NCBI RefSeq assembly: GCF_017313765.1
Contig: NZ_JAFLNC010000002.1
Location: 62,001-126,000 of the forward strand
From: Sneathiella sedimenti
GTDB taxonomy: Bacteria > Pseudomonadota > Alphaproteobacteria > Sneathiellales > Sneathiellaceae
Direction: 5' to 3'
DNA: 64,000 nt
The notes under the pieces are model-generated. The model was not told the DNA's origin. It did not search any database and was given only the letters and a program-made list of their open reading frames with translations. Every line of letters begins with the position of its first letter. Position 1 is the first letter of the stretch. This document shows positions 1 through 64,000 of this stretch, piece by piece. A program made the position numbers and the translations under genes.

Positions 1-290
1 GTCTCGGTGCCTGGAATGGATTTCCTGAATTCCTCGGAAAACTGGCCATGAACCGTCGAAATATTGACGCCCACTTTTTCGAACACCCGGCCTTTCATTA
101 CGGACATCTCTCCGCTGCCACCCCCGGCACGATCCCACTTCGTGACCTCGAACTGCCCCGGTTCCCGGTCGCTGAGTTGGCCCGATAATTCTTGCTCCAG
201 CGCCTCGAAGCTTGCCCGTATTTCATCGCGCAAGGAACGAAACCATTCAGTGGCACGTTTTTTTTGAGAATCTGTCACACTATCTGTCAT
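1..290 (-). CDS. hemF: Coproporphyrinogen III oxidase, aerobic (5' part only)
   Basis: HemF performs the oxygen-dependent oxidative decarboxylation of coproporphyrinogen III to protoporphyrinogen IX in haem synthesis. Only about 96 N-terminal residues lie in the window; the gene runs off the left edge, and the family is usually near 300 aa. The HemF block [20 protein letters not shown] is visible, followed by [10 protein letters not shown], which is diagnostic. The ATG lies at 288-290. The gene is 13 bp downstream of trmL on the same strand, so the two are probably one operon, divergent from the bc1 genes. The identification is firm even though the gene is truncated by the window. Confidence 0.93.
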
Positions 291-303
291 GAACTTACCG
301 TCT

Positions 304-771
304 TTAAAGAGAAGGGGAAGGTTTGGGAAAGCCCGCTGTCTGGCGAAGTGCTTCACCAAGTACCATAGCTGCGGAAAGCGCGACATTGATCGAACGCAAT
401 CCTTCTGTCATCGGGATCAGGAGCCGATGGTCCGCAGCATCATGGACGGTTTCGGGTACGCCGGCGCTCTCCCGTCCCACCAAAAGAATATCCGATTCTG
501 TGAATGTAAAATCTGTGTAGGTAATATCTGCTTTTGTTGACAGTAAAATGAGGCGTTTTCCGCTTTTGTGCCGTGTGAACTCCTGCCAGGAAACATGGCG
601 CGTAACATCAGCCGCAGCGGCATAATCCATCACGGCTCTTTTAAGGTCTTTCGCCCCGAATGGAAAGCCGCAAGGCTCGATAATATCGACCGGAACGCCA
701 AGGCAGGCGCCCAATCTGAGCAGGGTTCCCACGTTGGGGGCTATATCTGGTTGGTAAAGTGCAAGTCGCAT
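304..771 (-). CDS. trmL: tRNA (cytidine(34)-2'-O)-methyltransferase TrmL
   Basis: This SPOUT-class enzyme adds a 2'-O-methyl group to the wobble nucleotide of tRNA-Leu isoacceptors. The protein starts [20 protein letters not shown] and carries the trefoil-knot region [26 protein letters not shown] and the C-terminal [14 protein letters not shown] motif. At 155 aa it matches the compact family length (E. coli about 157 aa). The reading frame is open as far as position 930, but that longer start would overlap the divergent petA start and adds residues with no family resemblance, so the ATG at 769-771 is used. It is followed by hemF. Confidence 0.93.
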
Positions 772-920
772 CTTGCTGTTGTAATGGGAGTGTTGTAACA
801 AATACAGAAAAAATGCGCGCTTTATTGTCGCATTCGGCACGTTCGGGCTGGACATGTCGGCATTATGATGACAAAAAGCGGGCGCGGTAAAATTATTTTT
901 ATAGGCTTTGGGGAAAGTAA

Positions 921-1448
921 ATGACGACAACCACCCCTGAAGAAGAGAACGGCGTAAAGCGCCGTGATTTTCTTTATATTGCTGCAGGCGGCCTTGGTGC
1001 CGTGGGGACGGCAGCGGCCATCTGGCCCTTTATTTCGCAAATGAACCCATCTGCGGATGTTCTTGCGCTGTCAACAACGGAAGTTGATCTTGATGGCATT
1101 GAAACCGGATCTGAAGTCACTGTCGTTTGGCAGGGCAAGCCGGTTTTTGTGAGGCATCGGACAGAAGAGGATATCGAGAGGGCCGAAGATGTCGACCTCG
1201 CCGATTTACCCGATCCACAACCTGATTCCGAGCGGGTAATCAATCCCGAATGGCTGATTATGGTCGGTATCTGCACTCATCTGGGCTGTGTCCCGCTTAA
1301 AGGGCAAGGTGATTTCGGGGGATGGTTCTGTCCCTGTCATGGATCGCATTACGATACGTCAGGACGTATCCGTAAGGGCCCGGCACCAGCGAATCTGGTC
1401 ATTCCGCCTTACGAGTTCCTGAACGACAGCAATATCAAGATCGGGTAG
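921..1448 (+). CDS. petA: Ubiquinol-cytochrome c reductase Rieske iron-sulfur subunit
   Basis: This is the [2Fe-2S] subunit of the cytochrome bc1 complex. It accepts the first electron from ubiquinol and passes it to cytochrome c1. Residues 14-40 combine a Tat-type RRDFLY motif with the single membrane anchor. The cluster box CTHLGC lies at residues 118-123 and CPCH at 137-140. The predicted ligands are C118, H120, C137 and H140, with a C123-C139 disulfide. The length of 175 aa is normal for alphaproteobacteria. It is the first gene of petABC; petB begins 11 bp downstream. Confidence 0.97.
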
Positions 1449-1459
1449 GGGGCCCCAAG

Positions 1460-2698
1460 ATGTCTTTTGAACCTAAAAATCCCGCTGTGAAGTGGTTAGA
1501 GGATCGGTTGCCGATTACAGGGATGCTTCATCATGCCCTGTATGAGTATCCGACACCTAAAAACCTGAGCTACTGGTGGACATTCGGCTCTCTGGCAGGC
1601 GTTATGCTGGTTGTTCAGATTGTCACCGGCATTGTTCTTGCCATGCATTACACGCCGCATGTGGACCTGGCCTTTACCAGCGTCGAACATATCATGCGCG
1701 ACGTGAACTATGGTTGGCTGATCCGGTATATGCATGCCAATGGCGCCTCGATGTTCTTCATCGTCGTCTATCTCCATATTTTCCGGGGCCTATACTACGG
1801 TTCCTATAAGGCGCCGCGGGAACTCTTGTGGTGGCTTGGTCTGGTCATCTTCCTGTTGATGATGGCCACTGCCTTCATGGGGTACGTGCTTCCCTGGGGA
1901 CAGATGAGCTTCTGGGGTGCAACGGTTATCACCAATCTGTTCAGCGCAATTCCGGTTGTGGGGGACAGCATTGTGACCTGGTTGTGGGGTGGTTTCGCGG
2001 TGGATAACCCAACGTTAAACCGGTTCTTCAGCCTCCATTATCTGCTGCCTTTTGTGATTGTCGGGATCGTCATCCTGCATATCTGGGCGCTGCATACCAA
2101 CGGTTCCAACAACCCGACTGGTCTGGACCTGAAGAGCAAGCAGGACAGCATTCCGTTCCATCCTTATTATACGGTTAAGGATCTTTACGGGCTGGCGATC
2201 TTCCTGATTTTCTTCTCTGCCTTCCTGTTCTTCGCGCCAAACTATCTTGGGCACCCGGACAACTATATCCCGGCCAACCCGCTGGTTACGCCGGCGCATA
2301 TCGTGCCCGAATGGTATTTCCTGCCCTTCTATGCAATCCTGCGTGCGGTTCCGGACAAGCTCGGTGGTGTTATGTTGATGTTCGGTGCGATCGCGGTTCT
2401 GTTTGCGCTTCCCTGGCTTGATAAAAGCCGGATCCGCTCCGCCCGCTTCCGTCCGATCTACAAGCAGCTCTTCTGGGTGTTTGTCGCGGATTGTATTTTG
2501 CTTACCTATATCGGTGGAAAGCCGCCGGAAGGGGCCTTCATCATCTGGGGTCGGATCGCGACGATTTATTACTTCGTTCACATCCTGATCTTGCTGCCAC
2601 TGGTCGGCCTGTTTGAAAAGCCGAAACCTCTGCCTGCAAGTATCTCGGAGGATGTCCTGTCCAAGAAGCCCGCGAGTGAGGAGGCGGCCAATGCTTAA
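1460..2698 (+). CDS. petB: Cytochrome b subunit of the bc1 complex
   Basis: This polytopic inner-membrane subunit holds haems bL and bH and both quinone sites of the Q cycle. Visible marks are the first histidine helix around [19 protein letters not shown], the second around [14 protein letters not shown], and the Qo-site PEWY motif in [15 protein letters not shown]. At 412 aa it is the full undivided cytochrome b (b6 plus subunit IV equivalent), as expected outside cyanobacteria. Its last 8 bases overlap the petC start, which suggests translational coupling. A charged C-terminal tail rich in K, P and E follows the last helix. Confidence 0.97.
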
Positions 2699-3458
2699 AT
2701 TATTGACGTCTTTGAGCATTGCGGCTCTGGTTTCCCTGGCAAGCCTGGGTTCGGCCCAGGCTGCAGGGGATGCGGTTGAACTGAAATCCGTGGACTGGAA
2801 GCATGGCGGGATTTTCGGGACATACGATCGTGCATCCGCGCAGCGTGGCCTGCAGGTGTACCGCGAAGTCTGTGCCGGGTGTCATGGCCTTGGCTTGGTC
2901 GCATTCCGCACGCTTTCAGACCTTGGCTTCAGTGAAGAGGAAATCAAGGCGATTGCCGCGGAGTCCGAGTATCAGGATGGTCCTGACGGTGACGGCGAAA
3001 TGTTTGATCGGCCGGGTAAGCCGTCAGACAGCTTTCCATCCCCGTTCCCGAACGAACAGGCGGCCCGTGCGTCCAATGGTGGTGCCTATCCGCCGGACCT
3101 CTCGCTGATGAGCAAGGCGCGCCCGAACGGAGATGATTATCTGTATTCATTGCTGACCGGGTACGAGGATGCGCCTGCTGATTTCAACCTAGCGGAAGGT
3201 ATGGCTTACAACGCATACTTCCCGGGACATCAGATTGCCATGCCGTCTCCACTATCGGCGGACGCAGTTGAATATTCCGACGGCACACCGGCAACCGTGG
3301 ACCAGATGGCGAAAGACGTGACCGTGTTTCTGGCCTGGGCAGCGGAACCCAAATTGGAGCAACGCAAGAGCATCGGCCTTCGGGTCATCCTGTTCCTGCT
3401 TATCCTGGCGGGTGTCTTCTACGCGGTGAAGCGGAAAGTCTGGTCAGACGTTCACTAG
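2691..3458 (+). CDS. petC: Cytochrome c1 subunit of the bc1 complex
   Basis: The membrane-anchored c-type cytochrome takes electrons from the Rieske centre and reduces cytochrome c. The 255-aa protein has a Sec signal peptide ending near AQA (about residue 24). The haem-binding CAGCH is at residues 61-65, a candidate distal Met ligand lies in FPGHQIAMP, and a C-terminal anchor helix is followed by KRKVWSDVH. The ATG at 2691 overlaps the petB stop by 8 bases; an in-frame upstream start at 2613 is rejected because the signal peptide begins here. The operon ends at the terminator just downstream. Confidence 0.96.
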
Positions 3459-3480
3459 AATATTGAATATTTAAGAAAAA

Positions 3481-3507
3481 GGGCGCTTGTCGAAGCGCCC
3501 TTTTTTT
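3481..3507 (+). terminator. Rho-independent terminator after petABC
   Basis: A perfect 8-bp stem, GGGCGCTT (3481-3488) with AAGCGCCC (3493-3500), and a 4-nt loop are followed by seven T residues. It lies 22 bp after the petC stop, closes the bc1 operon, and separates it from mtnP. Confidence 0.93.
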
Positions 3508-3564
3508 ATGGCATGTCATTAATTTCAAGGCTAAGTTTCCGCCAGTATCTAGTTGGAGGATGGA

Positions 3565-4446
3565 ATGAGTTTATCAAGCGACAAGCCGGTTATCGGTGTG
3601 ATCGGCGGAAGTGGTGTCTATGAGCTCGACGGGCTACAGGATACCCGTTGGAAATCGGTGGAGAGCCCATTCGGGGCGCCATCAGACGACCTGCTTTTTG
3701 GTACGCTCGATGGCACTCAAATGGTCTTTCTTCCCCGTCATGGAAGGGGGCATCGCATTCCGCCGGCTGAGGTAAACTATAGGGCCAATATAGATGCGCT
3801 CAAGCGCTCCGGGGTGACGGAGATTATTTCCGTGAGCGCCTGCGGTTCTTTTGAGGAAGAGCTCGCACCCGGCACCTTTGTGATTGTCGATCAGTTCATA
3901 GACCGGACAATTGACCGCAAGAAAAGCTTCTTTGGCACTGGACTTGTCGCCCATATCAGCATGGCGCGTCCGGTATGTTCCCGGCTTGGCGATGCATTGG
4001 AAGAAACCGCGCGGGCAAACGGGATTCCTGTCCACAGGGGAGGGACCTATCTGGCGATGGAGGGGCCGCAATTCTCGAGCCTTGCCGAATCCGAACTCTA
4101 CCGAAGCTGGGGGTGCCAGGTCATCGGCATGACCAATATGCCCGAAGCCAAGCTCGCCCGAGAGGCGGAAATGTGTTACGCGACCGTCGCCATGGTAACC
4201 GATTATGATTGCTGGCACACAGAACATGACGCCGTCGATGTTACAACTGTCATCGAGGTGTTGATGAAAAACGCGGACAATGCGCGGCACCTTGTTAAGA
4301 CAGTGGCCCCCAGTTTAAGCACCCGACAGGCTTCCTGTCCCGCCGGATGCCATCATGCGCTTGATAACGCCCTGATAACCGCGCCCGAGGCGCGTGACCC
4401 TGAAATCATGAAGAAACTTGCGGCTGTGGCAGGCCGTGTACTTTAG
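3565..4446 (+). CDS. mtnP: S-methyl-5'-thioadenosine phosphorylase
   Basis: MtnP cleaves methylthioadenosine with phosphate to adenine and methylthioribose-1-phosphate, feeding adenine and methionine salvage. The nucleoside phosphorylase fold shows [12 protein letters not shown] at the N-terminus, the phosphate-site LPRHGRGH, and the substrate motifs [11 protein letters not shown] and [17 protein letters not shown]. With the ATG at 3565 it is 293 aa, a normal length. A TTG at 3553 is in frame but lies inside the Shine-Dalgarno sequence GGAGGA (3555-3560), so the ATG is preferred. apt, which uses the adenine product, follows 13 bp later and makes a coherent purine-salvage pair. Confidence 0.95.
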
Positions 4447-4459
4447 GCGAGAGGCCATT

Positions 4460-4987
4460 ATGGATATAAAATCTGTCATTCGGACCATTCCTGATTACCC
4501 GAAAAAGGGAATCCTGTTCCGTGATATCACTACCCTATGGCAGGATGCCGGCGGCTTTCGGCACGTCGTGGACCAGCTGGTCTGGCCCTATGCCGGCGTC
4601 AGGATCGACAAGGTGGCGGGGATTGAAGCACGGGGATTTGTTCTTGGCGGTGCCATCGCCCACCAACTGAGCGTCGGTTTCGTTCCCGTTCGGAAAAAGG
4701 GCAAGCTGCCAGGTGCGGTCATCAGCGAGGAGTATGAGCTGGAATATGGGACCGATACCGTAGAAATTCATCAGGATGCCATAAAAGAAGGCGAGAATAT
4801 ACTGCTCGTTGACGACCTGATCGCGACGGGGGGGACGGCGGAGGCCGCCATCAATCTCATCCGACAGGCAGGGGGTGCCGTGATAGGTGCGGCCTTTGTG
4901 ATTGACCTTCCGGATATCGGGGGTGCCAAACGAATAGCCGCAATGGGGGTTAGTGTCCGTACCCTCTGTGAGTTCGAAGGGCATTAA
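4460..4987 (+). CDS. apt: Adenine phosphoribosyltransferase
   Basis: Apt condenses adenine with PRPP to give AMP. The 175-aa type-I phosphoribosyltransferase contains [18 protein letters not shown] near the start, [12 protein letters not shown] as the flexible-loop region, and the PRPP-binding [17 protein letters not shown]. The ATG at 4460 follows GCGAGAGG (4448-4455). An earlier in-frame ATG at 4418 lies inside mtnP and adds non-family sequence. Coexpression with mtnP lets the adenine released from methylthioadenosine be recovered directly. Confidence 0.96.
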
Positions 4988-5303
4988 TCATGCCTGTCGA
5001 GCGATGGCAAGATGACACCTACCTATTTCACCTATTCCTTCGGTGCTAATGTTGTACAATTTTAGAATGTAAGTTAGCCCTTAGTCATACAATTTTTGAT
5101 TTTGAAGATGACTTCTCTTGTGCTGGCGGTAATAAATGTTGCAATCTGGGTTTAGAAGGCTGGAAAATTGGGTGAAAAATTCTAGAACCCATGTATTTCG
5201 ATGGCTAGTAATCAGCTCGGTGCGGCTTTCTTGATAGGCGAAGTGTACGACGTACGGCGTAAAAGAGTTCATAGCCGATCATACAAAAAAATCGGAGTAG
5301 GGA
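4988..5303. other. AT-rich intergenic gap, apt to glyoxalase-like gene
   Basis: This 316-bp gap has no convincing gene. A short minus-strand reading frame (5081-5272) has no recognisable domain or good ribosome-binding site and is not called. The gap presumably holds the promoter for the downstream gene. The only clear small structure is the odd palindrome GTACGACGTAC at 5245-5255, about 50 bp before the ATG, which could be an operator. No terminator hairpin with a T-run was seen after apt. Confidence 0.5.
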
Positions 5304-6164
5304 ATGCTACATAACATAACCGGAATTGATCATGTTTTGGTCGGGGTGGAAAAGCTTGAGGACGCCCGCGCGACTTACGAAAAACTTGGCTTTACGCCAA
5401 CGCCAAGAGGATCGCATATCGGGTGGGGAACGGCAAATTACTGCATTATGTTTGACGAGGATTATATCGAGCTCCTTGGCATCGTGGATCCCTCCCTTGA
5501 GACCAATGGCCTTGACGTTGCCCTTGCAGAACGAGGTGAGGGGTTGCTCGGTGTAGCGCTGGCCAGCGACGATCCGGAAGCTGCCCATCAGTCACTTACT
5601 GAGGACGGGTTGGAACCATCCGAGATGTTAACGCTGAAACGCAAACTGGAACTGCCTGACGGAGATGTCCTGCCGGAGTTCACGCTGATCCGGCTTACAT
5701 CGTCTGCGGGATTGACCGCCAAAAACCTTTTTATCTGCCATCACCTGACGCCGGAACTGGTACGTCAGCCTGACTGGATCAGCCATCCAAATGGCGCAAA
5801 ATATATCAATTCTGTTGTTGTGGTGGTTGAAAACCCCGGCAATCTGGCTCCCTATTATCAGCGGCTGTGTGGGTCCATCAATGTTACCCTGACCGATAAT
5901 ACGCTAACTGTGCGCTTTGGGCGCGGGAGCCTGATTTTTGTAAACGACCGGGATATTGACCTGTTGTTTCCCGGATTGACAATTGCGGACGAAATGCCGG
6001 CCCTGCCGCATTTGATTGCCATGACAATCGCGGTTGATGATCTGGATCAGACCGCAGAGTTGCTAACTAAGAATGGTATCGCGCCGCAGAAAATTGCGAA
6101 TGGCACCCTCCGGGTAAACCCCGCGAAAGCCTGCGGCCTATTGTTGGAATTTACAGCGGGATAG
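5304..6164 (+). CDS. VOC/glyoxalase-like domain protein
   Basis: This 286-aa protein resembles the Glyoxalase_3-like branch of the vicinal-oxygen-chelate superfamily. It opens with GIDHVLVGVEKLEDARATYE, the typical first beta-alpha-beta unit with a candidate metal-ligand His. A middle block, LFICHHLTPELVRQPDW, is characteristic of this branch, and a second half begins around INSVVVVVENP. The substrate is unknown; members act in metabolite repair or aromatic and aldehyde metabolism. The ATG follows GGAGTAGGG. It is transcribed alone and convergent with the dienelactone hydrolase. Confidence 0.8.
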   Translation: MLHNITGIDHVLVGVEKLEDARATYEKLGFTPTPRGSHIGWGTANYCIMFDEDYIELLGIVDPSLETNGLDVALAERGEGLLGVALASDDPEAAHQSLTEDGLEPSEMLTLKRKLELPDGDVLPEFTLIRLTSSAGLTAKNLFICHHLTPELVRQPDWISHPNGAKYINSVVVVVENPGNLAPYYQRLCGSINVTLTDNTLTVRFGRGSLIFVNDRDIDLLFPGLTIADEMPALPHLIAMTIAVDDLDQTAELLTKNGIAPQKIANGTLRVNPAKACGLLLEFTAG

Positions 6165-6171
6165 GCCGGGA

Positions 6172-6828
6172 TCACGCCAGGAATTCAAGTGTGCGGTCAA
6201 GGGCGAGCTTGGCGGACGTCGCGTCATAGCTTGCACGATGATCGCAATTAAATCCGTGGCCGGCGGAATAGACATAGACGGGTATATCTGGCCGTTTCGC
6301 CTTTACCTCCTCGACAGCGGACATCGGGATTGACGCGTCCGCATCCCCGAAATGCAGAATGATAGGCACCTTCGGTTCTTCCTCGATAGTTTGAGGAATC
6401 TGTCCGCCATAGTAGCCTACTGCCCTGTTGATAGAGGAGAGGCGACAAGCAGCAAGGTAGGAGAGGCTGCCACCCCAACAATACCCGATCACGGCGGTAT
6501 CACCGGCATCTGCTATGGCCTTTGCGGCCGCATCCACATCGGCAAGCGCATCGTCTTGGGTGACCTGCTTCATATATCCGAGACCCTGCTGAATATCGGA
6601 CTGCTCGTAACCAAGGGTGATATTCGGGGCAACCCGGTCGAAGAGGGCAGGGGCTATCGCGACATAGCCCAGCTTGGCGTAACCGTCGCAGACCTCCTTG
6701 ATGTGGCTGTTGACGCCAAATATCTCTTGCAGGATTACCACGCCGCCCTTTGGCTTGCCTGTTGGAATGACCTTATAGGCAGAACATTTATGGCCATCTG
6801 CGGCGGTCAGCTCAATTATTTCACCCAT
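6172..6828 (-). CDS. Dienelactone hydrolase family protein
   Basis: This alpha/beta hydrolase has a cysteine nucleophile. Family members open dienelactones in chlorocatechol degradation, but many genomic copies act on unknown esters or lactones. In the 218-aa product the nucleophile elbow is GYCWGG (C117), the acid lies in HFGDADASIP (about D164), and the histidine in SAGHGFN (H191). E35 in LQEIFG matches the conserved Glu that holds the Cys in its resting state. The ATG at 6828 was chosen over 6885 because the upstream residues do not fit the family and would overlap nfeD. It is the last gene after SPFH and NfeD. Confidence 0.87.
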   Translation of the reverse strand: MGEIIELTAADGHKCSAYKVIPTGKPKGGVVILQEIFGVNSHIKEVCDGYAKLGYVAIAPALFDRVAPNITLGYEQSDIQQGLGYMKQVTQDDALADVDAAAKAIADAGDTAVIGYCWGGSLSYLAACRLSSINRAVGYYGGQIPQTIEEEPKVPIILHFGDADASIPMSAVEEVKAKRPDIPVYVYSAGHGFNCDHRASYDATSAKLALDRTLEFLA

Positions 6829-6838
6829 GATATCTCCG

Positions 6839-7306
6839 TTAGTTTTTTGTGACAGGCTCAACAATAAGAAGGGTCCCATCCACACCGGTTACGTTAACCA
6901 CCTGTCCGGCCTCCATATCCGGCCCCTCAACTGACCACTGGGTGTCGTCCACATGGATTTTACCCCGGCCATTCTGAATGGGTTCTGTTAGGGTAAAATG
7001 ACGACCGACATACTGGACGCCGCGTTGGTTGAGCGTAATGTTATCTTCAACGCCAGGGTGTTTCTTCAGGAACAGCCGCGAAACGGCGATGCTGCCGATG
7101 GCGATGACCGCGAAAAGTATCCATTGATACTCCCATCGCATATCTGGAACAATCCAGGCGATAACGCCAACGACGCCCGCGGATATCCCAAGCCAGAGGA
7201 AGATTGTACTGGGCGCAAATACCTCCAGGATAACAAGCACCAGACCGAGTATCCACCAGGACCAGAACTCAAGGCTACCAAGCCATGTTATGATTTGTTC
7301 CAGCAT
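6839..7306 (-). CDS. NfeD-family membrane protein
   Basis: The 155-aa protein has two to three N-terminal transmembrane segments (roughly residues 15-70). A soluble C-terminal OB-fold follows, with the signature RGKIHVDDTQWSVEGPDMEAG typical of NfeD-like domains. Short NfeD proteins are encoded beside SPFH/stomatin proteins and are thought to help them organise membrane microdomains. Here the SPFH gene lies 5 bp upstream on the same strand. The molecular function is not established. Confidence 0.88.
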   Translation of the reverse strand: MLEQIITWLGSLEFWSWWILGLVLVILEVFAPSTIFLWLGISAGVVGVIAWIVPDMRWEYQWILFAVIAIGSIAVSRLFLKKHPGVEDNITLNQRGVQYVGRHFTLTEPIQNGRGKIHVDDTQWSVEGPDMEAGQVVNVTGVDGTLLIVEPVTKN

Positions 7307-7311
7307 TATCT

Positions 7312-8292
7312 TTACTCAACCGTCGGGACAGAACCACTTGAACGGCGTGATCCGTTTCCGTCACTGTCCTTGCCAAAGACTTCTTTCGCAATGGCTCCGA
7401 TCCCGCCGAGCGACCCGATCAGCGCGCTTGCCTCCATTGGCATAAGGACAACTTTTGAATTACGGGCCATGCCGATTTCTTTCATTGCTTCCGTATATTT
7501 CTGGGCAATAAAGTAATTGATCGATTGGATATCGCCTGCCGCGATCGCTTCAGATACATCATGGGTTGCCTTGGCTTCAGCCTCGGCCAGGCGCTCGCGG
7601 GCTTCAGCATCACGGAACGCTGCCTCTCTCCTGCCTTCCGCCTCCAGAATTGCGGCTTTCTTTTCTCCTTCCGCTTTCAGGATTTCTGACTGACGCACGC
7701 CTTCGGCTTCCAGAATAACAGCGCGTTTCAGGCGCTCTGCCTTCATCTGTCGTCCCATCGCCTCAACAAGGTCAATCGGCGGCGTGATGTCTTTGATTTC
7801 AACACGGGTAACCTTAAGGCCCCAGGGTGTGGATGCCTGGTCAATGACATTGAGAAGGCGAACGTTAATTGCATCGCGCTGACTCAGGGCTTCATCGAGG
7901 TCCATTGAGCCCAATACTGTTCTGAGGTTGGTTTGCGCCAAATTCTGAATAGCGCGCTCCAGGTCCCGAACTTCATAGGCGGACTTTGCCGCATCCAGAA
8001 CCTGATAGAAAAGGACACCATCGACCTGCACCATAGCGTTATCACGGGAAATAACTTCTTGAGTCGGAATATCCAGAACCTGCTCCATCATATTGATCCT
8101 GCCGCCAATACGATCGATGAAAGGGAGGATGAGGCCAAGGCCCGGGTGCAGGCTTCGGGTATAACGGCCAAAGCGCTCAATGGTATATTGATAGCCTTGC
8201 GGGACGATGGTGACGCCCATAAAGACGATGACAATGGCCAGCAGAACCAGAACGACAACGAATATCGCGAAGCCAGACAAGAAAAAATCCAT
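7312..8292 (-). CDS. SPFH/Band 7 (paraslipin, QmcA-like) membrane protein
   Basis: The 326-aa stomatin-like protein has one N-terminal transmembrane helix (about 5-28) and the Band 7 domain with [23 protein letters not shown] long heptad-rich stretch of repeated [11 protein letters not shown] units (about 195-250) is expected to form coiled coil. It resembles E. coli QmcA and the bacterial paraslipins, which oligomerise in the membrane and act as scaffolds or partners of proteases. Pairing with a short NfeD protein is the standard arrangement. The C-terminal tail is Gly/Ser rich. Confidence 0.92.
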
Positions 8293-8400
8293 TTCACTAC
8301 CCCTTGGATTGCCGGATTAATAACAGGCTTGTCGGACTATATAATGTAAAGTCGTTAGGCCTAAGTTAAAAATCCACCGGGCAGCGAAATCTGGGCGGCT

Positions 8401-8850
8401 TTATTCGGGCCGTGTCTTCACCATACCGATGGATTTCATGCTGAGGACGACGTCGTCATTCTGATTGTATAGCTTAACATCAGCGCGAACTATCCCCATG
8501 TCGGGCCGGGATTCGGACCTTCTGGTCTCGATGACGGTAGATTTATAGTAGAGGCTATCACCAGGCCGGACAGGCCGGATCCAACGCAAATCATCGAAAC
8601 CCGGTGAACCGAGGCCAGCGCGATTATTCGTCATATTGTCAACGAGGAGTCGCATCAAGTTAGACCCGGTATGCCAGCCTGAAGCGATCAAGCCACCGTA
8701 GATGCTCTTTTTTGCGGCTTCTTCATCAAGGTGAAAAGGCTGCGGGTCATATTTACGGGCGAAGTCAATAATTTCCTCTTTCGTGACAGTCCTGCTATGC
8801 GAGGTTGTTTCGTCGCCAACAGCAATATCCTCGAAATAAATCTTGGTCAT
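8401..8850 (-). CDS. MaoC-family dehydratase (hot-dog fold), copy 1
   Basis: MaoC/(R)-enoyl-CoA hydratase-like protein of 149 aa. The hydratase motif region FARKYDPQPFHLDEEAA supplies the Asp and His of the catalytic dyad and is followed by GGLIASGWHTGSNLMRLLVD. Such proteins hydrate 2-enoyl-CoA thioesters. The start overlaps the stop of the preceding MaoC gene by 4 bp (ATGA), so the two are translationally coupled and probably form a heteromer or act in one pathway. The exact substrate cannot be read from sequence. Confidence 0.88.
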   Translation of the reverse strand: MTKIYFEDIAVGDETTSHSRTVTKEEIIDFARKYDPQPFHLDEEAAKKSIYGGLIASGWHTGSNLMRLLVDNMTNNRAGLGSPGFDDLRWIRPVRPGDSLYYKSTVIETRRSESRPDMGIVRADVKLYNQNDDVVLSMKSIGMVKTRPE

Positions 8851-9314
8851 TGGGAGGCCTCCGTCGCGGAGTTTTCTGGATTTCGAAGGAACATGCCGCT
8901 CGAAATCATGGTCATCTTGGTATCGCCCTTCTGATTAAGGACGGTATGGGAAAATTTGACAAACCCGAGTTCCGGGCGACTTTTCGGCAGGCTGCGGTCA
9001 AGCACCTCCGCTTTTACATAAAGGGTTTCGCCGGGACGGACGGGCTGCTTCCAGCGAAGCTGCTCTATCCCCGGGGATCCCATGGAGGCGGAGTCGATGA
9101 GGTAGTTATCCACCATCATCCTCATGCACATCGAGCCTGTGTGCCATCCGCTGGCAATTAGGCCACCGAAAAAGTGCTCTTTTGCAGCCTCTTTATCAAT
9201 GTGAAAAGATTGCGGATCGAACTCGGTCGCGAATTCTATGACTTCTTCTTCGGTCACTTCATATCCGCCGAATTCCATCACCATTCCGACGGTAAAATCT
9301 TCCCAGTATCGCAT
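8847..9314 (-). CDS. MaoC-family dehydratase (hot-dog fold), copy 2
   Basis: A 155-aa paralogue of the downstream MaoC gene. It shares EVIEFATEFDPQSFHIDKEAA, with the Asp/His dyad, and GGLIASGWHTGSMCMRMMVD. The pair looks like a tandem duplication that has diverged. The start used is the ATG at 9312-9314, preceded by GAAGGTG; the frame extends to 9341 without family-like residues. It lies downstream of ychF and is the first gene of the MaoC pair. Confidence 0.88.
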   Translation of the reverse strand: MRYWEDFTVGMVMEFGGYEVTEEEVIEFATEFDPQSFHIDKEAAKEHFFGGLIASGWHTGSMCMRMMVDNYLIDSASMGSPGIEQLRWKQPVRPGETLYVKAEVLDRSLPKSRPELGFVKFSHTVLNQKGDTKMTMISSGMFLRNPENSATEASQ

Positions 9315-9385
9315 TGCTTTTTCACCTTCTGATCTTGTCACGATCGGTCATGCATTTATTGCTTCTTCAAGGTTTGGGGATGTTC

Positions 9386-10483
9386 CTAATTGGCAAATCT
9401 GAAATGTAGGACATCGCCATCGACGACGATATATTCCTTCCCCTCGAGCCGCATGAGGCCAGCTTCCTTCGCGCCACTTTCGCCGCCATGCTCCACATAG
9501 GCAGAATAAGCGATGGTTTCCGCGCGAATAAAGCCTTTTTCAAAATCCGTATGAATAACACCTGCCGCTTGCGGCGCCTTTGTCCCCTTAGTTAGCGTCC
9601 AGGCCCGGCATTCCTTCGGCCCGACCGTGAAATAGGTTATCAGGTCAAGTAATTCATAGCCCGCCCGAATAATACGGCCGAGGCCGGTTTCACTCAGTCC
9701 GAGATCCGAGAGAAATTCAGCTCGCTCTTCGGCGTCAAGCTGCGCCACTTCCGCCTCAATTGCCGCCGAGATCACGACGGTTCCCGCCTGTTCCGTAGCC
9801 GCCTTTTCGGCAACCTTGTCTGAGTAGGCGTTGCCCGTTGCGGCGCTTCCTTCATCAACATTGCAAACATAGAGAACCGGCTTCTGTGTCAGCAGTTGCA
9901 GACCACGGAACGGCTTTACCTCGTCATCGGAAAGCTCGACCATTCTGGCCGGATTACCCTCCCGCAAGGCCGCCAGCGCACGATCGATCAGTTCCGCCTG
10001 CTTTTTAGCCTCCTTGTCGCCGCCCCGGATTTTCTTGACCAGCGCTTCCGTGCGTTTCTCAAGACTTTCCAGATCGGCCAGCATCAACTCGGTCTCGATT
10101 GTTTCAATGTCAGAGAGCGGATCTATCTTGCCGTCTACGTGGGTAATGTCGTCATCCTCGAAGCAACGGACTACCTGGATAATGGCGTCCACCTCGCGAA
10201 TATGCGCTAGAAATTTATTTCCGAGACCTTCCCCGCTTGCCGCACCGCGTACAAGCCCGGCGATATCGACGAAGGTCAGCTGTGTCGGGATTATTTCCTT
10301 AGACTTCGCGAGCCCGGCTAATTTCACCAGCCGATCGTCGGGGACGGGAACCTGACCAAGGTTCGGCTCAATCGTGCAGAAGGGATAGTTCTCTGCTGCG
10401 GCCTGAGCCGTTTGAGTGAGGGCATTGAACAGGGTTGACTTGCCGACATTGGGAAGGCCAACAATTCCACATTTAAACCCCAT
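9386..10483 (-). CDS. ychF: Redox-regulated ATPase/GTP-binding protein YchF
   Basis: YchF (OLA1) is a universally conserved P-loop protein that binds the ribosome and prefers ATP to GTP. The 365-aa protein has the G1 loop GLPNVGKST, G3 DIAGLVRGAASGEGLGN, an altered G4 (NVDE) typical of YchF's relaxed base specificity, a central coiled coil, and a C-terminal TGS-like domain ending DGDVLHFRFAN. It lies 2 bp after pth on the same strand. The pth-ychF linkage is widespread in bacteria and fits a translation role. Confidence 0.96.
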   Translation of the reverse strand: MGFKCGIVGLPNVGKSTLFNALTQTAQAAAENYPFCTIEPNLGQVPVPDDRLVKLAGLAKSKEIIPTQLTFVDIAGLVRGAASGEGLGNKFLAHIREVDAIIQVVRCFEDDDITHVDGKIDPLSDIETIETELMLADLESLEKRTEALVKKIRGGDKEAKKQAELIDRALAALREGNPARMVELSDDEVKPFRGLQLLTQKPVLYVCNVDEGSAATGNAYSDKVAEKAATEQAGTVVISAAIEAEVAQLDAEERAEFLSDLGLSETGLGRIIRAGYELLDLITYFTVGPKECRAWTLTKGTKAPQAAGVIHTDFEKGFIRAETIAYSAYVEHGGESGAKEAGLMRLEGKEYIVVDGDVLHFRFAN

Positions 10484-10485
10484 AC

Positions 10486-11094
10486 TCAGTTTCCTTCTTT
10501 TTTATCCGCGCGTTCTTTTTTCGGCGGCGCGATGTCGAGGGCAATCTTGTTCATAAAGCTTGATGTATCTCCGCTCACGATGAGTTCCGTGTGACGTGCG
10601 ATACTGTCGGTGATCTTTTCCACAACGGGCAATTCAGCCTTTGCAAAATCCTTGAGAACATGGCCGGAGACCAGGTGTTTTTCACCCGGGTGACCCACGC
10701 CTAGCCGAACTCTGCAAAAATCCGCGCCCATATGATCGATGATGGAACGAATGCCGTTATTTCCGCCATGCCCGCCGCCCGTTTTCACCCGGACTTTGCC
10801 AAGCGGTAAATCCAGCTCGTCATGGAAGACGATGATTTTCTCGAGAGGAATTTTGTAAAACCGCGCCGCTTCGCCGACGGATTGTCCGGACAGATTCATG
10901 TAGGTCGTGGGTTTTAGCGCAAGAATTTTCGTTCCGCCAATATTTCCCTCAGCGACCAGTCCCTGAAATCGAACGCGTTCCGGCATAAAGGAATGGCGGC
11001 GGACAATCTCATCCACCGCCATATATCCAAAATTATGCCGGTTGCCTGCATATCCCTTACCGGGATTCCCAAGGCCAACCAGCAAAATCATCAT
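10486..11094 (-). CDS. pth: Peptidyl-tRNA hydrolase
   Basis: Pth releases peptides from prematurely dissociated peptidyl-tRNA. The N-terminal LLVGLGNPGKGY, the catalytic His in NRHNFGY (H20 when counted from the 11094 start) and HDELDLPLGKVRVK are all present. The product is 202 aa. The frame is open further upstream into rplY, but numbering from 11094 places the catalytic His at the E. coli position. The ATG follows GGGATGG, 10 bp after rplY. A basic C-terminal tail (KKERADKKEGN) extends past the domain. It is the middle gene of rplY-pth-ychF. Confidence 0.95.
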   Translation of the reverse strand: MMILLVGLGNPGKGYAGNRHNFGYMAVDEIVRRHSFMPERVRFQGLVAEGNIGGTKILALKPTTYMNLSGQSVGEAARFYKIPLEKIIVFHDELDLPLGKVRVKTGGGHGGNNGIRSIIDHMGADFCRVRLGVGHPGEKHLVSGHVLKDFAKAELPVVEKITDSIARHTELIVSGDTSSFMNKIALDIAPPKKERADKKEGN

Positions 11095-11104
11095 ACCATC
11101 CCGA

Positions 11105-11770
11105 TTAGTCTTCGGAAGACTCGGCTTCTTCGCCTGTATCCTCAGCATCTGCGTCGGCTTCACCGGCTTCTGCGCCTTCTTCCTCATCAGACGGTTCTGG
11201 CTCTACAGTCGGTGCGGCGATCGTTGCAATCGTGAAATCGCGATCCGTAATCGTCGGCTGCGTTCCCGCAGGCAGAGTTACCTCGGAAATATGAACACTG
11301 TCACCAATGTCAAAGTTCAGAAGGTCAATCTCAAGCGCTTCCGGTATATTGCCTGCCGGCACCATCATTTCAACTTCATGACGAACGATGTTCAGAACAC
11401 CGCCGCGTTTCAGGCCAACGCATTCTTCTTCATTGAGGAAGCGAACGGCAACCATGACGGCAATCTGAGATTTGGCGGAAACGCGGAGGAAGTCCACGTG
11501 GACCGGCGTATCCTTGATCGGGTGAAGTTGCATGTCACGAGGCAGCACATTGTGCTTGGTCGATCCGACCTGCACGGTGAAGACTGTTGACAGGAAGCCA
11601 CCGTGATTGATGGTCTTCACCAGTTCTTTAGTTTCCAGGGAAATGGAAATAGGGTCTTTTTTGTCACCATAGATGACGGCGGGTGTCCGTCCGTCACGAC
11701 GCAATGCCCGAGAGGTCCCCTTTCCGACCCGGTCACGCGTTTCTGCAATTAGTACTGCATTTTCGCTCAT
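11105..11770 (-). CDS. rplY: 50S ribosomal protein L25 (CTC form)
   Basis: L25 binds 5S rRNA. This is the long CTC type: an N-terminal L25 domain ([22 protein letters not shown]), a second beta domain with [22 protein letters not shown], and a very acidic C-terminal tail from about residue 185 rich in E, D and A. The length is 221 aa. The ATG at 11770 is used; the 12 upstream in-frame codons do not resemble L25. It follows prs, and a stable hairpin lies in the gap between them. The prs-rplY-pth-ychF order is common in bacteria. Confidence 0.95.
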
Positions 11771-11795
11771 TGTATATCTCCTACGTAACGAGCAA

Positions 11796-11814
11796 CACCG
11801 GGACAAACCCGGTG
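11796..11814 (-). other. Hairpin in the prs-rplY intercistronic region
   Basis: A 7-bp GC-rich stem (CACCGGG with CCCGGTG) and a 5-nt loop lie about 25 nt upstream of the rplY start. No T-run follows on the minus strand, so it is not a standard Rho-independent terminator. It may stabilise or process the mRNA, or form part of a leader where L25 or translation exerts control. Function is unknown. Confidence 0.55.
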
Positions 11815-11866
11815 CTAAAATGACGCGTGCCTCCAGGGGTGCCCGCGCCGCTGAATGCCTGATCGA

Positions 11867-12802
11867 TTAGTCGAACAGGCTGGAAACTGACGTTTCCTTC
11901 GAAATTCTGTACATCGCTTCGCCAATCAGCGGAGCGACGGAAATCTGCCGCATCTTTTTGGACGCGCGGAACGCTTCCGTCTCCATGATGCTGTCGGTTG
12001 TAACCATCTCGTCCAGAGCAGAGTCGTTAATACGCGCAATCGCGCCTCCCGACAGGACACCATGGGTCACATAACCGGAAACACTTTTTGCGCCTTTTTC
12101 CATGAGTGCTTTGGCAGCATTGCAGAGCGTTCCAGCACTATCGACAATATCATCAACCAGGATGCACCGCTGATTCTTGACATCACCGATAATATTCATC
12201 ACTTCAGATACACCCGCTTTTTCCCGGCGCTTATCCACGATTGCAAGGTCTGCGTCAAGTCTTTTGGCGTAGGCGCGGGCCCGAACAACACCGCCGACAT
12301 CGGGAGAGACAATGGTGATATCGCTTCCTTTGCCGTAATGTTTCTCGATATCCGGAACGATTACCGGAGCAGAGAAGAGGTTATCAGTTGGAATATCAAA
12401 GAAACCCTGGATTTGCCCGGCGTGCAGATCCATGGTGAGAACCCTGTCCGCACCTGCGGTTGTAATGAGATTGGCGACCAGCTTCGCAGAGATGGGAGTC
12501 CGTGGTCCCGGCTTCCTGTCTTGCCGAGCATACCCAAAATAGGGCAGGACGGCCGTGATTCGCGATGCAGATGCTCTTTTCAGCGCATCAATGCAGACCA
12601 GGAGCTCCATCAAATGGTCGTTCGCGGGAAAAGAGGTCGGCTGAACCACGAAGACATCCTCGCCGCGCACATTTTCATGAATTTCAACAAAGACTTCCAT
12701 GTCCGAAAATCGTCGAACATCTGCATCTGTGAGGGGGAGCTTCAGGTAGCCTGTAATGGCTTCCGCCAAAGGTCGATTGCCATTTCCCGAAAGCACTTTC
12801 AT
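11867..12802 (-). CDS. prs: Ribose-phosphate pyrophosphokinase
   Basis: Prs makes PRPP from ribose-5-phosphate and ATP for nucleotide, His and Trp synthesis. The 311-aa protein begins [15 protein letters not shown] and carries the ATP-loop [21 protein letters not shown], the catalytic flexible-loop sequence VDKRREKAG, and the PRPP signature [17 protein letters not shown]. It is the first gene of a leftward set (prs, rplY, pth, ychF). PRPP made here is the co-substrate of the Apt encoded earlier in the window. No clear promoter was identified in the 160-bp upstream gap. Confidence 0.96.
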
Positions 12803-12962
12803 AGGGGCGGTCCTTTAGTCAGTAGAGGGCTTTTTCCAGTTAAAACACACTGCCCCTCGCGCGAAAATGAACGAGTTGGCGTCGGCGGGCGGAACTTACC
12901 AAGGGCCTCAAGTCCTGTAAACGCTTTAAACGCTCTTTTTTAACGGAAATTGAAAAATAACG

Positions 12963-13823
12963 TCATGATTTTGACTTAAAATAGTCTGGCTCACTTTTTT
13001 TCAGGAGGTCATAGACACCCCCGGCGCCTCCGCGGGCCGCCAGACGGGCAACATCGCCCCAAGCGCCGTTTAATGATCCGGCCCTGATTCTGTTGCGTTG
13101 CCGGATCTGGCCGACCTGTTCACCGTTGCGTCGTTCCAGGCTCCAGACAAGCTCGATGACCTGTGTCTCAAACTTGGGAGGTGTGATTTCTGCGCGCCCG
13201 CGGACAATAAAGTTCGCACCGGTTTCTGTCGGCAAAACATCAAGGCCCAGCCGGACAAGCTCATCCTGAATTGCCGCCGCCAGACTTTCGGAACCATCTC
13301 CGGGGGCGCCTTCAACAATCGGAACGAAGATAACGGGCTTGTTAAGGGTGGCGAAATTAATGCCATCACCGCCAAGCAGCTTGTCAATGTCGCTGGCAGA
13401 TTTGATCGCGAGCATTTCAATTGTTTCCGGTGTTATATCCGCCGGATTTTCCGTCCCGGAAAGCTTTTCGAGAGTATAGAGGCCGGTATCGCGCTTTTGT
13501 GGGTCGAAAATCGCCCAGTTAAGATAGCGGCCGTCTTGCGTTTCTATAATGTTTCCCTGGACATAATAACGGTTCGGCACTGCGGTGCCGGGGAAGGCGG
13601 CAATGCCAAGTTCCTGCAGTTTCGTCGCAATAGCTTTCTCAATGCCCGCGGGACCGTCTTTTATCGGTTCTACATATAATGCTGCGCGGGGGCCGGGTGC
13701 AGCTCGCCAGGAAGACTTGGCTTCTGGTTGAAACGGCCGCTCCAGCGGCTGACAGCCGACAAGAACAATCGCCCATATCAACATCAAGGCCTTAATGACG
13801 AAACTATATCGCACAGGTTGCAA
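12963..13823 (-). CDS. Putative lipoprotein of unknown function
   Basis: The N-terminal hydrophobic stretch ends in the lipobox LVGC (Cys about residue 24), so the product is probably lipid-anchored. The mature part has two repeated-looking halves (ALYVEPIKDGPAGIEKAIATKL and VPIVEGAPGDGSESLAAAIQDEL), each followed by a small beta unit (NRYYVQGNI, NFIVRGRAEI). This suggests a duplicated domain that could pack in the periplasm. I do not recognise a named family. The frame opens with TTG at 13823; a GTG at 13814 or ATG at 13784 would still leave a lipoprotein signal. A tiny membrane ORF overlaps its start. Confidence 0.7.
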   Translation of the reverse strand: MQPVRYSFVIKALMLIWAIVLVGCQPLERPFQPEAKSSWRAAPGPRAALYVEPIKDGPAGIEKAIATKLQELGIAAFPGTAVPNRYYVQGNIIETQDGRYLNWAIFDPQKRDTGLYTLEKLSGTENPADITPETIEMLAIKSASDIDKLLGGDGINFATLNKPVIFVPIVEGAPGDGSESLAAAIQDELVRLGLDVLPTETGANFIVRGRAEITPPKFETQVIELVWSLERRNGEQVGQIRQRNRIRAGSLNGAWGDVARLAARGGAGGVYDLLKKSEPDYFKSKS

Positions 13824-13869
13824 GCACTCCCAGCAGACAAATCACGATAAAGATGACCATATACGGCAT
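13804..13869 (-). CDS. Candidate 21-aa membrane microprotein
   Basis: The minus strand encodes MPYMVIFIVICLLGVLATCAI. This is one hydrophobic helix of 21 residues, with an ATG at 13867-13869 preceded at good distance by GAAGGG. Its stop overlaps the first codons of the lipoprotein gene, as in translational coupling, and it begins 24 bp after the pgeF-side gap. It is too short for routine gene calling. It may be a real small membrane protein or only a translated leader that sets lipoprotein synthesis. Conservation of the peptide across relatives would decide. Confidence 0.45.
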   Translation of the reverse strand: MPYMVIFIVICLLGVLATCAI

Positions 13870-13892
13870 TTTACCCTTCTTTCACAAGTGCG

Positions 13893-14657
13893 TTAGCTGT
13901 TCAGGGCGATGGCAGAAAGCTGCCGACCGTAATCAGCTTCCCCTCTTTTTACCATACGCCGGTAGCTGAAAAACAGGTCTTCCTCTGTGCAGGTGTCATT
14001 CCCGAGCAGGTCAATGCCGCCGATCTCAAGCTTCTCAAGTTCTGCCTTCACGAACCCGGTCAGATCAAACATGTGCCGCCCGGGAGTATCAGAGGGAACA
14101 AAAAACTTTCTTGCGGCAGCATCGCGCTTGAGAAAAGGTTCGGGGAATTCAGGGCCGACTTCATACGACTTCTGGGCGATTGCCGGACCGATCGCGGCCC
14201 GGATATTTTGTTTTCTCGCGCCGAGACTCGTCATTATATCAATCACAGATGCGCTGATATTGCCAAGTGCGCCCTTCCATCCAGAGTGTGCAGCGCCGAT
14301 CACAGCATTTTCAGTATCCGCAAACAGGACCGGTACGCAATCCGCGGTTAAGATGCCAAGCGCAAGCCCGGGAACATTCGTCACCATGGCATCCGCCTTC
14401 GGCCGTGTGGCAAAGTCTGTTTGGTCCTCAATGACGAGGACCTCGGTACTATGAATCTGGTAAACAGTTCTCAGGGCATCAGCCGGTTTGCCGATCATGG
14501 CCATGGCCCGCGACCGGTTTTCGTTCACATGTGCCGGATCGTCCTGCGAGCCAGGTCCGCAATTGAGACCCCTGTAAAGCCCTTCGGATACGCCACCGTC
14601 CCGCGTAAAGAAACCATGTGCAAGAGAGTCATCTTCCAAAATACGGCTTTTCAGCAT
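13893..14657 (-). CDS. pgeF: Peptidoglycan editing factor PgeF (YfiH/laccase-domain family)
   Basis: PgeF removes misincorporated residues from muropeptides; the family was earlier annotated as polyphenol oxidase or laccase because of its metal site. The 254-aa protein shows GFFTRDGGVSEGLY, the Cys/His metal-site motifs LTADCVPVLFAD and GAAHSGWKGALG, and the C-terminal NDTCTEEDLFFSYRR. The ATG at 14657 lies 2 bp after the MidA gene stop, so the genes are coupled; the frame upstream lies inside that gene. The gene belongs to the lgt-midA-pgeF series. Confidence 0.92.
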   Translation of the reverse strand: MLKSRILEDDSLAHGFFTRDGGVSEGLYRGLNCGPGSQDDPAHVNENRSRAMAMIGKPADALRTVYQIHSTEVLVIEDQTDFATRPKADAMVTNVPGLALGILTADCVPVLFADTENAVIGAAHSGWKGALGNISASVIDIMTSLGARKQNIRAAIGPAIAQKSYEVGPEFPEPFLKRDAAARKFFVPSDTPGRHMFDLTGFVKAELEKLEIGGIDLLGNDTCTEEDLFFSYRRMVKRGEADYGRQLSAIALNS

Positions 14658-14658
14658 G

Positions 14659-15723
14659 TTAGCTCCCGAACCCTTCTGTTGAGGCGGACATATTATGGGA
14701 TAAAGCCATGACTTTGAAAAGCGTTCCCATTTCGGACGCACTGGTCAGGCGGCGAAGCTGTGCGTCGAGCTTTTTCTTCTGCGCGTCGTCAGCCTTTTGG
14801 CGGAGCATGTGATGACGGGCCTCTATGCCGAGACGCTCCAGAAAACGTCCCTGTGACGTTGGGCCCTGAATCGTGATGCCTTGGGTAGCCGCAATTTTCT
14901 TTAAAATTGCAAACTTGACATGGGCTGTCAAATCCGCTTCGCCGGGGTTGTTTAAGGGATCAACATGTCCATGACCTTTGACTGCTTGAAAACTATCGCC
15001 AAGGATTGTGTCGGCAGCGCCATAATCAACTATCAGTGCCGCACCGCCATTCACGGAGAGAAGCTTGCTCAGTCGCCCAATGATTTCTTCACCGTCCGGG
15101 CAGGTCTCCAGAATATCGCCATCTGCGCAGGCGGGCACAAGGTCGAGAGACGTTGTCTCCGGTGACAGGGAAAAGGCGAATCCGTTATCGGCCGTTGATA
15201 CGAGGCGTTCACGCCAGACGCCGTCCTGGTAGCAATATTGATGTATGGGAAGAGCGTCAAAAAACTCATTGGCAATCAAAATGATCGGCATGTCCTCAAG
15301 ATCGGGGAACGTGTCATGCCAACAAACTTCATGATCAGATAAAGAGGTTGCCTGTTTAGCTCTTAGGCGAGGACTGTTTTCGACCAGCTGAATTTGTGCC
15401 GCCGCTAAAAAGGCGGGCGCGACGCGGGCGCTTCTCAATATATCCGCCATCAGGGTACCGTTGCCGGGACCGAGCTCCACCAAATTGAATTTGGCCGGGC
15501 TGCCAAGCTTGATCCAGGCATCGACCGCCCATAAACCGATGAGTTCGCCAAACATCTGGCTTATCTCTGGCGCGGTAATGAAATCACCCTGTTCCCCGAA
15601 CGGCTCCTGTCGGGAATAATATCCGAACTCCGGATGGCTCAGCGACAGTTTCATGAAGTCGTAAAGCGAAATCGAGCCGGACTTCTCAATCATTGCCGCC
15701 AGGGTCTTACCTAGTTTGTTCAT
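14659..15723 (-). CDS. MidA/NDUFAF7-type SAM-dependent methyltransferase
   Basis: This is a class I methyltransferase of the MidA family. The mitochondrial homologue NDUFAF7 dimethylates an Arg of the complex I subunit NDUFS2, so a bacterial NuoD-type target is plausible but unproven. The SAM-binding motif is VELGPGNGTLMADILR. The family start YDFMKLSLSHPEFGYYSRQEPFGEQGDFITAPEIS is clear, and the length of 354 aa is typical. It shares a 4-bp ATGA overlap with lgt upstream and is 2 bp from pgeF downstream. Confidence 0.91.
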   Translation of the reverse strand: MNKLGKTLAAMIEKSGSISLYDFMKLSLSHPEFGYYSRQEPFGEQGDFITAPEISQMFGELIGLWAVDAWIKLGSPAKFNLVELGPGNGTLMADILRSARVAPAFLAAAQIQLVENSPRLRAKQATSLSDHEVCWHDTFPDLEDMPIILIANEFFDALPIHQYCYQDGVWRERLVSTADNGFAFSLSPETTSLDLVPACADGDILETCPDGEEIIGRLSKLLSVNGGAALIVDYGAADTILGDSFQAVKGHGHVDPLNNPGEADLTAHVKFAILKKIAATQGITIQGPTSQGRFLERLGIEARHHMLRQKADDAQKKKLDAQLRRLTSASEMGTLFKVMALSHNMSASTEGFGS

Positions 15724-16529
15724 ACGGCTTTGCGGGACGGGCGGAGCATGAAATACAGGCCAACAATCAGAATCGGCAGGGAAAGCAGCTGGCCCATCGT
15801 CAACCCGCCGATGAGGAAACCAAGGTAGGCATCCGGTTCACGGAAGAACTCGACGATGCTGCGGGCTATTGCGTATCCCGCGAAGAAGAGACCCATAATG
15901 AAGCCTGGCTTTTCCGCGTAGCGGGTCTTGCGGAAAACAAGCAGGATTACGAATAACACCGCTCCTTCAAGGATTGCTTCATATAGCTGGCTGGGGTGAC
16001 GGGGCAAATCGCCACCGCCCGGGAAAATCATCCCCCAGGGGGCGTCCGTGGTCCGGCCATAAAGTTCGCCATTGATAAAATTGGCGATCCGCCCGAAGAA
16101 AAGCCCAACCGGCACAACCGTCGCCAAAAGGTCCCCGAACTCCAAAATAACAATTTTTTGAAAACGGCAATAAAGTATCGTTGCCAGGACGACGCCCAGA
16201 AAACCGCCATGAAACGACATGCCGCCCTGCCAGACCATGAAAATTTCCGCAGGGTTACTGATATAATAGTCCGGTTTGTAAAACAGGACGTAGCCAAGGC
16301 GCCCGCCAAGAATAACGCCCAGGGTCGCCCAGATCAGGAAATCATCAACCTGCTTCGAGGAAATGCGCGAATTCTCCGACCCGGCAAGCCGCATCATAAG
16401 GCGCCAGCCGATGATCAGGCCAGCAACGTAGGCGAGGGCGTACCAGCGTATGGCAAATGGCCCAATCTGAAAGATGACGGGGTCGATTTCGGGAAACGCG
16501 ATCGCCGAGAAAAGGGTCGATAATATCAT
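15720..16529 (-). CDS. lgt: Prolipoprotein diacylglyceryl transferase
   Basis: Lgt transfers diacylglycerol from phosphatidylglycerol to the lipobox Cys of prolipoproteins. The 269-aa inner-membrane protein has about seven hydrophobic helices and the Lgt signature around GRIANFINGELYGRTTDAPWG. HGGFLGVV and GGLTMGQ are also present. It starts the lgt-midA-pgeF cluster; a predicted lipoprotein two genes further on would be one of its substrates. It is divergent from the UbiK-like gene, with the promoters presumably in the 114-bp gap. Confidence 0.96.
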   Translation of the reverse strand: MILSTLFSAIAFPEIDPVIFQIGPFAIRWYALAYVAGLIIGWRLMMRLAGSENSRISSKQVDDFLIWATLGVILGGRLGYVLFYKPDYYISNPAEIFMVWQGGMSFHGGFLGVVLATILYCRFQKIVILEFGDLLATVVPVGLFFGRIANFINGELYGRTTDAPWGMIFPGGGDLPRHPSQLYEAILEGAVLFVILLVFRKTRYAEKPGFIMGLFFAGYAIARSIVEFFREPDAYLGFLIGGLTMGQLLSLPILIVGLYFMLRPSRKAV

Positions 16530-16643
16530 GCGGGCTACTATATAAAGTTCTTTAAAACATTCGCAAGCAAATCAAGGCAAAGAGGTTGCTTTCACCTCTG
16601 GCTGTCGCCATTATGGCTCTAGTAACTACAAGGATCCAACGCG

Positions 16644-16958
16644 ATGCAGACGAACTCACGGCTTTTTGATGATCTGGCCCGCCTTGCGACAGGCGCTCTC
16701 GGAACAGCCCAGGGCGTAAAAACAGAGTGGGAAAACCTCTTTCACCAACGTATGGAACGCTTCATCAGCGAAATGGATCTTGTCCCGCGGGAGGAGTTTG
16801 ACGCCGTCAAGGCAATGGCCACTCTGGCGCGGGAAGAAAACGACGCGTTAAAGGAGCGCCTTGCTGCGCTTGAGAAAAAGCTTGAAGATCTGACCAAGGC
16901 GCCCCGAACCCGCAAGGCGGCACCAGCGAAAGCTAAATCGAGCCCATCTGAAAAGTAG
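16644..16958 (+). CDS. UbiK-family (BMFP) accessory factor
   Basis: A 104-aa protein with an amphipathic N-terminal segment (LFDDLARLATGALGTAQGVK) and a coiled coil of about residues 60-88 (REENDALKERLAALEKKLEDL). It ends in a Lys/Ala-rich tail. This layout is that of the BMFP/YqiC family; E. coli UbiK forms trimers and helps ubiquinone synthesis under oxygen. A role in making quinone for the bc1 complex is plausible by family only. It is monocistronic and divergent from lgt. Confidence 0.82.
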   Translation: MQTNSRLFDDLARLATGALGTAQGVKTEWENLFHQRMERFISEMDLVPREEFDAVKAMATLAREENDALKERLAALEKKLEDLTKAPRTRKAAPAKAKSSPSEK

Positions 16959-16994
16959 GTATTCAAGCGGCAGGAAACTGCAATTAACCCACAT

Positions 16995-17003
16995 TTATCC
17001 ACA
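16995..17003 (+). promoter_or_regulatory. Perfect DnaA-box 9-mer
   Basis: The sequence TTATCCACA matches the canonical DnaA box exactly. It sits in the gap before ybjN, just after a related TTAACCCACA. One box does not make an origin, but it could titrate DnaA or let DnaA act on the ybjN-proC promoter. A chance match is possible. Confidence 0.4.
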
Positions 17004-17066
17004 AGAAATATACCCCTCAGGCATATTCTTTGTTGCGCCGCAACTCAAGGCAGACTACGCTAGATT

Positions 17067-17095
17067 TATGGTGCTGTGAAACTTGTAGCACCATA
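17067..17095 (+). other. Stem-loop in the ybjN leader
   Basis: A perfect 9-bp stem, TATGGTGCT (17067-17075) with AGCACCATA (17087-17095), carries an 11-nt loop. A further palindrome, GTTGCG-C-CGCAAC, lies at 17032-17044. Nearer the start, CCGGCT and AGCCGG can also pair across about 30 nt. No T-run follows, so these are not terminators. They may be operators or a structured 5' leader for ybjN-proC. Confidence 0.4.
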
Positions 17096-17185
17096 TATGG
17101 CCTGTAGTAGATTTCCTTACCGGCTGAGCTTTGAGGTCAGCAACAGGGCGCCAGCCGGCGGGATGGTTCTGAAAGGAATGCCTCC

Positions 17186-17692
17186 ATGACGTCCTTGTAC
17201 CTCACGCGCGAAGAACTCGAAGATTCAAATCCCCTCGATCTCATAGAAAGTATCATCGCCGACAACGATTGGTCGTTTGATCGTCAGGGCAACAATGAAC
17301 TTACTGTCGGTGTGGAGGGGAGCTGGTGCCAGTATCATCTCTGGTTTTCCTGGCGGTCTGATCTTCGGGCCATACATTTCTCCTGCGCCTATGACGTCAA
17401 GATACCTGAACGGCAATATGGATCTGTTTATGAACTGTTGGCGCGTGTGAATGAGCGTATGCCGGTTGGTCACTTTGACACCTGGCGGGAAGAGGGGATG
17501 ATCCTGTTCCGTCATTCGTTGTTGCTAAGCGGTGCCTGTGTTGTCACAAACGAGCAAATTCAGACACTTGTCGAGATCGGTATGAGTGAGCTCGAAAAAT
17601 TCTATCCAGCAATCCAGTTTTGTCTATGGGGCGGGAAAACCCCCGAAGACGCCATCGAGGCGGCAATGTTTGAAACGATGGGAGAGGCGTAA
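17186..17692 (+). CDS. YbjN domain-containing protein
   Basis: The 168-aa acidic cytoplasmic protein has the YbjN fold, which resembles type III secretion chaperones. Seen are NPLDLIESIIADNDWSFDR at the N-terminus, a central block with YHLWFSWRSDLRAIHFSC, and the C-terminal CLWGGKTPEDAIEAAMFETMGEA that is typical of alphaproteobacterial members. The biochemical role is unknown; E. coli YbjN affects stress and motility phenotypes. It lies 2 bp upstream of proC, a recurring alphaproteobacterial pair, so the two are surely cotranscribed. Confidence 0.88.
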   Translation: MTSLYLTREELEDSNPLDLIESIIADNDWSFDRQGNNELTVGVEGSWCQYHLWFSWRSDLRAIHFSCAYDVKIPERQYGSVYELLARVNERMPVGHFDTWREEGMILFRHSLLLSGACVVTNEQIQTLVEIGMSELEKFYPAIQFCLWGGKTPEDAIEAAMFETMGEA

Positions 17693-17694
17693 GA

Positions 17695-18507
17695 ATGACC
17701 CTTTCCCTGTTGCTTGTCGGTTCCGGCAAGATGGGGCAGGCGATGCTGGGTGGCTGGATCGAGAACAAGATCGATCCGGCCAATATCATTGTCGTTGATC
17801 CTGATCTAAAGAACTTGAAAGTCGCGTCAGAACTTGGCTGCCGGGGCATCAGGGCTGCGTCCGAAATCCCGGGAGATTTTGAACCCGATGTCGTGGTCCT
17901 TGCCGTCAAGCCCCAGATAATATCGGATGTTCTGCCGACATTTCGGGCGTTTGCCGAAAAGGGCAGTCTGGTTGTGTCGATCGCGGCGGGAACTAGGATA
18001 GCGACGTTTGAGGCGACGTTTGGTGAAACAGCTGCCGTTATCCGGGCGATGCCAAATACGCCTGCTGCTGTTCATCAGGGGATGATTGTCTGTTGTCCCA
18101 ATGAGAATGTCTCTGAGGCGCAGAGGGCACATTGTGATCGCCTTATGCAGGCCATAGGATCCGTTGCCTGGATTGACGATGAAGCATTGATGGATGCGGT
18201 AACCGGTCTTTCTGGATCGGGACCTGCCTATGTTTTCTACATGATCGAGGCGATGACCGCCGCTGGTGTAAAGGCGGGCTTGCCCGAGCCTCTGGCTGTC
18301 CAGCTTGCACAGGAGACCGTAGCCGGGGCAGGGGCTCTTGCGCGCCAATCCGGGGAGACCGCCGCCCAGCTTCGCAAGAATGTGACGAGCCCGAATGGCA
18401 CGACGGCAGCGGGACTGGAAATACTGATGAACGAAAAGAGCGGTCTTGCTCCTCTACTGGAAAAGACGGTTGCGGCGGCTACCGCCAGGTCCAAAGAACT
18501 GGGGTAA
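17695..18507 (+). CDS. proC: Pyrroline-5-carboxylate reductase
   Basis: ProC catalyses the NAD(P)H-dependent last step of proline synthesis. The 270-aa protein opens with a Rossmann motif, LLVGSGKMGQAMLGGWI. It also has VVLAVKPQ, IRAMPNTPAAV and the C-terminal signature VTGLSGSGPAYVFYMIEAM with SPNGTTAAGLE, which forms the dimer and substrate site. It follows ybjN by 2 bp. The start ATG is clear, with GGAGAGGCGTAAG just upstream inside the ybjN end. Confidence 0.96.
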   Translation: MTLSLLLVGSGKMGQAMLGGWIENKIDPANIIVVDPDLKNLKVASELGCRGIRAASEIPGDFEPDVVVLAVKPQIISDVLPTFRAFAEKGSLVVSIAAGTRIATFEATFGETAAVIRAMPNTPAAVHQGMIVCCPNENVSEAQRAHCDRLMQAIGSVAWIDDEALMDAVTGLSGSGPAYVFYMIEAMTAAGVKAGLPEPLAVQLAQETVAGAGALARQSGETAAQLRKNVTSPNGTTAAGLEILMNEKSGLAPLLEKTVAAATARSKELG

Positions 18508-18589
18508 ATGGTTCAGTATTTAATTTATACTCTTTAAAGTTGCATTAAGTATATTATATACCTTCTATTCTCTCGAGGAGGATAGAGCC

Positions 18590-19018
18590 ATGAACGATAA
18601 AACTGATTCCCAACAGTCAGATGCACCCACGGTTGCTGGAGGGCTGATTATTCCTGACCTCAGCGCAATCACAACAATGCAGAATGACAATATGCAGAAG
18701 ATGACAGCAGCCGTGCAGGCCGCTTCCCAAGGGCTGCAGGACATCGTCGCAGCGCAACGCACGACCTTGCAACAGACGATCGGGAATTTGCAGAAGTCGC
18801 TTAACAGTTCTGTCGGTACGGCGAAGATAGGGCAGGACGCTACGCCGGATATACAGCCCGAGATCGACAACCTTAATCTAACTGTTGATAATTTGAGCAA
18901 GGCAGCGGATACGCTGACATCTTCGACCAGCAAGTCTTTCGATGCCATCAACAAGTCAATGGAGCAATCGCTCGCAACGATCGAGCAGGTAGCCCAAAAA
19001 TTTTCTTCCGGTGGATGA
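18590..19018 (+). CDS. Phasin-like small coiled-coil protein
   Basis: A 142-aa protein without signal peptide or cysteines. After a Gly/Pro linker (about residues 14-25) it is almost wholly helical and rich in Q, A, S, T and N (VQAASQGLQDIVAAQRTTLQQTIGNLQ and SKSFDAINKSMEQSLATIEQVAQKF). That pattern resembles phasins, which coat polyhydroxyalkanoate granules, but the match is by composition and periodicity only, and no PHA synthase lies in the window. A strong GAGGAGG site precedes the ATG, and the leader is AT rich. A second protein of similar style lies two genes downstream. Confidence 0.6.
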   Translation: MNDKTDSQQSDAPTVAGGLIIPDLSAITTMQNDNMQKMTAAVQAASQGLQDIVAAQRTTLQQTIGNLQKSLNSSVGTAKIGQDATPDIQPEIDNLNLTVDNLSKAADTLTSSTSKSFDAINKSMEQSLATIEQVAQKFSSGG

Positions 19019-19070
19019 TTTTCCCGTCTATTTGCAATAGCATCTTTGAAACCAAGGAGATGCGACGAAC

Positions 19071-19412
19071 ATGTCAGAACTGATTACTTTTGATGATTTC
19101 ATGAAAGTGGATATTCGGGTGGGAAAAGTGCTGGAGGCGACAGAGTTTCCGGAGGCACGCAAACCCGCCTATAAGTTAAAGATCGATTTTGGGGATGAGA
19201 TAGGCATCCGGAAAAGCTCGGCACAGATAACGGTTCTCTACAATCCGGAAGAACTTGTAGGCCGCCGGGTGATGGCAGTGGTGAATTTTCCACCGCGGCA
19301 AATCGGCCCTTTCATGTCGGAGGTACTGGTATTGGGGTTCAGTGATGAGGAAGGGAATATCTCTCTTGCGGCCCCTGATCACGACGTTCCTGTCGGGGGC
19401 CGACTTCACTGA
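19071..19412 (+). CDS. csaA: tRNA-binding protein CsaA
   Basis: CsaA is a small EMAP-II/Trbp111-like OB-fold protein that binds tRNA as a dimer and has been described as an export-related chaperone in Bacillus. The 113-aa protein contains FDDFMKVDIRVGKVLEATEFPEARKPAYKL, the core VAVVNFPPRQIGPFMSEVLVLGF and the ending APDHDVPVGGRLH, all family hallmarks. The ATG is preceded by AAGGAGATG. It lies between two phasin-like genes, all on the plus strand, which may be one transcript. Confidence 0.93.
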   Translation: MSELITFDDFMKVDIRVGKVLEATEFPEARKPAYKLKIDFGDEIGIRKSSAQITVLYNPEELVGRRVMAVVNFPPRQIGPFMSEVLVLGFSDEEGNISLAAPDHDVPVGGRLH

Positions 19413-19436
19413 TTTGAGAAACCTTGGTATGTACAG

Positions 19437-19775
19437 ATGGCAGATGAAAATAATGACGAGATGCCGGTCCCGCCGGATCTGACATCGCTGTTTCAGCAAC
19501 AGACACAACAGATAAACGAGGCTTGTGAGAATGCGAGCCAGGCTTTTGCCGTGTTTAAATCCCGCGATTCAGCCGTCGCCAGCCTGACACAAAGCCTGAA
19601 CAGTGAAGTCAACGAGGTTTTTATGATGGCGGCGGCCGCAAAAACACCGCAGCTTGCCATGGCCACCATACCGCCAGTCCTTGCCCTCGCCAACATGACG
19701 TTTGCGAAAGTGCCGGTCACCGACCAGAAAACGGTCAGTGAAATTCAGCAGGCTTTTGCCCCTTTTGGGAAATAA
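19437..19775 (+). CDS. Small helical phasin-like protein, unknown function
   Basis: A 112-aa, largely helical protein. The segment QQQTQQINEACENASQAFAVF resembles the first helix of phasins, followed by an Ala/Met-rich hydrophobic patch (VFMMAAAAKTPQLAMATIPPVLALANM) that could lie on a lipid or granule surface. It starts 24 bp after csaA and ends 8 bp before the stop of the convergent sensor kinase. It has a similar style to the 18590-19018 product but no long shared motif that I can see. The assignment is tentative. Confidence 0.55.
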   Translation: MADENNDEMPVPPDLTSLFQQQTQQINEACENASQAFAVFKSRDSAVASLTQSLNSEVNEVFMMAAAAKTPQLAMATIPPVLALANMTFAKVPVTDQKTVSEIQQAFAPFGK

Positions 19776-19782
19776 TTTTGCC

Positions 19783-21150
19783 CTAAAGCGGCAGTCGGAT
19801 CTCAATCCGCAATCCCCCAACAGGAGAGTCGCCGAGTGAAATCTGTCCACCATGTCCATGGATGACATCACGGGCGATTGTCATTCCAAGGCCGCTACCG
19901 CCGGTTTCCATGTTGCGGGACGGGTCGAGGCGAAAGAACGGCCGGAACACATCTTTTCGTTTCTTTTCCGGGATGCCCGGGCCGTCATCATCAATGAGGA
20001 TGATCATTTCCGTATCGCTCGCCTTGACGGTGATCCATATCTCCGTTGCGTAGCGCGCCGCATTGCTTATCAGGTTCGTAATGCAACGCTTGAAACTGCT
20101 GGGCCTTATTTCGGCGTGAAGGTTCTTTGGTGCTTCCAGTGATACAGCGGTCCCTTGGCGGCGCGCATTCATGACGGTATCCTGAAAAAGCTCCGTTATA
20201 TTCGTTTCCTCAACCGCCTCGGCTTCTTGTCCGCGCGCAAAGGCCAGATATCCCTCGACCATTTTTTCCATATCGGCGACATCGCCTTCAAGACTGGCCT
20301 TGCTTTCATCGCTTTCCGGCATCATGGCGAGTTGCAGTTTCATGCGGGTCAGCGGTGTGCGTAGGTCATGACTTACGCCCGCGAGCATTTCTGTCCGCTG
20401 GGTAATCTGGCGAAGGATCCGATGTTTCATAACGTGAAAGGCGCGGGAGGCGGAGCGGATCTCCTGCGCGCCGCTCGGCTTGAAGTCTTCAACAAACTGC
20501 CCTTTACCGAATTGCTCCGCGGCGGTCGCCAATTGGCGGATCGGGCGCATCTGGTTGCGCAGGAAGAGGAGCGCGACTCCCAGCAGGACGAGGGAAATCG
20601 CGACCATCCACATCACAAATATATATGTCGTCGTGGAAAACAGCCGTTTGTCGCGAACGATAACCTGCAAAACCCCGTCCGGAAGCTGGATCAGGAGAAT
20701 AACGGATTCGAGTTTCTTGTTGGTTGAAATATTAAAGGGTCGGGCGGGCAGGCTTTCCTTTAGCGCATTCACGAGATGGCTTTCCAGAAATCCATAGTTT
20801 TGTTGTTTGTCGCTGCCTTCTGGAAGCTGCGCACCCTCCTCGATACTCACGGCGAGGCGCATTTGCCCGCGCGCGATGTTCAGGATATCCGCCTCTGCCG
20901 TCGCACCGGGAAACCTATCGCGGAGAGAAATGACCGCCGCCACATCACCGGCAACGCCTTGAGCAAGGCGCCGCGCGACGTCATCCCAATGACGTTCATA
21001 AAAAATATAGGTGACCAGGATTTGTAGCAGCAGGATTGGCAATACAACGATCAGGATCGACCGGCCGAAAAGCGTCCGGGGCATCAGGTTCTTGATAAAA
21101 CCCGCGGTGATCTGGTGGTAAATTTCCCGTATTATGGTTAGTCCGCCCAT
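19783..21150 (-). CDS. EnvZ-type sensor histidine kinase
   Basis: A 455-aa membrane kinase. Transmembrane helix 1 (about 31-50) and helix 2 (about 176-197) flank a periplasmic domain of roughly 125 residues, followed by a HAMP linker (QMRPIRQLATAAEQFGKG). The phosphoacceptor box AGVSHDLRTPLTRM places the phosphorylated His at H261. The N, D/F and G boxes follow: ITNLISNAARYA, LIDDDGPGIPEKKRKDVFRPFFR and GSGLGMTIARDV. It overlaps the response regulator by 13 bp. The arrangement and domains are those of EnvZ/OmpR-like pairs; the stimulus is unknown. Confidence 0.92.
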   Translation of the reverse strand: MGGLTIIREIYHQITAGFIKNLMPRTLFGRSILIVVLPILLLQILVTYIFYERHWDDVARRLAQGVAGDVAAVISLRDRFPGATAEADILNIARGQMRLAVSIEEGAQLPEGSDKQQNYGFLESHLVNALKESLPARPFNISTNKKLESVILLIQLPDGVLQVIVRDKRLFSTTTYIFVMWMVAISLVLLGVALLFLRNQMRPIRQLATAAEQFGKGQFVEDFKPSGAQEIRSASRAFHVMKHRILRQITQRTEMLAGVSHDLRTPLTRMKLQLAMMPESDESKASLEGDVADMEKMVEGYLAFARGQEAEAVEETNITELFQDTVMNARRQGTAVSLEAPKNLHAEIRPSSFKRCITNLISNAARYATEIWITVKASDTEMIILIDDDGPGIPEKKRKDVFRPFFRLDPSRNMETGGSGLGMTIARDVIHGHGGQISLGDSPVGGLRIEIRLPL

Positions 21151-21824
21151 AAAACATATCCTTCGCCGCGCACGGTTTGTAGATGTCTGGGAGATTTCGG
21201 ATCCTCTTCAATCTTCCGACGAAGACGCGTGATTTGGACATCGACAGCCCGGCCCTGGCTGCCGCTGGATACAGATAGGTCTTCACGGCTTATCGGAACG
21301 CCCGGCATCGCCGCGAGCGATTTCAAAAGGAGGGATTCACCGGACGTCAGATTGATGACCTTGCCATCCTTCAGCAATTCGCCGCGCTCCAGGTTGAAGG
21401 TAAAGGCCCCAAACTGCAACTCCTTCAGCTTTTCAGTTTTTGATCGCCGGAGAATGGCGTCAATACGCAGCAAAAGCTCCCGTGGTTCGAAGGGTTTGCT
21501 GAGATAGTCATCCACGCCGACTTCCAGCCCGAGAATGCGATCGTCCGCGTCCCCCATTGCCGTCAGCATCAATATGGGCATTTCCCGGCTCACACCCGAG
21601 CTTGCACGCATGCGGCGCACGAGGTCGAGACCATCGCCGCCCGGCATCATGCGGTCGAGTACGATCAGGTCAAAGAAAAACCCGATCATTTTTTCCTCGG
21701 CGGTTTCGGCGCTGGTCGCCGTTGAAATGCGGTACCCATTATCCATAAGATACTTTTTCAGGAGGGATAACAGCCGGGTATCGTCATCCACCACCAGAAT
21801 ATGAGGGGCGTTGTCCATCACCAT
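21138..21824 (-). CDS. OmpR/PhoB-family response regulator
   Basis: A 228-aa transcription factor with a receiver domain (acidic pocket in VVDDDTRLL, phosphoacceptor D57 in LIVLDRMMPGGDGL, switch Thr in MLTAMGDADD, Lys in LSKPFEPREL). A C-terminal winged helix carries the typical INLTSGESLLLKSLA and VQITRLRRKIEEDPKSPRHLQTVRGEGYVL. It is the cognate regulator of the overlapping sensor kinase. OmpR-type systems in this class control envelope and stress genes, but no targets can be named here. Confidence 0.94.
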   Translation of the reverse strand: MVMDNAPHILVVDDDTRLLSLLKKYLMDNGYRISTATSAETAEEKMIGFFFDLIVLDRMMPGGDGLDLVRRMRASSGVSREMPILMLTAMGDADDRILGLEVGVDDYLSKPFEPRELLLRIDAILRRSKTEKLKELQFGAFTFNLERGELLKDGKVINLTSGESLLLKSLAAMPGVPISREDLSVSSGSQGRAVDVQITRLRRKIEEDPKSPRHLQTVRGEGYVLWAD

Positions 21825-21847
21825 GGGCTATCCGTTGCGCCTCTCTG

Positions 21848-22342
21848 TCATGTTTTCAATATCCGGTTCAACACTGTATCGCGATTTGTTTCGTCGATCA
21901 GGCCCGTAAGCACCTTTCGATAGCCGGCCACAGCTTCGCCTCCGGCCTCGCGAAAGGCATTGGCCACGAGTTCTCGCTGCACACGGCTTACTTTCTGCTC
22001 AAGCATCCGCCCTTCCTCTGTCAGATAGAGGCACCGTTGGCGCCGATCTTCCTCTCCTTGTCGCTGCTCAACAAATCCGCGTTTGATAAGATTGCTGAGA
22101 ACGCGGTTCAGGCTTTGTTTCGTGATTCGCAATATATCGAGCAATTCTGACACCGTCATGCCCTCGTTGCGACCGACAAAGTGAATTACCCGGTGATGCG
22201 CCCGGCCAAAATTATAGTCTTTCAGGATCTCGTCTGGGCCCGCAGTGAAGTCGCGATAGGCAAAAAACAGGAGTTCTATCGCCTGGCGAAGCTCTTCCTC
22301 GCGAAGAAAAAGAGGATTATTTACCGATTTTACGTCAGTCAT
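21848..22342 (-). CDS. MarR-family transcriptional regulator
   Basis: A 164-aa dimeric winged-helix regulator. The recognition helix region is MTVSELLDILRITKQSLNRVLSNLIKRGFVEQRQGEEDRRQRCLYLTEEG, a textbook MarR wing with the DxR motif. It is divergent from ilvE across a 105-bp AT-rich gap, so it may control ilvE, itself, or both. An imperfect inverted repeat (ACATATA with TATAATGT, about 22345-22364) just ahead of its start could be the operator. The ligand is unknown. Confidence 0.9.
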   Translation of the reverse strand: MTDVKSVNNPLFLREEELRQAIELLFFAYRDFTAGPDEILKDYNFGRAHHRVIHFVGRNEGMTVSELLDILRITKQSLNRVLSNLIKRGFVEQRQGEEDRRQRCLYLTEEGRMLEQKVSRVQRELVANAFREAGGEAVAGYRKVLTGLIDETNRDTVLNRILKT

Positions 22343-22400
22343 GTTGACATATATTTCTTATAATGTTACAAAATCACCATTCGATCCGACACAATCGAAC

Positions 22401-22429
22401 TTATTTGTGGGAATATACGATATTATAAT
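22401..22429 (+). promoter_or_regulatory. Putative sigma-70 promoter of ilvE
   Basis: A weak -35 (TTATTT, 22401-22406), a 17-bp spacer and a perfect -10 TATAAT (22424-22429) lie about 18 bp before the ilvE ATG. The predicted start of transcription would leave a very short leader. Confidence 0.45.
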
Positions 22430-22447
22430 AACGCAAGGTGCTTCAAA

Positions 22448-23332
22448 ATGGATACCTCCTCTTTTGCCGATCGTGATGGCTTTATCTGGTTGAATGGTAA
22501 ACTCGTACCATGGCGGGATGCAAACATCCATGTCCTTACACATGGATTGCATTATGCCAGCAGTGTGTTTGAAGGGGAACGGGTCTATGAAGGCGAGATT
22601 TTCAAACTCGAAGAGCATACGGACCGCCTGATCGAATCCGCTCGCATTCTTGGCTTCACGCCGGAACAGACTGCAGAGGAAATCAACGAAGCATCGCGCC
22701 AAACAGTGTTGGCCAACAAGATTGTTGATGGATATGTCCGTCCGGTTGCCTGGCGGGGGTCTGAGATGATGGGCGTTTCTGCGCAAAACAATCGGATCAA
22801 TCTGGCCATCGCAGCCTGGGTCTGGCCAAGCTATTTCTCACCCGAAGCCCGCATGAAAGGCATTCGGCTGAAACTGTCCAACTGGAAACGTCCGTCGCCC
22901 GAAACGATTCCGACAAAATCGAAGGCCGCTGGCCTTTACATGATTTGCACGCTCAGCAAGCACCAGGCGGAGGCCGAAGGTTTTGACGATGCGCTGATGC
23001 TTGACTATCGCGGCCGTATTGCCGAAGCGACGGGTGCAAATATCTTTTTTGTCAAAGGCGGCGAACTGCACACACCGACACCGGATTGCTTCCTGGACGG
23101 TATCACGCGGCGGACAGTAATCGATCTGGCAAAGGCACGAGGCATTAATGTTATTGAACGCGCGATCATGCCTGAGGAAATGGCTGATTTTGAGGAGTGC
23201 TTCCTCACGGGCACAGCGGCCGAGGTAACACCGGTCAGCAGCATCGACAAATATCAGTTTACGCCTGGTGATATCTGCGCACAGTTGATCAAGGACTATG
23301 ATAGCTGCGTTCGCAGAAAAATTGCCGCATAA
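22448..23332 (+). CDS. ilvE: Branched-chain amino acid aminotransferase
   Basis: This class IV PLP aminotransferase interconverts branched-chain amino acids and their 2-oxo acids. The 294-aa protein has LTHGLHYASSVFEGERVYEG at the N-terminus, the PLP Lys in IPTKSKAAGLYM, and the signature EATGANIFFVKGGELHTPTPDCFLDGITRRTVIDLAK. The ending TGTAAEVTPVSSID is typical. The length is right for the short IlvE form. It is divergent from the MarR gene and followed by its own terminator. Confidence 0.94.
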   Translation: MDTSSFADRDGFIWLNGKLVPWRDANIHVLTHGLHYASSVFEGERVYEGEIFKLEEHTDRLIESARILGFTPEQTAEEINEASRQTVLANKIVDGYVRPVAWRGSEMMGVSAQNNRINLAIAAWVWPSYFSPEARMKGIRLKLSNWKRPSPETIPTKSKAAGLYMICTLSKHQAEAEGFDDALMLDYRGRIAEATGANIFFVKGGELHTPTPDCFLDGITRRTVIDLAKARGINVIERAIMPEEMADFEECFLTGTAAEVTPVSSIDKYQFTPGDICAQLIKDYDSCVRRKIAA

Positions 23333-23357
23333 TCCTGACAAAATAAGCTATACTGAT

Positions 23358-23397
23358 TACCCGTCTTAACCATGTTAAGGCGGGTATTTTGATTTTT
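23358..23397 (+). terminator. Rho-independent terminator after ilvE
   Basis: A 13-bp stem with one G-U pair (TACCCGTCTTAAC at 23358-23370 and GTTAAGGCGGGTA at 23374-23386) has a 3-nt loop and is followed by TTTTGATTTTT. It lies 25 bp after the ilvE stop. Confidence 0.85.
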
Positions 23398-23474
23398 GCG
23401 TAATTTCGTCTAAAATGGCGCCAATATTCAGAGAAATTGATTAATCCGTAGAATTATCGGGGCACTAGATCATT

Positions 23475-24755
23475 ATGAAGGCGACTCGTTTTTCACTGGC
23501 ATTTGGGCTGGTTCTTCTCAACGCACAGGTTGTTCAGGCAAATTTTGAAAAAGGGCAGGAGGCCCTTGACCAGAATAATGCTTTGGCAGCGATTGAAGAA
23601 TGGCAGCCGGTGGCAAAGCGCGGCGATGCGCGGGCGCAATTCGCACTGGGGCAAATTTTCGAAAAGGGAACCGAGGGAGTCGAGCCAGATCTGGTAGAGG
23701 CTTATACCTGGTTCAAGCTTGCCGCCGCACAGGGACATAAAGAGGCAGGTGAGACGATTGAACGGCTGCGCGCTATAATGTCTACGGATGACTTGCGCGA
23801 TGCACAGGCGCGATCTTTTGCGGCGCTGGGATTCTGGTATCGCGATTTCACCGGTCAGGATGAAGCCGCTTTTCAGGAGGCTAAGGCGGCTGCAGTAGTA
23901 CCTGAGCAATCGCCGTCTGTTACAGAGGAGACACTTGCCGAGCAACGGGCTGCCGCGCAGCGGGAGTTGATTGCACAACGCAAAGCGGAAGCGGAAGCGA
24001 AAGAGAAGGCGCTGGAAGAAAGTCGTCAAGCAGCCATCCTTGCGGCTCAGGTGGCGGCGGAAGAGGCAAAACGCCAGGCCGTAATCCGGGATAAAAAGAT
24101 TGAAGAACAACGGAGCGCCATTGCTCAGAAGGACGCCCAGCAAAGCCAGTCCAGTCTTGATGAGGCAAAGGCCCGCCTTGCGGACCTGATGGCGAAACAG
24201 CAGGGCGGAGCTGCGGCGACAGGCGGATCCGCAATTGCAGCGCCAGTCGCGCTAGCGGCAACAGTTCCAAAGCCTGATGAGAAACCGCTGGCTCCTGAAA
24301 CCAATATCGCCAGTACTCCTGTTTCTCCGGAGGCGACGGAGGTTATCGCCGCACCAAAAGTAACGCCAGCCCCACAGCAAGCGGCGCTTGCTGCGACTTC
24401 AGATGATGTTAAAAACCCGGTTACGGACAAGTCAGCGGAATCACCGCTAACGCAAACGAAGTTAGAGACTCTGACAGCGCTTAAATCGCTTGACGGGCTG
24501 AACAAGGAAGCGGTTGAGGAAATTTTCGAGCAGGCAAAAATTGCGGACCTGAACAATGCGGAAGCTCAATCCGAAATCGAGCGCTCGCTGGTTCGAATTG
24601 AGGCGCTGAAATGGTCACTTATTTCGGGCGCCAAGGGTGATAATGCCGCACCAAAACTGAACAAGGTTCTGATGTCCAAAATGTCACCGGTTCAGATCGC
24701 GGAGGCGAACCGCCTTGCGGGTGAATGGCTGATCGAAAGACAGAAGCAACTCTGA
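23475..24755 (+). CDS. Secreted Sel1-repeat protein with coiled coil
   Basis: The 426-aa product begins with a signal peptide cleaved after VVQA (about residue 22). One clear Sel1/TPR-like unit follows (ARAQFALGQIFEKGTEGVEPDLVEAYTWFKLAAAQGH, about 52-92). Next come an E/K/A/R-rich coiled coil (about 160-235), an Ala/Pro/Thr-rich low-complexity linker (about 245-320) and a C-terminal helical domain. Sel1 repeats mediate protein contacts. It is probably a periplasmic scaffold or regulator; no named family fits the whole length. It has no operon partners. Confidence 0.72.
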   Translation: MKATRFSLAFGLVLLNAQVVQANFEKGQEALDQNNALAAIEEWQPVAKRGDARAQFALGQIFEKGTEGVEPDLVEAYTWFKLAAAQGHKEAGETIERLRAIMSTDDLRDAQARSFAALGFWYRDFTGQDEAAFQEAKAAAVVPEQSPSVTEETLAEQRAAAQRELIAQRKAEAEAKEKALEESRQAAILAAQVAAEEAKRQAVIRDKKIEEQRSAIAQKDAQQSQSSLDEAKARLADLMAKQQGGAAATGGSAIAAPVALAATVPKPDEKPLAPETNIASTPVSPEATEVIAAPKVTPAPQQAALAATSDDVKNPVTDKSAESPLTQTKLETLTALKSLDGLNKEAVEEIFEQAKIADLNNAEAQSEIERSLVRIEALKWSLISGAKGDNAAPKLNKVLMSKMSPVQIAEANRLAGEWLIERQKQL

Positions 24756-24780
24756 TCCAAGAGGAAATTGTGCGTGTGAC

Positions 24781-25239
24781 CTAGGCGTTGGTGGTCCAGC
24801 GTTTCGCGGCCTTCACATCGCTTTCGCGTTCCTTCACCCAGCTCGTGTCGCCATCTGCAGTCATTTCCTGTTTCCAGAATGGCGCTTTTGTCTTTAGCCA
24901 ATCCATCAGAAAATGCGCCGCCTCGAACGCGTCATGGCGATGGGGGGACGCCGTAACCACCAGCACAATGGGTTCCCCGAGTGCCATCTCCCCATACCGG
25001 TGAATGATCAGGCTGGCTTGCAGGTCCCAGCGACTTCTCGCTTCTTTCTCAATCTTGGCAAGCTCCCGTTCCGTCATGCCGGGGTAATGCTCCAGACTGA
25101 GGCCGGTCACGTCATTTCCATCATTGATATCGCGGACAAGGCCAGTAAAGCTGACAACCGCGCCTATATCGGTCCGGCCGGTCGTCAGGGCCTCAATTTC
25201 CTCACCGATGTCGAAAATGTCGCGTTGGACACGGATCAT
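24781..25239 (-). CDS. moaE: Molybdopterin synthase catalytic subunit MoaE
   Basis: MoaE adds the dithiolene sulfurs to precursor Z, receiving them from thiocarboxylated MoaD. The 152-aa protein contains GAVVSFTGLVRD, LEHYPGMTERELAKIE, the RYGEMALGEPIVLV block, and the active-site Lys region LKTKAPFWKQE. It is the last gene of the leftward cofactor operon. Its ATG lies one base after the moaD stop, and its Shine-Dalgarno sequence is made by the last codons of moaD. Confidence 0.95.
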   Translation of the reverse strand: MIRVQRDIFDIGEEIEALTTGRTDIGAVVSFTGLVRDINDGNDVTGLSLEHYPGMTERELAKIEKEARSRWDLQASLIIHRYGEMALGEPIVLVVTASPHRHDAFEAAHFLMDWLKTKAPFWKQEMTADGDTSWVKERESDVKAAKRWTTNA

Positions 25240-25240
25240 G

Positions 25241-25492
25241 CTATCCTCCTGTCACCGGCGGAAAGAACGCTATTTCATCTTCTTTTCCAAGCGTGGTATT
25301 GCCGGTAATATACTCCTGATTTACCGCAATCCTGACGACCTCAAGGTCGCTGAAGACCTCCGCAAATGCCGGGCCGCGCGTTTTCATCCAGCGGACAAGA
25401 CTGTCGGTATCACGGCAGTCCTCGGACCAGGAAATCGTCTCCTCCGTCATCTGCAATTTCGTTTTCAGCCAGGCAAAATAGAGAATTTTCAT
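25241..25492 (-). CDS. moaD: Molybdopterin synthase sulfur carrier subunit MoaD
   Basis: An 83-aa beta-grasp protein whose C-terminal Gly-Gly is thiocarboxylated and supplies sulfur to MoaE. The start KILYFAWLKTKLQ and the terminus EIAFFPPVTGG are family marks. Its ATG overlaps the moeA stop by 4 bp. The two terminal Gly codons read GGA GGA and thus also form the purine-rich ribosome-binding site of moaE, which tightly couples synthesis of the two synthase subunits. Confidence 0.93.
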   Translation of the reverse strand: MKILYFAWLKTKLQMTEETISWSEDCRDTDSLVRWMKTRGPAFAEVFSDLEVVRIAVNQEYITGNTTLGKEDEIAFFPPVTGG

Positions 25493-26745
25493 TTCATCAG
25501 CTCCGAATAGGGGAGAAATGTGACGAGATCCCCTTTCTCTATATAGGTGACATCATCCCCGATTTCGATCAAGCCATTTGCCCACACTGCGGACGAGAGA
25601 ATGCCAGAGCCTTCTGTCGGGTATTTCTCCACTCTTCCGACACCGGTGCCAGAGAGACGATAGCGCCCCCGCAGCCATTCCGTCCGTCCGGGCTTCTTTT
25701 TCATGCCGAAATCCGCGGGAACCTTGAAGGAAAGGGGGGGCTCTAACGCAGCGCCGCTCAGGATTTTGATCAAAGGGCGGACAAACATTAAGGTGCAAAC
25801 AAGGGCAGCGATAGGATTTCCAGGCAATCCGACAAAAGCGGTATTCCCGATCTGGCCAAGGGCCAGCGGTCGACCCGGCTTGATGGCAATACGCCAGAAA
25901 TGCAAATGACCAATTTCACCAAGCGCCGATTTGACGTGATCCTCATCCCCCATGGAGACACCACCGGAAGTCAGCACCAGGTCATGGTCTCTTGCGGCGT
26001 TATCGAGGGCGGTACGGACAGTGTGAAGTCTGTCTTTGAGGATACCAAGATCAGTAACCGTGCATCCAAGCTTGGCTAGCAGACTGTTAAGGATCAATCG
26101 ATTGCTGTCAAAGATGCTTGTAACGGAGCCCGGCTCCCCAGGGTTGGTCAATTCGTCCCCTGTAGAGAAAAGCGCCACCTTCAGTCGTCTGAAGACCTTC
26201 ACTGAGCCCAGCCCGACTGAGGCAAGATAACCAAGTTCCTGTGGGCGAAGTGACGTGCCTTTTTCCAGAAGTACCTGGCCCTCCCGAATATCTTCTCCCA
26301 TTTTGCGACAGTTTGCGCCGGTCTTCAGTCCGGCCGGCAGGATAACCTGATTTCCGTTTCGTGACACATCTTCTGCCATGGCGACGGTATCAAGCCCCTC
26401 CGGCATTATCGCGCCTGTGAGTATCTTGACAGCGGCATCGATCTCGGGCGTACCTACCCAGGGATGTCCCGCCTTGCTTTGCCCGACGATGTTGCGGGGC
26501 TTGTCAGGGGCTACTTCATAATCTGAGAATCGAAAGGCGTATCCATCAACGGCGGAGTTATCTGCTGGGGGCACATTGCGGGGGGCGATGATATCCTCTG
26601 CAAGGATACGGCCTTCGGACTCAAACAGGGTGACTTTCTCGGTGCGAACGATGGGCGCTGCGGCCGTCGAGATTTTTTCAAGCGCCTCTGTCGCGCTGAT
26701 CATCTCTGATGCATTTGCAAAGCAATCGTTAGCCAGCCGTTCCAT
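25489..26745 (-). CDS. moeA: Molybdopterin molybdenumtransferase MoeA
   Basis: MoeA inserts molybdate into adenylylated molybdopterin. The 418-aa protein has ARNVPPADNSAVDGYAFR near its N-terminus, the MoCF-type binding motif VLTSGGVSMGDEDHVKSAL, FVGLPGNPIAALV and a C-terminal domain IV. The ATG at 26743-26745 is used because GGAGG lies 9 nt upstream. Longer in-frame starts lie well inside mobB and do not resemble MoeA. It overlaps mobB by 17 bp and moaD by 4 bp. Confidence 0.94.
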   Translation of the reverse strand: MERLANDCFANASEMISATEALEKISTAAAPIVRTEKVTLFESEGRILAEDIIAPRNVPPADNSAVDGYAFRFSDYEVAPDKPRNIVGQSKAGHPWVGTPEIDAAVKILTGAIMPEGLDTVAMAEDVSRNGNQVILPAGLKTGANCRKMGEDIREGQVLLEKGTSLRPQELGYLASVGLGSVKVFRRLKVALFSTGDELTNPGEPGSVTSIFDSNRLILNSLLAKLGCTVTDLGILKDRLHTVRTALDNAARDHDLVLTSGGVSMGDEDHVKSALGEIGHLHFWRIAIKPGRPLALGQIGNTAFVGLPGNPIAALVCTLMFVRPLIKILSGAALEPPLSFKVPADFGMKKKPGRTEWLRGRYRLSGTGVGRVEKYPTEGSGILSSAVWANGLIEIGDDVTYIEKGDLVTFLPYSELMK

Positions 26746-27250
26746 GAGCCGCCACCTCCAGATTGAAAAACTGAATAATAAACTCCGCGATGGCGTTTTC
26801 ATCATTCAAGTCGAGAACAGGGACCGGTGTCATGAAAGAACGATCGGGCGTCGCGATCGCAATGATGCTGTTATCAGACGTGACTCTCGGCTCGGTACCA
26901 CTTTCCGGGCGCCAGACCTCTATTTTTGGGAAATCCTCCGACTTGAATCCCTCGACCAGCAGAATATCAACGGGTGCCATCTTGGAGATGAGATCGTCAA
27001 GGCGTGCTTCTCCGCTGTCGTCGTTTTCATGCATCAGCGCCCAGCGGGTTGAAGACGAAATGAGCACTTCTGCGGCTCCGGCTTCCCGATGCCGATAGGA
27101 GTCCTTGCCCGGCCTGTCGATATCGAACTTGTGGTGGGCATGCTTGATTGTTGAAACCGTAAATCCTCGCGCGATCAGTGCCGGAATCAACCGGACAAGC
27201 AGGGTCGTCTTGCCGTTACCGCTCCAGCCTGAAATGCCAATTATATTCAT
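26729..27250 (-). CDS. mobB: Molybdopterin-guanine dinucleotide biosynthesis adapter MobB
   Basis: MobB is a P-loop GTP-binding protein that assists MobA in attaching GMP to the cofactor. The 173-aa protein starts MNIIGISGWSGNGKTTLL (Walker A GWSGNGKTT) and has STIKHAHHKFDIDRPGKDSYRHREAGA, the typical MobB block, and ILLVEGFKSEDFPKIEV. No mobA is seen in this window. It sits between pgsA and moeA on the same strand. Confidence 0.93.
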   Translation of the reverse strand: MNIIGISGWSGNGKTTLLVRLIPALIARGFTVSTIKHAHHKFDIDRPGKDSYRHREAGAAEVLISSSTRWALMHENDDSGEARLDDLISKMAPVDILLVEGFKSEDFPKIEVWRPESGTEPRVTSDNSIIAIATPDRSFMTPVPVLDLNDENAIAEFIIQFFNLEVAAHGTAG

Positions 27251-27275
27251 GCGTCAATTGCCCAAATCCGCGTGA

Positions 27276-27839
27276 TTATGAACCTTCTTCCATCATATGT
27301 TTCAGGCCGAGACGCAAATAGTCGTACCCGGTCCAAACCGTGAGGGATCCGGCGATCCAGAGTAAAACCTGGCCAACGAGAATGGCGTCGAACTGTCCCT
27401 CGACTGCCGGGCCGCCCAACAGGAAGCAGATCGCGAAAATCTGGGCAGTTGTTTTCCACTTCGCAAGTTTGCTGACCGGCATGCCGACACGCAGTTCCGC
27501 CAGATACTCACGCAATCCCGATACCAGAATTTCCCGGCATAAAATAATCGTCGCGGGAATTAGGTCCCATTCGCCAATGCGCCCGATCCCGACCAGAACG
27601 AGCAACACTGACGCAACAAGCAGTTTATCCGCGACAGGGTCCATAAACCGCCCCAAATTGGATGTTTGCCGATAGCGCCGCGCGAAATATCCGTCGAGGA
27701 AATCCGTTATCCCGGCCGCAATAAAAAGGCCAAGCGGCACCCAGCTTCCCAAATTTCCGGGCAGGTAAAGAGACGCCAGCAGCAGAGGAATGACAACGAT
27801 ACGAGAAAGTGTCAGTAAGTTAGGTAAGCTTGAGAGCAT
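27276..27839 (-). CDS. pgsA: CDP-diacylglycerol-glycerol-3-phosphate 3-phosphatidyltransferase
   Basis: PgsA makes phosphatidylglycerophosphate, the precursor of phosphatidylglycerol and cardiolipin. The 187-aa integral membrane protein carries the CDP-alcohol phosphotransferase motif as DFLDGYFARRYRQTSNLGRF followed by MDPVADK, with the expected Asp residues. It begins NLLTLSRIVVIPLLL. The uvrC-pgsA-cofactor gene order is seen in several alphaproteobacteria. Phosphatidylglycerol is also the lipid donor for Lgt. Confidence 0.95.
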   Translation of the reverse strand: MLSSLPNLLTLSRIVVIPLLLASLYLPGNLGSWVPLGLFIAAGITDFLDGYFARRYRQTSNLGRFMDPVADKLLVASVLLVLVGIGRIGEWDLIPATIILCREILVSGLREYLAELRVGMPVSKLAKWKTTAQIFAICFLLGGPAVEGQFDAILVGQVLLWIAGSLTVWTGYDYLRLGLKHMMEEGS

Positions 27840-27911
27840 GGGTTATGTGACGCAGACGGCTGGTGAAAAAAACAGTATAGGCACCCGGCACGGTGAATTA
27901 AAGAGCAGAAA

Positions 27912-29825
27912 TCAGCTTTCTTCATGGAAAAACTGATAGATGGTTTCCGCGGTCGTCCTGGAAATGCCTTCTACCGCCTGCAGATCGCTCAACGCGGCCT
28001 GTTCGACCCCTTTGGCGGAGCCAAACCGGTTGAGAAGGGCCTTCTTGCGTTTGGCGCCGATCCCGGGAATTTCATCCAGCGGAGAACGACCAATTGCGCG
28101 CGATCGTTTCGCCCGGTGCGTCGATATCGCGAAATGATGCACCTCGTCACGGAGCCTTTGCAGGAAATAGAGCGTAGGGTCCTTTTCGGGCAGGGAGAAG
28201 GGAGGTTTCCCGGTCATAAAGAACCGCTCCCGTCCGGCGTTCCGGTCAGGACCCTTGGCGATTCCGACCAGGGCGACATCAGTAACGCCAAGTTCATCAA
28301 ATACCTCCTGCACGACGCTAAGCTGCCCCTGACCACCATCGATGAGGATCAGGTCCGGCCATTGTTCGCGCGATCCGGAAACGGAGGGGCCAGCCTTGTC
28401 CGGGTCCTCCTTTTGAAGGCGGGAGAACCGTCGCGTCAGGACTTCCCGCATCATGCCGTAGTCGTCCCCGGGCGCGAGGGCCGTGTTCTTGATATTGAAC
28501 TTGCGGTAGGCCTTCTTCTCGAACCCTTCCGGTCCGGCGACCACCATCGCGCCAACAGAGTTCGTGCCTGAAATATGGCTGTTGTCATAGACCTCGATCC
28601 GTGAGGGCGGTTCCGCAAGCCCAAAGGCCGCCGCAACGCCCTCCAGATGTTTTCGCTGGGTCGCATTTTCCGCCATCCGTCGTGACAGTGCTCCCTTTGC
28701 ATTCAGAAGCGCATGCTCGACCATTTCCCGCTTCGCACCCCGCTTGGGCGTTTCTATTTTGACGACGCGCTCAGAGGCGATTGACAAAGCCTCCCCGATA
28801 AGGTCGGCGTCCGGCAGCGAATGGCTTGTCCAGATACGCCGGGGCGCGCTGCGCCCATCGTAGAATTGGCCGATGAAAGCGCTCAGGACATCGGATGGAT
28901 CGTCGTCCTTGTTGTGGGTCGGGTAGTGGGCGCGATTGCCGAAATTTTGCCCTGACCGGAGAAAAAATACCTGGACGCAGGTCTGCCCGCCCTCCTGATA
29001 GGCAGCGATGACATCGACCTCGTCGACACCCGGCAGGTTAATCGTCTGCTTCGACTGGATATGGGCCATTGCTTTCAACCGGTCGCGGAGGACAGCAGCT
29101 TGTTCGAAATCAAGCTTGTCGCTCGCGGTCTGCATCCGTCCTGCCAGTTTTTCCTGCAACATATGGCTCTTGCCCGACAGGAAGCTTCTCGCTTCGTCCA
29201 CAACATCGAGATAATCCTCGGGGCTGATAAGTCCGACACAGGGTCCGGAGCAGCGCTTGATCTGATATTGCAGGCACGGGCGGGTGCGGTTCTGGAATTC
29301 CGAGTCCGAACAGGAGCGAAGCGGGAACAGCCGCTGAAACGTCGCCAAGGTTTCATTTACGGCGCCAGCGGATGCAAAGGGTCCGTAGTATTCGCCCTTG
29401 CGCGACCGCGCGCCGCGATGCTTGGTGATTTGCGGCCACTCGTGATCGCCGGTGATCAGGATATAGGGAAATGATTTGTCATCCCGCAGGATAATATTAT
29501 AGCGCGGCTTCAGGTTCTTGATCAGGTTGGCTTCAAGAAGCAGCGCCTCGACCTCTGTATGTGTTGAGACAAATTCCATGGAGCGGGTAAGCGAGACCAT
29601 GCGCATAATGCGTGTCGACTGGCCGGTCATCTTCACATAAGAGCTGACACGGTTTTTCAGGTTCTTGGCCTTGCCGACATAAAGAACCTGACCCGCGGAA
29701 TCAATCATCCGGTAGACCCCCGGAGACGTCGGCAGGTTTTTTAGAAATCGCTCGATCACTGTTGCACCGCGGCGGAACGGTGATTCGCTATTGTTGTCGG
29801 TCGATTCTGGGCTTTGGTGCATCAT
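27912..29825 (-). CDS. uvrC: UvrABC excision nuclease subunit C
   Basis: UvrC makes both incisions flanking a lesion in nucleotide excision repair. The 637-aa protein has an N-terminal GIY-YIG domain (LPTSPGVYRMIDSAGQVLYVGKAKNLKNR), Cys motifs around NRTRPCLQYQIKRCSGPC, a UVR region, the RNase H-like 3' to 5' nuclease half (IEVYDNSHISGTNSVGAMVV, LILIDGGQGQL), and C-terminal HhH motifs (IPGIGAKRKKALLNRFG). The first ATG of ATGATG at 29825 is used. uvrB, its partner, is encoded about 5 kb away. Confidence 0.96.
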   Translation of the reverse strand: MMHQSPESTDNNSESPFRRGATVIERFLKNLPTSPGVYRMIDSAGQVLYVGKAKNLKNRVSSYVKMTGQSTRIMRMVSLTRSMEFVSTHTEVEALLLEANLIKNLKPRYNIILRDDKSFPYILITGDHEWPQITKHRGARSRKGEYYGPFASAGAVNETLATFQRLFPLRSCSDSEFQNRTRPCLQYQIKRCSGPCVGLISPEDYLDVVDEARSFLSGKSHMLQEKLAGRMQTASDKLDFEQAAVLRDRLKAMAHIQSKQTINLPGVDEVDVIAAYQEGGQTCVQVFFLRSGQNFGNRAHYPTHNKDDDPSDVLSAFIGQFYDGRSAPRRIWTSHSLPDADLIGEALSIASERVVKIETPKRGAKREMVEHALLNAKGALSRRMAENATQRKHLEGVAAAFGLAEPPSRIEVYDNSHISGTNSVGAMVVAGPEGFEKKAYRKFNIKNTALAPGDDYGMMREVLTRRFSRLQKEDPDKAGPSVSGSREQWPDLILIDGGQGQLSVVQEVFDELGVTDVALVGIAKGPDRNAGRERFFMTGKPPFSLPEKDPTLYFLQRLRDEVHHFAISTHRAKRSRAIGRSPLDEIPGIGAKRKKALLNRFGSAKGVEQAALSDLQAVEGISRTTAETIYQFFHEES

Positions 29826-30248
29826 TAATACTTATTGGTTCGCAAAAAGCAGTGATAGTTTAGTGGATGGACTTAAAACGATTTTCAGTAAAATACTCTA
29901 ACCCCCTTATTCGTAAGAGACATTAGAGATCAAAAAAATCCCCTCTAATATTAGATGTTACAGTTTTTTTACACTATCCACGATTCCTGTGGAAAACTTT
30001 GTGAATAAGCCTCTGACTTACCGCTGCAGGGCATGGTAAACCTAGACTTTAACGACACTGCCTAATTTTTAGGCAAATTTGTAACTACATGAATTATATA
30101 GTATTTTTAAAAGTCAAGCCAGAGGTTCCAGGAAAATCGTAATTATTTTCGGGTATCCTAGGGGAACTGGCGGGTTTGCGTTGGAATGTGCACAACTATT
30201 GCTGAGATTTCGTCAAATTTTACGATTTTTATGTTTTCTTCGCCGGAC
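29826..30248. other. AT-rich, inverted-repeat-rich gap between folB and uvrC
   Basis: This 423-bp stretch has no supported gene on either strand. It is AT rich and contains several dyads. ATTAGAG and CTCTAAT pair around 29921-29951. TCCAC and GTGGA pair around 29977-29993. A perfect 7-bp hairpin, TGCCTAA-TTT-TTAGGCA, lies at 30059-30075. Three DnaA-box-like 9-mers fall within 35 bp (29974-30008). The uvrC promoter must lie here, but the amount of structure is more than one promoter needs. Confidence 0.6.
29974..30008. promoter_or_regulatory. Cluster of three DnaA-box-like 9-mers
   Basis: CTATCCACG (29974-29982; two mismatches to TTATCCACA) lies on one strand. TGTGGAAAA (29988-29996) and TGTGAATAA (30000-30008) each have one mismatch to the reverse-complement box TGTGGATAA. 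Spacing is 5 and 3 bp. The cluster lies in the AT-rich folB-uvrC gap. Whether DnaA binds here is unknown; the gene neighbourhood is not a classical replication origin. Confidence 0.3.
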
Positions 30249-30662
30249 TTAGGGTTTTCCTCGGATAATTTCAACGCCAACGCTGGAGGTGTTTTTTATG
30301 GCGTTGAGTTTTTCAACTTTCACCTGAACCAGCTTTACCCTTTCATTGTCGAGGCAAATTGCGGCAACTTTCTCGGCGAGCGTCTCAACAAGGTTTACAT
30401 GCTCATTTTTCGCCATGCTGGTGATATGATTCGAGATTGTTTCGTAGCAAACCACATTCTTGTAATTGTCTGCGAGCGGGGTCGCGGAGTCCGTAACGGT
30501 CATCTCGATATTAAAGCGGACGGGTTGCGGTGTGGATTTTTCATGTGTGTAAACACCAATCAGCATGTCCACCATAAGGTCGCTGATAAAAACCTTATGC
30601 GTTGTGGTCGGCCGGGTCATTTCCCCGGGGTGCAGAACATTGGCTGTGGTTGGTTTATTCAT
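30249..30662 (-). CDS. folB: Dihydroneopterin aldolase
   Basis: FolB converts 7,8-dihydroneopterin to 6-hydroxymethyl-dihydropterin in folate synthesis. The 137-aa protein shows VFISDLMVDMLIGVYTHEKSTPQPVRFNIEM, the conserved Glu of NLVETLAEKVAAICL, and the catalytic Lys region VKVEKLNAIKNTSSVGVEI. The ATG at 30662 overlaps the SDR stop by 8 bp; the longer frame reaching 30725 lies inside the SDR gene. The N-terminal 25 residues extend before the aldolase domain. It is paired with a pteridine-reductase-like SDR. Confidence 0.92.
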   Translation of the reverse strand: MNKPTTANVLHPGEMTRPTTTHKVFISDLMVDMLIGVYTHEKSTPQPVRFNIEMTVTDSATPLADNYKNVVCYETISNHITSMAKNEHVNLVETLAEKVAAICLDNERVKLVQVKVEKLNAIKNTSSVGVEIIRGKP

Positions 30663-31413
30663 ACACGCCTTCTTTCGCCTCGCTTTGATATATTGGTAAA
30701 TGCTGGCCGCCATCAAGTGAAACAAACTCTCCTGTCATCGATTTCGCCGCCATGATAAATTTGACTGCGAGGGCAATTTCCTCAGGAGTCGGACCATAGC
30801 CTAGGGGAACGGATTCTTGCTGCTGTTTGAATTGCGCCGCGGTCTGTCTCGTATTTGCCAGCGTAGGGCCGGGACCAATGGCATTGACCCGGATATGAGG
30901 CGCGAGCGCCATTGCAGTTGTTTGCGTCAAGGTCCAGAGACCGGTCTTGCTTAATGTGTAGGACATGAACTCCGGGCGCAGGTTAAAAACCCGCTGGTCG
31001 GCGATATTGACGATATTGCCCTGCACATTCTGGGGAAGTTGCTGGGCAAAGCTCTGGGTGAGCAGCATCGGCGCGAGTAAGTTCGTGTTGAGATGCGTAT
31101 GGAAGCTTTCAGCGGTTGCATCCGCAATCGTGTCTTTCTCAAACACAGCAGCATTGTTTACCAGGCAATGTAACGGCCCAAGGGCCTTGACCGCTGAAGG
31201 AATGATTTTGGCAACATCGGTTGCGTCCGCAAGGTCAGCTTTGACCAGGACGACGCTCGCTCCAGCTGCAGAAATCTCTTCCTTTAAGGTTTCAGCTTCC
31301 GTTGCTGATTGGTGGTAATGCAGGGCAATGCCCCAGCCGTCATCGGCAAAGGCTTTGGCGATGGCGCGGCCGATACGTCGGCTCGCTCCCGTAATTAAGA
31401 CGTTATTTGGCAT
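30655..31413 (-). CDS. Short-chain dehydrogenase, pteridine reductase-like (FolM type)
   Basis: A 252-aa classical SDR. The cofactor motif is ITGASRRIGRAIAKAF, with a following Arg pair that resembles the TGxxRR motif of NADPH-dependent pteridine reductases and FolM. CLVNNAAVFEKD and the catalytic YTLSK are present. Adjacency and 8-bp overlap with folB support a role in reducing dihydropterin or dihydrofolate. This is inference; the family is broad. Relatives are often annotated only as SDR oxidoreductases. Confidence 0.8.
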   Translation of the reverse strand: MPNNVLITGASRRIGRAIAKAFADDGWGIALHYHQSATEAETLKEEISAAGASVVLVKADLADATDVAKIIPSAVKALGPLHCLVNNAAVFEKDTIADATAESFHTHLNTNLLAPMLLTQSFAQQLPQNVQGNIVNIADQRVFNLRPEFMSYTLSKTGLWTLTQTTAMALAPHIRVNAIGPGPTLANTRQTAAQFKQQQESVPLGYGPTPEEIALAVKFIMAAKSMTGEFVSLDGGQHLPIYQSEAKEGVYE

Positions 31414-31439
31414 TCACGCGATGTTCCGATTTTATTTTC

Positions 31440-32414
31440 TTAGTGCACCGGTGCGGCATAGACGCCAGACATACCATAAAACTGCGCCGTGATATAGGCG
31501 ACATAGGCAAAGCAAAACGCCCCGCCCATAACCCGGCCGATGGGTTTTTTGGATATGAAAATCGGGATCATGAGGAGGGAAACGAACAGCATGATCCAGA
31601 GGTCAAAATGCAAGACCTGCGCGGGTGCCTGCATCGGCTCAACCATCGCGGTCACACCGATGATTCCGGTGATGTTAAACAGGTTCGAACCAAGAACATT
31701 ACCGATGGCAACATCCCCATGACGGCGAAACGCCGCAATGATCGATGTGGCGAGCTCTGGGAGGGAGGTGCCGAGGGCAACCAGCGTAAGCCCGATGATT
31801 TCGTCGGAAACGCCGGCAATCCGTGCGATCATTTCTGCTCCCTGCACAAGCAAGTGGGATCCAAGTATCAGGCCGAAAAGTCCCATCAGAACAAACAGGA
31901 TGCTGACATAAATATTTTTCGGCATATTCTGTTCGTATTCTTCCAACGCCTCTTCGGCGCCTTCGTCCCCCTCTTTGCGTGCGCGGAAATACGATCTCAG
32001 GACAACGGCCGCGAGGACGCCTACGAGTAATGCGCCCTGCCATAGCTGGATAGTACCGTTCCAGGCCAGAACCATAAAGAGGATGGAGGCAGACACCATA
32101 ATAAGGCTGTCGCGCAATGCCGAGCGCGTGTCGCAGATCAGCGGGTAGATCAGGGCAGGAACGCCTAAGACCAGCAGGATATTGGCTATGTTACTGCCAA
32201 TCACGTTGCCGAAGGCAATTCCGGGTACACCATCGATAGCGGCCTGAATACATACGACCAATTCCGGCGCAGATGTGCCGAATGCAATTACCGTAAAACC
32301 GATAACCAGCTTGGACACGCCCATCTGTTCGGCCAGGGCAACCGAGCCCCGGACAAGAAGTTCACCGCAAACCAGAAGGATTACCAGACCAGCAGCTACT
32401 TGTAGGTACATCAT
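31440..32414 (-). CDS. Calcium/sodium antiporter (CaCA family, YrbG type)
   Basis: A 324-aa inner-membrane exchanger with about ten helices arranged as an inverted repeat. The two alpha-repeat signatures are AFGTSAPELVVCIQAA with GNVIGSNIANILLVLG and ALGTSLPELATSIIAA with GNVLGSNLFNITGIIG. An acidic cytoplasmic loop (KEGDEGAEEALEEYEQ) separates the halves. It exchanges Ca for Na or H across the membrane. It lies 26 bp upstream of the SDR gene on the same strand. Confidence 0.93.
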   Translation of the reverse strand: MMYLQVAAGLVILLVCGELLVRGSVALAEQMGVSKLVIGFTVIAFGTSAPELVVCIQAAIDGVPGIAFGNVIGSNIANILLVLGVPALIYPLICDTRSALRDSLIMVSASILFMVLAWNGTIQLWQGALLVGVLAAVVLRSYFRARKEGDEGAEEALEEYEQNMPKNIYVSILFVLMGLFGLILGSHLLVQGAEMIARIAGVSDEIIGLTLVALGTSLPELATSIIAAFRRHGDVAIGNVLGSNLFNITGIIGVTAMVEPMQAPAQVLHFDLWIMLFVSLLMIPIFISKKPIGRVMGGAFCFAYVAYITAQFYGMSGVYAAPVH

Positions 32415-32614
32415 AAAGGGTTAACACCCCGGGACCAATTTCCCGTTACACTCATCCCGTCACCACTGTTCCTTGAAGACATCAGGTTGTTATATAGACA
32501 TGGCGGGGTATCAGTAAAAGAGCTAATGGCACTAAATTCGTGTCTTTTCCGGATGGAATACCGGTTTGTTCCGGGGTATGACCGCTATGTCGCGGATAAT
32601 TCGGGTATTCGCCG

Positions 32615-33544
32615 TCAATATTTCCGCTCGATGGCGTATCCTTTTTGCGTGAGCAGGGAGAGAACTCCCTCTTCTCCCGGAAGATGGAGGGCGCCAATCC
32701 CGACAAATACATTCCCCTGCGCCAATTCAGGCAGCATCCGTTCCACCATATGGCGGTTTCTGATGTAAATTAGATCCGTTGTCATGATCTTGTTAAGGGC
32801 GGCACTCATGCCGGTAAGGGTTTCCTCTAGATCACAGGCAATCCATCCGGTATTGCCCGCCAGATAATAGCTCGTCATTTTTTCGAGTTCTTCATCAATC
32901 TCCGAATGCTCCGTCATCGCCTGATCCAGATATTCAAGTTGAACGTTTGCGGGCATCGAATCGAAGATATCCAGCTGCTCCTTATTGCTTTCCAGGGCAA
33001 TCACGCGCTTACCCGCTATTCGCGCTGACTTCTCAAGTTCCTTATCGAGCAGGGTCAGGGAGCGCCCGGATTCTCCTGCGTTGGGGACGGGCTGGCTGAT
33101 AATCGTCGCGGCTGCCCAGACCTTGAGCCTGTCAAGTGTCGCAGGCGCCACGCCGTAGGGCGCGACCAGCCCTGCAAGCCGGTTGAAACGACTGGTGCCG
33201 ATGAGTTCCTTCAGGCTTTCCCCCGGCTTAAGCAGAAGCTGTTGTTGATTGCGGGCAAGCTCGTCATCTTTGAGGGAGGTTTCGAAAATCGCCGTGCTGG
33301 AGGCAATAAAAACCTGCATGACGGCGCCGGGCAGATAAAGAATTCGGGGGTCCCGAGAATGCATGGTGCCAAAAATATAGCTTGGCGGGACACCTTCCCG
33401 GGAGACTTTCCAGAGTCGCCCTTCATCGAAAGGGCGGTCGGTGCAATTTTCCGGCGGAAGAGGTTTGGCAAGGCCTTGCAATGACAGCCCCTGCGATAGA
33501 ACCAGAAAAATAAGGCCCAGGAAAAGCCTTGAAAGCATTGTCAT
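32615..33544 (-). CDS. TraB/GumN family protein
   Basis: A 309-aa exported protein with an N-terminal signal (about 1-27). The TraB/GumN marks are SYIFGTMHSRDPRI near residue 55 and the C-terminal GNVFVGIGALHLPGEEGVLSLL; the conserved GxxH motifs suggest a metal-dependent, Tiki-like hydrolase. Targets are unknown. A downstream in-frame ATG (33538) is equally possible as start. It is divergent from modA; about 200 bp of non-coding sequence follows its stop. Confidence 0.88.
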   Translation of the reverse strand: MTMLSRLFLGLIFLVLSQGLSLQGLAKPLPPENCTDRPFDEGRLWKVSREGVPPSYIFGTMHSRDPRILYLPGAVMQVFIASSTAIFETSLKDDELARNQQQLLLKPGESLKELIGTSRFNRLAGLVAPYGVAPATLDRLKVWAAATIISQPVPNAGESGRSLTLLDKELEKSARIAGKRVIALESNKEQLDIFDSMPANVQLEYLDQAMTEHSEIDEELEKMTSYYLAGNTGWIACDLEETLTGMSAALNKIMTTDLIYIRNRHMVERMLPELAQGNVFVGIGALHLPGEEGVLSLLTQKGYAIERKY

Positions 33545-33641
33545 TATAAGCCTCGTCGATTGCCAGCATTGCGGATTACCCCTAGACTATCACAACGTTC
33601 AGAATTTTCACGAAATAGCCGAAATAGGGGACAGGTTATTG

Positions 33642-34430
33642 ATGGTATACGGATTTTCCCGGAAATTTTTCCTGCGAGTATTGCTGGCGCTAGTGCCGGC
33701 TTTTGTTTCTGTACCGGTCGTCCATGCGGCGGAAGACGATGTTGTTGTTTTTGCCGCGGCCAGTACTTCAGATGCCGTGTCCGCGCTCGGGTCTGCATTT
33801 GAAAAGCGGACCGGATTTCCGGTGATTGCCTCTTTCGCGGGGAGTGGAACACTCGCGCGGCAGATTAACGAGGGGGCGCCTGCCGATGTCTTCATTTCCG
33901 CGAATGTGTCATGGATGGCCTATCTGGATAAATCGGCATTGCTCGAACAGGGAAGCTTGGTGACAATCGCGTCCAATAATCTGACGCTAGTGGCGTCCAA
34001 GGATGCCAAAATCCCAGACCCCTTCAATATCGAGAACCTCCCAATTCTCCTTGGGGCGGGGCGGCTGGCAATCGGTAATCCGGCGCATGTCCCGGCAGGC
34101 ACGTATGCGAAGGCGGCGCTGGAGACCCTTGGGTTATGGGATAAGGTAAAGGAAAATCTTGTTCTGCTGCCCAATGTCCGGGCGGTTCTGGCCTTGGTTG
34201 ATCGGGGAGAGGCACCGTTCGCCATTATTTACGAAACGGATTTGCGGCTCGCCAAAAATACTCAGCTCGCCGCTGTTTTTCCGGCCGATTCCCATCCGCC
34301 AATCTCATATGCCATGGCAAAAATCAAAGGAAATGACGGCCATTCAACCGATCTTTTTTATAAATTTGTTCAATCCCGAGAGGGACAGGAAATTCTTCGT
34401 CAACACGGCTTTCTCGTGTTCGAGAACTAG
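33642..34430 (+). CDS. modA: Molybdate ABC transporter substrate-binding protein ModA
   Basis: ModA binds molybdate or tungstate in the periplasm. The 262-aa precursor has a signal peptide ending near VVHA (about residue 26). The mature start DDVVVFAAASTSDAVSALGSAFEKRTG, the oxyanion loop region SFAGSGTLARQINEGAPADVFISAN and the C-terminal FYKFVQSREGQEILRQHGF are typical. The ATG at 33642 is chosen because it begins the signal peptide; the frame upstream overlaps the divergent gene. No modB or modC follows: uvrB converges 3 bp after the stop. The permease must be encoded elsewhere. Confidence 0.93.
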   Translation: MVYGFSRKFFLRVLLALVPAFVSVPVVHAAEDDVVVFAAASTSDAVSALGSAFEKRTGFPVIASFAGSGTLARQINEGAPADVFISANVSWMAYLDKSALLEQGSLVTIASNNLTLVASKDAKIPDPFNIENLPILLGAGRLAIGNPAHVPAGTYAKAALETLGLWDKVKENLVLLPNVRAVLALVDRGEAPFAIIYETDLRLAKNTQLAAVFPADSHPPISYAMAKIKGNDGHSTDLFYKFVQSREGQEILRQHGFLVFEN

Positions 34431-34433
34431 CCT

Positions 34434-36638
34434 CTAACGGGACCGGCCTCCAAGGACATGGCCGTTGCCGGCCCGTCCTTTGCTTGATCGTCCTTGAGGT
34501 CGACCACTGTTCGGGCCACCGATGCCGAGCTCGCGGTCCTGCAGCTTCTTGATCTCGTCGCGAATGCGGGCGGCCTCTTCAAACTCCAGGTTCTCGGCAG
34601 CGGTGCGCATTGTCTTCTCAAGCGATTCAATATGCGCTTCAAGGTTATGGCCGATCATATGGCTCGCGTCGTCGAGACCCAGGTCAACATTATAATGATC
34701 CTGTTCATAGACGCTCTGCATGACATCGCCGATATTCTTCCGGATCGACATCGGGGTGATCCCATGCTCCGCGTTAAAGGCTTCCTGCTTGTCTTTGCGT
34801 CGTTTGGTCTCATCGAGCGCGAACTGCATACTTTTCGTTATCTTGTCCGCATAGAGAATGACGCGACCATCCACATTTCGTGCTGCACGGCCAATTGTCT
34901 GGATCAATGAGGTGGCGGATCGCAGGAACCCTTCCTTGTCCGCATCAAGAATGGCGACGAGCGCGCATTCGGGGATGTCCAGACCTTCACGAAGAAGGTT
35001 GATCCCGACCAGTACGTCAAAGGTGCCAAGTCGGAGGTCGCGGATAATCTCTATGCGTTCCAGCGTATCGATATCCGAATGGAGATACCGGACCTTGATC
35101 CCATTCTCATGGAAATACTCGGTCAGGTCCTCCGCCATTTTCTTGGTCAGTGTCGTGACCAGTACGCGCTCCCCTTTTGCGGCGCAGAGTTTACATTCGC
35201 GCATCAGGTCGTCCACCTGTTGATCGACAGGGCGGATGATGCAGTCCGGGTCCGTCAATCCTGTGGGGCGGATGACCTGCTCGACGAAGGCGCCGCCTGT
35301 TCGTTCCAACTCCCAGGGGCCGGGAGTGGCGGAAACAAAAACAGTCTGCGGTCGCATGGCCTCCCATTCCTCGAACTTGAGGGGCCGGTTATCCATGCAG
35401 GACGGCAGGCGGAAGCCATAATCCGAAAGGGTCGATTTGCGCCGAAAGTCGCCTTTGTACATGGCGCCGATCTGGCTGACGGTGACATGGCTTTCATCTA
35501 CCATCAGCATCGCGTTGTCCGGCAAATATTCAAACAGGGTCGGCGGAGGCTGCCCCGGTCCACGGCCGGAGAGATAACGGGAGTAGTTCTCGATACCCGC
35601 GCAGGCGCCTGTGGCTTCCATCATTTCCAGATCGAACATCGTGCGTTGTTCGAGGCGTTGCGCCTCAAGGAGCTTGTTCTGCGCCTCGAACTCGACCAAA
35701 CGTGACTTCAATTCCCGCTTAATCTGTGCCTGCGCCTGCTTTAAGGTCGGTTTTGGAGTCACATAATGGCTGTTTGCATAGACGCGTACTTCCGACAGGC
35801 TGCCCGCTTTCTCACCCGTCAGGGGGTCAAACTCGGTGATGCTTTCCAGTTCATCGCCGAAAAGGGACAGGCGCCAGGCGCGATCCTCCAAATGGGCCGG
35901 GAAAATTTCAATGGTGTCGCCGCGCACTCGGAAGGTGCCGCGGGTGAAGCTCGCATCGTTGCGCCGGTATTGAATTTCCACCAGCTGCCGTAGCAGGTTT
36001 TGACGATCGAATTCCTTGCCGACTTTCAGATCGAGCGTCATCTCGCTATAGGTCTCGACGGAGCCGATACCATAAATGCAGGAGACAGACGCAACAATGA
36101 TAACGTCATCGCGCTCCAGGAGGGCGCGCGTGGCGGAGTGGCGAAGGCGGTCAATCTGCTCATTCACCGAGGCGTCTTTTTCAATATAGGTATCTGTCCG
36201 CGCGACATAGGCTTCTGGCTGATAATAGTCATAGTAGGAGACGAAATACTCGACAGCGTTGTTCGGAAAGAATGCCTTCATCTCACCATAGAGCTGCGCG
36301 GCCAGCGTCTTGTTATGAGCGAGAATGAGGGTAGGACGCTGCACTTTCTCAATGACCTTGGCCATCGTGAAGGTTTTACCGGAGCCAGTTACGCCGAGAA
36401 GAACCTGATCTTTTTCATGCTGCCTGATGCCCTCGACAAGGCTTTTGATAGCCTCGGGTTGATCACCGGCCGGTTCATATTCCGAGACAACCTCGAAGGC
36501 GATGCCACCTTCAGATTTCTCGGGCCGGAGAGGACGGTGCGGAATGAAGGGCGCCGAGGCGTCTTCCAATCCGGATGTTTCATTTTTGTTCTCAATCTGC
36601 ATAGATTGGTTATAGGGTGCTTGCCCTGAAATTTCCAT
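34434..36638 (-). CDS. uvrB: UvrABC excision nuclease subunit B
   Basis: UvrB is the DNA-damage verifying helicase-like subunit that loads UvrC. The 734-aa protein has Walker A GVTGSGKT, the beta-hairpin region [21 protein letters not shown], motif II VDESH, motif [11 protein letters not shown] and the C-terminal UVR domain ([29 protein letters not shown]), then a Gly/Arg-rich tail. The first about 45 residues precede the conserved part; an ATG at 36602 is an alternative start. Together with uvrC it gives two of the three UvrABC genes in one window. Confidence 0.96.
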
Positions 36639-36766
36639 CTATATCTGAGTCAGCTTATGAAATTTTGAGGAATGAGGCCGCAGCCGATATCGGGGGCCTG
36701 AGGGGTGCCACCCGGACGTCCTTGGACAGGGGGAAGGGGACAATTCCGGGCGGCGGCTTGTCAGGG

Positions 36767-36997
36767 TTATGACTGCCAGAAAGACTTTGTGGTTTCCGTT
36801 TTTACGTCTAAATCGGAAAGTCCCATGTCGGTCAAAAATACTTTGTCCAGATCGGCAAGCTGGTGCCGCATGCTTTCCCGTTCCTGCCATTTAAAGATCG
36901 TTGCGATAAGGGTACCCATGATCCCGCTAGCGCCAACATGTTCTTTAACGGGGGCTAAGTGCAGCTTTCCGCCGTTTACATATGTTTTTGTTGCCAT
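36767..36997 (-). CDS. DUF1127 (YjiS-like) small protein
   Basis: A 76-aa basic protein. The C-terminal half, RHQLADLDKVFLTDMGLSDLDV followed by TKSFWQS, is the DUF1127 signature with its DxGL core and terminal K-x-F-W. A 35-residue N-terminal extension precedes it. The Shine-Dalgarno sequence AAGGAG sits 7 nt from the ATG. Short DUF1127 proteins in Rhodobacter (CcaF1) and Agrobacterium bind RNA or affect stress and phosphate metabolism, so an RNA-related role is possible. It is divergent from a GcvA-type LysR regulator. Confidence 0.82.
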   Translation of the reverse strand: MATKTYVNGGKLHLAPVKEHVGASGIMGTLIATIFKWQERESMRHQLADLDKVFLTDMGLSDLDVKTETTKSFWQS

Positions 36998-37147
36998 CTC
37001 TCTACTCCTTCACTTATGTGGAGATACCAACTTGCGGGCTTCTCCGGCTGTTCTGATGGAGTATATTTGTCAATTTTCGGACTTGATTACAAACGACAAA
37101 TTCTAATAGTATGAGTTAGTTTTTCTAATCTGAAACGGGATATCATC

Positions 37148-38071
37148 ATGCGCCTTCCTCCCCTAAAGGCATTGCGCAGCTTTGAGGCCGCGGCCCGGCA
37201 TCTAAGCTTTTCCAAAGCAGCGGAAGAGCTGTTCGTGACTCCTGCCGCCGTAAGCCATCAGGTCAAGGCGCTGGAGGAATGGCTCGGTGTAACTTTATTC
37301 AAGCGATTAAACAGGGCGGTTATCCTGACGAATGAAGGACAGAACTTTGTCGTCAGCGTCCGAAACGGACTTGAGATAATTGGGGCGGCTGCCGAGAAGA
37401 TCATGCGCCAGGATGCCTCCGGAGCGTTACATGTGGATACGCTGCCGTCATTTGCGGCGCGGTGGCTCCTGCCGCGCCTCAGCCGGTTTCGCGACGCCCA
37501 CCCCGATATCGACGTCCGGCTCTCCGCGTCTGACCATCTTACGGATTTCAACCGTGAGGACGTGGATGTTGTCATCCGGTATGGCCATGGGAATTATCCC
37601 GGTCTTCGGGTGGACAAGATCCTGACTGAGGAGGTGATGTTCCCGGTTTGCAGTCCGAGTCTTCTTGAGGGGACGCACCCTTTACGTACGCCGGACGACC
37701 TGAAACATCATACTCTGCTGCATGATGATATGCGGATTGACTGGCAGGCCTGGCTCGCCATGGCGGGGGTGACGGATGTTGATCCCAAACGCGGGCCCAG
37801 TTTCAACGACAGCTCCATGCTGCTAACGGCGGCAATGGAGGGGCAAGGGGTGGCGCTTGGCCGGAGTACGCTCGCCGCGGATGATCTTCTTGCCGGTCGT
37901 CTGGTCCAGCCCTTTGACGTTCAGCCGATGAAAGCCCACCACGCCTATTACATTGTATGCCCGGAAGAGGTTGCGGACCGGCCGCGCATTGTCGCCTTCC
38001 GAAACTGGATACTGGAGGAGGCGTCGGTTAGTTCGGGGCGCTTTGAATCCCGTACGGAAATGACGAACTGA
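37148..38071 (+). CDS. gcvA: LysR-family regulator, GcvA type
   Basis: A 307-aa LysR regulator. The N-terminal winged helix is RLPPLKALRSFEAAARHLSFSKAAEELFVTPAAVSHQVKALE, the form typical of GcvA-like proteins. An effector domain follows, with DASGALHVDTLPSFAARWLLPRL and DVDVVIRYGHGNYPG. GcvA proper controls glycine cleavage, but alphaproteobacterial genomes carry many GcvA-like paralogues and no gcv genes are nearby. It is divergent from the DUF1127 gene across 150 bp and may regulate it. The product name is a family label. Confidence 0.88.
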   Translation: MRLPPLKALRSFEAAARHLSFSKAAEELFVTPAAVSHQVKALEEWLGVTLFKRLNRAVILTNEGQNFVVSVRNGLEIIGAAAEKIMRQDASGALHVDTLPSFAARWLLPRLSRFRDAHPDIDVRLSASDHLTDFNREDVDVVIRYGHGNYPGLRVDKILTEEVMFPVCSPSLLEGTHPLRTPDDLKHHTLLHDDMRIDWQAWLAMAGVTDVDPKRGPSFNDSSMLLTAAMEGQGVALGRSTLAADDLLAGRLVQPFDVQPMKAHHAYYIVCPEEVADRPRIVAFRNWILEEASVSSGRFESRTEMTN

Positions 38072-39595
<1,524 letters not shown>

Positions 39596-39618
39596 TCTGC
39601 AGTAAATATCTTCGAAAA

Positions 39619-39647
39619 GGCGGCCGATGATTCGGCCGCCTTTTTTT
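39619..39647 (+). terminator. Rho-independent terminator after aspC
   Basis: A perfect 9-bp GC-rich stem, GGCGGCCGA (39619-39627) with TCGGCCGCC (39632-39640), has a 4-nt loop followed by seven T. It separates aspC from the EF-G paralogue. Confidence 0.93.
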
Positions 39648-39787
39648 ATGGCCTCGAGAAAGAAGAAAAAAATTAATGGCCGGGCCCGCAATTCTGCGCA
39701 CTCCCGCGTCTTTGCAAAATTTTTCCTTGCGCCATTCAGGGCGGAGGAAGAACATTAGATTTATCTAACAAAGAAAGGAGGCACGTC

Positions 39788-41803
39788 ATGGTCGTAGACA
39801 AGCCAAAGGGGCCTCGCAGCGTCGCGCTGGTAGGCCCCTATTCGAGCGGGAAAACAACTCTTCTGGAAGCCATTCTGCATATCTGCAATGAAACGGACAG
39901 AAAAGGAAGCGTGACGGCAGGTACATCTTGTGGAGACAGTTCCAAGGAGGCTCGGGAACGACAAATGGGCGTCGAGGTTAATGCCGCTCATGCCCAGTAT
40001 CTGGGCGATGAATTCACGATATTGGATTGCCCCGGATCAATCGAGTTTTTCCAGGAAACGGAGAATGCACTCCTCGGGGTGGATGCCGCAGTCGTCGTAT
40101 GTGAACCGGAGAGCGAACGCGCTTTAACGCTGTCGCCACTGTTGAAAAGCCTGCAGGAAAGAGGGCTGCCAACCTTTATCTTCGTGAATAAAATGGATAA
40201 GGCCTATGGCTCTGTCCAAGATCTGTTTAACTCCCTCCAGGCCGTGTCCGACCGCGCGCTCGTCCTGCGACAGGTGCCCATTTTCAGGGAAAATATAATC
40301 ACCGGCTATGTCGATCTCGCCTCCGAACGGGCGTATGTATACAAAGAGGGGGAGGCATCCCGCATTATTGACCTGCCGCCCGAAATGGCGGAAGAAGAGG
40401 GAAATTCGCGGTTTGAGATGCTCGAAAAGCTGGCCGATTTTGATGATCACCTGATGGAAGAGCTGCTCGAGGATATCGAGCCGGAGCGAGAGGAAATATA
40501 TTCGCTATTGCAGAATGATCTCCGCGAAGGGTTGGTGACTCCGGTTTTCCTTGGCTCTGCGGAAAATGAAAATGGCGTTCGCCGCCTCTTGAAAGCCTTG
40601 CGGCATGAAGTGCCAGAGGCCTCTGTCGCCGCGGCCCGTGCTGGATATGGTGACGAGTCAGATGCAGCGGTCGCACAGATTATTAAAACCTATATGTCCG
40701 CGCAAGGCGGCAAGCTTTCTCTCGCCCGAATCTGGTCGGGCAAAATTAATGATGGAGACAGCTTTGCTGTGGGACGAATAGGGGGTCTGTTCCGGTTGCA
40801 GGGTGGAAAGTATGACAAGTTGGAGAGCGCAGGAGCCGGGGAGATCGTGGCTTTCGGGCGTTTGGAAGCCGCGCAAACCGGTGACATCCTTCTGGCGGAT
40901 AAAACGATCAGTTTGCTGCCGGATGCGGTTCTTGAACCGGTGTACAGCATAGCACTGGTGCCGGAAAATCGCGATGACGAGGTTAAGCTTTCGAGCGTCC
41001 TTAGTAAAATTCTCGAGGAGGACCCGTCGCTGAAACTGGAGCATAAGCAGGAGACACAGGAATTGCTGCTTCTGGGACAGGGAGAAATCCATCTCAACGT
41101 CGCCCTTGACAGGATGCGCAACAAATACGGTCTTGATGTCAAGGCGCGCCGCCCGAAAGTGGCCTATAAGGAGGCGATCCGGAAGGCGGCAAAACAACAT
41201 GCCCGCTACAAGAAGCAAAGTGGTGGTCATGGACAGTTTGGTGACGTCCATATCGAGATCAAGCCGTTGCCCCGAGGGTCAGGGTTTAACTTCGAGGAGA
41301 AAATTGTCGGAGGATCGGTCCCGCGCCAGTATATTCCGGCTGTCGAGCATGGAGTGAAAGAGTACCTAGCCGAAGGCCCGCTCGGGTTTCCTGTGGTCGA
41401 TGTGGCGGTGACTTTGTTCGATGGACAGTTTCACTCGGTCGATAGTTCCGAAAATTCCTTCCGCTCGGCCGCACGGATTGCCATGAGCGAAGGGATGCCC
41501 AAATGCGACCCGGTCCTGCTTGAGCCAATTTACAAGGTGGAGCTCTCCATGCCGTCGGAATATACATCGAAGGTCAACAGCATCGTCAGCGGTCGCCGCG
41601 GCCAGATCCTCGGATTTGACGCACGCGACGGATGGGACGGATGGGACATCCTTGTAGCGATGATCCCGGAATCTGAGGTGCATGATCTGATCGTTGATTT
41701 GCGGTCCGCTACACTCGGGGTGGGAACCTATCGCAGCGAGTTTGATCATCTTCAGGAGTTGACCGGCCATAATGCGGAGAAAGTGCTCCAAAACCGGGGT
41801 TGA
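39788..41803 (+). CDS. Elongation factor G-like paralogue (EF-G2 type)
   Basis: A 671-aa five-domain translational GTPase, a little shorter than canonical EF-G (about 690-700). G1 is GPYSSGKT (16-23) and G4 is NKMD (134-137). Switch I reads RERQMGVEVN where EF-G has RGITI. G3 is DCPGS (80-84) where EF-G has DTPGH, so the catalytic His is replaced by Ser84. Domains II-V are intact (KLSLARIWSGKINDGD; GEIHLNVALDRM; KQSGGHGQFGDVHIEIKP; RRGQILGFDARDGWDG). It probably binds the ribosome with slow or altered GTP hydrolysis, perhaps in recycling or stress. AAAGGAGG precedes the ATG. Confidence 0.9.
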   Translation: MVVDKPKGPRSVALVGPYSSGKTTLLEAILHICNETDRKGSVTAGTSCGDSSKEARERQMGVEVNAAHAQYLGDEFTILDCPGSIEFFQETENALLGVDAAVVVCEPESERALTLSPLLKSLQERGLPTFIFVNKMDKAYGSVQDLFNSLQAVSDRALVLRQVPIFRENIITGYVDLASERAYVYKEGEASRIIDLPPEMAEEEGNSRFEMLEKLADFDDHLMEELLEDIEPEREEIYSLLQNDLREGLVTPVFLGSAENENGVRRLLKALRHEVPEASVAAARAGYGDESDAAVAQIIKTYMSAQGGKLSLARIWSGKINDGDSFAVGRIGGLFRLQGGKYDKLESAGAGEIVAFGRLEAAQTGDILLADKTISLLPDAVLEPVYSIALVPENRDDEVKLSSVLSKILEEDPSLKLEHKQETQELLLLGQGEIHLNVALDRMRNKYGLDVKARRPKVAYKEAIRKAAKQHARYKKQSGGHGQFGDVHIEIKPLPRGSGFNFEEKIVGGSVPRQYIPAVEHGVKEYLAEGPLGFPVVDVAVTLFDGQFHSVDSSENSFRSAARIAMSEGMPKCDPVLLEPIYKVELSMPSEYTSKVNSIVSGRRGQILGFDARDGWDGWDILVAMIPESEVHDLIVDLRSATLGVGTYRSEFDHLQELTGHNAEKVLQNRG

Positions 41804-41855
41804 AAAATAGCGTCGAGGAAACTCACAGACTGTTGACTTGTACTTGAAGCTGCGA

Positions 41856-41900
41856 CGCCCGATTATTTCCTGTAATCTAAATTACGGAAGGAATCGGGCG
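41856..41900 (+). promoter_or_regulatory. Hairpin sequestering the msrP ribosome-binding site
   Basis: CGCCCGATT (41856-41864) pairs perfectly with AATCGGGCG (41892-41900). Inside it, TTCC-T-GTAAT (41867-41876) pairs with ATTAC-GGAA (41881-41889) around a CTAA loop, with one bulged T. The 3' arm contains the Shine-Dalgarno sequence GGAAGGAA (41886-41893), and the GTG start is 2 bases after the hairpin. Folded, the site would be closed. Such an element could be a thermosensor, a target of an RNA or protein, or a DNA operator dyad. Confidence 0.55.
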
Positions 41901-41901
41901 C

Positions 41902-42876
41902 GTGTTGATTAAAATTCCAAAAAACTGGGAACTCCCTGAATCAAAGGCAACGCCGGAAAATGTTTATTTGAACCGGCGAACTGTTCTGAAGGGGATGGCC
42001 GGCGCCGGCTTGATTGCCTCTATTGGTTCGAACGCCGCCTTTCGTGAAGCATTTGCCGCAGGCGCCGCTGACCCGAGCGCAAGTCTTTACCCTGTCCCGC
42101 GCAATGACCTTTACAAAGTTTCCCGGGCGCTGACTCCCGAGAAAATTGCGACGACCTATAACAACTTTTATGAATTCGGGTCACACAAGGAGATATATGT
42201 AGCTGCTCAAGCGCTCGAGATTCGTCCCTGGACCGTGAAAATTGACGGCATGGTCGAAAAAGAGATGGAGATAGACATCGACGATCTTCTTGCAAAGATG
42301 CCTCTGGAAGAGCGGATCTATCGGCACCGCTGCGTGGAGGGGTGGTCGATGGTGGTGCCCTGGAGCGGGTTTCCAATGAAAGAGCTCGTCAAGCTGGCGG
42401 CGCCTACGTCTGGCGCAAAATATGTTGTCATGCAAACCTTCCAGGATAAATCCGTTGCCCCCGGTCAGCGGCAGTTCTGGTATCCCTGGCCCTATACCGA
42501 TGGATTGACAATTGAGGAGGCGACGAATGACCTCACTTTCCTGGTGACCGGACTGTACGGAAAACCCCTGCCGAAGCAGAACGGCTCGCCCTTACGTTTG
42601 GCGGCACCGTGGAAATACGGCTTTAAACAAGTGAAATCAATTGTCCGTTTCTCCTTTACCGACAAACGTCCCGAGACATTTTGGGAAACACTGATCAGCA
42701 ATGAATATGGGTTCTGGGCGAATATTAACCCGGAGGTGCCTCATCCCCGATGGTCACAGGCAGAGGAGCGGGATATTGGCACCGGCGAAAAGATTCCGAC
42801 CCTCCTTTACAATGGCTACGGTGAGTATGTCTCCGATATGTATAAGGACATGAAGGGCGAACGCCTCTTTATGTGA
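41902..42876 (+). CDS. msrP: Protein-methionine-sulfoxide reductase catalytic subunit MsrP
   Basis: MsrP (YedY) is a periplasmic molybdopterin enzyme that reduces oxidised Met residues in envelope proteins. The 324-aa precursor has a Tat signal (NRRTVLKG, residues 24-31) and the molybdenum-ligand Cys in RHRCVEGWSMV (C144). It also has the sulfite-oxidase fold blocks WKYGFKQVKSIVRF and NEYGFWANINPEVPHPRWSQA. Translation starts at GTG 41902. The haem membrane partner MsrQ is usually adjacent but is not found here. The gene fits the window's molybdenum-cofactor genes. Confidence 0.94.
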   Translation: MLIKIPKNWELPESKATPENVYLNRRTVLKGMAGAGLIASIGSNAAFREAFAAGAADPSASLYPVPRNDLYKVSRALTPEKIATTYNNFYEFGSHKEIYVAAQALEIRPWTVKIDGMVEKEMEIDIDDLLAKMPLEERIYRHRCVEGWSMVVPWSGFPMKELVKLAAPTSGAKYVVMQTFQDKSVAPGQRQFWYPWPYTDGLTIEEATNDLTFLVTGLYGKPLPKQNGSPLRLAAPWKYGFKQVKSIVRFSFTDKRPETFWETLISNEYGFWANINPEVPHPRWSQAEERDIGTGEKIPTLLYNGYGEYVSDMYKDMKGERLFM

Positions 42877-42966
42877 TCAAGCTTTCCATTTTGGGCGAGA
42901 AAGAAATTTCCGGTCGCGGCGGTTTGCGAGAGCCGTCGGTTCTGCTATCAATGGAGAACCTATGAG

Positions 42967-42983
42967 ATTGGAATAATTCAAAA
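42967..42983 (+). promoter_or_regulatory. Candidate Irr-box (iron control element) before EncFtn
   Basis: ATTGGAATAATTCAAAA matches 14 of 17 positions of the alphaproteobacterial ICE consensus TTTAGAA-YNR-TTCYAAA, including the GAA/TTC core and spacer. It ends 8 bp before the Shine-Dalgarno sequence of the ferritin-like gene, a position expected for repression under low iron. Identified by eye; binding is unproven. Confidence 0.45.
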
Positions 42984-43007
42984 CGACGCCAAGGAGGGCA
43001 ATGCCAT

Positions 43008-43298
43008 ATGGCCAATGAAGGGTATCACGAGCCGATCGAGGAGCTTTCTGATGAAACACGGGATATGCATAGAGCGATCACCTCTTTGATGGAAGAACTC
43101 GAGGCCGTTGACTGGTATAACCAACGGGTCGATGCGTGCAAGGATGAAGAGCTGAAAAAAATTCTTGCCCATAACCGCGATGAAGAAAAAGAACATGCGG
43201 CGATGGTCCTTGAGTGGATTCGCCGAAGAGACCAGACCCTGGATAAGGAGCTTCGGGACTACCTCTTTAAGGACGGCAGTATCGGTCATCATGACTGA
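43008..43298 (+). CDS. Encapsulated-ferritin-type (EncFtn) iron oxidase, orphan short form
   Basis: EncFtn proteins are half-ferritins that form ferroxidase sites at a dimer interface and normally act inside encapsulin shells. This 96-aa protein closely follows the family core (ITSLMEELEAVDWYNQRVDA and AHNRDEEKEHAAMVLEWIRRRD). By alignment from memory to Rhodospirillum rubrum EncFtn, iron ligands are E30, E60 and H63, with W36-Y37 beside them. The protein stops at GSIGHHD, so the C-terminal encapsulin-targeting peptide is absent, and no encapsulin gene is in the window. A strong AAGGAGGG site precedes the ATG at 43008. Confidence 0.88.
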   Translation: MANEGYHEPIEELSDETRDMHRAITSLMEELEAVDWYNQRVDACKDEELKKILAHNRDEEKEHAAMVLEWIRRRDQTLDKELRDYLFKDGSIGHHD

Positions 43299-43308
43299 GT
43301 GTTGAGGG

Positions 43309-43440
43309 TAAAAAAAATGCCGGCCATGTGAATGGCCGGCAAGTCTGACAGGGAGGTACATCTAGCGAATAGATGTAAAGGGACAAGCAGGATAGGGAGG
43401 AAACCTCTCGCCCCTTGCCGGCAAATGCCAGCACCCAGAT
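43309..43440 (-). ncRNA. Cuckoo/AbcR-like small RNA unit A (array, distal)
   Basis: Read on the minus strand, this unit has a 5' hairpin region containing GAGG-TTT-CCTC and UUUCCUCCCU. A 7-bp hairpin ACATCTA-TTCGC-TAGATGT follows (43358-43376), then the single-stranded box ACCTCCCTGTCAGACTT, and finally a perfect 9-bp terminator, GCCGGCCAT-TCAC-ATGGCCGGC (43319-43340), with a T-run. The two CCUCCC motifs are complementary to ribosome-binding sites. The terminator also faces the EncFtn gene and may end both transcripts. The 5' end is estimated. Confidence 0.7.
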
Positions 43441-43540
43441 GATATATATTTCAATATCATCTTTTTTTTATATTGGGATTTTCCCCCCGATGTGAATACG
43501 TAAAACTACATATTGGGAAAGTTTTTCAAATCTGTTGCAA

Positions 43541-43695
43541 AAAAAAGACCGGCCTCAATGAAGAGGCCGGCTTAGTCTAACAGGGAGGTATTGCCTTTCG
43601 GCAACACAGATTACATGTGATTGGGAGGAATACATGTAATCAATATCAGCAGGGAGCTGATATAAAGTTAATGCTGCATCGCAACATCATGTAGT
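43541..43695 (-). ncRNA. Cuckoo/AbcR-like small RNA unit B (array, middle)
   Basis: The clearest unit. On the minus strand a 5' hairpin (ATGTTGC-GAT-GCAGCAT) is followed by ATATCAGC-TCCCT-GCTGATAT. Then comes a 10-bp stem, GATTACATGT with ACATGTAATC, whose loop shows TTCCTCCCAA, and a small TTGCC-GAAA-GGCAA hairpin. The conserved box TACCTCCCTGTTAGACTAA and a terminator (CCGGCCTC with GAGGCCGG, 43549-43570) with eight T end the unit. Stem sequences differ from units A and C, but the pairing is kept. This is strong evidence for a structured RNA. The 5' end near 43690 is an estimate. Confidence 0.75.
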
Positions 43696-43827
43696 ATAGA
43701 TAGCCATTACTGCCCCTGATTTCCACCTATAATATTGCAGCGCACCCATGCAAAAAGTGCATAGCTCAAAAAATTCCTGTTGGAGGTGCTGAATCCTCTC
43801 ACAGCGCTTATAGCGATAATTTTATTA

Positions 43828-43985
43828 AAAAAAATGCCGGCCAAATTAATGGCCGGCAAGTCTAACAGGGAGGTAATATGTCAAGAAGACATAAGTATTG
43901 CAAAAATCAGGGAGGAGATCTTGCAACATCACTCAGGTTCAACACCTTCATGAAAACGATTATTGCAATGCAACATCGTCTGCGG
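43828..43985 (-). ncRNA. Cuckoo/AbcR-like small RNA unit C (array, proximal)
   Basis: On the minus strand GATGTTGCATTGCAA resembles the 5' hairpin of unit B. A stem TTGCAA with TTGCAA then presents the loop motif CTCCTCCC (about 43911-43918). A 6-bp hairpin TATGTC-TTCTT-GACATA follows, then the shared box TTACCTCCCTGTTAGACTT, and a terminator GCCGGCCA-(6 nt)-TGGCCGGC (43836-43857) with eight T. It lies about 90 bp beyond the stop of the LysR gene on the same strand and could arise from its own promoter or by processing. Confidence 0.73.
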
Positions 43986-44071
43986 TCTTTCTATAAAATT
44001 AAGCGGTGTTAGAAAAGATCAATCTCGTCAATGCTACTATGCGCGACCTGCATAGCTATGCCAGTGATCCG

Positions 44072-44962
44072 CTAAAAAGAGTACTCATTGACTTTCTGAA
44101 TAAGAAAATCACGAAAAATGGTCACTCTCTTGGATTTGCGCAATTCTTCCGGATAAACGTAATAGGAATCAAATGTCGGACCCCCAAGTTCAGGCAGGAT
44201 ACGTATGACGTTGCTATGGCCGTGGACGATATAGTCGGGCAGGCTGGCGATGCCTAGGCCGCTTTGCACGGCAAGCAGCAACCCATAGACATTGTTGACC
44301 TTGAAAACCGGCTCCTTCGTCCGGCCGGCCTTGTTCAGTTCCTTCAGTAACCAGTTCACATTGGAGATATTGGAAGGCGCTTCATCACCGTAAGTAATCA
44401 GGTTGCTATCAAGAACATCTTCCACACTCGTGGGTGTGCCATGCTTCTTCAGGTAGTCCGGAGAGGCATAGACATGATGGTTGACGGTCATCAATTTACG
44501 CTGGATGAGATCCGGCTGGACGGGTGCTCGCAGCCGAATGGCAATGTCGGCTTCCCGCATGCCCAGATCGAGCTCACGATCGGCAAGGATCAGATTTACA
44601 GTAATTTCCGGATATAGCTCAATGAACTCCCGAACGCGCGGCGTCAGCCAGTTGGCTCCGAGACCGACCGTTGCGGTTACTCTCAATTCCCCCGAAGGCT
44701 TTTCGTGTGCATCCATCAACTGGGCTTCCGTCATCGCCAGTTTTGCAAAGACCTCATGAGCCGTCTGAAAAAGCAGTTCGCCCTGCTCAGTCAGGAGGAG
44801 GCCCCGGGCATGGCGATGGAAGAGGGCGACCTTGAGGCTTTCCTCCAGAGCGCTGACCTGGCGGCTGACGGCGGATTGGCTAAGATGCAGCGTATCGCCG
44901 GCGCGTGTAAAGCTGCCGGCTTCAGCGACCGCATGGAATATGCGTAATTTGTCCCAATCCAT
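44072..44962 (-). CDS. LysR-family regulator (VtlR/LsrB-like)
   Basis: A 296-aa LysR protein. The winged helix is MDWDKLRIFHAVAEAGSFTRAGDTLHLSQSAVSRQVSALE, and an effector domain with ATVGLGANWLTPRVREFIELYPE and DIAIRLRAPVQPDL follows. The neighbourhood lrp - trxB - LysR matches that of rhizobial lsrB, and the regulator resembles Brucella VtlR, known to activate the sRNA AbcR2. Unlike LsrB, for which redox-active Cys are reported, this protein contains no cysteine. It lies directly upstream, on the same strand, of the three small-RNA units. Confidence 0.85.
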   Translation of the reverse strand: MDWDKLRIFHAVAEAGSFTRAGDTLHLSQSAVSRQVSALEESLKVALFHRHARGLLLTEQGELLFQTAHEVFAKLAMTEAQLMDAHEKPSGELRVTATVGLGANWLTPRVREFIELYPEITVNLILADRELDLGMREADIAIRLRAPVQPDLIQRKLMTVNHHVYASPDYLKKHGTPTSVEDVLDSNLITYGDEAPSNISNVNWLLKELNKAGRTKEPVFKVNNVYGLLLAVQSGLGIASLPDYIVHGHSNVIRILPELGGPTFDSYYVYPEELRKSKRVTIFRDFLIQKVNEYSF

Positions 44963-45016
44963 ATTGCTGCTCGCAGCCGCATCACGGTCTATCCGTCAGA
45001 TGGCCTTGCGATCTCC

Positions 45017-45985
45017 CTATTCGGCGGCTTCCGCCGAGGCACTTTCATTCTCCGCAATAAATTTCTCCGCTTCCAGTGCCGCCATGCAGCCGGTACCTGC
45101 GGCGGTAACGGCTTGACGGTAAATTTTATCCTGGACGTCGCCACAGGCGAATATACCCGGAATATTTGTCGCGGTGGAATCGGGCGCGGTAATCAGATAA
45201 CCTTCGTCATCCATGTCGAGCTTGCCTTTAAACAGCTCCGTGTTCGGTGAATGGCCGATGGCGATAAAGACGCCATGAACGGAAAGATCCTGTGTCGCGC
45301 CCGTTTTGACATTGCGAAGCCGTGCACCGGTTACGCCAAAGGGATCTGCTTCGCCGAGAATCTCTTCGAGGACATGGTCCCAGATAATCTCGATCTTTGG
45401 GTTCTTCTTCAGCCGTTCAATCAGAATTTTTTCCGCGCGTAGTTCGTCTCTACGATGAACCAGGGTCACTTTATCGGCGTGATTGGTAAGGTAGATGGCT
45501 TCCTCCACAGCAGTGTTGCCACCGCCGATGACCAAGACTTCCTTGCCACGATAGAAAAAGCCGTCGCAGGTTGCACAGGCGGAAACGCCAAAGCCCATGT
45601 ATTTTTGCTCAGTCGGCAGGCCAAGCCATTTCGCAGCGGCACCGGTCGCTATAACAACAGACTGGGCAACATATTTGTTGCCTGAATCCGCGGTCGCAAC
45701 AAATGGGCGTCGGTTGACATCCAGATCGACAATGTAGTCGTTGAAAATACGCGTGCCGACGTTGCGGGCCTGTGCCTCCATCTGCTCCATCAGCCACGGA
45801 CCCTGTATGGCGTCCGCAAATCCCGGATAGTTTTCCACATCTGTGGTGATCGTCAGCTGGCCACCCGGCTGTAATCCATGGACAAGAATCGGGTCAAGGG
45901 ACGCACGCGCCGCGTATATCGCTGCTGTATCCCCGGCAGGGCCGGAGCCGATGATAAGAACTTCCGTGTGGTGAATTTCCGCCAT
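45017..45985 (-). CDS. trxB: Thioredoxin reductase
   Basis: TrxB passes electrons from NADPH through FAD to thioredoxin. The 322-aa protein has the FAD motif IIGSGPAGDTAAIYAA, the redox pair CATC (C137 and C140) in SACATCDGFFYRG, the NADPH motif VIGGGNTAVEEAIYL, and the C-terminal GIFACGDVQDKIYRQAVTAAGTG. It is followed 54 bp later by the LysR gene on the same strand, and the two are probably cotranscribed. The pairing with the LysR and nearby lrp genes is conserved in rhizobia. Confidence 0.96.
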   Translation of the reverse strand: MAEIHHTEVLIIGSGPAGDTAAIYAARASLDPILVHGLQPGGQLTITTDVENYPGFADAIQGPWLMEQMEAQARNVGTRIFNDYIVDLDVNRRPFVATADSGNKYVAQSVVIATGAAAKWLGLPTEQKYMGFGVSACATCDGFFYRGKEVLVIGGGNTAVEEAIYLTNHADKVTLVHRRDELRAEKILIERLKKNPKIEIIWDHVLEEILGEADPFGVTGARLRNVKTGATQDLSVHGVFIAIGHSPNTELFKGKLDMDDEGYLITAPDSTATNIPGIFACGDVQDKIYRQAVTAAGTGCMAALEAEKFIAENESASAEAAE

Positions 45986-46103
45986 GTCGAACTCCGGGAT
46001 AGATTCGCTCTCGTATCTAAGGTACAGGGTTATTTATATCCTGCGGAGAGGCCATGCAAGGGCCAGTAATAACTTTGGCCATTATGTCGCGGATTTTTGC
46101 CGT

Positions 46104-47126
46104 TTACCGTTGCGAAAAGTGCAGTTTCAGAAATTTCTCGACATTCCGGGCAATTTTCTGTGTCTCAAGGAGCGGAGGGTAGTTCCATTGTTCCAGCTTT
46201 CCGGTAAAGGGGCGGGTATATCCCTTCTCTCGCATGCTCTGATGAAAATGGTTGAACTTGGAATTGCCGCCCGGCAGATCGAAAATATGAACGGGTTTTC
46301 CCATAGAGCAGGCCTCGCAGACCATATTGACGGAATCACCCGTCACAATCAGTGCATCCGCGAGCGCGAGATAGCCAAAATACGGATTTTCACCTTCTCC
46401 GGTCCATAATTGATGCGGTACTCCCTCAAGCGCCGATTTAAGGATCGCTTCATTGTCAGTGCCAGTTCTCCGTGATGTGGTGACAAGAAAGCTGCAGCCG
46501 GTATCCCGATGCAATGCAGCCAGCTTATTGGCGAGATCGCGCATGACGTCTTCCGTCATATCGTAACAACGATTGCTCCCGCCGACGAGGACCGTGACAC
46601 GCGGCTTGGCAAGATGCGCAACCTGATCTTCGAATTTCTCTCCTGCTTCATGCAGTTTTTCACGAGTGATCCGTCCAAGTGCGCCGAGACAGACAAGAAC
46701 GTTCTCCCCCCGCAGCTTGTCATGTTCCGGCACGATCACCAGATCGAAATTCCCGGCATCGCAATTGGGTGTCTGGATATGAATGGTGAATGTTTTATCG
46801 CCACTTGCCTTTTTTATCGCCAAACTTAACGGGATCGACTGCCGCCCGCAGGTAATCAGAATATCCGGCCAGGGGGGCGTCAATAAATCTCCGCCCTTGT
46901 CGAGAGTTTTGAGAGGATTGATCCAAAGATATGGCGGTAACCAGCGCCAGGGCTTCGTGGTCTTGATTCTTTTGACTTTAAAATCAAGGCCTAAGGCTTC
47001 GGCAAGGCCGATGCACTGGATTTCCATGCCCGCGCTGCCGTCGGTGACAACCCAGCAGGAGGCGTGTCTTATTTTGTTGTCCGCGCTCATTTTGTTGGCA
47101 TAGGCCCTGTGTCCGGCATGGGTCAA
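46104..47126 (-). CDS. ELM1-family protein (DUF1022), unknown function
   Basis: A 340-aa protein of the family whose plant member ELM1 recruits the mitochondrial fission dynamin; bacterial roles are unknown. It shows WVVTDGSAGMEIQCIGLAEALG at the N-terminus, PDILITCGRQSIPLSLAIKK, and a glycosyltransferase-like C-terminal block ADALIVTGDSVNMVCEACSMGKPVHIFDLPGG. This makes a GT-B-like nucleotide-sugar fold plausible. The start may be 47126 or the ATG 12 codons later. It sits between trxB and lrp and is divergent from lrp. Confidence 0.85.
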   Translation of the reverse strand: MTHAGHRAYANKMSADNKIRHASCWVVTDGSAGMEIQCIGLAEALGLDFKVKRIKTTKPWRWLPPYLWINPLKTLDKGGDLLTPPWPDILITCGRQSIPLSLAIKKASGDKTFTIHIQTPNCDAGNFDLVIVPEHDKLRGENVLVCLGALGRITREKLHEAGEKFEDQVAHLAKPRVTVLVGGSNRCYDMTEDVMRDLANKLAALHRDTGCSFLVTTSRRTGTDNEAILKSALEGVPHQLWTGEGENPYFGYLALADALIVTGDSVNMVCEACSMGKPVHIFDLPGGNSKFNHFHQSMREKGYTRPFTGKLEQWNYPPLLETQKIARNVEKFLKLHFSQR

Positions 47127-47216
47127 GTGTTTTGGTGCGGCGTTGGGTAATTTTCTTACTCTTTTGGCACGGTCCCTGCTTCTATCGCTTGGCGTCGCGC
47201 ATTCTTTGTAATAATA

Positions 47217-47226
47217 TTGCGCGCAA
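47217..47226. promoter_or_regulatory. Palindrome in the lrp promoter
   Basis: TTGCGCGCAA is a perfect 10-bp palindrome 19 bp before the lrp ATG, immediately after TAATAT, a candidate -10. Lrp/AsnC regulators commonly repress themselves, so it may be an autoregulatory operator. Evidence is by eye only. Confidence 0.3.
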
Positions 47227-47245
47227 CAGATAGTCGGAGGACATA

Positions 47246-47749
47246 ATGCAACGCGTAAAGCTGGACGAAATCGATCGCCGTATTCTGCATGATTTGCAGG
47301 AAGATGGACGTATCACCAATGTAGAACTGGCGAAAAATGCCGGCATTTCCGCGCCTCCCTGCCTCAGGCGGGTACGGGCACTTGAAGAAGCCGGATATAT
47401 TGAAGGCTATCATGCGCAACTGAACGCGGAGCATCTCGGTTTCGGGGTCACGGTATTTGCGCTTGTCGGGTTACAAAGCCAGGCGGAAACCGATCTTTCC
47501 GCTTTTGAGGGGCTGGTCAAGACATGGCCTCTGGTTCGGGAATGCTTCATGCTGGCCGGCGAAAATGATTTTATTCTGAAAGTCGTTGCGAAGGACTGGG
47601 ATACCTACCAGCATTTTCTGACCCATGATCTGACAGCGGCACCTAATGTAGAGCATGTGAAGACGTCGCTCGGTATTCGGGTGTCGAAATTCCTTCCCGG
47701 AGTACCGGTAGAACTCGGTGATGACCGGAACGCGGCTGGCGGCGCCTAA
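47246..47749 (+). CDS. Lrp/AsnC-family transcriptional regulator
   Basis: A 167-aa feast/famine regulator. The N-terminal HTH is LDEIDRRILHDLQEDGRITNVELAKNAGISAPPCLRRVRALEEAGYI, followed by the RAM ligand domain (RECFMLAGENDFILKVVAKD). The alphaproteobacterial subtype with SAPPCLRRV in the recognition helix often lies by trxB. The inducing amino acid is unknown. It has GTCGGAGGAC ahead of its ATG and a palindrome in its promoter. Confidence 0.91.
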   Translation: MQRVKLDEIDRRILHDLQEDGRITNVELAKNAGISAPPCLRRVRALEEAGYIEGYHAQLNAEHLGFGVTVFALVGLQSQAETDLSAFEGLVKTWPLVRECFMLAGENDFILKVVAKDWDTYQHFLTHDLTAAPNVEHVKTSLGIRVSKFLPGVPVELGDDRNAAGGA

Positions 47750-47796
47750 ACGACAATCTGGTACATACAGCTTTAGAAAAAGATTGGGAGACTCTT

Positions 47797-49422
47797 TTGA
47801 CTAATAATCCATATCAGGCTGATCTCGATAGCAATCCGGCAAATTACGAACCGCTCACACCCTTGACGTTTTTGGCCCGGTCCGCGGAAGTGTATCCCGA
47901 AAAGACGGCAATCATTCATGGTGACCTCTCCTACAGCTACAGGGAATTTTATGCCCGTGCGCGCCAACTTGCGAGTGCACTTACAAAGCGGGGAATCGGG
48001 GAGGGGGACACGGTGTCGATGATGGCGCCGAATATCCCGTCGGTTCTAGAGGCACATTATGGCGTGCCCATGACGGGCGCCGTCCTCAATACGCTGAATA
48101 CGCGTCTTGATGCGCAGTCGCTTGCGTTTATCCTGGATCATGCAGAGTGCAAACTGCTTTTGACGGATCGGGAGTATTCCTCCCTGATCAAGGAGGCTTT
48201 GTCGCTAACCAAGGTTAAGCCCATTGTAATTGATATTGACGATTCTCTCGCCGAGGGCGGTGAGTTGATTGGGGATATGGAATATGAGACTTTCCTTGCG
48301 ACAGGAGATTCGGAATTCGACTGGCAGGAACCGGTGGATGAATGGCAGGCGATTTCACTGAATTATACCTCCGGGACCACCGGCGATCCCAAGGGAGTAG
48401 TCTATCATCATCGCGGCGCTTATCTCTCGGCGATGGGGAATGCAGTTTCCTGGAGCTTGCCGAAGCATCCGGTATATCTCTGGACCCTTCCGATGTTCCA
48501 TTGCAACGGCTGGTGCTTCCCCTGGACATTGACGGCGGTTGGCGGCACCCATGTTTGTCTTCGAAAGATTGAGGCAAGCGCCATCTACAATGAGATGCAG
48601 CGATGCCAGGTCGATCATATGTGCGGTGCGCCGATCATTCTATCGATGCTGATTAATGCGTCGGATGAAGACAAGGCCAAGGCACCCTCCGGCGTGAAGT
48701 TCATGGTCGCCGCTGCGCCACCACCGGCGACAGTTCTTGCCGAAATGGACAGCATGGGATTCGATGTCACCCATGTGTACGGCCTGACGGAAACCTATGG
48801 CCCGTCTGTTCTCTGCGACTGGAACTCGGACTGGAACACGAAACCCGTGGAGGATCGGGCTGCGCTCAAGGCGCGCCAGGGCGTCCGCTATCATGCGCTG
48901 GCCGGTCTTGAAGTGATGGACCCCGAAACAATGACGCCGGTGCCACGCGATGGAGCCACTATGGGCGAGGTGATGCTGCGCGGTAATCTGATCATGAAGG
49001 GTTACCTAAAGAACCCCAAGACCACTCAGGCGTCCTTTAAAGACGGCTGGTTTCATTCCGGGGATCTTGGAGTCATTCATGAAGACGGGTATCTGGAGCT
49101 CCGGGACCGCTCCAAGGACATTATAATCTCAGGCGGCGAGAATATATCCACCATTGAAGTCGAAGGCGTGCTTTACAAGCATCCGGCTGTTCTGGAAGCA
49201 GCGGTGGTCGCGCGCCCTGATGAGAAATGGGGAGAAACGCCCTGTGCCTTTGTAACCTTGCGCAAGGGGAAAACCGTTTCTGAGAAGGAAATCATCCAGT
49301 TCTGCCGTGAGAATATGGCCCACTTCAAATGCCCGAAAACGGTCGTGTTTGAGGAACTGCCAAAAACATCCACCGGGAAAGTGCAGAAATTTGTTCTGCG
49401 TGAAAGGGCGAGGAATATCTAA
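47797..49422 (+). CDS. Acyl-CoA synthetase (AMP-binding, DmdB/FadD-like)
   Basis: A 541-aa ANL-superfamily ligase that activates a carboxylic acid as acyl-AMP and then acyl-CoA. Motifs include the P-loop YTSGTTGDPKGVVYHHRG, TLPMFHCNGWCFPW, VYGLTETYGP, the hinge GYLELRDRSKDIIISGGENIS and the C-terminal catalytic Lys in KTSTGKVQKFVLRE. The HCNGW form is shared with medium-chain and methylmercaptopropionate-CoA ligases, so DmdB activity is possible but not proven. Translation starts at TTG 47797 after TTGGGAGA. Confidence 0.9.
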   Translation: MTNNPYQADLDSNPANYEPLTPLTFLARSAEVYPEKTAIIHGDLSYSYREFYARARQLASALTKRGIGEGDTVSMMAPNIPSVLEAHYGVPMTGAVLNTLNTRLDAQSLAFILDHAECKLLLTDREYSSLIKEALSLTKVKPIVIDIDDSLAEGGELIGDMEYETFLATGDSEFDWQEPVDEWQAISLNYTSGTTGDPKGVVYHHRGAYLSAMGNAVSWSLPKHPVYLWTLPMFHCNGWCFPWTLTAVGGTHVCLRKIEASAIYNEMQRCQVDHMCGAPIILSMLINASDEDKAKAPSGVKFMVAAAPPPATVLAEMDSMGFDVTHVYGLTETYGPSVLCDWNSDWNTKPVEDRAALKARQGVRYHALAGLEVMDPETMTPVPRDGATMGEVMLRGNLIMKGYLKNPKTTQASFKDGWFHSGDLGVIHEDGYLELRDRSKDIIISGGENISTIEVEGVLYKHPAVLEAAVVARPDEKWGETPCAFVTLRKGKTVSEKEIIQFCRENMAHFKCPKTVVFEELPKTSTGKVQKFVLRERARNI

Positions 49423-49510
49423 TCCATTTTTGCGATTAAACTCGGTTATCAAAATTTTAACCAAGAATAGGTCATATTGATCGCCAGATCCTGGTTTGGA
49501 GGGCATTAGT

Positions 49511-49783
49511 GTGACCCATTATTTGGTAACAGAAGAAAATCCTGAGGGTAAAAAACTCGAGGAAGTACTTTCAATGATCCGAAAGGATATCCTGGAGCGT
49601 TGTGGCTTGATCACAGATGATCAACGCGCCGAGGCAAAGGCGGTATTGAATAACAATATGCGGATCCTGAACCTACTGACGGATGCGGTATTGCTGGCAG
49701 AAGACAGCACTAACATACTTGATAAGGCATTTGGGCCAAGCCAGGCGTCAAAGGGCGGGCCGCCACGCATCGGACACCTGTAA
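49511..49783 (+). CDS. Small hypothetical protein
   Basis: A 90-aa mostly helical acidic protein (EGKKLEEVLSMIRKDILERCGLI; VLNNNMRILNLLTDAVLLAEDSTNILDKAF) with a Pro/Gly tail. I recognise no family. The GTG at 49511 is used because GGAGGG lies 8 nt upstream; an in-frame TTG at 49496 overlaps that site. It is followed by its own strong terminator, so it is a single-gene transcript or ends the acyl-CoA synthetase unit. Confidence 0.6.
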   Translation: MTHYLVTEENPEGKKLEEVLSMIRKDILERCGLITDDQRAEAKAVLNNNMRILNLLTDAVLLAEDSTNILDKAFGPSQASKGGPPRIGHL

Positions 49784-49811
49784 GAACATTGAAATTACAT
49801 CAGAATTAGTT

Positions 49812-49848
49812 GAGGGGGCTGCCATATCTGGCGCCCCCTCTATTTTTT
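49812..49848 (+). terminator. Rho-independent terminator after the small hypothetical gene
   Basis: The stem GAGGGGGC-T-GCCA with TGGC-GCCCCCTC (one bulged T, 4-nt loop) spans 49812-49840 and is followed by TATTTTTT. It lies 28 bp downstream of the stop. Confidence 0.88.
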
Positions 49849-49956
49849 GCCTCAACCTGTCAGACTTGCTTCTGATGTGGCGAATTAAAACTCTGAAATC
49901 GTAAAAGAGTCAAGAGTCTATGTTACAATTTTATAAAACACGGTTGGGGCATTCGC

Positions 49957-50075
49957 CAAAAAAAGAGCCGCCCTTTGAAAGGCGGCCCAAGTCAACAGGG
50001 AGGCGTCATAAAGACTGGAAAAGGGATCCCAGCCTTACGCAGCCCAAGACGGGCTACAGCTACCAACTTAACCAT
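49957..50075 (-). ncRNA. Cuckoo/AbcR-like small RNA unit D (solitary)
   Basis: On the minus strand a hairpin AGCCC-GTCTT-GGGCT (about 50039-50053) is followed by an 8-bp stem, AAGGCTGG with CCAGTCTT (one G-U), whose loop carries GATCCC. Then come the box GCCTCCCTGTTGACTTG and a terminator, GCCGCC with GGCGGC (49967-49986), and a seven-T run. The order of parts and the CCTCCCTGTTGACTT box match the units at 43.3-44.0 kb, but the sequence is more diverged (the box lacks two bases). It lies downstream of the DUF1192 gene on the same strand. Confidence 0.62.
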
Positions 50076-50177
50076 CATTTCTTAAATTACAATTAACGAA
50101 TATATGATTTTAGGCATTTTATCCCAAAATACTCAATGATTCGCCTTTTAAGAGAATCGGGTGGCGCGTTATAACCC

Positions 50178-50360
50178 CTAGGTTTTGAAAAATCCCGCTG
50201 CGGCGTTCTGGGCGGCCTCTTTTTTGGCGATAATTTCTTTTGTTTTCTCAATTTCTTCATTTAGCGCAGCAATATATTCATGAAGATCTGCGATCGACAT
50301 ACTGTCGAAATTTACCGGATTTTTCCCAAGTGCGGGTTTGTCATCATCATCACTTGTCAT
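50178..50360 (-). CDS. DUF1192 family small protein
   Basis: A 60-aa protein with the DUF1192 core SMSIADLHEYIAALNEEIEKTKEIIAKKEAAQNAA, a short amphipathic coiled coil that ends in a Phe-Lys tail. The family is confined mainly to alphaproteobacteria and has no known function. The ATG at 50358-50360 is preferred because the GAGGA site is 8 nt away; another ATG (50366) is too close to it. It is divergent from the quinone oxidoreductase gene. Confidence 0.85.
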   Translation of the reverse strand: MTSDDDDKPALGKNPVNFDSMSIADLHEYIAALNEEIEKTKEIIAKKEAAQNAAAGFFKT

Positions 50361-50468
50361 CGTCATATTCCTCAATATGCTAGGCAACCATTTCGACAAG
50401 AATAATGAATCGTATCGTGACTGTCTGCGACTTTGCGCGGAACCGCCCTAAAAATACTGGAGAGTAAA

Positions 50469-51467
50469 ATGACAAACATACCCGAGACTATGACAGCCAT
50501 CGAAATCAAGGAGTTTGGTGGGCCGGAAGGGCTGGTGCCAGCAAGCCGCCCGGTTCCCAAGCCGGGTCATGATGAAATACTGATCAAGGTTGCCGCCGCG
50601 GGTGTGAATCGGCCGGACGTCCTTCAGCGTAAGGGAGGTTACGCGCCGCCTCCTGGTGCGTCAGATATTCCGGGTCTTGAAGTCTCCGGAACCGTCGCCG
50701 CGCTGGGCGCTGGGGTTACGAGATATAAAGTGGGCGATCAACTTTGTGCCCTCGTCGCGGGCGGCGGCTATGCGGAATACTGTGTCGCCCCGGAAGCGCA
50801 ATGCCTGGATATCCCGCAAGGGTTTGATTTGGTGCAGGCCGCCGCGATTCCGGAAACCTTCTTCACTGTCTGGACGAATGTCTTCGACCGCGGCCGGCTG
50901 ACCGGCGGAGAGACTTTTCTGGTGCATGGCGGGGCAAGCGGTATCGGTACAACGGCGATTCAGCTCGCCAAAGCTTTCGGCGCACGCGTATTCACCACAG
51001 CATCAACAGATGAAAAATGCCGTGCCGTGGAGAAGCTTGGCGCTGAACGCGGAATCAACTATAAAACCGAGGATTTCGTCTCGGTCGTTAAAGACCTCAC
51101 TGACGGTAAGGGCGTTGATCTGGTCCTCGACATGGTGGGCGGAGATTATATCCAGCGCAACATTTCGGCGCTCGCGGTGGAAGGACGCCTTGTTTATATC
51201 GCCTTCCTCGGAGGCGCGGAGGTCAAGGTGAATTTCGCACCGATGATGTTGAAGCGGCTCACCATTACCGGGTCAACCCTGCGCCCGCAGTCCGTTCAGG
51301 CAAAAGCGGATATCGGCGAGCGGCTGAAGGCGAAAGTATGGCCACTGTTGTCTTCAGGTGCTGTTAAACCGGTAATGGACAGCACTTTTCCGTTGGCGGA
51401 TGCGGCTGCGGCCCACCATCGCATCGACGACTCGTCCCATATCGGGAAAATCGTTTTGAAGGTTTAG
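50469..51467 (+). CDS. NAD(P)H-quinone oxidoreductase (zinc-free MDR, PIG3-like)
   Basis: A 332-aa medium-chain dehydrogenase/reductase of the quinone oxidoreductase branch. GVNRPDVLQRKGGYAPPPGASDIPGLEVSGTV gives the substrate domain without zinc ligands, and the Rossmann motif is VHGGASGIGTTAIQLAKAFGARV. It closely follows the TP53I3/PIG3-like pattern. It likely reduces quinones or enones with NADPH. The ATG at 50469 is used (TGGAGAG upstream); 12 codons upstream in frame do not fit. It is divergent from the DUF1192 gene. Confidence 0.91.
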   Translation: MTNIPETMTAIEIKEFGGPEGLVPASRPVPKPGHDEILIKVAAAGVNRPDVLQRKGGYAPPPGASDIPGLEVSGTVAALGAGVTRYKVGDQLCALVAGGGYAEYCVAPEAQCLDIPQGFDLVQAAAIPETFFTVWTNVFDRGRLTGGETFLVHGGASGIGTTAIQLAKAFGARVFTTASTDEKCRAVEKLGAERGINYKTEDFVSVVKDLTDGKGVDLVLDMVGGDYIQRNISALAVEGRLVYIAFLGGAEVKVNFAPMMLKRLTITGSTLRPQSVQAKADIGERLKAKVWPLLSSGAVKPVMDSTFPLADAAAAHHRIDDSSHIGKIVLKV

Positions 51468-51557
51468 GTGTAGACTTTGGGGCCGTTTTTCGCCATATAC
51501 ATACAAGAAATACATATAGGTTCGAATATTCAGTAATCGGACCGAAAAGGAGACTAT

Positions 51558-52328
51558 ATGGTAACGCCATTATTGCCAAAGGCGACGGCTGTTTGGCTCA
51601 TTGACAATACATCTTTGTCATTTGGACAAATCGCGGATTTTTGCGGCCTGCATTCACTGGAAGTTCAGGGAATAGCTGATGGCGAGGTTGCTGTGGGTAT
51701 CGTCGGGCTTGACCCGGTTGCCAACGGGCAGCTCACGCAGGAAGAGATCGATCGATGCCAAGGGGATCCGGCAGCGCGTCTTGAAATAAGCAAGCCTACA
51801 GGCGACGTCCCGCAGCCCCGCAGACGGGGAGGGCGCTATACGCCCGTTTCCCGTCGTGGTGATCGTCCGGATGCGATTTCCTGGCTGATCAAGTTCCATC
51901 CGGAGCTTACCGATGCACAGATTTCGAAGCTGGTTGGAACAACGAAGACGACAATTAACGCCGTGCGTGACCGGAGTCACTGGAATTCCCAGAACATCCG
52001 CCCCCGGGATCCCGTCAGCCTCGGTATCTGCACGCAGCTTGAACTGGATGAGGCTGTTAAAAAGTCCGCTCATCGCCGCACAGATGAAGACCGTGGTAAA
52101 TTGATGGAAGAGGTTGCGGCGGCTGTTGCTGCAGAGGCGGCGGCTGTTCCGCTTACGCCATATGAGTTGAAGAAACAGCAGGTCCAGAAAGAAGAAGCCT
52201 ATGATCCGCGTGCGGAAGCTGAGGCCGTATTCGGTAAATCTACTGCCAAGAAAAAGGAAGATGACGACAATAGGGCAGATACGGCAAGGAAACTTGACGA
52301 TCTGTTTAAATCGTCCTCAGACGACTGA
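51558..52328 (+). CDS. trcR: Cell cycle transcriptional regulator TrcR (DUF1013)
   Basis: A 256-aa alphaproteobacterial protein. The N-terminus LLPKATAVWLIDNTSLSFGQIADFCGLHSLEVQGIADGEV and the central HTH-like LIKFHPELTDAQISKLVGTTKTTINAVRDRSHWN are the DUF1013 hallmarks. An Ala/Glu/Lys-rich C-terminal half follows. In Caulobacter the homologue is described as an RNA-polymerase-associated cell cycle regulator. It is a single gene closed by a terminator, with AAAAGGAG before the ATG. Confidence 0.93.
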   Translation: MVTPLLPKATAVWLIDNTSLSFGQIADFCGLHSLEVQGIADGEVAVGIVGLDPVANGQLTQEEIDRCQGDPAARLEISKPTGDVPQPRRRGGRYTPVSRRGDRPDAISWLIKFHPELTDAQISKLVGTTKTTINAVRDRSHWNSQNIRPRDPVSLGICTQLELDEAVKKSAHRRTDEDRGKLMEEVAAAVAAEAAAVPLTPYELKKQQVQKEEAYDPRAEAEAVFGKSTAKKKEDDDNRADTARKLDDLFKSSSDD

Positions 52329-52349
52329 TTAACAACCAGTGATAAAGAT

Positions 52350-52383
52350 AGCCCGCGGAAATTATATTTCTCGCGGGCTTTTT
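52350..52383 (+). terminator. Rho-independent terminator after trcR
   Basis: The 8-bp stem AGCCCGCG (52350-52357) with CGCGGGCT (52372-52379) has a 14-nt AT-rich loop and is followed by a T-run. It lies 22 bp after the trcR stop. Confidence 0.85.
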
Positions 52384-52492
52384 GATGTCGCCTTTACCAG
52401 ATGCGGCGCTTTGTCTCGCTTGTAGCTATTGACATCCTGACCTCACAGTTGTTTTTCTAGACTCAAATAATACAAATTCCGGGAGGCATTCA

Positions 52493-54397
52493 ATGGCCAG
52501 CTATGAAGAAGATTACAGGCAGTCCTTGCAAGATCCAGAGACATTTTGGGCAACCGCTGCGCAGGAGATCAGCTGGAGCAAACCCTGGGATCGCGTGCTG
52601 AATTCGGATAATCCGCCCTTTTATCGCTGGTTCGAAGGGGCGGAGATGAATACCTGCTACAATTGTCTCGACCGGCATGTCGAAGATGGGCGCGGGGATC
52701 AGGACGCTCTGATTTACGACAGCCCGATGACCGGGCAGGTCAAGAAATTTACTTATCGGGAACTAACTGAAACGGTCGCGCGATTTGCTGGTGCGCTGGC
52801 AGGCCTGGGTATTACCAAAGGCGACCGGGTACTGCTTTATTTGCCGATGGTCCCTGAGGCCCTGGTCGCCATGCTGGCCTGTGCACGGATTGGGGCCATT
52901 CATTCCGTTGTTTTTGGCGGGTTTGCGCCCAAGGAACTGGCAACACGCATTGATGACGCCAAACCGGTTGCGATAATTGCGGCTTCCTGCGGATTGGAGC
53001 CGAACCGCACCATTGCCTATAAGCCCCTGATCGATGAGGCTATTGATATGTCGGTTCATAAACCGGCCAATTGCATTATCCTGCAGCGACCGGAATGCGA
53101 AGCGGAAATGAAGGAAGGGCGGGATCACGACTGGCGCGCGCTGGAAGCCGGGGCAGAACCTGCACCCTGTGTAGCTGTTGCGGCGACCGATCCGCTTTAT
53201 ATTCTCTATACCTCCGGCACAACCGGGGTCCCCAAAGGGGTGGTTCGCGATAATGGCGGGCATGCTGTCGCGCTTCGCTGGTCCATGAAGTATGTGTATG
53301 ATATCGAGCCAGGAGAGGTTTTCTGGGCGGCATCTGACGTTGGTTGGGTGGTCGGCCATTCCTACATTGTCTATGCGCCGCTCCTGCATGGATGCACGAC
53401 TATCCTGTTTGAGGGAAAGCCGATTGGAACACCGGATGCAGGTACCTTCTGGCGGGTGATCCAGGACCATAAAGTAAAAGCCCTTTTTACGGCGCCGACA
53501 GCGTTTCGCGCCATCCGGCAACAGGATCCTGATGGAAAATTCATCGCCAAATATGATCTGAGCAATTTCGTTACCTTGTTTCTCGCGGGAGAGCGGGCGG
53601 ACCCCGACACGATTAGCTGGGCGCAAGATCAGCTTAAAGTTCCGGTCATCGATCATTGGTGGCAGACGGAAACCGGGTGGGCCATCGGCGCGAACTGCAT
53701 GGGGTACGGCATGAAGCCGGTCAAGCTCGGCAGTCCGACATTTCCGGTCCCGGGCTATGATATCCGGATTATCAATGAAGCTGACGGTAAAACCGAAATG
53801 AAGCGCGGCGAAATTGGCGTGATCGCCGTTAAACTGCCGCTGCCACCCGGTTCATTGCCGACGCTCTGGCAGAATGACGAGGGGTATGTCAAAGCCTATA
53901 TGGCGGAAATTCCGGGCTACTACAAGACGGGAGACGCGGGCTATATAGACGAGGATGGATATCTGTTTATCATGGCGCGAACCGACGACATTATCAATGT
54001 TGCAGGCCATCGCCTCTCCACTGGTGGCATGGAGGAAGTTCTCGCCAGTCACCGTGACGTGGCGGAATGTGCGGTGATGGGAGTCCACGATAACTTGAAA
54101 GGGCAGGTCCCTATGGGGTTCGTCGTCCTGAATGCCGGCGTAAATCGTCCTGAGGGGGATATCCAGAAAGAACTGGTAGCCCTTGTGCGGGAGAAGATAG
54201 GTCCTGTAGCGGCCTTCAAGCTTGCCCTTGTCGTTAAGCGGCTTCCCAAAACACGCTCAGGAAAAATCCTGCGCGGGGTTATGCGGAAAATTGCGGACGG
54301 TGAGACATACACGGCACCGGCCACGATTGATGATCCGGAAGTCCTGACAGAAATTGCGGATGCCCTTGCGAAAGTCGGATATCCAGCGGCAAGTTAG
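52493..54397 (+). CDS. prpE: Propionyl-CoA synthetase
   Basis: PrpE activates propionate (and related short acids) to the CoA thioester. The 634-aa ANL-family ligase has the ACAS N-terminal segment, the P-loop YILYTSGTTGVPKGVVRDNGGH, DVGWVVGHSYIVYAPLLHG, WWQTETGWAIG, ARTDDIINVAGHRLSTGGMEE, and the C-terminal Lys in KTRSGKILRGVMRK that is the usual acetylation target. The aromatic and small residues around GWVVGHSYIVYAPL favour PrpE over Acs. It starts at an ATG with CGGGAGG upstream. Confidence 0.92.
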   Translation: MASYEEDYRQSLQDPETFWATAAQEISWSKPWDRVLNSDNPPFYRWFEGAEMNTCYNCLDRHVEDGRGDQDALIYDSPMTGQVKKFTYRELTETVARFAGALAGLGITKGDRVLLYLPMVPEALVAMLACARIGAIHSVVFGGFAPKELATRIDDAKPVAIIAASCGLEPNRTIAYKPLIDEAIDMSVHKPANCIILQRPECEAEMKEGRDHDWRALEAGAEPAPCVAVAATDPLYILYTSGTTGVPKGVVRDNGGHAVALRWSMKYVYDIEPGEVFWAASDVGWVVGHSYIVYAPLLHGCTTILFEGKPIGTPDAGTFWRVIQDHKVKALFTAPTAFRAIRQQDPDGKFIAKYDLSNFVTLFLAGERADPDTISWAQDQLKVPVIDHWWQTETGWAIGANCMGYGMKPVKLGSPTFPVPGYDIRIINEADGKTEMKRGEIGVIAVKLPLPPGSLPTLWQNDEGYVKAYMAEIPGYYKTGDAGYIDEDGYLFIMARTDDIINVAGHRLSTGGMEEVLASHRDVAECAVMGVHDNLKGQVPMGFVVLNAGVNRPEGDIQKELVALVREKIGPVAAFKLALVVKRLPKTRSGKILRGVMRKIADGETYTAPATIDDPEVLTEIADALAKVGYPAAS

Positions 54398-54415
54398 ACG
54401 CGGGAGACTGGGGCG

Positions 54416-54898
54416 TTATTTTGGTTTTGCCTCTGCCAGAGCGGCGATGATAGGTGCGGCATTCGGGTCCGTGTCATTCTTGATCCGCTTTGCGGCTACG
54501 TAGGCCAGCAAATCCAGGTGAACCCGGATGAGGGCCAGGTTTAATTTCGATAATTCGATGTCATCGCTCGTCAGTGTGCAAATGCCTTCGCCAATAGTTC
54601 CCATTATCGGATAATCGAACGACCCGCCCATACCCTTCAGGTCATGACCCTGACGAAAGAGCGCTTCTTGCTCCGCTATTCCGCCCTTGCCTTTTTCAAG
54701 CTTGCTCAAGGCGGTGTCGATAATTTCAATCACGGCTGGGATGCTCGCAAGATATTGCTCCGTAAGGGCTGCCATTTTCTTGCCCATACGCTTTTCCATT
54801 TCTTCAAGGGTCAGTCCTCCCGATTTATCAACTTTAGTCTTTAAAGTGAACTTCGGGTGATGAATTTCATACCCCTCCATTTGGACAATTTTTGTCAT
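54416..54898 (-). CDS. Hpt-domain phosphotransfer protein
   Basis: A 160-aa protein with one histidine phosphotransfer domain. The phosphorylated His is H85 in FRQGHDLKGMGGSFDYPIMGTIGEG, the standard HxxKG motif. The first 30 residues are a variable extension, and helices flank the motif. It lies 54 bp downstream of a stand-alone response regulator on the same strand, with no kinase adjacent, so the two look like a relay module fed by an unlinked hybrid kinase. Confidence 0.88.
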   Translation of the reverse strand: MTKIVQMEGYEIHHPKFTLKTKVDKSGGLTLEEMEKRMGKKMAALTEQYLASIPAVIEIIDTALSKLEKGKGGIAEQEALFRQGHDLKGMGGSFDYPIMGTIGEGICTLTSDDIELSKLNLALIRVHLDLLAYVAAKRIKNDTDPNAAPIIAALAEAKPK

Positions 54899-54952
54899 AG
54901 GTAACCTCTAGTCGTGCAATTCTTCAGGATTGGAAATGTCAATTTTGTCATG

Positions 54953-55438
54953 TTATTTTCGTCTTTCCATGCCTTCATAACCACGCATCGCACGACGACG
55001 ATCCGGACCTATGAATTCAGATGCCTTAATAAATACGCGAGGATTTTCAACCATCCAGACCAATCGGTCATAAAGCGACCCGACAGAAACCGGTTTTGCC
55101 AGGAATTCGGTTGCGCCTGCATCTCGTGCTTCGACGACATTACTCAGCTTGGTTTGACCCGATACTACCAGGATCGGCGTATATGCATCCACTCCGCGTT
55201 CACCCTGGCGGATACGACGTATCAAATCCAAACCATTCTCGGGGTTTAGCGACAGGTCCAATATTACAATATCGGCCGGATCTTCAAGCATTTTCGCTAA
55301 ACAGCTTTTTGCATCATAGCAACCCCTCGCATTTACAATATTCATCGCGAGCAAAATGCTTTTCATGAGCATATGCATGTTTCTGTTATCATCGACAAAG
55401 ATAACGCTGAGATTTCTGAAATTGTAATAATTCGTCAT
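54953..55438 (-). CDS. Stand-alone receiver-domain response regulator
   Basis: A 161-aa protein with a single receiver domain: acidic pocket D16-D17 (VIFVDDNRNMHMLMK), phosphoacceptor D61 (IVILDLSLNPENGLDLI), switch Ser in ILVVSGQ and Lys in EFLAKPVSVG. A short C-terminal tail carries FIGPDRRR, a motif seen after the receiver in many alphaproteobacterial regulators. There is no DNA-binding domain. It precedes the Hpt gene. Output is probably through protein contact. Confidence 0.88.
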   Translation of the reverse strand: MTNYYNFRNLSVIFVDDNRNMHMLMKSILLAMNIVNARGCYDAKSCLAKMLEDPADIVILDLSLNPENGLDLIRRIRQGERGVDAYTPILVVSGQTKLSNVVEARDAGATEFLAKPVSVGSLYDRLVWMVENPRVFIKASEFIGPDRRRAMRGYEGMERRK

Positions 55439-55604
55439 CAGTTCAACTTAACATCGCTTTTTCGCACTAATTACTGTTATTGTTAGACATTAATCAAAAA
55501 TCCCTAATTTTTCTTAAAGTAAACATTAAGGATTAGTAACACCTTGAAGGCAGCGTATTGATTTGTTGCTGATGCAGGAAATACTTCAAACAAATGGTAA
55601 AAAT

Positions 55605-55991
55605 ATGCCTAAAGCCATCGATATAAATACTGTCCTCAATACATTGACCCCGCTTCGCAATCGCGATCTCGATACATCGGAAGAAGAAGCGAGTGCAGCC
55701 TTCGCCAATCTCCACAGTTTCAATAATGGCGCCGTTTTTACGGGTAGTTTTGATGGCGTCAGCCAATGGGAGCGGCATCGCGGAGGAGATGAACTTGTTC
55801 ACATCCTCAAAGGTGAAACCAGTCTGACAATTCTGTCTGCCAAGTCGGAAGATATACTCAACTTGAAAGAAGGAATGATGACTGTTGTCCCACAGGGGTG
55901 CTGGCATCGATTTCATGCACCGGACGGCGTTACGGTTCTAACAGTAACACCACAGCCGACAGACCATTCCACAGAGAAAGATCCGCGCTAA
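55605..55991 (+). CDS. Cupin-domain protein
   Basis: A 128-aa single-domain cupin. The two cupin motifs are visible as WERHRGGDELVHILKGETSL (first motif, His/Glu metal ligands) and VPQGCWHRFHAPDGVTVL (second motif, with the last His). The function could be a small isomerase, dioxygenase or sensor. The start is uncertain: the ATG at 55605 begins the conserved part, while ATG 55572 or TTG 55563 would add 11-14 residues. It is divergent from the response regulator gene. Confidence 0.78.
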   Translation: MPKAIDINTVLNTLTPLRNRDLDTSEEEASAAFANLHSFNNGAVFTGSFDGVSQWERHRGGDELVHILKGETSLTILSAKSEDILNLKEGMMTVVPQGCWHRFHAPDGVTVLTVTPQPTDHSTEKDPR

Positions 55992-56064
55992 TATTTACGT
56001 TCTTTTCTGGAAGAGATCACCCATGGCGCCAGGCGCCACGGGCCGCTGTATTGGGGGAGGCTAA

Positions 56065-56541
56065 CTAGCCTACATAGCTGACGTCGATTACTTCATAGGC
56101 CTTGGAACCGCCGGGTGTCATCACCTCGATGCTGTCGCCCTGTTCCTTGCCGATAAGAGCGCGCGCAAGCGGCGCCGATATGGAGAGACGGCCTTCTTCG
56201 ATATTACTTTCGTCTTCACCAACGATCTGGTAGCTCGTCTCTTCATCGGTATCTTCGTCCGCCAGTAAAATCGTCGCGCCGAATTTGATTTGGCGTCCGG
56301 AAATGGATGACACATCAATAACTTCTGCGCGGCCAAGCTTATCCTGCAGTTCAGCGATGCGGCCTTCAATATGAGATTGCTGCTCCTTAGCCGCATGATA
56401 CTCTGCGTTTTCGGACAAATCTCCATGCTCGCGCGCTGTCGAGATCGCTTGGATCACGGCCGGGCGCGCGGTCGATTTCAATTCCTTCAATTCTTGTTCA
56501 AGCCGCGCATATCCCGCAGCCGTCATTGGTAGTCTTTCCAT
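56065..56541 (-). CDS. greA: Transcription elongation factor GreA
   Basis: GreA rescues backtracked RNA polymerase by stimulating transcript cleavage. The 158-aa protein has the N-terminal coiled coil with [38 protein letters not shown] (acidic tip residues D and E) and the C-terminal FKBP-like domain with [22 protein letters not shown]. The ATG at 56541 is used; a second in-frame ATG lies 4 codons upstream. It is the third gene after carA-carB, a typical alphaproteobacterial order. Confidence 0.95.
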
Positions 56542-56617
56542 TTGAAATCTCAATTACGTAGTTTGCCAATCGCAAAAGGTGCTTTGACTAAAGTCTCATA
56601 CAAAGCTTGTCAAGGAA

Positions 56618-59600
56618 TTAAGAATAAGATTGAAGGGATTTAACTTCAAGGGTGCCTGTTATAATTTTCTCAATTGCCTGAACCGTTGCATTGGCACCGG
56701 CGACTGTTGTTGAATAAGGAGTCTTCATAATCAGGGCCGTATGACGAATATCGTAACTGTCACGAAGTGCCTGTGCCCCTTCGGTCGTATTGAAGACAAG
56801 GGCGATATCGCCATTCTTCATGGTATCAACGATATTCGGCCGGCCCTCCATAACCTTGTTCACGCGCGTCACCTCAAGGCCCTCATCGGCCAGGTATTTT
56901 GCGGTCCCACCGGTGGAGACAATTTTAAAGCCGAGGTCTATCAGTTTGGCGACCGCATTCTTTATCGGTCCCTTGTCGAGATCCTTGACCGAGACGAAAA
57001 CCGTGCCTTCAGTTGGCAATTTAACCCCGGCGGCGATCTGGGATTTCAAGAAGGCCGCGCCAAAATCCGTATCGATTCCCATGACTTCGCCCGTGGAACG
57101 CATCTCCGGCCCAAGCACAACATCAACGCCCGGAAAGCGGGAGAAAGGGAACACGGCTTCCTTGACCGTTACATGGTTAAGTTTGCGGTACTCAAGATTG
57201 AAGGTGCCAAGGCTTTCCCCCGCCATAACGCGCGCCGCGATCTTGGCAATGGGGTAGTTGATGCTCTTGGCGACAAAGGGGACAGTACGACTCGCGCGCG
57301 GATTGACTTCCAGAATATATATGACGTCGTCCTTGATCGCGAACTGGACATTCATCAAGCCAACGACATTGAGGGCAATTGCCAATGCCTCGGTTTGCCG
57401 CTTGATCTCCTCAATGAGCTGATCCGATAGAGTATGCGGCGGGAGCGCACAAGCGCTGTCTCCCGAATGAATGCCGGCTTCCTCGATATGCTCCATGATG
57501 CCGGCGACATAAACCGTTTTGCCGTCGCTGAGGCAGTCGACATCAACTTCGATTGCATTCTGAAGATATCCGTCAACCAGAACCGGGTCGTCACCGGACA
57601 CAATTACCGCTTCGCGCATGTAACGATCAAGAGATTCCCCGTCACGCACGATTTCCATGCCGCGGCCGCCGAGAACGTACGAGGGGCGAACAACAACCGG
57701 GAATCCGATCCTTTGTGCAATATCGAATGCCTCAGGTACGGAGCGGGCAATGCCGTTCTCTGGTTGCTTGAGGTCGAGCTTGTGGAGAAGCTGCTGGAAT
57801 CTCTCGCGATCTTCCGCGAGATCAATGGCGTCGGGAGATGTGCCGAGAATGGGTACCCCGGCAGCTTCCAGTCCTGCTGCTAATTTAAGCGGGGTCTGGC
57901 CGCCGAACTGAACAATGACGCCGTGGAGCGTACCATTTGACTGTTCCTTGCGGATGATCGCGAGGGTGTCTTCAACCGTTAAAGGCTCAAAATACAGCCG
58001 GTCCGACGTATCGTAATCGGTGGAAACCGTTTCCGGGTTGCAGTTGACCATGATTGTTTCATAGCCAGCCTCTGATAGGGCATAGGCAGCATGAACACAG
58101 CAGTAATCGAACTCGATACCCTGACCGATGCGATTGGGGCCGCCTCCCAGAATAACGACTTTTTTGGAGTCAGTCGGCTCGGCTTCGCAAACTGCCTCAT
58201 CCCATTCGTTCCCTTCATATGTCGAATACATATAAGGGGTCTGGGACGGGAATTCGCCAGCGCAGGTATCGATGCGTTTATAGACCGGCTCAATGCCAAA
58301 TTTCTGGCGGGCGGCAAGTACTAGCTCTTCGCGCGTTCCTGCAAGTTCGGCAAGGCGATGGTCGCTGAATCCCATGGATTTCAGTTTAAGGAGACCGCCC
58401 TTGGTTGTAGGAATGCCGTTTGCCCGCACAGCATTTTCCATTTCGACAATGGACTGGATTTGGGCAAGGAACCAGGGTTCGTACTTGCTGGCCGCCTTAA
58501 CTTCCTCCAAGGTCAGCCCTTCACGGAAGGCCTGCGCGATATTCAGAAGGCGCTCTGGTGTCGGCTGGGCAAGAATGGCCTGGATGCGTTGCTTATCGGC
58601 ATGGCGCTCGCCGGGGCCCGCGAAATTCTGTTCATTAAGGCCGGTCAAGCCGGTTTCCAGCGACCGCAGGGCTTTTTGCAGGCTTTCCTGGAATGTCCGC
58701 CCAATCGCCATGGCCTCACCCACGGATTTCATGGCCGTGCCGAGCTTTGCTTCGGCGCCGGCAAATTTCTCGAAGGTGAAGCGCGGTATCTTGGTGACCA
58801 CATAGTCGATAGTTGGCTCAAACGATGCAGGCGTGACACCTGTGATGTCGTTGTCGAGTTCATCGAGCGTATAGCCGACGGCCAACTTCGCCGCGATCTT
58901 TGCAATTGGAAAGCCGGTCGCCTTGGAGGCCAGCGCGCTGGACCGGGAGACACGGGGGTTCATCTCGATAATAATCAGACGGCCATTTTCGGGATTGACC
59001 GCAAACTGCACATTGGAGCCGCCAGTCTCCACGCCGATTTCACGCAGCACGGCAATCGAGGCATTCCGCATGATCTGGTATTCTTTATCGGTCAGGGTCA
59101 GCGCCGGGGCGACCGTGATGGAATCGCCCGTATGTACGCCCATCGGATCGACATTCTCGATGGAACAGATGATGATGCAGTTATCCGCCTTGTCGCGGAC
59201 AACCTCCATCTCGTATTCCTTCCAGCCAACGATACTTTCCTCGACCAGCACTTCCGTGGTGGGAGAGGCATCGAGACCGCCGGTCACGATTTCCTCGAAC
59301 TCTTCACGGTTATAGGCAATCCCGCCGCCAGTACCGCCCATGGTATAGGAGGGGCGGATGATGCAGGGGAGCTTTACCTCCTCCAGTACCTTCCAGGCTT
59401 CTTCAAGAGTATGAGCGACGGCGCTTTTTGGCATGTCGAGGCCGATTTTCAGCATGGCGGTCCGGAACTGGTCGCGGTCCTCCGCTTTGGCGATGGCTTC
59501 TCTGTTGGCGCCGATCAGCTGGACGCCATACCGCTCAAGTGCCCCATTTTCGGCGAGCGCCAAGGCTGTATTCAGCGCGGTCTGTCCGCCCATGGTCGGC

Positions 59601-59860
59601 AGAATGGCGTCCGGCCGCTCTTTCTCGATGATTTTCTCAACGATTTCCGGGGTGATCGGTTCCACATAGGTGGCATCGGCCAGACCCGGATCGGTCATGA
59701 TTGTCGCCGGGTTGGAGTTCACCAGAATGACGCGGTAGCCTTCTTCTTTCAGGGCCTTGCAGGCCTGAGTGCCGGAATAGTCAAATTCGCAGGCCTGGCC
59801 AATAATAATGGGCCCGGCGCCGATGATCAGGATGGATTGAATATCGGTACGTTTAGGCAT
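56618..59860 (-). CDS. carB: Carbamoyl-phosphate synthase large subunit
   Basis: CarB makes carbamoyl phosphate from bicarbonate, ammonia (from CarA) and two ATP, for arginine and pyrimidines. The 1080-aa protein is the usual tandem of two ATP-grasp halves ([19 protein letters not shown] near 18; [21 protein letters not shown] in the second half). A C-terminal MGS-type allosteric domain ([24 protein letters not shown]) binds effectors such as UMP. It overlaps carA by 8 bp. Confidence 0.97.
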
Positions 59861-61037
59861 TTTTTCTATCGACCAGATCTATAAACCGTTTGAAAAGATA
59901 TTGGCTGTCCTGCGGCCCAGGGCTCGCTTCCGGATGGTATTGCACCGAAAAGACCGGCTTGCCATCAATCTGGAGCCCCTCGACAACACCGTCGAACAGG
60001 GATTTATGGGTTTCCGTCACCCCGTCGGGCAGGCTTTCACGCGTGACAACGAAGCCATGGTTTTGAGAGGTGATTTCAACCTTGCCGGTGGTCAGGTCCT
60101 TGACCGGCTGGTTGGCGCCGCGGTGCCCCTGATGCATCTTCATGGTTTTTGCGCCCAGTGCGAGGGCCAACATTTGATGACCGAGACAGATGCCAAATGT
60201 GGGGACGCCGCTATCGACACATTGCCGAATTACAGGTACCGCATATTCCCCGGTCGCAGCCGGGTCGCCGGGGCCGTTCGCCAGGAAAATTCCGTCGGGT
60301 TTCAGTGCCATGATTTCATCATAGGTCGCGGTTGCGGGCACGACCGTAATGCGACAGCCAAGGTCCGCGAGACAGCGGAGTATATTGCGCTTGACCCCGT
60401 AGTCGACGGCAACAATATGGCGCTTGGGTGTTTCCTGCTTACCGTAACCGCTTTGTATCTGCCAGCTCGCTTCCGTCCATTCATAGGGCTCCTTGCAGGA
60501 TACTTCCTTTGCAAGATCCATCCCTTCAAGACCGGGCCAGCTCGCGGCTTTTTCCTTTAGGGCGGCAATGTCGAACTGACCATCCTTGCGATGGGCAATA
60601 ACGCCATTGGGGGCGCCGGATTTGCGGATAAAATGAGTAAGGCGGCGCGTATCGACACCGGAGATGCCGACGAGGTTCCGGGTTTTCAGCCAATCGTCTA
60701 GCGGCCCGACGGCTCTCCAGTTGGCTGGATCCGTAATGTTGGCGCGGATAATCAATCCATTCGCGGCAATGCCGGAAGTTTCGATATCCTCGTCATTGAA
60801 ACCGACGTTCCCGATATGGGGAAAGGTAAAGGTGATTAACTGTCCGGCGAAGGAGGGGTCAGTAAGGCTTTCCTGATAGCCTGTCATCGACGTGTTGAAA
60901 CAGACTTCTCCGACTGTGTCACCTTCGGCCCCGATGCCGAAGCCGTGAAATACGGTGCCATCACCCAGCACAAGGACTGCTGTCGCCGTCCGTTCGCTGT
61001 TCAGGTCGACCGCGTCTCTGTTGTTTTCATAAGACAT
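59853..61037 (-). CDS. carA: Carbamoyl-phosphate synthase small subunit
   Basis: CarA is the glutamine amidotransferase that supplies ammonia to CarB. The 394-aa protein has the N-terminal CPSase_sm domain ([27 protein letters not shown]) and a class I amidotransferase domain. The nucleophile elbow is [12 protein letters not shown], and the second His/Glu pair is in [16 protein letters not shown]. It starts the carA-carB-greA unit behind a good sigma-70-like promoter and is divergent from yqeY. Confidence 0.97.
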
Positions 61038-61111
61038 GATAATAGGGACCCTCTTGCGGTATTTCCGCTGAGCCGAAATTTCTCTGGCCTGGTAGCTGAA
61101 TATTGCGCTGG

Positions 61112-61140
61112 AACATAAGCAGTTTGTGTGGGCGCGTCAA
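61112..61140 (-). promoter_or_regulatory. Putative sigma-70 promoter of carAB
   Basis: On the minus strand TTGACG (61135-61140) and TATGTT (61112-61117) are separated by 17 bp. This is a near-consensus housekeeping promoter about 75 bp ahead of the carA ATG. Confidence 0.65.
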
Positions 61141-61196
61141 GTTTTTCGGCGTAAAAAATATTGTTTAAAATCAATAACTTAGCAATAAAAATTGGT

Positions 61197-61225
61197 TTGC
61201 CATAAACATAAGTTTCGGCTAGTAT
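61197..61225 (+). promoter_or_regulatory. Putative sigma-70 promoter of yqeY
   Basis: TTGCCA (61197-61202), a 17-bp spacer and TAGTAT (61220-61225) lie about 32 bp ahead of the yqeY ATG. It is back to back with the carAB promoter and may also drive dnaG and rpoD. Confidence 0.6.
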
Positions 61226-61257
61226 GGCGGCTTTCTTCAATATAGATTCGGATATTA

Positions 61258-61716
61258 ATGTTACGAAACGAAATAAAAGAGTCGCTAAAAGAAGCAATGA
61301 AATCAAAGGATAAGAGACGGATTTCAACGTTGCGTCTTATCCTTGCGACTTTGCAGGACCGGGACCTCGCCGCGCGGGATAAAGGCGCGGAAGAGGGAAT
61401 CACGGATGATGAAATTCTGCAGATGCTGACGACCATGGTTCGTCAGCGGAAGGACTCTATTGCAGCTTATGAAAAGGGCGGGCGGGTTGACCTCGCCAAT
61501 TCTGAGCAAGAAGAAATCGACATCATTTCTGATTACCTTCCGAAGCAATTCGACGAGGCAGAAACCCGTGCGGCGGTTGAGGCTGTCATTGCGGACATTG
61601 GCGCGAATGGCCTTAAGGATATGGGGCGCACAATGGCTGAGTTGAAAACCCGGCATGCTGGTCAGATGGACTTTTCCAAAGCGAGCGCTATCGTAAAGGA
61701 TACGCTCGGCGCTTGA
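61258..61716 (+). CDS. GatB/YqeY domain-containing protein
   Basis: A 152-aa helical protein related to the C-terminal tRNA-binding domain of GatB. LRNEIKESLKEAMKSKDKRRISTLRLILA, YEKGGRVDLANSEQEEIDIISDYLPKQ and MGRTMAELKTRHAGQMDFSKASAIVKDTL are family marks. A role in tRNA-linked amidation is assumed for the domain, but the stand-alone protein is uncharacterised. It lies before dnaG and rpoD, a conserved alphaproteobacterial position. Confidence 0.92.
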   Translation: MLRNEIKESLKEAMKSKDKRRISTLRLILATLQDRDLAARDKGAEEGITDDEILQMLTTMVRQRKDSIAAYEKGGRVDLANSEQEEIDIISDYLPKQFDEAETRAAVEAVIADIGANGLKDMGRTMAELKTRHAGQMDFSKASAIVKDTLGA

Positions 61717-61748
61717 GCCTGCCGGAAGTTTTTAACGGTAATTATTAT

Positions 61749-61776
61749 TTAATAGTTTAACCGGTTAAATTATTAA
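61749..61776. promoter_or_regulatory. Four TTAA motifs at exact 8-bp spacing before dnaG
   Basis: TTAA occurs at 61749, 61757, 61765 and 61773, each 8 bp apart. The middle pair forms the perfect 14-bp palindrome TTTAACCGGTTAAA (61756-61769). The array ends 18 bp before the dnaG ATG and covers the likely promoter or leader. It differs from the CtrA consensus TTAA-N7-TTAA, as the gaps are 4 bp. It could be an operator for an unknown dimeric protein. Confidence 0.45.
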
Positions 61777-61794
61777 ATTGGGTTGGACGAAGAA

Positions 61795-63684
61795 ATGGCC
61801 TTTCCGCCACATTTCATGGAAGAACTCAAGGCGCGCGTCAGTCTTGCGGATTTGATTGGGCGCCGGACAAAGCTGACAAAGAAGGGGCGTGAACATTCCG
61901 GCCTCTGCCCGTTTCATAACGAAAAAACCCCGTCCTTCACGGTCAATGAGGAAAAGGGCTTCTATCACTGCTTCGGTTGCGGTGCCAACGGCGACTTGAT
62001 CGAGTTTGTAAAGCAGACGGAAGGGGTGGCTTTTCCGGAGGCGGTAGAACGGCTTGCGGCGCTTGCCGGCCTCGAGATGCCGGTTGAACGACCGGAGGAG
62101 AAAGCCCGTCAGCAACGCGCGGCAACCCTGCATGACGCCATGGAGCTTGCCGGCAAATGGTTTTCCTCTCAACTGGCTGGACAGGCGGGGGCATCTGCGC
62201 GGGCGTATCTCTCCCGCCGCCAGGTGTCCGAGGCGGCGGTGGCCTCCTTTCGGTTGGGTTATGCGTCGAACAGCCGGACTGCCTTGAAAGAAGCACTGAT
62301 CGCCCGCGGCGTGACTGAGTCAACGCTGATCGAGGGCGGGCTTATCATCAAGCCCGACGATGGCCGCGAGAGCTATGACCGATTTCGCGATCGCCTGATG
62401 TTTCCCATCACCGATCAGCGGGGTCGCATTATCGCCTTTGGCGGCCGGGCGCTCGGTGATGCGCCGGCAAAGTATCTCAATTCCCCGGAAACACCGCTTT
62501 TTCATAAGGGGCATGTTCTTTACAATATGGCGTTGGCGCGCCAGAAGGCATATGACACCGGGACGATTATCGTTGCCGAAGGTTATATGGACGTGATTGC
62601 CTTAAGTGAGGCAGGGTTCACCCAATCGGTCGCGCCATTGGGAACAGCCATTACGGAGGATCAGCTGCAAATCTTGTGGAAGATGGCAGCGGAACCTATT
62701 TTGTGCCTGGATGGGGATACAGCGGGGTGGCGAGCCGCCTTGCGGACGTCCGAACGCGCACTGCCGCTATTAAAGCCCGGTCATTCATTAAGATTTGCAC
62801 TCCTGCCAGCGGGACTAGATCCTGACGATCTAATCCGCAAGGAAGGGGCAGGAGCGATAAAAGACATTCTGGACAAGGCCCTGCCGCTTTCGGAAATCCT
62901 TTGGCGCAAGGAGACGGACGGCCGTTCCGTTGATACGCCGGAACGGAAAGCCGCCCTTGAAAAGGCTTTATACGGATTGTGCGATGAAATGCGCGATCCG
63001 GCCGTGCAGGGACATTATCGTAATTTTTTCAAGGACAAACTCTGGCAGGCTTTTCGACGCAAGCAGGAGGTTTCGGGACGGCCGGCTAACGGACGTTCAG
63101 ACCATACCCGATTCGGCCGATTCGCGAATCGGTCGCGTGATTCGCAAAAATTGCCGTCCACCTCGCTTCGAAAGCCGTCCGTGCCGGATGGCGGCCGACG
63201 CGAGGAATTAATCCTGCTAACCGTGGTAAACCACCCGAAAATAATAGAAAATCACTTTGACACATTGGCGTCCCTGCAGCTTTCCAGCCCTCAACTTGAC
63301 AGAGTGCGGCGGGCGATAATAGATATTGCAACGGTCGAATCATCACTTGACTATTCAGGCATGGCGCACCATCTAGCTAAGCGTAATTTGTCTGGACAGA
63401 TAACGAGATTGCAAGGGCCGACAACAAAGTCACTGGACTGGTTCGTCGACCCTGCTGCGGCTTATGAGGACGCGCTGAACGCCTGGTTGCATATTGTGGC
63501 CCGCCACAAGTTAGAGGCGCTGCAGAAAGAACTTGAAGCAGCAGAACGTCAATTGGGAGAAAATGCGACAGCGGAAAATCTTGATCGATTGAAGATGGCG
63601 AAAAAAGCATTGGAGGATGCGTCGGGTAACGAGGCAAATCTTGACGGTTTCGGATTTGCGTCCGGCCGCAATACAATTGTTTAG
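61795..63684 (+). CDS. dnaG: DNA primase
   Basis: DnaG makes RNA primers for replication. The 629-aa protein has the N-terminal CHC2 zinc finger (GLCPFHNEKTPSFTVNEEKGFYHCFGCGANGD) and the primase core FRDRLMFPITDQRGRIIAFGGRAL. The Toprim domain shows IIVAEGYMDVIALSEAG and LCLDGDTAGWRAALR. A C-terminal helicase-interaction region follows. The ATG at 61795 is preferred; an in-frame TTG at 61783 overlaps the probable ribosome-binding site. It is followed by rpoD, the core of the macromolecular synthesis operon (rpsU is absent). Confidence 0.96.
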   Translation: MAFPPHFMEELKARVSLADLIGRRTKLTKKGREHSGLCPFHNEKTPSFTVNEEKGFYHCFGCGANGDLIEFVKQTEGVAFPEAVERLAALAGLEMPVERPEEKARQQRAATLHDAMELAGKWFSSQLAGQAGASARAYLSRRQVSEAAVASFRLGYASNSRTALKEALIARGVTESTLIEGGLIIKPDDGRESYDRFRDRLMFPITDQRGRIIAFGGRALGDAPAKYLNSPETPLFHKGHVLYNMALARQKAYDTGTIIVAEGYMDVIALSEAGFTQSVAPLGTAITEDQLQILWKMAAEPILCLDGDTAGWRAALRTSERALPLLKPGHSLRFALLPAGLDPDDLIRKEGAGAIKDILDKALPLSEILWRKETDGRSVDTPERKAALEKALYGLCDEMRDPAVQGHYRNFFKDKLWQAFRRKQEVSGRPANGRSDHTRFGRFANRSRDSQKLPSTSLRKPSVPDGGRREELILLTVVNHPKIIENHFDTLASLQLSSPQLDRVRRAIIDIATVESSLDYSGMAHHLAKRNLSGQITRLQGPTTKSLDWFVDPAAAYEDALNAWLHIVARHKLEALQKELEAAERQLGENATAENLDRLKMAKKALEDASGNEANLDGFGFASGRNTIV

Positions 63685-63752
63685 ACAAGCAAGATCCATT
63701 CGGACTCGCAGTGCGGGGCGGATACACCGGAATATTTCAGGAGTTAAATTTT

Positions 63753-64000
63753 ATGGCGACAAAGAGTGCGGAAGCCGTTGATACGTCGGATCAGGGTGAC
63801 GAAAGTCCCGATAGCCCACTAATTGATGCCTCGCAAGCAGCCGTTAAGAAGATGCTCGCGAAAGCGAAGGACAAAGGATATGTGACCTTCGACGAATTGA
63901 ATGCGGTTCTGCCTCAGGACCAGATGTCGTCGGAGCAGATCGAGGACACGATGTCACTGCTTTCTGAAATGGGTATCAATGTTGTCGAAAACGACGAGGA
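63753..64000 (+). CDS. rpoD: RNA polymerase sigma factor RpoD (5' part only)
   Basis: The first about 82 codons of the housekeeping sigma factor lie at the right edge; the gene continues beyond the window. The visible part is the region 1.1 domain: VKKMLAKAKDKGYVTFDELNAVLPQ followed by SSEQIEDTMSLLSEMGINVVEND, which is characteristic of alphaproteobacterial RpoD. The ATG follows CAGGAGTTAAATTTT. It is 68 bp after dnaG with no terminator between, so they are cotranscribed. Confidence 0.93.
   Translation, partial: MATKSAEAVDTSDQGDESPDSPLIDASQAAVKKMLAKAKDKGYVTFDELNAVLPQDQMSSEQIEDTMSLLSEMGINVVENDE

Follow-up and report, generated by a model that had tools for sequence, protein, structure and literature searches.

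A three-unit array of predicted small RNA genes with anti-Shine-Dalgarno motifs beside an lsrB-type gene in Sneathiella sedimenti

A gap of 773 bp (43299-44071) in the 64,000-nucleotide stretch of DNA of the marine bacterium Sneathiella sedimenti analysed here (the window) contains three predicted sRNA genes in tandem on the minus strand. It is framed by an EncFtn gene (43008-43298, plus strand; TIGR04535, 135.9 bits for a cut-off of 125) and by a minus-strand gene encoding a LysR regulator (Table 1). We conclude that this array is a three-copy variant of the LsrB-AbcR system with multiple anti-Shine-Dalgarno (anti-SD) motifs, located outside of the Rhizobiales and absent from Rfam. The array probably consists of LsrB-AbcR-type sRNA genes arranged in tandem, which would be activated by LsrB and would act by blocking GGGAGG ribosome-binding sites.

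Organisation and predicted folds of the units

The first-pass annotation had described three related minus-strand units between EncFtn and LysR, each ending with a shared box and a GC-rich terminator followed by a T-run, and all of these features were recovered. The box ACCTCCCTGT(C/T)AGACT and the terminator form a 50-nt 3′ module present in three minus-strand copies, two of which are 92% and 64% identical to the one taken as reference. A terminator scan returned 5 matches for 0.9 expected, 4 of these 5 being located at the three unit terminators. The 5′ ends of U1, U2 and U3 are predictions from box geometry and folding; since four hairpins precede each terminator, the units measure about 150-158 nt and not 100-150 nt as initially estimated.

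Table 1. Window positions of the features predicted at the array locus.
Feature	Position	Strand	Remarks
sRNA unit U1	43310..43462	(-)	Four hairpins, box and terminator; predicted 5′ end
Rho-independent terminator of U1	43318..43341	(-)	Terminator scan
Anti-SD in U1 box ACCUCCCUGUCAGACU	43351..43356	(-)	Predicted unpaired 0.91-0.93 at three bases; other three predicted paired
Anti-SD CCUCCC, U1 hairpin 3 loop (UUUCCUCCCUAU)	43395..43400	(-)	Predicted unpaired 1.0; CUCCC invariant in 15 genomes
Decayed LsrB-type box before U1	43519..43532	(-)	Alignment: TGC-N7-GCAT in most relatives, lost in the window's genome
sRNA unit U2, best conserved	43541..43690	(-)	Four hairpins, single-stranded box, terminator; predicted 5′ end
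Rho-independent terminator of U2	43548..43571	(-)	Terminator scan; 100% paired in 23 genomes
Anti-SD in U2 box ACCUCCCUGUUAGACU	43583..43588	(-)	Predicted unpaired at least 0.97 save first base; CCUCCCU invariant
Anti-SD CCUCCC (UUCCUCCCAAU), U2 hairpin 3 loop	43623..43628	(-)	Predicted unpaired 1.0; UCCUCCC invariant in 23 genomes
CUCCC, U2 hairpin 2 loop	43652..43656	(-)	Predicted unpaired 1.0, save stem-closing first base
LsrB box of U2, ATGC-N7-GCAT-N3-TG-N3-T-GCAA	43735..43762	(-)	Box published in PMC7486931, PMC8844928
sRNA unit U3, nearest LysR	43826..43983	(-)	Four hairpins, box and terminator; predicted 5′ end
Rho-independent terminator of U3	43835..43858	(-)	Terminator scan
Anti-SD in U3 box ACCUCCCUGUUAGACU	43868..43873	(-)	Predicted unpaired 0.99-1.0 at 5/6 bases
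Anti-SD CCUCCC, U3 hairpin 3 loop	43910..43915	(-)	Predicted unpaired 0.98-1.0
LTTR/LsrB-type dyad ATGC-N7-GCAT upstream of U3	44039..44053	(-)	Conserved in Oceanibacterium and across the aligned Sneathiella loci
LsrB/VtlR-type LysR regulator, 296 aa	44072..44962	(-)	Orthologues in Mesorhizobium and Pleomorphomonas are followed by ar15
TrxB, thioredoxin reductase	45017..45985	(-)	Upstream of lsrB; TIGR01292, 408.9 bits (cut-off 343)

The predicted fold of every unit consists of four hairpins followed by the terminator, with energies of −67.2 kcal/mol for U1 (z −7.52), −61.1 kcal/mol for U2 (z −9.26) and −55.5 kcal/mol for U3 (z −6.88), each beating all 200 shuffles. The CCUCCC-type loops noticed at first reading are predicted to be largely unpaired: the motif of hairpin 3 is fully unpaired in all three units, and the box is mostly unpaired in U3 and U2, half of the box motif being paired in U1. 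U2 carries two hairpin loops with CUCCC, in addition to its box. Six of the 35 CCTCCC motifs of the window are located in the gap, all on the minus strand, and there is no excess of this motif over the whole window (35 for 35.6 expected).

The stems named in the first-pass annotation are present, and compensatory change, which it had noticed between units, is observed between species. Among the U2 sequences of 23 genomes, pairing holds in 98.4% of cells and both sides are altered in 22 of the 37 pairs, a value reached by none of 500 shuffles; pairing falls to 27-47% when the partners are shifted by 1-3 columns. U3 and U1 exhibit similar compensatory change over fewer alignable columns. The strong GC-rich terminator that ends all three units could suggest that the array is a divergent repeat of mere terminators or attenuators without trans-acting function. 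The covariation of the four upstream hairpins and the invariance of the CCUCCC loops in 23 genomes, as well as the recurrence of such units at this locus in dozens of genera, argue against this reading, which we consider extremely unlikely.

No further copy of the exact box was detected in the 3.58-Mb genome. Three near-matches (C4:55253, C1:90076 and C6:124670) were discarded as additional copies, an Rfam match being absent for all of them; those of C4 and C6 appear coding-like when read directly. The first-pass annotation had also mentioned four units: three are found in the array, and the fourth is probably a different sRNA located at 49958-50102 (minus strand), behind a small gene (50178-50399). 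This candidate is BjrC1505-like (RF02356, 40.7 bits for a gathering score of 50) and carries the same CCTCCCTGTTGACTT-terminator module as the array units; the 3′ module seems to be common to several alphaproteobacterial sRNA families. On the other side of the array, the alignment of the more distant Sneathiella genomes (L019-L029) appears to place a reverse-strand msrP-like gene directly after the array, with EncFtn absent between them (compare 41902-43298 in the window), and the encapsulin-ferritin gene therefore looks like an insertion or a loss in one clade.

Conservation of the array and of its lsrB context

At the threshold used, the LysR protein was detected in 24 of the 26 genomes of the order, with 72-94% identity when its own copy is left out. 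Three units are present in 21 of the 23 usable loci and two units in the remaining two, one of which belongs to another genus, Oceanibacterium; both U2 and U3 were found in all 23 loci. A covariance model derived from U2 scores 80.7 bits on U3, and the model R1 scores 68.2 bits on U1. In a search of 142 whole alphaproteobacterial genomes, the U2-derived model gave a match in 56 of them and, in 35 of the 49 genomes having both the match and LysR, the best match follows LysR on its own strand at a distance of 87-427 nt. The named loci matched include those of Kiloniella, Minwuia and Magnetovibrio, among others. In two cases (G058:C22:20595-20730 and G062:C13:996241-996364), a U2-like match is located 3-5 kb beyond LysR on the same strand. 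The model also matches weakly the ar15 sites of Mesorhizobium (24-27 bits, E 2e-4 to 7e-4) and sites in Roseibium and Labrenzia (16-23 bits). In the alignment with Mesorhizobium, the anti-SD hairpin is superposed on the anti-SD hairpin and the terminator on the terminator, and the match comes mainly from these two elements.

The gene upstream of LysR encodes TrxB in 76 of the 80 named loci. In rhizobia, trxB and lsrB are adjacent (PMC11975290), the sRNA genes AbcR1 and AbcR2 are located in tandem beside lsrB, and the GCAT-N3-TG-N3-T box through which LsrB activates AbcR1 spans, in S. meliloti, positions −61 to −49 (PMC8844928; PMC7486931). In Mesorhizobium and Pleomorphomonas, the LysR orthologue is followed, after about 315-820 nt, by an Rfam ar15 (AbcR) match above cut-off.

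An exact GCAT-N3-TG-N3-T sequence precedes U2 (43739-43751); it is conserved in the order and located at about −61 to −65 from the predicted start, a distance similar to that of S. meliloti. The sequences TTTTTGCATGGGTGCGCTGCAA and TTTTTGCATGCGTGTGTTGCAA precede U2 and the Mesorhizobium ar15, respectively; both lie about 61-65 nt ahead of the start of the RNA (a prediction in the case of U2) or of the model. The dyad of U3 lies about 59 nt ahead of the predicted start, and its box has an A in place of a T at one consensus position. Outside of Sneathiella, the composite TGC-N7-GCAT-N3-TG-N3-T is present in 10 of 57 LysR-downstream regions versus 0.01 in shuffles, and in none of these 57 regions on the other strand; the shorter TGC-N7-GCAT is present in 30 of 57 versus 2.0 in shuffles. 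The −35 elements are weak and a sigma-70 scan found no promoter; −10-like sequences and conserved LTTR boxes are located between lsrB and U3, and also between the units.

LsrB has been described as unique to Rhizobiales, and redox cysteines have been described in the LsrB of A. tumefaciens (PMC11975290). The LysR of the window contains no cysteine. As 84 of the 113 orthologues examined are also cysteine-free (an uneven set that includes L007-L138, most Mesorhizobium proteins being outside of it), the redox cysteines of the A. tumefaciens protein are not a general feature.

Relationship with known sRNA families

The first-pass annotation had pointed to AbcR sRNAs, and the locus and the regulator bear this out: as for AbcR1/AbcR2 (alpha-r15, RF02345), the units are tandem copies downstream of trxB-lsrB (PMC3712013, PMC8844928), preceded at about −61 by the LsrB box GCAT-N3-TG-N3-T (exact at U2, with one mismatch at U3, decayed at U1), and they combine UCCUCCC in a hairpin loop with a terminator and its U-tail. 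In contrast, the Rfam model does not recognise them. The search of the region with the ar15 model (threshold of 40 bits) gave nothing at the array up to E 10; its best match elsewhere in the same genome reaches 16.9 bits, and no match exceeds the cut-off in this genome or in the 142 genomes of the class. Several structural features also differ: UCCUCCC is in the third hairpin of the array units and not in the first, there are three copies versus two, four hairpins precede the terminator versus two, and the regulator lacks cysteines. Two binding motifs are known in AbcR, M1 (CUCCCA) and M2 (GUUCCC) (PMC5461406). Among the three units, M1 is present in U2 only, M2 is absent from all three sequences, and the 3′ box is CCUCCCUGUUAGACU where AbcR has M2. 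From their sequence context, we assign the units to the AbcR locus and, probably, to the same kind of regulator; they are not filed as members of ar15, because the array gives no match with the ar15 model.

The first-pass annotation had otherwise suggested cuckoo RNAs (CcsR/CIN1), in which a single RpoH-driven transcript, encoded behind a DUF1127 gene, is processed into several anti-SD stem-loops. Like CcsR1-4, the array displays several hairpins with CCUCCC-type loops, in which the stems vary and the loops remain constant. However, the exact CCUCCUCCC loop is absent, no DUF1127-like ORF is present in the gap, where the upstream gene is LysR, and neither tandem CCUCCUCCC loops nor tandem CCTCCTCCC were detected in the 26 genomes of the order. 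Moreover, each unit has its own terminator and two of the three have their own LTTR box, whereas RNase E cuts cuckoo RNAs out of a common precursor (PMC10253847, PMC8625941). The absence of tandem CCTCCTCCC and of a DUF1127-like ORF led us to reject a cuckoo/CIN1 identity, which is very improbable.

Two other Rfam families were also considered. The suhB model (RF00519) scores 29.7-31.8 bits on all three units, raising the possibility that these are paralogues of alpha-r8 (MmgR/Sis). This family belongs to the same clan as ar15 (CL00108), adjacent copies of it are known (PMC12559287), U1 contains UUUCCUCCCU as does the suhB consensus, and alpha-r8/MmgR/SisA-D also present CCUCCCU beside a short stem and a terminator. 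Nevertheless, the suhB scores remain under the gathering score of 41 and are equalled by another sRNA candidate (49951-50022, 31.1 bits), the covarying upstream anti-SD hairpins are outside of the 77-nt model, and the array is located at trxB-lsrB and not at the FGase gene, which is the landmark of alpha-r8 (PMC12559287). An alpha-r8 origin is therefore unlikely.

The SorX model (RF02784) scores 37.7 bits on U3, 30.8 bits on U2 and 46.6 bits on U1 (43312-43383), the latter being equal, as printed, to the gathering score, with U1 unlisted in the gathering-score scan of the window. A SorX-side reading is also in line with the start of U3 about 90 nt after the lsrB stop and with the similarity of the 3′ module (a small stem, ACCUCCCUGUNAGA and a GCCGGC terminator). 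This likeness is limited to the 3′ module: the 73-nt SorX model lacks the upstream anti-SD hairpins of the array, every unit ends with a terminator of its own, the stretches before U3 and between units contain −10-like sequences and conserved LTTR boxes, and known SorX is located in the 3′ UTR of ompR-1 in Rhodobacter (PMC8625941), whereas the gene upstream of the array is LysR. We consider this reading rather improbable. In Sneathiella chungangensis, U1 (L059 4588-4659) reaches 50.4 bits, above the Rfam cut-off, and an automatic annotation would therefore call it SorX despite the different locus.

No single Rfam family covers the array RNAs, SorX matching the 3′ module only. Together with the covariation and the genus-wide conservation, this supports the initial proposal that the units form a multi-copy family of sRNAs bearing anti-SD loops, which may be a subfamily not described before. 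Our literature search retrieved nothing on AbcR in Rhodospirillales or on sRNAs in Sneathiella, and a term search of a paper on Azospirillum sRNAs showed no LsrB-linked sRNA.

Proposed regulation and significance

In the LsrB-AbcR-type regulation that we propose, LsrB, encoded just upstream with TrxB, would bind the ATGC-N7-GCAT-N3-TG-N3-T boxes before U3 and U2 and, in most relatives, the box before U1 as well. It would activate transcripts of about 150 nt, each ending at its own terminator. Each RNA would expose two or three CUCCC/CCUCCC anti-SD surfaces: the box CCUCCCUGUUAGACU, largely single-stranded, would provide one of them and hairpin loops the other one or two. Through these surfaces the RNAs may pair, probably with Hfq (an hfq gene is present, 111 bits), to GGGAGG ribosome-binding sites, which would stop translation of mainly solute-uptake and catabolic genes.

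The pattern TGGGAGG-N3-9-ATG occurs 46 times versus 12 for the reversed pattern, whereas the control Shine-Dalgarno pattern TAAGGAG displays no excess (23 versus 29). Putative targets were sampled by this type of pattern only. Pfam analysis of 20 of the 21 sampled TGGGAGG genes identified five transport genes (three encoding DctP solute-binding proteins and two encoding ABC ATPases) and, among the others, many catabolic genes and one encoding a sigma-70-family factor (regions 2, 3 and 4). Among the control genes, none of the 10 out of 17 that were scanned corresponds to transport, and the other seven do not look transporter-like by eye. This small and post hoc gene set is a weak hint in line with the bias of AbcR towards ABC transporters. 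The sequence around the start of a sigma-70-family gene, possibly rpoH (L179 1516-2418), is TGGGAGGAAGATCACATG and can pair with the U2 loop, a possible link between the array and a stress sigma factor.

In rhizobia, Agrobacterium and Brucella, nutrient uptake, symbiosis and virulence are controlled by AbcR sRNAs together with LsrB/VtlR, which activates them. That Sneathiella, Oceanibacterium, Minwuia, Kiloniella, Magnetovibrio and others share this trxB-lsrB-sRNA arrangement and its promoter box, with sRNAs in which Rfam sees no single family, suggests a greater age and a wider distribution of the regulator-RNA pair than so far described. One scenario, which may equally well be right or wrong, is that LsrB and an sRNA with multiple anti-SD motifs form an ancestral alphaproteobacterial module, present in many non-Rhizobiales lineages without an Rfam model. 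The original LsrB would have been devoid of cysteine redox sensing, the three-gene expansion would have occurred in Sneathiella, and rhizobia would have acquired the redox-sensing LsrB and the two-motif AbcR later, as specialisations. As most of the orthologues examined have no cysteine, a thiol switch cannot be the general signal of LsrB. The genomes carrying the array offer a simpler, non-pathogenic setting for asking what this signal is, with arrays of one, two and three copies available as a natural series.
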